Below are positions 1-17,579 of a stretch of 17,579 bases of DNA, in pieces; positions within the stretch are counted from its first letter, which is position 1, and every line of letters starts with the position of its first letter. A program made the position numbers and the translations under genes. The DNA is from Candidatus Poribacteria bacterium. GTDB taxonomy: Bacteria > Abyssobacteria > SURF-5. The notes under the pieces are model-generated. The model saw only the letters and a list, made by a program, of their open reading frames with translations, was not told the origin of the DNA and made no database searches. Location of the stretch: NCBI GenBank assembly GCA_016215705.1, contig JACRIR010000132.1, positions 1 through 17,579 of the forward strand. The letters run 5' to 3'.

Positions 1-57
1 AAGCTGTTGGGAAGGATCTGCCCGATTTACTGACGTTTGCGAAAAGCCACGAAATCG

Positions 58-86
58 CGAATAGCATAGGTTGCAGCGTTTGTCAA
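58..86 (-). promoter_or_regulatory. Candidate sigma-70 promoter facing left
   Basis: On the minus strand a perfect TTGACA (81-86) is followed after 17 bases by TATTCG (58-63), preceded by TGC as in an extended -10 box. It would drive a gene beyond the left edge. The -10 box is weak and no gene start is visible, so this is tentative. Confidence 0.25.
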
Positions 87-270
87 ATGCCAAAGGAAAG
101 GAGTTATCCACGAAGATCACGAAGTGACACGAAGCGGTTCAAGGGCTCCCAATCTTTTGTTTGGGCGTATTTCAAAGAAATCGTGCGTTTTCTCCCCGGC
201 TCTTCTTTCCCCCCAGTTCCCCGTGGCCCCCGTGGTTACGGCTTCCTTCTTTGCGTTCTTGCGGTGAATG

Positions 271-303
271 GAGATTCTTCGCTTCGCTCAGAATGACGTA
301 GCG
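271..303 (+). repeat. Intergenic repeat R1, copy 1
   Basis: The copy contains TTCTTCGCTTCGCTCAGAA followed by TGACG. The core is an imperfect palindrome. It recurs nearly unchanged at 815-846 and in diverged form at 2503-2529, 5877-5975 and 13201-13250. Only the intergenic position and the similarity are seen; function is unknown. Confidence 0.6.
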
Positions 304-325
304 ACGTTAGAGTGCGAGCCGTGGT

Positions 326-742
326 TCAGTCTTCGCTTGCCGGTTCAGAACGCAGCTTCTTTTTCTCGGACACCAGCTTCTTGTTCTTGAGCATTTTTTC
401 TTTCGCGCGCTTCGAGCGCTTGCGTTTCTGGCGGCGGAGTTTTTCGCGGCGCCGTTCTTCTTCGCTTTGCCGTCCGAGGATCATGCGCTCGATTTTGTCG
501 GCGAGGAGACGGCGGGCAAGGAATCGGTTGAGCGCCTGCGAGCGCTCGCGCTGAACTTTGACCTCGAGCCCGGTCGGAATGTGTTTGAGATATACGCATG
601 TGGCGACCTTATTGACGTTCTGGCCGCCGTGGCCGCGCGAGCGAATGAATTTTTCGACGAGGTCGCTCTCGCGTATCCCGAGCGCCTGCATTTTGTCGAG
701 CAGAGCTTGCTGTTTACCGGGATTTATGCCGAAATCAGACAT
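326..742 (-). CDS. Stand-alone release-factor-domain protein (GGQ peptidyl-tRNA hydrolase, ArfB/MTRFR-like)
   Basis: This 138-residue protein consists of the RF-1/catalytic domain of class I release factors without codon-recognition domains. The GGQ motif is at residues 39-41 in the context RGHGGQNVNK. In this family GGQ lies at the peptidyl-transferase centre and hydrolyses the ester bond of peptidyl-tRNA. The following block (CVYLKHIPTGLEVKVQ, then RSQALNRFLARRLL) matches the stand-alone family that includes mitochondrial MTRFR. The last roughly 45 residues are extremely basic (runs of K and R), like the ArfB tail that occupies the empty mRNA channel of stalled ribosomes. Length is close to ArfB (about 140). 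A GAGG ribosome site precedes the ATG by about 9 bases. A role in rescue of stalled ribosomes is inferred from the family. There is no operon partner, since both flanks are repeat-rich gaps. Confidence 0.85.
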   Translation of the reverse strand: MSDFGINPGKQQALLDKMQALGIRESDLVEKFIRSRGHGGQNVNKVATCVYLKHIPTGLEVKVQRERSQALNRFLARRLLADKIERMILGRQSEEERRREKLRRQKRKRSKRAKEKMLKNKKLVSEKKKLRSEPASED

Positions 743-814
743 ATCTTTTTACCTCGAGGGGGGAAAGGGAGAAACGGAACACGAATAATGCGAATCCCGA
801 CAAATGACACAGAT

Positions 815-846
815 GAGATTCTTCGCTCCGCTCAGAATGACGTCGC
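815..846 (+). repeat. Intergenic repeat R1, copy 2
   Basis: Same element as at 271-303 (GAGATTCTTCGC then CGCTCAGAATGACGT), differing at about two positions. The near identity of two non-coding copies 540 bases apart suggests a dispersed repeat family rather than chance. Confidence 0.6.
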
Positions 847-874
847 TTCTCACTTTTGTCCCTTTTGCGCAATC

Positions 875-894
875 GGGCGCAATGAATTGCGCCC
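875..894. repeat. Palindromic repeat R3, GGGCGC type
   Basis: Arms GGGCGCAAT and ATTGCGCCC surround a two-base loop, followed by CCTAC. The GCGCCCCTAC ending is shared with the element at 17529-17552, and the CGCCCCTAC ending with the palindrome at 7969-7997. Confidence 0.5.
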
Positions 895-969
895 CTACAT
901 CCCTTTTCGCCTCTTCTTAACCCGAAACTCTAAACCCTAGTAGAGCGCCTCCTAAATAATGTTGCAATG

Positions 970-993
970 CTCCCCCTTTGAAAAAGGGGGGAA
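970..993. repeat. Palindromic repeat R2 (CCCCCTTT / AAAGGGGG), copy 1
   Basis: Arms CCCCCTTT and AAAGGGGG in an intergenic position. Related copies lie at 10490-10521 and 17470-17502. There is no T-run after it, so it is not called as a terminator. Confidence 0.5.
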
Positions 994-1076
994 CGGCGCC
1001 GAGTTAAGTGCATGTTATTTAGGAAACGCGGTACTAGACCCCGCGCGAAGCGCACGGTTCCCCTTTCGCCTTTCGC

Positions 1077-2414
1077 CTACTCTATGCCGTATCTTCTCAT
1101 TTTCCGCCAAAGCGTATTTCGCGAAACGCCGAGCTCGGCGGCGGTGCGGTTGCGATTGCCGAAATGCTTGCTTAGAACGTTGCGGATGGTTTCAGCCTCA
1201 GCGTTATCGAGCGGCAGCATGCGCGCTTTCGCAGCAGTCGTAGACTCGGTGACCGCTGCCACAATGTGACTTGGCAAGTCCTCGAGCTGAATCGTGTCGC
1301 CGATGCAGACAACAAACGCATGTTCGATGGCGTTCTCGAGTTCGCGAACGTTCCCGGGGAACGGATAGCCCATGAGCGCGGCCATCACGCGTTCCGAACA
1401 GCGCGCGATCCGGCGCCCCTGAAGGGCATTAAACCGCTCGATGAAATGATTGACCAGCAGAGGGACGTCCTCACGCCTCTCCGACAGAGACGGCAGCGAG
1501 ATGCGCACGACATTCAGCCGGAAATAAAGGTCGGGGCGGAACCGTTTCCTTTGGACCTCGCGCGCGAGGTTCTTGTTGGTGCACGCGATGACCCTCACGT
1601 CGGCCCGGATGGAGCGGTTGTCTCCCAGCGGCGTGTACTCTTTGGTTTCAAGCACGCGAAGGAGCTTTACCTGCATGGCGAGCGAGAGCTCGCCTATCTC
1701 GTCAAGCATGATAGTGCCGCCCTCGGCGATTGCGAACCGGCCCGGCTTGTCTTTCCGCGCGTCCGTGAAAGCGCCGCGCTTGTATCCGAACAGCTCCGAC
1801 TCGAGCAATTGGTCAGGCAGCGCCGCGCAGTTAATCGGAACAAAGGGCTTGGATCGCCTCGAGCCCAAGTGATGTATCGCGCGGGCGGCCAACTCCTTGC
1901 CCGTGCCCGACTCGCCCTCGATGAGGACGTTGCTCTGGCTGTTCGCGACAAGCGGAATCACCTCGAATATCTTATGCATCGACGGGCTCTTGCTGACGAT
2001 GTCCTCAAAGACGTATGAACCCATGAGCCGTTTCCGCAACTCTGTGACCGCGGAAAGATCGCGAAACATCTCGACGCCGCCGAGCACCTTGCCGTCTTCG
2101 GCCACAAGAGCAGAGGTCGAGATTGCGATGGGCAGTCTGCGCCCATCCTTCGTAAGAATATTCACCTCGACGGCCTCGCTCTTCTCGCGGGTCTTGATGC
2201 TTCGTTTGAGCGGGCACTCGACCTCGCAAAAATCCGCCTGAAACACCTGGTGGCAGGGTCGGCCGATTACTTCCTCCTTGCCGTAGCCGGTCAACTCCTC
2301 CGCCATGCGGTTGAACGAAGTGATGCGTCCGTCGGCGTCAATCGTGAAGATGCCGTGGGAAATCGTGTCGAAAATGAGGGGAAAAAAACGCGTGTCGAGT
2401 TCTTTCTGAGACAT
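1077..2414 (-). CDS. Sigma-54-dependent activator: PAS, AAA+, Fis-type HTH
   Basis: A 445-residue bacterial enhancer-binding protein of the NtrC class. An N-terminal PAS domain (about 8-125) carries C54, C63 and C67 (C-x8-C-x3-C), which could hold a cofactor or sense redox state. The AAA+ domain has Walker A GESGTGKE (167-174), the sigma-54 contact loop as GAFTDA (214-219) instead of GAFTGA, Walker B TIMLDE (234-239) and the conserved FRPDLYFRL and FPGNVREL blocks. A Fis-type helix-turn-helix ends the protein (NRTAAELGVSRNTLWRK). There is no receiver domain, so control is by the PAS domain, not phosphorylation. The SD GAGG lies 6 bases before the ATG. It is divergent from the redox operon, which has a sigma-54 promoter, so that operon is the likely target (inference). 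GCGAAAG heptads directly follow its stop codon. Confidence 0.93.
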   Translation of the reverse strand: MSQKELDTRFFPLIFDTISHGIFTIDADGRITSFNRMAEELTGYGKEEVIGRPCHQVFQADFCEVECPLKRSIKTREKSEAVEVNILTKDGRRLPIAISTSALVAEDGKVLGGVEMFRDLSAVTELRKRLMGSYVFEDIVSKSPSMHKIFEVIPLVANSQSNVLIEGESGTGKELAARAIHHLGSRRSKPFVPINCAALPDQLLESELFGYKRGAFTDARKDKPGRFAIAEGGTIMLDEIGELSLAMQVKLLRVLETKEYTPLGDNRSIRADVRVIACTNKNLAREVQRKRFRPDLYFRLNVVRISLPSLSERREDVPLLVNHFIERFNALQGRRIARCSERVMAALMGYPFPGNVRELENAIEHAFVVCIGDTIQLEDLPSHIVAAVTESTTAAKARMLPLDNAEAETIRNVLSKHFGNRNRTAAELGVSRNTLWRKMRRYGIE

Positions 2415-2435
2415 CTCTCTCCTCTTTTGAGGAAG

Positions 2436-2456
2436 GCGAAAGGCGAAAGGTCAAAG
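2436..2456 (+). repeat. Heptad tandem repeat (GCGAAAG, GCGAAAG, GTCAAAG)
   Basis: Three 7-base units in tandem, 22 bases upstream of the activator ATG. The same type of 7-base unit occurs at 1060-1076, 5848-5868, 8419-8453 and, on the minus strand, about 15865-15897. Confidence 0.55.
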
Positions 2457-2578
2457 GGCCGCAGGCCCGAGGCGAAAGGGGAAAAGCAAAGAAGAAAAAG
2501 AAATTGCCTCGCTCCGTTCGCAATGACACAAGCGCAATACGCTCCTCGTTTCCTGTTTTTTTCCGAAGCAACTTTGCG

Positions 2579-2607
2579 GTAGGGGCGACTCGGCGAGTCG
2601 CCCCCAC
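2579..2607. repeat. Palindromic repeat R3 (GTAGGGGCGAC type), copy 1
   Basis: Near-perfect inverted repeat with 14-base arms around one base (left arm begins GTAGGGGCGACTCG). The perfect version is at 7969-7997. It lies in the transcribed leader of the activator gene. Confidence 0.5.
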
Positions 2608-2666
2608 GTATCCTCTATCCTCATTGGCTTTGGGGTGTGGGGGTGACGGATAGATATTACGAGCGT

Positions 2667-2695
2667 ATTATAACATTAATGTCACAAAAACACAA
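2667..2695 (-). promoter_or_regulatory. Candidate sigma-70 promoter of the activator gene
   Basis: On the minus strand a perfect TATAAT (2667-2672) has TTGTGT 17 bases upstream (2690-2695, matching TTG of the -35 box). It points at the activator gene. A TGTCAC half-site (2680-2685) lies between the two boxes, so a protein bound there could repress this promoter. The -35 box is weak, but the -10 box and position are good. Confidence 0.4.
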
Positions 2696-2731
2696 CATGT
2701 GTCACGTGACATGTCTCATTCATGTGACATG
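2678..2731. promoter_or_regulatory. Candidate enhancer sites for the sigma-54 activator (three TGTCAC/GTGACA sites)
   Basis: Three related sites occur: half-site TGTCAC at 2680-2685, a perfect 12-base palindrome TGTCACGTGACA at 2700-2711, and a perfect 11-base palindrome CATGTGACATG at 2721-2731. Their spacing is about 20 bases, close to two helical turns, so they would face the same side of DNA. They lie about 195-245 bases upstream of the predicted sigma-54 transcription start, a normal distance for Fis-type enhancer-binding proteins. Binding by the adjacent activator is inferred. Confidence 0.55.
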
Positions 2732-2899
2732 GAGCGGCGCAATCATGTAATATCTCAATCTTTCGGCATGCCGTTTCTCAAGTAATTCTTACGCAAGGCG
2801 GATGATTGCACAAGTGGCTTGACCGACTCATGTTACGGCTGATCCCATTTCGGCAAATCGTCTCTCCGGTCCGCCAATATTATGCCCGAGGCAAATTCT

Positions 2900-2915
2900 T
2901 GGCGCGAGTCTTGCC
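2900..2915 (+). promoter_or_regulatory. Sigma-54 (-24/-12) promoter of the redox operon
   Basis: TGGCGCG (2900-2906), four bases, then TTGCC (2911-2915). The GG and GC elements are exactly 10 bases apart, as the -24/-12 consensus requires. Transcription would start near 2926, giving a leader of about 43 bases before the ATG at 2969. The divergent neighbour encodes a sigma-54 activator and palindromic sites lie upstream, so three independent features agree. Confidence 0.72.
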
Positions 2916-2968
2916 TCATAATACTGCGGAAATCTTACACAACCACCCCGGTAAAACAGGAACACGCC

Positions 2969-4351
2969 ATGAAAAAATATGCTTATTATGTGGAGCCGTA
3001 TAATGAGACGGAGCGGCCACGGCGTTTCCTCGAAGCGTTTGCCGCGATTCTCAAACACTCGAACTACGGATTTGTGTTGGACACGTACTCGCGCACGAGC
3101 ACTAAATGCGCCCGCTGCGCGTGCAACTGTCAGGTGTTTGAGCAGAGCGGCGACCCGAGGGACGTGCCGTGCTACCGCACCGAACTTCTGCTGAGAGTGT
3201 ACCGCCGATATTTTACGCTGAACGGCACGCTCCGGGCGAGGCTCTTCAACGGGTTTGTATTGACCGACGACTACATCGACGAGATGGCCGAGGCAATGTA
3301 TCGGTGCACGGCCTGTCGCAGGTGCAAGTTCGGCTGCCCGATGGGAGTCGACCACGGTCTGATGACGCATCTCTCTCGCTGGATTCTGGCGGAGATAGGC
3401 ATTGTGCCGAAAGCGCTGGTGGTCGCCACCCGCGAACAACTCCAGGGAAAGACGGGCAACACGTCAGCAATCCCGGTGGTCGCCCTCAAGGACACCTGCG
3501 AGTTTCTTGAAGAGGAACTTCTGGAGAACTACAATTTGCCCGCGAAATTTCCGATGGACGTCGAGGGCGCCGAATACGTCTTCTTCCCGGCTGTCAGCGA
3601 CTACCTGCTCGAGCCCGACACGCTCATGGGCAACGCAGCGGTCATGCACCTAACGGGTGGCTCCTGGACCATCGGAACCGGCTATTACGACGGCATCAAT
3701 TACGGCCTCTTCTACAACGACGCTCTTCTCGACCGGATCGTGAGCAAAGAGGCGCAAGAGATAAAGCGCCTCAAGGCGAAGAAAGCGCTCATCGGCGAGT
3801 GCGGCCACGCTTCGCGCTCGGCCAAGGCCTTCCTCCCGACTTTCTGCGGCGGCAAGAACGCTCCGCCGGTCATCAACATAATGGAATATTCGCACAAAGC
3901 GCTGCTGGACGGACGGCTGAAGGTGAAGTCTGGCGCCATCCACGAGCGGGTCACGTATCACGATCCGTGCAACATCGCGCGCTCGAAATGGATAATCAAC
4001 CAGCCGCGCGAACTCCTCGAGGCAATCTGCAAGGATTTCGTCGATATGGTTCCCTGCGGCCAGATGAACATCTGCTGTGGCGGCGGCGCCGGAACGGTCT
4101 CGGTTGACGAAATCCGCTCCTTCCGCACGGGCATCGGCGGTCGCACGAAGGCGGACCAGATTCGAAAGACGGGCGCGAAGTATCTCGTCGCGCCATGCGC
4201 CAACTGCAAGAAGCAGTTGCGGGAAGTGTGCGAAGACAACGAACTTCACGACGTGCAGGTGGTCGGCCTTCATGACCTGATTCTGAAGGCGCTCGACCTC
4301 GAGGCCTACGGTATAACTCCACCGAAAAAAGATGACGAGGGAAAGGAATAG
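2969..4351 (+). CDS. Cytoplasmic Fe-S subunit with HdrD-type CCG domain (HmcF/DsrK/TmcB-like)
   Basis: A 460-residue protein without signal peptide or membrane segment, about the size of HmcF. Two cubane [4Fe-4S] sites are visible: C47, C50, C54 and C68, and C113-x2-C116-x2-C119-x3-C123-P. The C-terminal half has a complete CCG motif: C334, C369-C370 (CCGGGAG) and C410-x2-C413. In HdrB/HdrD/DsrK this motif carries the catalytic Fe-S centre for disulfide- or thiol-linked electron transfer. The first CCG repeat is degenerate (C278 in ECGHAS). I chose the ATG at 2969: AGGA lies 7 bases upstream and the start falls after the sigma-54 promoter, whereas the in-frame ATG at 2882 lies upstream of that promoter. 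It is the first gene of the operon, 8 bases before the b-haem membrane gene. The physiological thiol or disulfide partner is unknown. Confidence 0.88.
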   Translation: MKKYAYYVEPYNETERPRRFLEAFAAILKHSNYGFVLDTYSRTSTKCARCACNCQVFEQSGDPRDVPCYRTELLLRVYRRYFTLNGTLRARLFNGFVLTDDYIDEMAEAMYRCTACRRCKFGCPMGVDHGLMTHLSRWILAEIGIVPKALVVATREQLQGKTGNTSAIPVVALKDTCEFLEEELLENYNLPAKFPMDVEGAEYVFFPAVSDYLLEPDTLMGNAAVMHLTGGSWTIGTGYYDGINYGLFYNDALLDRIVSKEAQEIKRLKAKKALIGECGHASRSAKAFLPTFCGGKNAPPVINIMEYSHKALLDGRLKVKSGAIHERVTYHDPCNIARSKWIINQPRELLEAICKDFVDMVPCGQMNICCGGGAGTVSVDEIRSFRTGIGGRTKADQIRKTGAKYLVAPCANCKKQLREVCEDNELHDVQVVGLHDLILKALDLEAYGITPPKKDDEGKE

Positions 4352-4359
4352 GAATAGAC

Positions 4360-5064
4360 ATGGAACAGTGGTTACAGTGGGCGCGCGGTCCTGCCTTCAA
4401 GTTTGCGTTTCTTCTGATGGTTTTGGGACTGCTCCGCCAGATAATTCTGGCCGTTATCGGAATCGCGCAGGCGTGGAATCGCGCAGGTGATAAGACCATT
4501 CCGAAAAAAGTTGTCTTTCAGACGACGCTGCAGTGGTTGTTCCCTCTCAAGAAGCTGAACAACAACCGTCCCGCGTACAGCGCCATGTCGGTCATATTCC
4601 ATATAGGGCTTATCTTCACGCCAGTTCTCCTGCTCCCCCACATAGAGTTGTGGAAGCGTGGGCTCGGGATAGCCTGGCCGTCGCTGCCGCATGCCCTGGC
4701 GGACGTGTTCACGCTCGTTACAGTTGCGGCCGCATTGGGCCTGATCATCGGCCGGCTCGGGAACAAGGAGTCGAGGCGTATCAGCCGGGTGCAGGATATC
4801 GCGCTTCCCCCGTTGATGGCGCTTCCGTTCATCACGGGTTACCTGGCGATGCATCCGGTGTTGAACCCGATCGGCTACAACGTGGTCATGTTCATCCACG
4901 TGATGAGCGCAAACGCGATATTCGCACTAATTCCGTTCTCGAAGCTCGGTCACATAATCCTTCTTCCGACGACTCAACTCGTTTCGGAATTGGGCTGGCA
5001 TTTCCCGGCTGCGTCCGGCGTTGATGTCAGCCGCACCCTAAAGAAAGAGAACGTGCCGATATGA
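4360..5064 (+). CDS. Membrane b-type cytochrome subunit (HmcE/DsrM/NarI-like)
   Basis: A 234-residue integral membrane protein with about five hydrophobic segments (roughly 10-35, 72-93, 108-132, 145-165 and 172-198). Histidines sit in or beside them (SVIFHIGLIF, LLPHIELW, GYLAMHP, MFIHVMSAN, KLGHII), suitable as axial ligands for two b haems as in NarI and DsrM. In Hmc, Dsr and Tmc complexes this subunit passes electrons across the membrane between quinone and the HdrD-like protein. Its ribosome site overlaps the stop codon of the preceding gene, and its TGA overlaps the next ATG (ATGA at 5061-5064), so translation of all three is coupled. The C-terminal tail (SRTLKKEN) is charged. Which haem ligands are real cannot be told from sequence alone. 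Confidence 0.85.
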   Translation: MEQWLQWARGPAFKFAFLLMVLGLLRQIILAVIGIAQAWNRAGDKTIPKKVVFQTTLQWLFPLKKLNNNRPAYSAMSVIFHIGLIFTPVLLLPHIELWKRGLGIAWPSLPHALADVFTLVTVAAALGLIIGRLGNKESRRISRVQDIALPPLMALPFITGYLAMHPVLNPIGYNVVMFIHVMSANAIFALIPFSKLGHIILLPTTQLVSELGWHFPAASGVDVSRTLKKENVPI

Positions 5065-5858
5065 ACCAGATGAGCATTCTGACAGATGTAACTCTGTGCA
5101 TCGGTTGCGAAGAGTGCGTCAAGGCGTGCAAGAACACAAATGGCACGGGCGAGGACCAGCCGTGGCGCTGGCAGCGAAAAATCGACGACCTCTCAGCAAG
5201 CCGATGGACAACGATCGTCTCGCGCCCCGAGAAACATTATGTGCGGAAGCAATGCCGGCATTGTCTTGAGCCCGCATGCGCGTCGGTCTGTCCCGTTGGC
5301 GCAATGCACAAGACACCGGAGGGGCCGGTCGTCTACAACCCGAAAATCTGCATGGGCTGCCGCTACTGCATGATGGCATGCCCGTATGGAATCCCGCGGT
5401 ACACATGGTCGGAGGCGGTCCCCTATGTCCGCAAGTGCATCATGTGTTACGACAAGATCAAGAGCGGCGAACTTCAGCAACCCGCCTGCACGGCGGCGTG
5501 CCCGCAGAAGGCGACAATCTACGGGAACCGCGAAGAGCTGCTTCAGATTGCGCATAAGCGAATCGAGGAAAAGCCCGACCTCTACATACCCAAGGTTTAC
5601 GGGGAACACGACGTCGGCGGGACCTCGGTTCTGTATTTGTCGGATGTCAGCCTTGATTTCCTCGGATTAAAGAAGGAAATGGACGACAAGCCGCTGCCAC
5701 CAAGGACGTGGGCGTTCCTTAAGGAAGTGCCTTATGTGTTCGTGGGAGTCGGCGCACTGATGTACGGGACTTACTGGGTCGTCGAGCGGCGGATGCGTCT
5801 CGAAGCCGAAAGACGCGGCGAGCCGTGGCCACCTTCCCATGAAAAAGGGGAAAGGTGA
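5061..5858 (+). CDS. Four-cluster ferredoxin subunit with C-terminal membrane anchor (HmcB/DsrO/HybA-like)
   Basis: A 265-residue polyferredoxin of the type found with NrfD-like membrane proteins. Four cysteine groups bind [4Fe-4S] clusters: C13-x2-C16-x2-C19-x3-C23, CRHCLEPACASVCP, CMGCRYCMMACP, and CIMC paired with CTAACP. They would wire electrons between the membrane NrfD-like subunit and a redox partner. A hydrophobic segment (about 223-242, VPYVFVGVGALMYGTYWVV) followed by ERRMRLEAERR anchors the C terminus, as in HybA and HmcB. No Tat or Sec signal is visible: cluster 1 starts at residue 13 and ATGA overlap fixes the start, so the side of the membrane is uncertain. The last residues (EKGER) and stop codon lie inside a purine-rich heptad repeat. 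Confidence 0.88.
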   Translation: MNQMSILTDVTLCIGCEECVKACKNTNGTGEDQPWRWQRKIDDLSASRWTTIVSRPEKHYVRKQCRHCLEPACASVCPVGAMHKTPEGPVVYNPKICMGCRYCMMACPYGIPRYTWSEAVPYVRKCIMCYDKIKSGELQQPACTAACPQKATIYGNREELLQIAHKRIEEKPDLYIPKVYGEHDVGGTSVLYLSDVSLDFLGLKKEMDDKPLPPRTWAFLKEVPYVFVGVGALMYGTYWVVERRMRLEAERRGEPWPPSHEKGER

Positions 5859-5868
5859 AAGGGCAAAG
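5848..5868 (+). repeat. Heptad tandem repeat overlapping the ferredoxin stop codon
   Basis: Units GGGAAAG, GTGAAAG, GGCAAAG in tandem, then GCGAAAAG. The TGA stop (5856-5858) of the ferredoxin gene is part of the second unit, so the repeat forms the end of the coding region. Confidence 0.5.
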
Positions 5869-5876
5869 GCGAAAAG

Positions 5877-5975
5877 GAGACTCTTCGTTTCGCTCCCAGG
5901 AAACAGGGTTTAACAGTATGGGGGTTTGTTGTTGGAATTGTAGCCCGCCGCAGCGGGTAGCAGATTCAGAATGAC
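5877..5975 (+). repeat. Split copy of repeat R1 with a 70-base insert
   Basis: GAGACTCTTCGTTTCGCTC (5877-5895) resembles the left part of R1, and TCAGAATGAC (5966-5975) matches the right part. The 70 bases between contain a GTTTAAC segment and a GCCCGCCGCAGCGGGT hairpin that is itself repeat-like. The gap lies between the ferredoxin and NrfD-fusion genes, inside the operon. Confidence 0.35.
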
Positions 5976-6010
5976 TTGACGAGAGAGACACAAACCAGAG
6001 GAAAAAAACG

Positions 6011-7951
6011 ATGAGACTACGGTTAGTCAAAGGGATTCTGTGGTTTTTTGCGGGGTTGGCCGCGGTAGTGACGGTCTTCCGATTCTTCAAGGGGCTTGGG
6101 GCCGTCACCGCGCTCACCGACACAACGCCGTGGGGACTCTGGATCGGATTCGACGTGCTTGGAGGAGTCGCCCTGGCGGCAGGCGGGTTCGTTATTGCGG
6201 CCACCGTCTATATTTTTCACATGGAGAAGTACCACGCTATTGTGAGACCGGCGGTGCTGACCGCCTTTTTGGGGTATGCCGCAGTTGTCGGCGGCCTGAT
6301 GTTTGACATCGGGATTCCATGGAATATCTGGCGGCCAATGTTTTTCTGGCAGCATCATTCGGCTCTCTTCGAGGTGGCATGGTGCGTGATGCTCTACTTC
6401 ACCGTGCTCCAACTCGAGTTCGCGCCGGTGGTGCTCGAGCGGATGAAACACCCGCTGCTTCAGACGATCTATAAGATAGTGAAATTCTCCACGCTCCCGC
6501 TTGTGATCCTGGGAATCATCCTCTCGACGCTGCACCAGTCGTCGCTCGGCACTTTGTTCCTGATCATGCCGTATCGCGTGCATCCGTTGTGGTATTCACC
6601 GATCCTGCCGATCCTGTTCTACATATCGGCGATCGGGCTCGGTCTCTCGATGGTGATCACCGAATCAATGGTGAGCACGTGGCTATATAAGAAACACCTC
6701 GAAAAAGACCTGCTCAATGGTCTCGGGAAAACTGCAGCCTGGGTCCTCGGGCTGTATGCCTTCTTAAAGCTGGGCGATTTGGCAGTCAACAACAAGCTCC
6801 ACTATTTGTTCGACGGCTCGTGGGAAAGCAATCTGTTCATTTTCGAGTTGCTCATCAGTGCGATCCTGCCCACTATCATGTTCGCGTCGCCCAAGATAAG
6901 GCAGAGCACGGGCGGCCTTGCGACCGCCGCCGGACTCGCGGTGTTCGGCTTCGTGTTGAACCGGATCGATGTCAGCGGCCTTTCCACCATTCAGGCGACC
7001 GGCTCGCTTTACTTCCCATCATGGGCCGAGTTCGCCATCAGCATCGGCATCGTCTCTGCAGCGGCCCTGGCGTTCTTCTTCTTCGTGGAAAACTTCTTCG
7101 TGTACGAAGAGCCCTGCGGAGAAAAAGCGGAAAAATATGATGTGCCAGTGGCCGATCCGGTCACCGGCGTGCGGCTGAGTTGGTCTCCTCTTGCCAATGC
7201 GCGGTTGTACTCGCTCATCTTCATCGTGGCAGTGGCGTTCGGCTTCGCGATGCTGCCGGACTACGCGGTCAAAGGCGCGACACCGGAGAAAACGCCGGTC
7301 AATAAGGCGCGGCGAGTTGACGGACTGCAGGCAAAAACGGAAAATGCCGCTCTCTACTCGTATGCTGTCTTCAATCCCGAAAGAGGCAACAACCCCGAAA
7401 ACGGGGAAAAGATAGAGATGCTTCTGATCGACGGCGACCGCAAGAACAAGTTCGTCCTCTTCAATCACGAGGGTCATCAGGCGAAGAACGGAGGCAAGGA
7501 GTCGTGCGGCATATGCCATCACATGAACAAGCCGCTGGATAAAGCGAGTTCGTGCGACGAGTGCCACCGCGACATGTTTGTGGCGACCGACACGTTCGAC
7601 CACGAGTTTCATCGCGACAAACTGAAGGCCAGTGGCGGCTGCGTCAAGTGCCATAAAGACCCGGCTCAGTCGAAGAACCGCCTGACAACGACTCCGTGCA
7701 AGGATTGTCACAAGAAAATGCGGGCGCCGAACAGTTTCGTGAAGATTGCCGAGAAGGACCAAACAGGAATTGCGCCCGGCTACATGACGGCAATGCACAA
7801 ACTCTGTGTCGAATGCCACAAGCAGAAGCAAACCGAAAAGCCGGAACTCGCGCCCCATCTCGCCCGTTGTGGCGCTTGTCATCAAGGGTTCGAGGAGTCG
7901 ATGCTGACCTCGCTCGAGCCATACCCGCAGGAAGAATCGGGAGCGCTCTAG
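6011..7951 (+). CDS. NrfD/HybB-like quinone-type membrane subunit fused to a hexahaem c-type cytochrome domain
   Basis: A 646-residue protein in two parts. Residues 1 to about 360 form an NrfD/HybB/HmcC-like core with about ten hydrophobic helices, including the family blocks TDTTPWGLWIGFD and HSALFEVAW. Such subunits bind quinone and pair with HmcB-like ferredoxins. An eleventh helix (about 398-416) precedes a hydrophilic domain with six CXXCH haem c sites, at C499, C515, C544, C563, C599 and C620. Extra histidines (NHEGH, CHH, FDHEFH, MHKLC, PHLARC) can supply sixth ligands, as in class III (c3/c7-type) cytochromes. Haem c is attached in the periplasm, and the odd helix count would put the domain there if the N terminus is cytoplasmic. 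HmcC/DsrP proteins normally end after the helices and work with a separate cytochrome. AGAGGA lies 8 bases before the ATG. It follows the ferredoxin by 152 repeat-bearing bases. Confidence 0.9.
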   Translation: MRLRLVKGILWFFAGLAAVVTVFRFFKGLGAVTALTDTTPWGLWIGFDVLGGVALAAGGFVIAATVYIFHMEKYHAIVRPAVLTAFLGYAAVVGGLMFDIGIPWNIWRPMFFWQHHSALFEVAWCVMLYFTVLQLEFAPVVLERMKHPLLQTIYKIVKFSTLPLVILGIILSTLHQSSLGTLFLIMPYRVHPLWYSPILPILFYISAIGLGLSMVITESMVSTWLYKKHLEKDLLNGLGKTAAWVLGLYAFLKLGDLAVNNKLHYLFDGSWESNLFIFELLISAILPTIMFASPKIRQSTGGLATAAGLAVFGFVLNRIDVSGLSTIQATGSLYFPSWAEFAISIGIVSAAALAFFFFVENFFVYEEPCGEKAEKYDVPVADPVTGVRLSWSPLANARLYSLIFIVAVAFGFAMLPDYAVKGATPEKTPVNKARRVDGLQAKTENAALYSYAVFNPERGNNPENGEKIEMLLIDGDRKNKFVLFNHEGHQAKNGGKESCGICHHMNKPLDKASSCDECHRDMFVATDTFDHEFHRDKLKASGGCVKCHKDPAQSKNRLTTTPCKDCHKKMRAPNSFVKIAEKDQTGIAPGYMTAMHKLCVECHKQKQTEKPELAPHLARCGACHQGFEESMLTSLEPYPQEESGAL

Positions 7952-7968
7952 GACAGGACTAACGCTCC

Positions 7969-7997
7969 GTAGGGGCGACCCGCCGGGTCGCCCCTAC
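7969..7997. repeat. Perfect palindromic repeat R3 (GTAGGGGCGACCCG arms)
   Basis: Two perfect 14-base arms around a single C, between the NrfD fusion gene and the first receiver gene. A variant lies at 2579-2607. In RNA it would form a very stable hairpin and could attenuate or process the transcript between the operon and the regulators. No T-run follows, so I do not call an intrinsic terminator. Confidence 0.6.
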
Positions 7998-8017
7998 AAG
8001 AACCAAAGGCTACCTTT

Positions 8018-8413
8018 ATGATAGAAAGAATGCGTCACCTAATGAAAACAAAAAAGATCGCAATCATAGACGACGAGCCGGATATTGTGTTCTATCTGGC
8101 TTCGGCCTTGCAGGACAATGGATTCGAGGTGTGCACGGCCACAAACGCTCACGAGGGGCTTGAGCTTATTCGCTCGCAGCGACCCGACCTCGTGTGTCTG
8201 GACATCCTCATGCCGGAGCAGACCGGTTTCTCGCTTTACCGGAAGATCAAAGAAGACAAGTCGCTGAAAGGCGTTCGGATCCTCATAATCAGCGCGCTTA
8301 GTATGGAACAGGAGATGGCGCGTATCGGCTCTGCGCTGAAGCCCGACGGCTACATCGAGAAGCCCGTCGACATCTCCTTGTTCATAACGACCGTTCAGAG
8401 GCTGGCAGCATGA
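8018..8413 (+). CDS. Single-domain response regulator (receiver only)
   Basis: A 131-residue CheY-like receiver. Acidic pocket D18-D19, phospho-acceptor D62 (VCLDILMP), the switch serine in IISAL and the lysine in YIEKPV are all present. There is no output domain, so it acts by binding another protein or in a phosphorelay. AAAGG lies about 9 bases before the ATG at 8018; a second in-frame ATG at 8042 (MKTKKIAIIDDE) is also possible and would remove only eight residues. It follows the redox operon by 66 bases and precedes the histidine kinase, its probable partner. Its place beside an Hmc-like operon recalls rrf1 of the hmc operon in Desulfovibrio (known biology; the link here is inference). 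Confidence 0.88.
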   Translation: MIERMRHLMKTKKIAIIDDEPDIVFYLASALQDNGFEVCTATNAHEGLELIRSQRPDLVCLDILMPEQTGFSLYRKIKEDKSLKGVRILIISALSMEQEMARIGSALKPDGYIEKPVDISLFITTVQRLAA

Positions 8414-8418
8414 ATATG

Positions 8419-8453
8419 GTCGAAAGTCGAAGGTCCAAGGTCAAAAGTCCAAG
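8419..8453 (+). repeat. Heptad tandem repeat, five units
   Basis: Five consecutive 7-base units of the form GTCNAAR (GTCGAAA, GTCGAAG, GTCCAAG, GTCAAAA, GTCCAAG) start 6 bases after the receiver stop and end 36 bases before the kinase ATG. This is the clearest example of the heptad family in the window. Confidence 0.7.
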
Positions 8454-8489
8454 GTTGTTGCGAAACAGTCCCAGCGTGAGGCAGTAATC

Positions 8490-10304
8490 ATGGCAGTACC
8501 CGAATGGCGACACTGGTTGCACACACAGCTTTTTGAGCATGTGCCGTGTAACATCGCCGTCATAGACCGCAACTATCACATTGTGGAGAACAACCACACC
8601 TTCGCGGAAGTTTTCGGCGAGGGGCAGGGCCGTCCTTGCTACGAGGTGTATAAAGGCAGGTCGGAACGATGCGAAAACTGCATGGCGACCGAGACGTTCA
8701 AGGACGGCAAGGTGCGCGTCAACGACGAAGTTGGCATCGACCGCAAAGGGCGGACCGCTCATTACATCGTCCACATCGCGCCCATCTTCGATAGAAATGG
8801 GGACATCCCCTATCTGATCGAGATGTCGACCGACGTGACCGAGACCAAGCGCTTGCAGCGCGAATACCAGATACTCTTCGAGCGCGTCCCCTGCTTCGTG
8901 TCCGTGTTGAACCGGGACCTGCGGATTGTGCGCGCCAATGAGCGCTTCCGCGAAATTTTCGGCGAGACCACCGGCCAGCACTGTTTCGAGATTTATAAAC
9001 GACGCACGGAAAAGTGCGAAGATTGCCTCGTCGAAAAAACCTTCTTCGATGGGCAAACCCACAGCGGCGCGCATGTCGGCATAAGCAAGGACGGCAAGCG
9101 CACGCACTACTTCGTGAATACTTCGCCTCTTTCGCGGGGCGACCCCCACATCTCGCACGTCATCGAGATGGGGCTGGATATGACAGAGGTCCACAAGCTT
9201 GAGGTCGAGCTCGCGCGCGCAAACGCTCTCCGCGAGACCCTGATCGAGAACTCGATCGACGGAGTGATCGCCACCAACCCCGAGGGCAAAGTCACGATTT
9301 TCAATCCCGCCGCAGAATCCATGCTCAAGTACAAGAGCGAAGACCTCATTGGACGCCATCCCCCGGATTTGCTCCTGCCGGCCGAGTTCGAGGAGGCGAT
9401 GACTGCCCACAGAGATATCTGCGTGTTGCCCGAGGCCACAGTCACGGCGAGCGACGGCGAAGAGATTCCCGTTCGGTTCTCCGGCGTGGCTCTCAAGCGC
9501 GGCAAGGAATCCATCGGCAGCGCGATCTTTTTGCAGGACCTCCGGAAGATCAAGCAACTCGAGCGCGAAAAAATCGACGCCGAGCGCCTCGCAGCCGTGG
9601 GTCAAACAGTCGCAGGCCTCGCGCACGGCATCAAGAACATCCTCACGGGCCTCGAGGGAGGAATGTACGTCGTCAACTCGGGCTTGCAGAAAGGCCAGAA
9701 GGACCGGGTGGACGCCGGATGGGAGATGCTCAAACGAAATATCGCCAAGATTTCCGCTTTGGTCAAGAATCTGCTAAACTTCTCCAAAGGCCGTACGCCG
9801 CATGTGGCGCTAGTTAACCCCAACGACATGGTGCGCGACATCATGTCGCTTTATCAAGACGCCGCGAGGCAAGATGGAATAGACCTGATTGCCGAGACGG
9901 ACGACACGGTCCGCCCTGCCGCGTTCGACCCGGAAGAGATACATACGTGCTTGGCAAATCTGGTTTCCAATGCGCTTGACGCCTGCCAGGTGAGCGAAAA
10001 GACGAAGTGCAGCGTGACCATTCGGTGCAAAGAAGAGGGCAATTCGCTCATATACGAAGTCGCCGACGAAGGCTCCGGCATGGACTACGAAATCAAACAG
10101 AAGGTTTTCACCAACTTCTTTACGACCAAGGGCACCGGCGGCACAGGTATGGGACTCTTGCTGACGCGCAAGATCGTGCAAGAACACGGCGGCAAGATCA
10201 CCGTCGAGTCTACACCGGGAGAAGGCTCGCTCTTCCGCCTTGTGTTCCCGCGCGACCGCTTGCCGCATGTAACCGAGGGGAAGCCCGAAGCCAAATCGGC
10301 ATAA
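8490..10304 (+). CDS. Soluble PAS-PAS-PAS histidine kinase with cysteine-bearing PAS domains
   Basis: A 604-residue sensor kinase with no membrane segment, so it senses a cytoplasmic signal. Two tandem, clearly duplicated PAS domains (about 12-118 and 127-232) each carry FE-x-VPC plus a C-x10-C-x2-C triad: C20, C50, C61, C64, and C135, C165, C176, C179. A third PAS (about 240-355) lacks them. The HisKA helix has phospho-acceptor H379 (GLAHGIKNIL). The ATPase domain shows N-box NLVSNALDAC, DEGSGM, and FTNFFTTKGTGGTGMGL. GAGG lies 8 bases before the ATG. It is flanked by two receiver proteins, its likely targets. The cysteine clusters suggest a metal, Fe-S or thiol redox sensor (inference); a purely structural role is possible. 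Confidence 0.92.
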   Translation: MAVPEWRHWLHTQLFEHVPCNIAVIDRNYHIVENNHTFAEVFGEGQGRPCYEVYKGRSERCENCMATETFKDGKVRVNDEVGIDRKGRTAHYIVHIAPIFDRNGDIPYLIEMSTDVTETKRLQREYQILFERVPCFVSVLNRDLRIVRANERFREIFGETTGQHCFEIYKRRTEKCEDCLVEKTFFDGQTHSGAHVGISKDGKRTHYFVNTSPLSRGDPHISHVIEMGLDMTEVHKLEVELARANALRETLIENSIDGVIATNPEGKVTIFNPAAESMLKYKSEDLIGRHPPDLLLPAEFEEAMTAHRDICVLPEATVTASDGEEIPVRFSGVALKRGKESIGSAIFLQDLRKIKQLEREKIDAERLAAVGQTVAGLAHGIKNILTGLEGGMYVVNSGLQKGQKDRVDAGWEMLKRNIAKISALVKNLLNFSKGRTPHVALVNPNDMVRDIMSLYQDAARQDGIDLIAETDDTVRPAAFDPEEIHTCLANLVSNALDACQVSEKTKCSVTIRCKEEGNSLIYEVADEGSGMDYEIKQKVFTNFFTTKGTGGTGMGLLLTRKIVQEHGGKITVESTPGEGSLFRLVFPRDRLPHVTEGKPEAKSA

Positions 10305-10546
10305 GAAGCTTTCACCGCAAAGGCGCAAAGGCCGCAAAGAAAGACAAGAGAACCAGGATAAACTATAGACGCAAAAATAAGTAATGCAATAGGGCCGATC
10401 AACAAACAGCCTGATGGACAGAGGCAAACGGAGGACGGGACTATTGTATTGCTTTTGCAGATATCAATAATTGCGACTCCGGTAGTTCGCCCCCCTTTGC
10501 AAAGGGGGGTAGGGGGGATTTGGGGTAAACTGAAAGGACTCCAACA
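10305..10546. other. Spacer between kinase and second receiver
   Basis: The gap contains CGCAAAGG words (10313-10340), an A-rich stretch (about 10365-10385) and the R2 palindrome with its GGGGGG tail (10490-10521). No coding frame or clear promoter was seen. Confidence 0.4.
10490..10521. repeat. Palindromic repeat R2, copy 2
   Basis: Perfect palindromic core CCCCCCTTTGCAAAGGGGGG followed by TAGGGGGG. Copies with the same arms lie at 970-993 and 17470-17502. It is 26 bases before the second receiver gene, upstream of its ribosome site. Confidence 0.6.
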
Positions 10547-11101
10547 ATGCCAACTCCGTCAGAAAAAACCATTCTCGTCGTAGATGATGAGCCCGATGTT
10601 GTGTTCTTCCTCCGGGCGGCCCTCGAAGACGCAGGGTTTAACGTGATCACAGCCTCCAACGGCGATGAAGCTCTCAAGAAGGTCAAGGAACGCCAGCCGG
10701 ACTTCATTTCGTGCGACCTCGTCATGCCGAAGAAATCAGGCATCAAGTTCCTTTATGAACTACGTCACAACAAAGATTGGTCGAGGATTCCGGTCGTGAT
10801 CGTGACCGCGCACGCAAAGGATGAGCTCGGCAGCCACGACCTGCGGGAAATTCTTGACGGCAAGACCCTCTCCGGCCCACACACGTATCTCGAGAAACCG
10901 GTCAGCGCCGAAAACTTTGTGAATATGGTCAAGCGAGAACTTGCGATCCCGATAGAAGTGGAGGGTTCCGCAAAAACCGGAGAATTGGCTGCTGTATCTG
11001 ACGCTGAAGCTCTCAAGAAACAGATTCAGGCGCTGCTCGCATCGGCTGATCCTGACGCTCTCAGGAAAGCCGCCGAGATTCTTCGTGGCCAGAAGGCGTA
11101 G
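10547..11101 (+). CDS. Response regulator: receiver with short C-terminal extension
   Basis: A 184-residue protein. Residues 1-130 form a receiver: D13-D14 pocket, phospho-acceptor D57 (ISCDLVMP), VTAHAK with the switch threonine, and K in YLEKPV. The insert between VTAHAK and YLEKPV is longer than usual (about 25 residues). The roughly 50-residue tail is rich in A, E, K and L, looks helical (EALKKQIQALLASADPDALRKAAEIL) and has no DNA-binding motif that I recognise. The tail may be a docking or dimer helix. AAAGGA lies 8 bases before the ATG. It shares the DDEPDxVFxL start with the receiver at 8018-8413, so the two may have arisen by duplication or compete for the same kinase. Confidence 0.88.
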   Translation: MPTPSEKTILVVDDEPDVVFFLRAALEDAGFNVITASNGDEALKKVKERQPDFISCDLVMPKKSGIKFLYELRHNKDWSRIPVVIVTAHAKDELGSHDLREILDGKTLSGPHTYLEKPVSAENFVNMVKRELAIPIEVEGSAKTGELAAVSDAEALKKQIQALLASADPDALRKAAEILRGQKA

Positions 11102-11157
11102 AAAAAGCCGAATCGCGAATCACACGAATTGCGACGAATGATACGGCGGAGATTTCG

Positions 11158-11898
11158 TCACGCCTTTTCTCCCAGCAGCGCCATGCCCCACCAATTGACA
11201 TGAGGGAAGTACCACGGGAACCGAAGCGCATTGACTCGCTGTATCCCCGCGCGCTTCATGCAGCTTTCGACATGACCCGGTTCCAATATCTTATTTCGCC
11301 ATGTTGCCGCAATCACCTTGCCCATGAAGCTGTCGCGAGTGGCGATAAACAGAAACTTGCCTCCGGGCCGCAAAACCCGGCAACATTCGGAGATGCCCTC
11401 CGAAACATCCGGAAGATATTCCATCGCCGCCGATGTGACAACGAGATCAAACGTTTCGTTTGCGAACGGCATCCGGCGCATATCCGCCAAGTGCAGTTTC
11501 ACTTGTCCCTCAAGCCCCAATTTCGTGAGCCGCCGGTTGAGGCCGAGCAGCATCCCGCTCGAAAAATCCAGGCCGACAATTGTCAAAGGAACGGGAGTTT
11601 CTTTCAGTAAGCTGACCGTAAGAAAGCCGGTCCCGATTCCGGCATCGAGTATTCTCATATCCTTTCGGACCCCGAGGCGATTGCAGTTGAGCCGCACGAA
11701 GTGCTTCAAAGAAGAACGGTAGCCTATCAGCGTGAACCACAATGAATAGAACCGCGGCCCGACCCTGTCGAAGAAGTCATTTATCGCCGCCGTGCTCGCT
11801 CGCAGTTCCTTGTATCCGGTTTCACTGACCTTCCCGCTCAAAGGTTGCTCCTTCATATAAGACGAAACTAGACAACGCTGGGAGCCACGGCGAGGCAT
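11158..11898 (-). CDS. Class I SAM-dependent methyltransferase (UbiE/Methyltransf_11-like)
   Basis: A 246-residue protein with the Rossmann methyltransferase signature: motif I ILDAGIGTGFLTV, the acidic residue after strand 2 (IVGLDFSSGML), FDLVVTSAAMEYL and VLRPGGKFLFI. The substrate is unknown; small molecules, quinones or lipids are typical for the family. It is convergent with the receiver gene, 56 bases apart, so not part of the redox operon. Start choice is uncertain: the ATG at 11898 has only a weak GGGG upstream, and an in-frame ATG at 11856 would remove 14 residues that are not part of the fold. Confidence 0.8.
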   Translation of the reverse strand: MPRRGSQRCLVSSYMKEQPLSGKVSETGYKELRASTAAINDFFDRVGPRFYSLWFTLIGYRSSLKHFVRLNCNRLGVRKDMRILDAGIGTGFLTVSLLKETPVPLTIVGLDFSSGMLLGLNRRLTKLGLEGQVKLHLADMRRMPFANETFDLVVTSAAMEYLPDVSEGISECCRVLRPGGKFLFIATRDSFMGKVIAATWRNKILEPGHVESCMKRAGIQRVNALRFPWYFPHVNWWGMALLGEKA

Positions 11899-12191
11899 AG
11901 CAACCCCAAACTGATGTCTGCCACCGAGCCTGCAGATACGCGCAGATGCACGCGAGATGAAGGGGAATCGGTGGCCGACTTCTTTCTATTTTACATCATC
12001 GCCTGCCGCTCTTCAAACAAAACCGGGGCGTTCTGTTCGCTTTCTGTGAAGGAGCAGCGACCTATGGAATGAAGCGAGTAATCAGATATTCGACCGATTT
12101 GATTAAGCGCAATGCTCTGGACTAGAATAAGTCAGCAGAATTCATGCACGTCCGCCCTCGGAGGCGTGACAATCAGAGATGAGGACTCCCT
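11899..12191. other. Divergent intergenic region
   Basis: This region separates the methyltransferase (minus) and the aldolase-family gene (plus). A plausible promoter for the latter is at 12099-12128. I see no coding frame, no repeat of the families above and no structured RNA I recognise. Confidence 0.4.
12099..12128 (+). promoter_or_regulatory. Candidate sigma-70 promoter of the aldolase-family gene
   Basis: TTGATT (12099-12104), 18 bases, then TAGAAT (12123-12128). Four of six and five of six consensus positions match. Transcription would start near 12135, giving a leader of roughly 57 bases. Confidence 0.4.
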
Positions 12192-13124
12192 ATGAAAACC
12201 CTGGCCCTTGACGGTCTCATACCCGCGACATTGACACCTCTGACCGAAGCATTCGAGGTGGACGAGGCCGCGCTCAGAGATTACATCCAATGGCTGCTCA
12301 GATTCGACGGCCTCAAAGGCTTCGCTGTAAACATGGACACGGGCGAAGGACCGCACCTGACGCGCGAGGAAAAGAGGCGAATCGTCTCGATCTGGAAAGA
12401 CGAAGTGAAAGGCCGCCTCCCGATTCTCGCGGGCGTCGCCGGACCCTCGACCGCCAGCGCGGTCCACGAGGCGCGCGATGCGGAGGAGACAGGCGCCGAC
12501 GGCCTCGTGATTTTCCCCATACCGGCGTATGCAGGCCAGCCGTTGCCGCCCGAAATCCCGGTGAAATATCACGAGACGATTGCCCACTCGGTTTCAATCC
12601 CGCTTATTCTTTTCCAGCTTCAACCATCACTCAGCGGCGTAATATTCAGCCGCGAGACACTCGAACGACTGCTCGAAATCGAAAGCGTGGTCGCCATTAA
12701 AGAGGCCTCGTTTGACCCCATCACTTTCGTCAACACAGTCGGAACCGTCAAGAGGGCTTCCCGAAAGATAACACTTCTGACTGGCAACGACAACTTCATT
12801 CTCGAATCCTTTTTACTCGGGGCCGAGGGCGCTCTCATCGGGTTCGGAACTTTAGCGGTCGCGGAACAGATACGGATGCTCGAGCAGGCCAAAGGGGGCA
12901 ATTTCTCCGAAGCCCTGGGAATCTACCGCCGGAAAGTGCGCCCGCTGGCCAACGCCATCTTTTCCGATCCAGTGAGGAGCTACCGCGCGCGCTTGAAGGA
13001 AGCGCTCAGGACGCTCGGGGTATTGCGCAACTCGCATATGCGGCCGCCGCTGCTCCCGCTCGACGCCGCACAGTGCCAGGCCGTTCGCGATTCACTGAAA
13101 AAGGTAGGATTGCTCAAAGCATAA
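12192..13124 (+). CDS. DHDPS/N-acetylneuraminate lyase superfamily protein, atypical active site
   Basis: A 310-residue TIM-barrel class I aldolase/lyase. The Schiff-base lysine is K170 in VAIKEASFD. However, the usual GGTTGE motif appears as NMDTGEG (about 47-53), and the LYN motif with the catalytic tyrosine of DapA and NanA reads LFQ, with F141 at the tyrosine position. It is therefore unlikely to be a normal dihydrodipicolinate synthase; a pyruvate-dependent aldolase or dehydratase on another substrate is more likely. The ribosome site GAGG lies 7 bases before the ATG. The next gene, 156 bases downstream on the same strand, encodes an old-yellow-enzyme flavoprotein, so the two may share a catabolic route. 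Substrate unknown. Confidence 0.85.
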   Translation: MKTLALDGLIPATLTPLTEAFEVDEAALRDYIQWLLRFDGLKGFAVNMDTGEGPHLTREEKRRIVSIWKDEVKGRLPILAGVAGPSTASAVHEARDAEETGADGLVIFPIPAYAGQPLPPEIPVKYHETIAHSVSIPLILFQLQPSLSGVIFSRETLERLLEIESVVAIKEASFDPITFVNTVGTVKRASRKITLLTGNDNFILESFLLGAEGALIGFGTLAVAEQIRMLEQAKGGNFSEALGIYRRKVRPLANAIFSDPVRSYRARLKEALRTLGVLRNSHMRPPLLPLDAAQCQAVRDSLKKVGLLKA

Positions 13125-13139
13125 AAAGGAATTCTTGCC

Positions 13140-13251
13140 ACCGAGGGCGCAGAGACACAAGAGACGAAAACTAAAAGAACAAGACGAAAGGGAACGTCAA
13201 CGACATCATTCCGAGCAAAACGAAGCGCTCTCGGGGACCTCTGTGGCTTAG
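13140..13251. repeat. Repeat block between two metabolic genes
   Basis: CCACCGAGGGCGCAGAGACAC (13140-13160) and CCTCTGTGGCTTA (near 13239-13251) are the two outer parts of a mosaic. Between them, 13201-13235 is a reversed and diverged R1 copy (ATCATTCCGAGC then CGAAGCGCTC). It fills the gap before the flavoprotein gene. The ribosome site GGAG follows at about 13270. Confidence 0.4.
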
Positions 13252-13280
13252 GTTAACACTCTTAGATACGGAGAACAATA

Positions 13281-14690
13281 ATGAAGAATGCCTTCACATA
13301 TAAGAATCTCGAAGATATCGCCGGCGATTGCAAGAAACGCGGCCTTCCGATCAGATTTGAGAAGCATTTGGATATCCTTTACGAGCCCGTCGAAGTAGGC
13401 GGTCGCAAAGCAGGCAATCGCCTCGCGATACATCCAATGGAGGGAAGCGACGCGTCAGCCGACGGCAAACCGGGTGAGTTGACCTTCCGCAGATGGAAAC
13501 GGTTTGGTTCGGGTGGCGCGAAAATCATCTGGGGCGAGGCCGCGGCCGTCGCGCCCGAGGGCCGCTCGAATCCGCATCAGCTCATGATGCGCAAGGAGAA
13601 CTCCGCCGAGTTGGCGGAACTAGTGAAACAAACGCGGCACGCGCACCGCGAAAAGTTCGGAATCGCCGCCGACCTTCTAATAGGAATCCAACTCACGCAC
13701 GCCGGGCGTCAATGCTCTGAGAAACCTTTCATCGCATTTCATTCGCCTGTGCACGATTCATTCGGTGTTCCCGGTCTTAAGGGCAAGCCGATTCCAGCCG
13801 ATTACCCCATCGCTTCCGACGACTATCTCAAGTCTCTCGAAGACGCTTATCTTGAAGCGGCACGCGTCGCAAAGGACGCCGGGTTCGATTTTGTCGATAT
13901 CAAGCAATGCCACAGTTATCTCCCCAATGAGCTTCTTGCTGCCCGCTCCCGGCCGGGAGACTACGGCGGAAGTCTCAAGAATCGCAGGCGGTTTATCTTT
14001 AACGTTGTGCGAAGAATTCGAGAGACGCTCGGAGATGAAATCCTTGTTGCGTCGCGCCTCAATGTGTACGACGGGGTTCCTCATAAAAAGGACTCCAAGA
14101 CCGGAGAAGGAGCGCCGGTGGCCTATGAGATTCCTTACGTTTGGGGCTGGGGCGCCGACCAGCGCAACCCTCAAAAGGAGGATTTGAGCGAACCAAAGAA
14201 ATTGGTCGAGGCGCTCAGTTCATTGGGCGTCGCGATGTTCAGCATAAGTGTCGGGAGCCCATACTGGAGTCCCCATCTGGTGCGCCCGTTCAACAAGCCC
14301 GTCACGGGAGAGTACCTTTCGCCCGAGCATCCTTTGGTCGGAGTGTATCGCCACTTCCGTTTGACGGACGAAATGCAGAGGGCATTTCCTATCGTGCCCA
14401 TGCTTGGCGCCGGCTATAGCTGGTTGAGGCAGTTCCTCCTGAACGCGGCGGCGGCCAATATTGCGGAGGGTGGGGTCGCAATTGCAGGGGTCGGCCGGAC
14501 TGCTTTCGCATACCCCGATTTCGCCGCTGATGGCCGCGAGCGCGGGACACTGAACTCAAGAAAAGTCTGTCTCGCCGACAGCATGTGCTCAAACATGCTG
14601 CGGGCATGGACGGATGCCGGCGAGAAGGTTCCCGCCGGCTGTCCGGTCCGCGATTCCAAGTACAAACCGTTCTGCAAAGAGTTGAAGTAA
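13281..14690 (+). CDS. NADH:flavin oxidoreductase of the old yellow enzyme family
   Basis: A 469-residue FMN-type TIM-barrel oxidoreductase. Family blocks are QLTHAGRQ (about 136-143, substrate- and flavin-side histidine), DFVDIKQCHSYLPNELL, and the strongly conserved DYGGSLKNRRRF. The usual HGYL motif reads HSYL. The phosphate-binding region is present (AEGGVAIAGVGR). It has no NAD(P)H-binding C-terminal domain as in 2,4-dienoyl-CoA reductase; the chain ends soon after the barrel with four cysteines (CLADSMC, then AGCPVRD and PFC). Relatives that I recall have CxxCxxC here, so the Fe-S site may be lost. Likely reduces an activated C=C bond; substrate unknown. GGAG lies about 8 bases before the ATG. 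Probably co-transcribed with the upstream aldolase-family gene. Confidence 0.85.
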   Translation: MKNAFTYKNLEDIAGDCKKRGLPIRFEKHLDILYEPVEVGGRKAGNRLAIHPMEGSDASADGKPGELTFRRWKRFGSGGAKIIWGEAAAVAPEGRSNPHQLMMRKENSAELAELVKQTRHAHREKFGIAADLLIGIQLTHAGRQCSEKPFIAFHSPVHDSFGVPGLKGKPIPADYPIASDDYLKSLEDAYLEAARVAKDAGFDFVDIKQCHSYLPNELLAARSRPGDYGGSLKNRRRFIFNVVRRIRETLGDEILVASRLNVYDGVPHKKDSKTGEGAPVAYEIPYVWGWGADQRNPQKEDLSEPKKLVEALSSLGVAMFSISVGSPYWSPHLVRPFNKPVTGEYLSPEHPLVGVYRHFRLTDEMQRAFPIVPMLGAGYSWLRQFLLNAAAANIAEGGVAIAGVGRTAFAYPDFAADGRERGTLNSRKVCLADSMCSNMLRAWTDAGEKVPAGCPVRDSKYKPFCKELK

Positions 14691-14763
14691 TACCGGACTT
14701 CGTGCTGTCCTCTTCCTGAAGGGACTCGAGCGATGATCGTTGGTTCTTCACGGAAGGGGGAAG

Positions 14764-14794
14764 CCGCAGGAGAGAACGCATGTTTCTCCTGCGG
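14764..14794 (+). other. Strong RNA hairpin after the flavoprotein gene
   Basis: Perfect 10-base arms CCGCAGGAGA (14764-14773) and TCTCCTGCGG (14785-14794) with an 11-base loop. No T-run follows. It may be a processing or pausing hairpin ahead of the terminator candidate at 14808. Confidence 0.45.
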
Positions 14795-14807
14795 TCTGGG
14801 CAGGGAA

Positions 14808-14841
14808 GGGAGACACGATGCAGCATTGTGTCCCCGATTTT
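14808..14841 (+). terminator. Candidate intrinsic terminator of the flavoprotein operon
   Basis: The hairpin GGG-A-GACACGAT, loop GCAGC, ATTGTGTC-CCC (one G-U pair and one bulge) is followed by GATTTTC. Its position after the plus-strand gene and before the convergent secreted-protein gene fits a terminator. The T-run is short (TTTT). Confidence 0.45.
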
Positions 14842-14876
14842 CTCATATTCGCAGATTTGCCTGGTTCGTAACTCCG

Positions 14877-14890
14877 CGCGCCTTGGCGCG
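14877..14890. terminator. Possible hairpin between convergent genes
   Basis: Perfect palindrome CGCGCCTTGGCGCG followed on the plus strand by ATCCCCTTTTGC. It could end transcription from the left. For the minus-strand gene no T-run is seen on the correct side. Confidence 0.3.
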
Positions 14891-14935
14891 ATCCCCTTTT
14901 GCTTTGTTCCTTTCGTCTTTAGCCTGCTCTGTTCG

Positions 14936-15769
14936 CTATGGCAGAGTGTAACTCGCGAGGTCGTAGGACTTTGCGCCGCTCATGAAGATCGTTCCGCCCA
15001 TTCCGTATGCTTCCGTCTTCACTCGTTTCACTATGCCAACGCCCTGCGAATACCACGTTTCCTCAGTCCTCACTGCGTAGCTGCCGTCCGACGCCGTGTA
15101 GGAAAAAGTGTAAGTGGCGCGGATGCAATCGAGGAACGTTCCGGCCGGCACTGTGACATCCTCCAGCCCTTTGGCTGTAAACTGCGACCACCCATCAACC
15201 GATGCCACCTGGATTCCCGGGGGAATGAAGACGCCCGCATCATTGAACGAATCGAGCGACTGCGTGCCCAGATAAAGCTGTGGAGGCGCTATCTTCATAG
15301 GGGGGCAAAACTCGGTGTAGGAAGTGTCCGGTTGGACATATCTTGTCATCCATATGCCGGTCGCATCGTTGATCCAATAAGTTGAGCTCCCGTCCGACCC
15401 ATTTAGCCGGATGCATGTCTGCCCGCATACTTCCTGGGCGCCGACCACCGTCAGAACAAGTTGACCGCCACCGGACATCTGGTACGTCCAGGAGCGTCCC
15501 TCGTCAAGTGGGTAGTATTCTTGGGTTGTGAACGTGGGGTCTTCCAGATCGTGATCGATCAGGTACCACGTGTTCCTTGACGGATTCCACTGGAAGACAC
15601 CGTAGTAATAGGCCGATTGCGAGGGCACGAGGATATTGTGGAAAATCATTTGGTCGGGAGCTATGACTTCCGCCCCGCCGCTCGTTGCGTCGATCTGCAC
15701 AGCCGACGCCAATGCAGGCATGAATAGTAGACAAAGACACAGACAGATGGTTGCCGTTATCGTTTTCAT
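14936..15769 (-). CDS. Secreted beta-rich protein of unknown function
   Basis: A 277-residue protein with a clear Sec signal peptide: MKTITA, hydrophobic core ICLCLCLLFMPALA, and a signal peptidase I site around ASA-VQ (residue 23/24). There is no lipobox at the cleavage site. The mature part is rich in Y, T, S, W and G, consistent with beta structure. Recognisable phrases are YYPLDEGRSWTYQ and the ending GTFLDCIRATYTF...TEETWYSQGVGIVKR, which I have seen in uncharacterised exported proteins with a YPL-x-G-x-x-W-Y start, but I cannot name a function. Four cysteines of the mature chain could form two disulfides (VCGQTC pair). A strong AAGGAGG ribosome site lies about 6-7 bases before the ATG. 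Neighbours give no hint of its job. Confidence 0.8.
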   Translation of the reverse strand: MKTITATICLCLCLLFMPALASAVQIDATSGGAEVIAPDQMIFHNILVPSQSAYYYGVFQWNPSRNTWYLIDHDLEDPTFTTQEYYPLDEGRSWTYQMSGGGQLVLTVVGAQEVCGQTCIRLNGSDGSSTYWINDATGIWMTRYVQPDTSYTEFCPPMKIAPPQLYLGTQSLDSFNDAGVFIPPGIQVASVDGWSQFTAKGLEDVTVPAGTFLDCIRATYTFSYTASDGSYAVRTEETWYSQGVGIVKRVKTEAYGMGGTIFMSGAKSYDLASYTLP

Positions 15770-16069
15770 GGAACCCCTCCTTGCAGGTATGATGGTTGAT
15801 GAAAAATGAACGGGGATTCAAACTTTGATGATCCATTTCGTCGTTCAGCAGCCGTTCCATCACCTCCCTTCCACCTTCACTTCTCACCCTTCACACTTCT
15901 TCGCCGGTTCCCTTTGCCCTTTTGGCCCCGTCCCTGTTTACTCCCTAATAATATCGTCGCCGAAAACAAGAATCGTATGAAATCCGGCATCCTGCGAAAA
16001 AATGTTTTGGCGATGCCCCCGCTGGATCATATTTTCGTGCAAGTTGCGCTGCTCGGCAGTGCTCTGATT
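15770..16069. other. Intergenic stretch with reversed heptad-like repeats
   Basis: On the minus strand 15865-15897 has GTGAAGG, GTGAGAA, GTGAAGG and TGGAAGG units, and 15903-15932 has AAAGGG words. The part from 15940 to 16069 has no coding frame that I believe. Confidence 0.35.
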
Positions 16070-16192
16070 TCAGAATCTGAAACTGCCAAGCATGCGCATA
16101 TGAATCTTCAGGTGCTTTTTGAAATGCGGGTCGTTCGGGCGTTCGCCCTCGAAGCTGACAAGGAGGATGTTGCCTTGGGTGTCGGACAGCAT
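16070..16192 (-). CDS. Small ORF or gene remnant, 40 residues
   Basis: ATG at 16190-16192 lies 4 bases after the TGA of the URO-D-family gene, on the same strand. The frame runs 40 codons to TGA at 16070-16072 and encodes MLSDTQGNILLVSFEG followed by ERPNDPHFKKHLKIHMRMLG and SFRF. Codon third positions are mostly G or C, as in the neighbouring genes, and the composition looks protein-like. It may be a translationally coupled small protein, or the frameshifted or truncated end of a longer protein. I do not recognise a family. No good ribosome site is visible other than coupling. Confidence 0.45.
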   Translation of the reverse strand: MLSDTQGNILLVSFEGERPNDPHFKKHLKIHMRMLGSFRF

Positions 16193-16196
16193 TCCG

Positions 16197-17213
16197 TCAC
16201 GACTGCTGTGAGAACTCCTCAATCACGGCGACTGCATTCTCAGTGGGTACTTCCTTCATCAGCGGTTTCGCAGGGGCGAGTATATAGCCGCCTCCCTTGC
16301 CCATTTCGGAGATCAAGCGGCGTATCTCTTTCCGAATACGCTCCGGCGTGCCAAACGGAAGAACCTGCTGTGTTCCAAGACCGCCCCATAGTCTGAGGTT
16401 CTTGCCGTATCTTCTCTTGATTTCATATATGTCCATCGCCTCGGGCTGGAGCGATTCCAAGACATCGAGGCCGATCTCTATCGTGTCGGGAATCACTTCA
16501 AAAGCATTTCCACAGCAGTGCATCATGACCATTTTGCCGGCCCGATGGGCGCGATCGAACAACTTCTTGAAGCGCGGTTTCAGAAACCGTCGCCACCTTT
16601 CCGGACCCATAATTATGCCGCGCTGATCGCCCCAGTCGTCCCCGAGGAAGACCGCGTCCACGGGAAGCTCGCAAACCTTATCGACCATCGCCAATTGCAA
16701 CTCCAGGATGTGATCGAGTAGTTCCTCATAGAAAGAAGGATTCTGGATGCAATCAATGAGGGCGTTCTCAAAACCTCGAAGCTTCCAGGATGTCTCGAAT
16801 AAACTTGAGCCAACATATCCGAGAACGAACTTGTCTTGATTATCCTCGCAGATCGCTCTCGCGCTGGCGTCATGGAACATATCCAATGTCTTTCGCGTGA
16901 CTCGGTCGAAGTCATAGTCCTTCAGACTTGGCTCCTTCAAGGGTGATTCAGCAAGGTGAAGCGGGAGACCGCGCGTATCCCATATGCAGTCGTATTCGTC
17001 TCTGAAACAGTTCTCATCTACGAACTCCATTTCCGATGGAAAGGCCACAGAGACAAAATGCTTCTGAAGCATCTTCTCCCAGGCGGTTCCACCGTAATGT
17101 TCGTTCAGACGCTCTTCAACTTCGGGCTCGATTGGGACATCGTAGGGAACGATGTCGGTCTCCCTGAAATTGAACGCCGCCAGCACTCGCTCTTTCGGCG
17201 TAAGTGTTCCCAT
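16197..17213 (-). CDS. Uroporphyrinogen decarboxylase (URO-D)/MtaA-superfamily protein
   Basis: A 338-residue TIM-barrel protein. Family features are the N-terminal TPKERVLAAFNFRETDIVPYD, the central GDDWGDQRG with GPERWRRFLKPRFKKLF, and MMHCCGNAFEVIPD, where the H-x-C-G pattern resembles the zinc site of methylcobamide:CoM methyltransferases (HSCG in MtaA). GGLGTQQVLPFGTPERIRKEI and GGGYILAPA complete the barrel. It lacks the arginine-rich N terminus of true HemE, so haem synthesis is unlikely. Members of this group often serve in corrinoid-dependent methyl transfer, but no corrinoid protein is encoded nearby, so the substrate is open. A strong AAGGAG site lies 9 bases before the ATG. It is followed at once by the 40-codon ORF. 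Confidence 0.85.
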   Translation of the reverse strand: MGTLTPKERVLAAFNFRETDIVPYDVPIEPEVEERLNEHYGGTAWEKMLQKHFVSVAFPSEMEFVDENCFRDEYDCIWDTRGLPLHLAESPLKEPSLKDYDFDRVTRKTLDMFHDASARAICEDNQDKFVLGYVGSSLFETSWKLRGFENALIDCIQNPSFYEELLDHILELQLAMVDKVCELPVDAVFLGDDWGDQRGIIMGPERWRRFLKPRFKKLFDRAHRAGKMVMMHCCGNAFEVIPDTIEIGLDVLESLQPEAMDIYEIKRRYGKNLRLWGGLGTQQVLPFGTPERIRKEIRRLISEMGKGGGYILAPAKPLMKEVPTENAVAVIEEFSQQS

Positions 17214-17265
17214 GCAAAAATCTCCTTTCGAGCGGTTCTCGACTACTCCCGATAAACATTCGCTT

Positions 17266-17300
17266 ATTCGGGGACACCTTGCTGCAAGGTGTCCCCGAAT
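17266..17300. repeat. Perfect 35-base palindrome in the URO-D leader
   Basis: Two perfect 17-base arms (left arm ATTCGGGGACACCTTGC) surround a single T. It lies 53 bases upstream of the URO-D ATG, outside the ribosome site. The transcript would fold into a very stable hairpin. Confidence 0.65.
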
Positions 17301-17355
17301 TAAGGAGGCGTTTCATCCATAGTTAACCACGCTGCGTCGTGGGTCGACCGTTCAC

Positions 17356-17369
17356 TTGACCCCGGTCAA
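17356..17369. promoter_or_regulatory. Candidate operator dyad TTGACC-N2-GGTCAA
   Basis: A 6-base dyad with a 2-base centre, about 145 bases upstream of the URO-D gene. It could be a regulator site, but no regulator gene is adjacent and a 14-base dyad may be chance. Confidence 0.25.
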
Positions 17370-17469
17370 TCTGAAAACATAGGCATGCCGGCACGGCACT
17401 TCGTCGATAGAGAGCCGCGGGACATCGATGTGAAGATTGGCAAGGCCGCAACCAAGAATAGCGGACAAA

Positions 17470-17502
17470 TTCCCCTCTCCCCTTTGCGAAGGGGGGAAAG
17501 AG
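17470..17502. repeat. Palindromic repeat R2, copy 3
   Basis: CTCCCCTTTGCGAAGGGGGG core, an imperfect version of the CCCCCTTTGCAAAGGGGG element at 10490-10521, flanked by TTCCCC and GAAAGAG. Confidence 0.5.
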
Positions 17503-17528
17503 AGACTGTCCCGTAATTGTGAGTCTGA

Positions 17529-17552
17529 GGGCGAAGCATGCTGCGCCCCTAC
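17529..17552. repeat. Palindromic repeat R3, GGGCG type, copy 2
   Basis: GGGCGAAGCATGCTGCGCCC followed by CTAC. It resembles the element at 875-898 in arms and in the CCCCTAC ending, with a different central part. Confidence 0.45.
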
Positions 17553-17579
17553 AAGAAATGCTGATCTTGCGGGGTATTG

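Follow-up and report, generated by a model that had tools for sequence, protein, structure and literature searches.

The gene at positions 6,011–7,951 of the window (the whole stretch of 17,579 nucleotides analysed here) is a real single-chain fusion of a quinone-interacting NrfD subunit of the HmcC type with a hexahaem cytochrome of the c3/HmcA type. It lies in a cluster of four genes (Table 1) whose products we infer from their sequences to form a transmembrane redox complex, and this four-protein electron-transfer complex with its fused subunit is apparently undescribed. Outside sulfate reducers the genes of the complex are almost absent, and they often adjoin the core genes of sulfite reduction. 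The route by which electrons reach sulfite reduction, and the conservation of energy along it, are unsettled, and nearly all knowledge of them comes from Desulfobacterota; the cluster encodes a compact complex with a fixed connection between quinone and haem, whose gene order links it to dsrAB in sulfate reducers not yet in culture.

Table 1. Position, strand and length of the features of the window, in order of position
Feature	Position	Strand	Length	Remarks
PAS / sigma-54-interacting transcriptional regulator	1077–2414	-		divergent neighbour, conserved in Abyssubacteria and Planctomycetota
DsrK/HmcF/TmcB-like cytoplasmic iron-sulfur protein	2969–4351	+	460 aa	two 4Cys [4Fe-4S] motifs, one CCG motif
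TmcC/HmcE-like (NarI-type) membrane subunit	4360–5064	+	234 aa	TmcC 123 bits, HmcE 114 bits
HmcB-like ferredoxin	5061–5858	+	265 aa	C-terminal hydrophobic helix, then conserved RR; no N-terminal Tat leader
Fused NrfD/HmcC-type quinone subunit and hexahaem cytochrome c	6011–7951	+	646 aa	
NrfD domain, HmcC/HybB-type	6011–7135	+	residues ~1–375	ten helices
TM11	7187–7270	+	residues ~393–420	should take the C terminus across the membrane
Six CXXCH motifs	7505–7519, 7553–7567, 7640–7654, 7697–7711, 7805–7819, 7868–7882 (span 7505–7882)	+		c3-like block and two further haems
DVU0259-type single-domain response regulator	8042–8413	+		conserved neighbour
PAS sensor histidine kinase	8490–10304	+		conserved neighbour
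Second response regulator	10547–11101	+		conserved neighbour

The fused chain

The 646 codons of the fused gene are free of stops, and both halves of its product are recognised by Pfam. Residues 33–319 belong to the NrfD family (PF03916, 71.7 bits against a gathering score of 25.8), and the tail is a class III cytochrome c by its match to Cytochrom_CIII (PF02085, 52.9 bits against 22.9), with a further match to Cytochrome_C7 (31.7 bits against 24.8). Among NCBIfam models the NrfD side is most similar to HmcC (333 bits over residues 17–366, below the equivalog cut-off of 550 bits for NF045714), followed by the HybB-type PRK10881 (288 bits), while part of the tail matches HmcA (31.7 bits). A sequence search of the PDB with the NrfD half gave no match.

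The CXXCH motifs start at C499, C515, C544, C563, C599 and C620, and all six are invariant in 20 of 20 aligned fused proteins, which span Abyssubacteria, Planctomycetota and Ignavibacteria/Bacteroidota. Precisely six additional histidines of the tail are invariant in the same 20 proteins, four of them (H504, H531, H534 and H596) inside the stretch spanned by the motifs and two (H486 and H489) just upstream of it; H616, present in the window protein, is not conserved. Six haems and six conserved second ligands would fit complete bis-His ligation. The order of these residues along the tail, H-x2-H ... CxxCHH ... CxxCH ... H-x2-H ... CxxCH ... CxxCH, resembles that of cytochrome c3 plus two further haems. 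In a phmmer search the first block of the tail matched cytochrome c3, and a profile of the tail matches the 16-haem HmcA (1z1n, 1.3e-7) and cytochromes c3.

An AlphaFold2 model of the whole protein contains 11 long helices (from 2–26 to 393–413) and is weak (pLDDT 51.6), as is a model of the tail alone (48.1); both are too poor for haem distances, and only the match of the NrfD fold was used. In this low-confidence model 363 residues of the NrfD part (1–375) can be superposed on the alternative complex III subunit ActC (Z 27.7). The extra helix TM11 was found in 13 of the 13 fused proteins tested, and CXXCH haem attachment occurs on the P-side of the membrane. Since both termini of ActC are on the N-side (PMC8076601), one added helix should leave the haem tail on the P-side, and TM11 should in this model place it in the periplasm.

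A scan of genome contigs identified seven relatives: four in Planctomycetota, one in Abyssobacteria SURF_17 (82% identical, truncated by the contig end), one in Ignavibacteria and one in a Bacteroidetes MAG. Each of the six full-length proteins among them has six CXXCH motifs. Whole-genome searches added the other Abyssubacteria, the planctomycete G028 and, from the class of G008 (the Ignavibacteria class), seven more genomes. In a maximum-likelihood tree of 62 NrfD domains, which included 14 six-haem fusions and left out the seven later Ignavibacteria-class proteins, these 14 form one clade (100/99) and thus share one origin. Two other HmcC-type NrfD-cytochrome fusions, with three CXXCH motifs (L035, genome G306) and at least 11 (L036, genome G132), fall outside this clade, and NrfD-cytochrome fusions therefore arose more than once. 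A second, more divergent fused protein is present in each of the four dsrA-bearing planctomycetes (L039–L042, in G005, G003, G007 and G004), within the same four-gene order in three of the four.

The first-pass annotation, made from the sequence of the window, had described about eleven hydrophobic helices followed in one frame by six CXXCH motifs, and the continuous reading frame and the modelled helices agree with this. Every motif position that it gave is present in the translation, and the surplus of histidines that it had noted for bis-His ligation is borne out by the six that are invariant. The topology check that it had called for, provided by the 11 modelled helices and the universal presence of TM11 in the proteins tested, supports, together with the fold match and the N-side termini of ActC, its placing of the C terminus in the periplasm by helix 11, and with the conservation of the fusion its one-chain quinone/cytochrome module is upheld. 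It had also recognised that a frameshift or assembly error near positions 7,150–7,300 would undo this description. That such an event, or a chimeric assembly, united an hmcC gene with a cytochrome gene is practically out of the question: uninterrupted fusions recur in independent genomes across several phyla, with the linker helix and the haem ligands conserved, and these intact relatives rule out an artefact. Of the in-frame TAG/TGA codons reported within the G004 and G007 matches to dsrA and to the second fusion, those at the two loci read in frame (L021, L041) are the natural end of the gene, with the match running on beyond it.

The four-gene cluster and known complexes

The DsrK-like protein has its CCG motif residues at C334, C369–C370 and C410xxC413, and its cluster cysteines are conserved in at least 17 of 18 proteins; they would fit two [4Fe-4S] clusters and one CCG cluster. 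Its matches to CCG (48 bits), DsrK (252), HmcF (198) and TmcB (189) are all below the curated cut-offs, and an in-frame start upstream of the gene, at 2,882, is not conserved. The TmcC/HmcE-like subunit is predicted to bind two b haems, with His 81, 94, 180 and 198 invariant (20/20), and the 16 invariant cysteines of the HmcB-like ferredoxin (20/20) correspond to four [4Fe-4S] clusters. Gene order is constant on all contigs that include the genes, with extra genes inserted between the first two at two loci (L011 and L012). In the window the HmcB-like gene and the fused gene lie 152 bases apart (gap at 5,859–6,010), whereas in relatives these genes overlap. The regulatory genes near the cluster (Table 1) have their like at tmc loci, where similar regulators are found nearby.

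The fused complex is a variant of the Hmc/Tmc/DsrMKJOP kind and a member of none of them, all four products scoring below the curated Hmc, Tmc and Dsr cut-offs in the window and likewise in a second example. Like the Hmc complex of Desulfovibrio (HmcABCDEF), the cluster combines a CCG protein, a NarI-like b cytochrome, an NrfD protein and a ferredoxin, with subunits of the HmcB, HmcC, HmcE and HmcF types and a fused tail related to HmcA and cytochrome c3. However, its gene order differs, its HmcB-like subunit is without the leader region, and it has no separate 16-haem HmcA, the cytochrome being fused to HmcC instead; the homologues of HmcB (240 bits), HmcE (114) and HmcF (198) fall below cut-offs of 420, 275 and 750 bits, and no gene for the small hydrophobic HmcD lies between or beside the four window genes. 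With Tmc (TmcABCD) it shares a membrane b subunit whose top match is TmcC, a TmcB homologue, a c3-type cytochrome and a DVU0259-type regulator nearby, but Tmc is without an NrfD subunit (PMC4215793) and its TmcA is separate, whereas the cluster has an NrfD chain. Neither TmcD nor a separate TmcA is encoded in the window, and the host's own Tmc-like operon, which includes TmcD, stands apart from the fused cluster.

DsrMKJOP is comparable in that the CCG protein matches DsrK best, that it too has haem-b, ferredoxin, NrfD and c-haem parts, and that its genes are neighbours of the fused cluster in some genomes. It differs in having DsrJ (three haems) on one chain and DsrP on another, and in the Tat-type leader of DsrO; the 252 bits of the cluster's CCG protein are below the DsrK cut-off of 400, and no DsrJ- or DsrO-type gene was found in the window. 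The two- to four-gene modules of Nhc and NrfD-like proteins with octahaem cytochromes (PMC8076601, PMC10924467) likewise unite a ferredoxin, an NrfD protein and a multihaem cytochrome, but the cytochrome is a chain of its own and there is no CCG or NarI-like partner.

The search for NrfD proteins with C-terminal cytochromes and for their neighbours, which the first-pass annotation had recommended, thus recovered the fusion in three lineages with the four-gene order kept. Its view of an undescribed version of a known system agrees with the open-access literature, in which no prior description of the fused complex was found; an earlier account elsewhere is possible. PMC8076601 treats NrfD-like subunits without using the words fused or fusion, and a paper on dsr genes in Kapabacteria (PMC6338057) mentions neither NrfD nor Hmc. 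The suggestion that the complex may dispense with a separate HmcA or DsrJ holds for the cluster itself, since a separate multihaem cytochrome gene is absent from the window and from the relatives' clusters read, but not for the host, which also encodes DsrMKJOP with DsrJ and a 14-haem HmcA/TmcA-like cytochrome. As the host has both a complete DsrMKJOP and a Tmc-like complex, the fused complex is an addition and not a replacement. The early reading of the complex therefore stands as to the fusion and the one-chain module; it did not contain the link to dsrAB described below.

The side of the membrane on which the HmcB-like subunit lies bears on how the complex might work. All 20 HmcB-like subunits are without an N-terminal leader, each starting 10–18 residues before the first cluster cysteine, their matches begin only at position 36–44 of the HmcB, HybA and DsrO profiles, and the cluster has no gene for a signal-bearing partner. 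These observations favour an arrangement in which the NrfD-HmcB pair faces the cytoplasm, so that electrons would pass between cytoplasmic Fe-S centres and both the quinone and the fused periplasmic haems, the C-terminal helix being a mere anchor; this would be compatible with either direction of electron flow. We regard it as somewhat unlikely, as the RR conserved behind the C-terminal helix points to a C terminus in the cytoplasm and hence to an exported Fe-S domain, and for a signal-less relative, export together with a Tat-bearing hydrogenase has been proposed (PMC10924467).

Association with dissimilatory sulfite reduction

Among 182 genomes of the Ignavibacteria class, dsrA is present in nine and the fusion in eight, all eight of which have dsrA (Fisher p = 3.5e-13, the kinship of the genomes being ignored). 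In a sample of 392 Planctomycetota only four genomes have dsrA, all four with the fusion, and four of the five fusion carriers have dsrA (p = 5e-9, kinship again ignored); the planctomycete carriers were known from the earlier contig scan, and their presence in this sample is thus not independent. The co-occurrence of the fusion with dsrA reflects shared ancestry in part. No significant association was detected in a sample of the whole phylum Bacteroidota (p = 0.15), where 57 other genomes have dsrA without the fusion. Because most of these are small genomes, whose Dsr we take to be the oxidative one of green sulfur bacteria, we attribute the lack of significance to them and consider the link to be with reductive rather than oxidative Dsr. 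The planctomycete G028 (L057, L145) encodes the fusion, DsrK and DsrC, and its contig with dsrC stops shortly after that gene; no match to dsrA or aprA was obtained in a search of its genome, and no trace of dsrD was found at the contig end.

Gene order ties the cluster to the same pathway. At seven loci of the Ignavibacteria class it lies upstream of dsrA-dsrB-dsrD-dsrN on the same strand, with the fusion 2–7 kb from dsrA, and where the contig goes on a dsrL-like gene, dsrC and dsrMK(J) follow downstream, also on that strand. In the planctomycete G003, dsrPOJKM, dsrC, dsrN, dsrD and dsrBA follow the cluster within ~25 kb. A true DsrK of the DsrMKJOP type is encoded elsewhere in every fusion-bearing genome examined.

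The nearest named relative of the window organism is Candidatus Abyssobacteria SURF_17, in which sat and aprAB were reported to be present while dsrAB and dsrD were not found (PMC6121073). The window genome has AprA, Qmo-like genes, a dsrN-type gene and a true DsrK (G000:C2, 744 bits) within a complete dsrMKJOP that includes DsrJ; its DsrC, like those of others, has both C-terminal cysteines. We did not find dsrA in three Abyssubacteria genomes, but in all three the contig carrying dsrMKJOP-dsrC-dsrN breaks inside the 3' end of dsrD, directly upstream of dsrN, which is the point where dsrAB would follow in relatives. These breaks are at the end of L143 (G000:C2:8000-21990) and the start of L144 (G002:C48) and L152 (G001:C64). 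The contig-end peptide, ending LDYWSSGSTT..., matches DsrD (1UCR, 9.7e-7; tested for the window genome, the other two reading alike). As the contigs end within dsrD, the missing dsrAB and dsrD most likely represent an assembly or binning gap, and the published absence of these genes from Abyssubacteria is probably explained in the same way. The fusion is a candidate marker of sulfate respiration in the Abyssubacteria, Planctomycetota and Ignavibacteria/Bacteroidota lineages.

Proposed role and direction of electron flow

We consider it probable that the four proteins make up a compact complex related to Hmc and Tmc, which serves sulfate/sulfite respiration by linking periplasmic electrons and menaquinone with a disulfide in the cytoplasm, probably the DsrC trisulfide. 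The periplasmic tail would exchange electrons with the soluble c3 pool and the NrfD part would oxidise or reduce menaquinone. Electrons would cross the membrane by way of the TmcC-like subunit with its two b haems and reach the DsrK-like CCG subunit. The latter would reduce a disulfide in the cytoplasm, most likely the trisulfide of DsrC that DsrAB produces, so that the fused complex would be a second electron entry point beside DsrMKJOP; energy might be conserved via the ion path of NrfD. Several observations weigh against parts of this proposal. DsrMKJOP is already there to serve DsrC, and the partner disulfide could be another; dsrA was not found in the Abyssubacteria, probably through the assembly gap, and G028 has the fusion, DsrK and DsrC with no match to dsrA or aprA; and the HmcB-like subunit is without a Tat leader although its C-terminal tail is like that of exported relatives. 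We advance more tentatively, as possible but short of probable, that the complex represents a further dedicated class of sulfate-respiration complex, so far in Abyssubacteria, Planctomycetota and Ignavibacteria/Bacteroidota, in which electrons from c3 and menaquinol meet on one chain and pass to DsrC in parallel to DsrMKJOP.

In Desulfovibrio, Hmc has been proposed to work outward and Tmc inward (PMC4215793), and flow through the fused complex could be the opposite of that proposed here. A cytoplasmic donor of low potential (ferredoxin or thiols) would then feed the DsrK-like and b-haem subunits, and these in turn the hexahaem tail and the periplasmic c3 pool, a direction that has been proposed for Hmc in fermentative or syntrophic growth. 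Mutant fitness in Desulfovibrio alaskensis G20 led to such an interpretation of its Hmc (PMC4215793), and the Qrc and Tmc-like complexes of the host could manage the inward flow. Even so, this direction seems unlikely, given that the tight adjacency to dsrAB in the Ignavibacteria-class genomes fits delivery to sulfite reduction better. It is highly improbable that the main task of the haem tail is to supply an outward route (electron transfer to minerals or out of the cell, or detoxification) and that the association with dsr is incidental. Such routes are often served by multihaem cytochromes, and two other NrfD-cytochrome fusions exist outside the clade; however, no genes for an outer-membrane conduit were noticed in the clusters read, and the six-haem clade tracks dsrA in two lineages.

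Whichever way electrons pass, quinone site and haems are held in a fixed link by lying on one chain. This makes the protein a good structural target and suits it to testing direct electron exchange between NrfD-type subunits and multihaem cytochromes.

In the window genome there are also two Qrc-type gene sets with QrcB above its cut-off (L151, G000:C7; L156, G000:C13), and the Tmc-like operon (L150, G000:C22, 3851-8808), with TmcD above its cut-off, includes a cytochrome with 14 haems that seems to combine features of HmcA and TmcA. An HmcF/TmcB-like CCG protein is fused with a DVU0259-type response-regulator domain in one frame of 575 aa (L148, G000:C243, 5684-7411). A stand-alone DsrMK-like gene pair lies apart from DsrMKJOP at L147 (G000:C232, 6549-9076), and such pairs also occur at the loci L169 (8283-10837) and L172 (6357-8892). 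An NrfD/ferredoxin cluster of the window genome (L061, G000:C225, 8899-16535) encodes a 10-haem cytochrome and a GcvH-domain protein.
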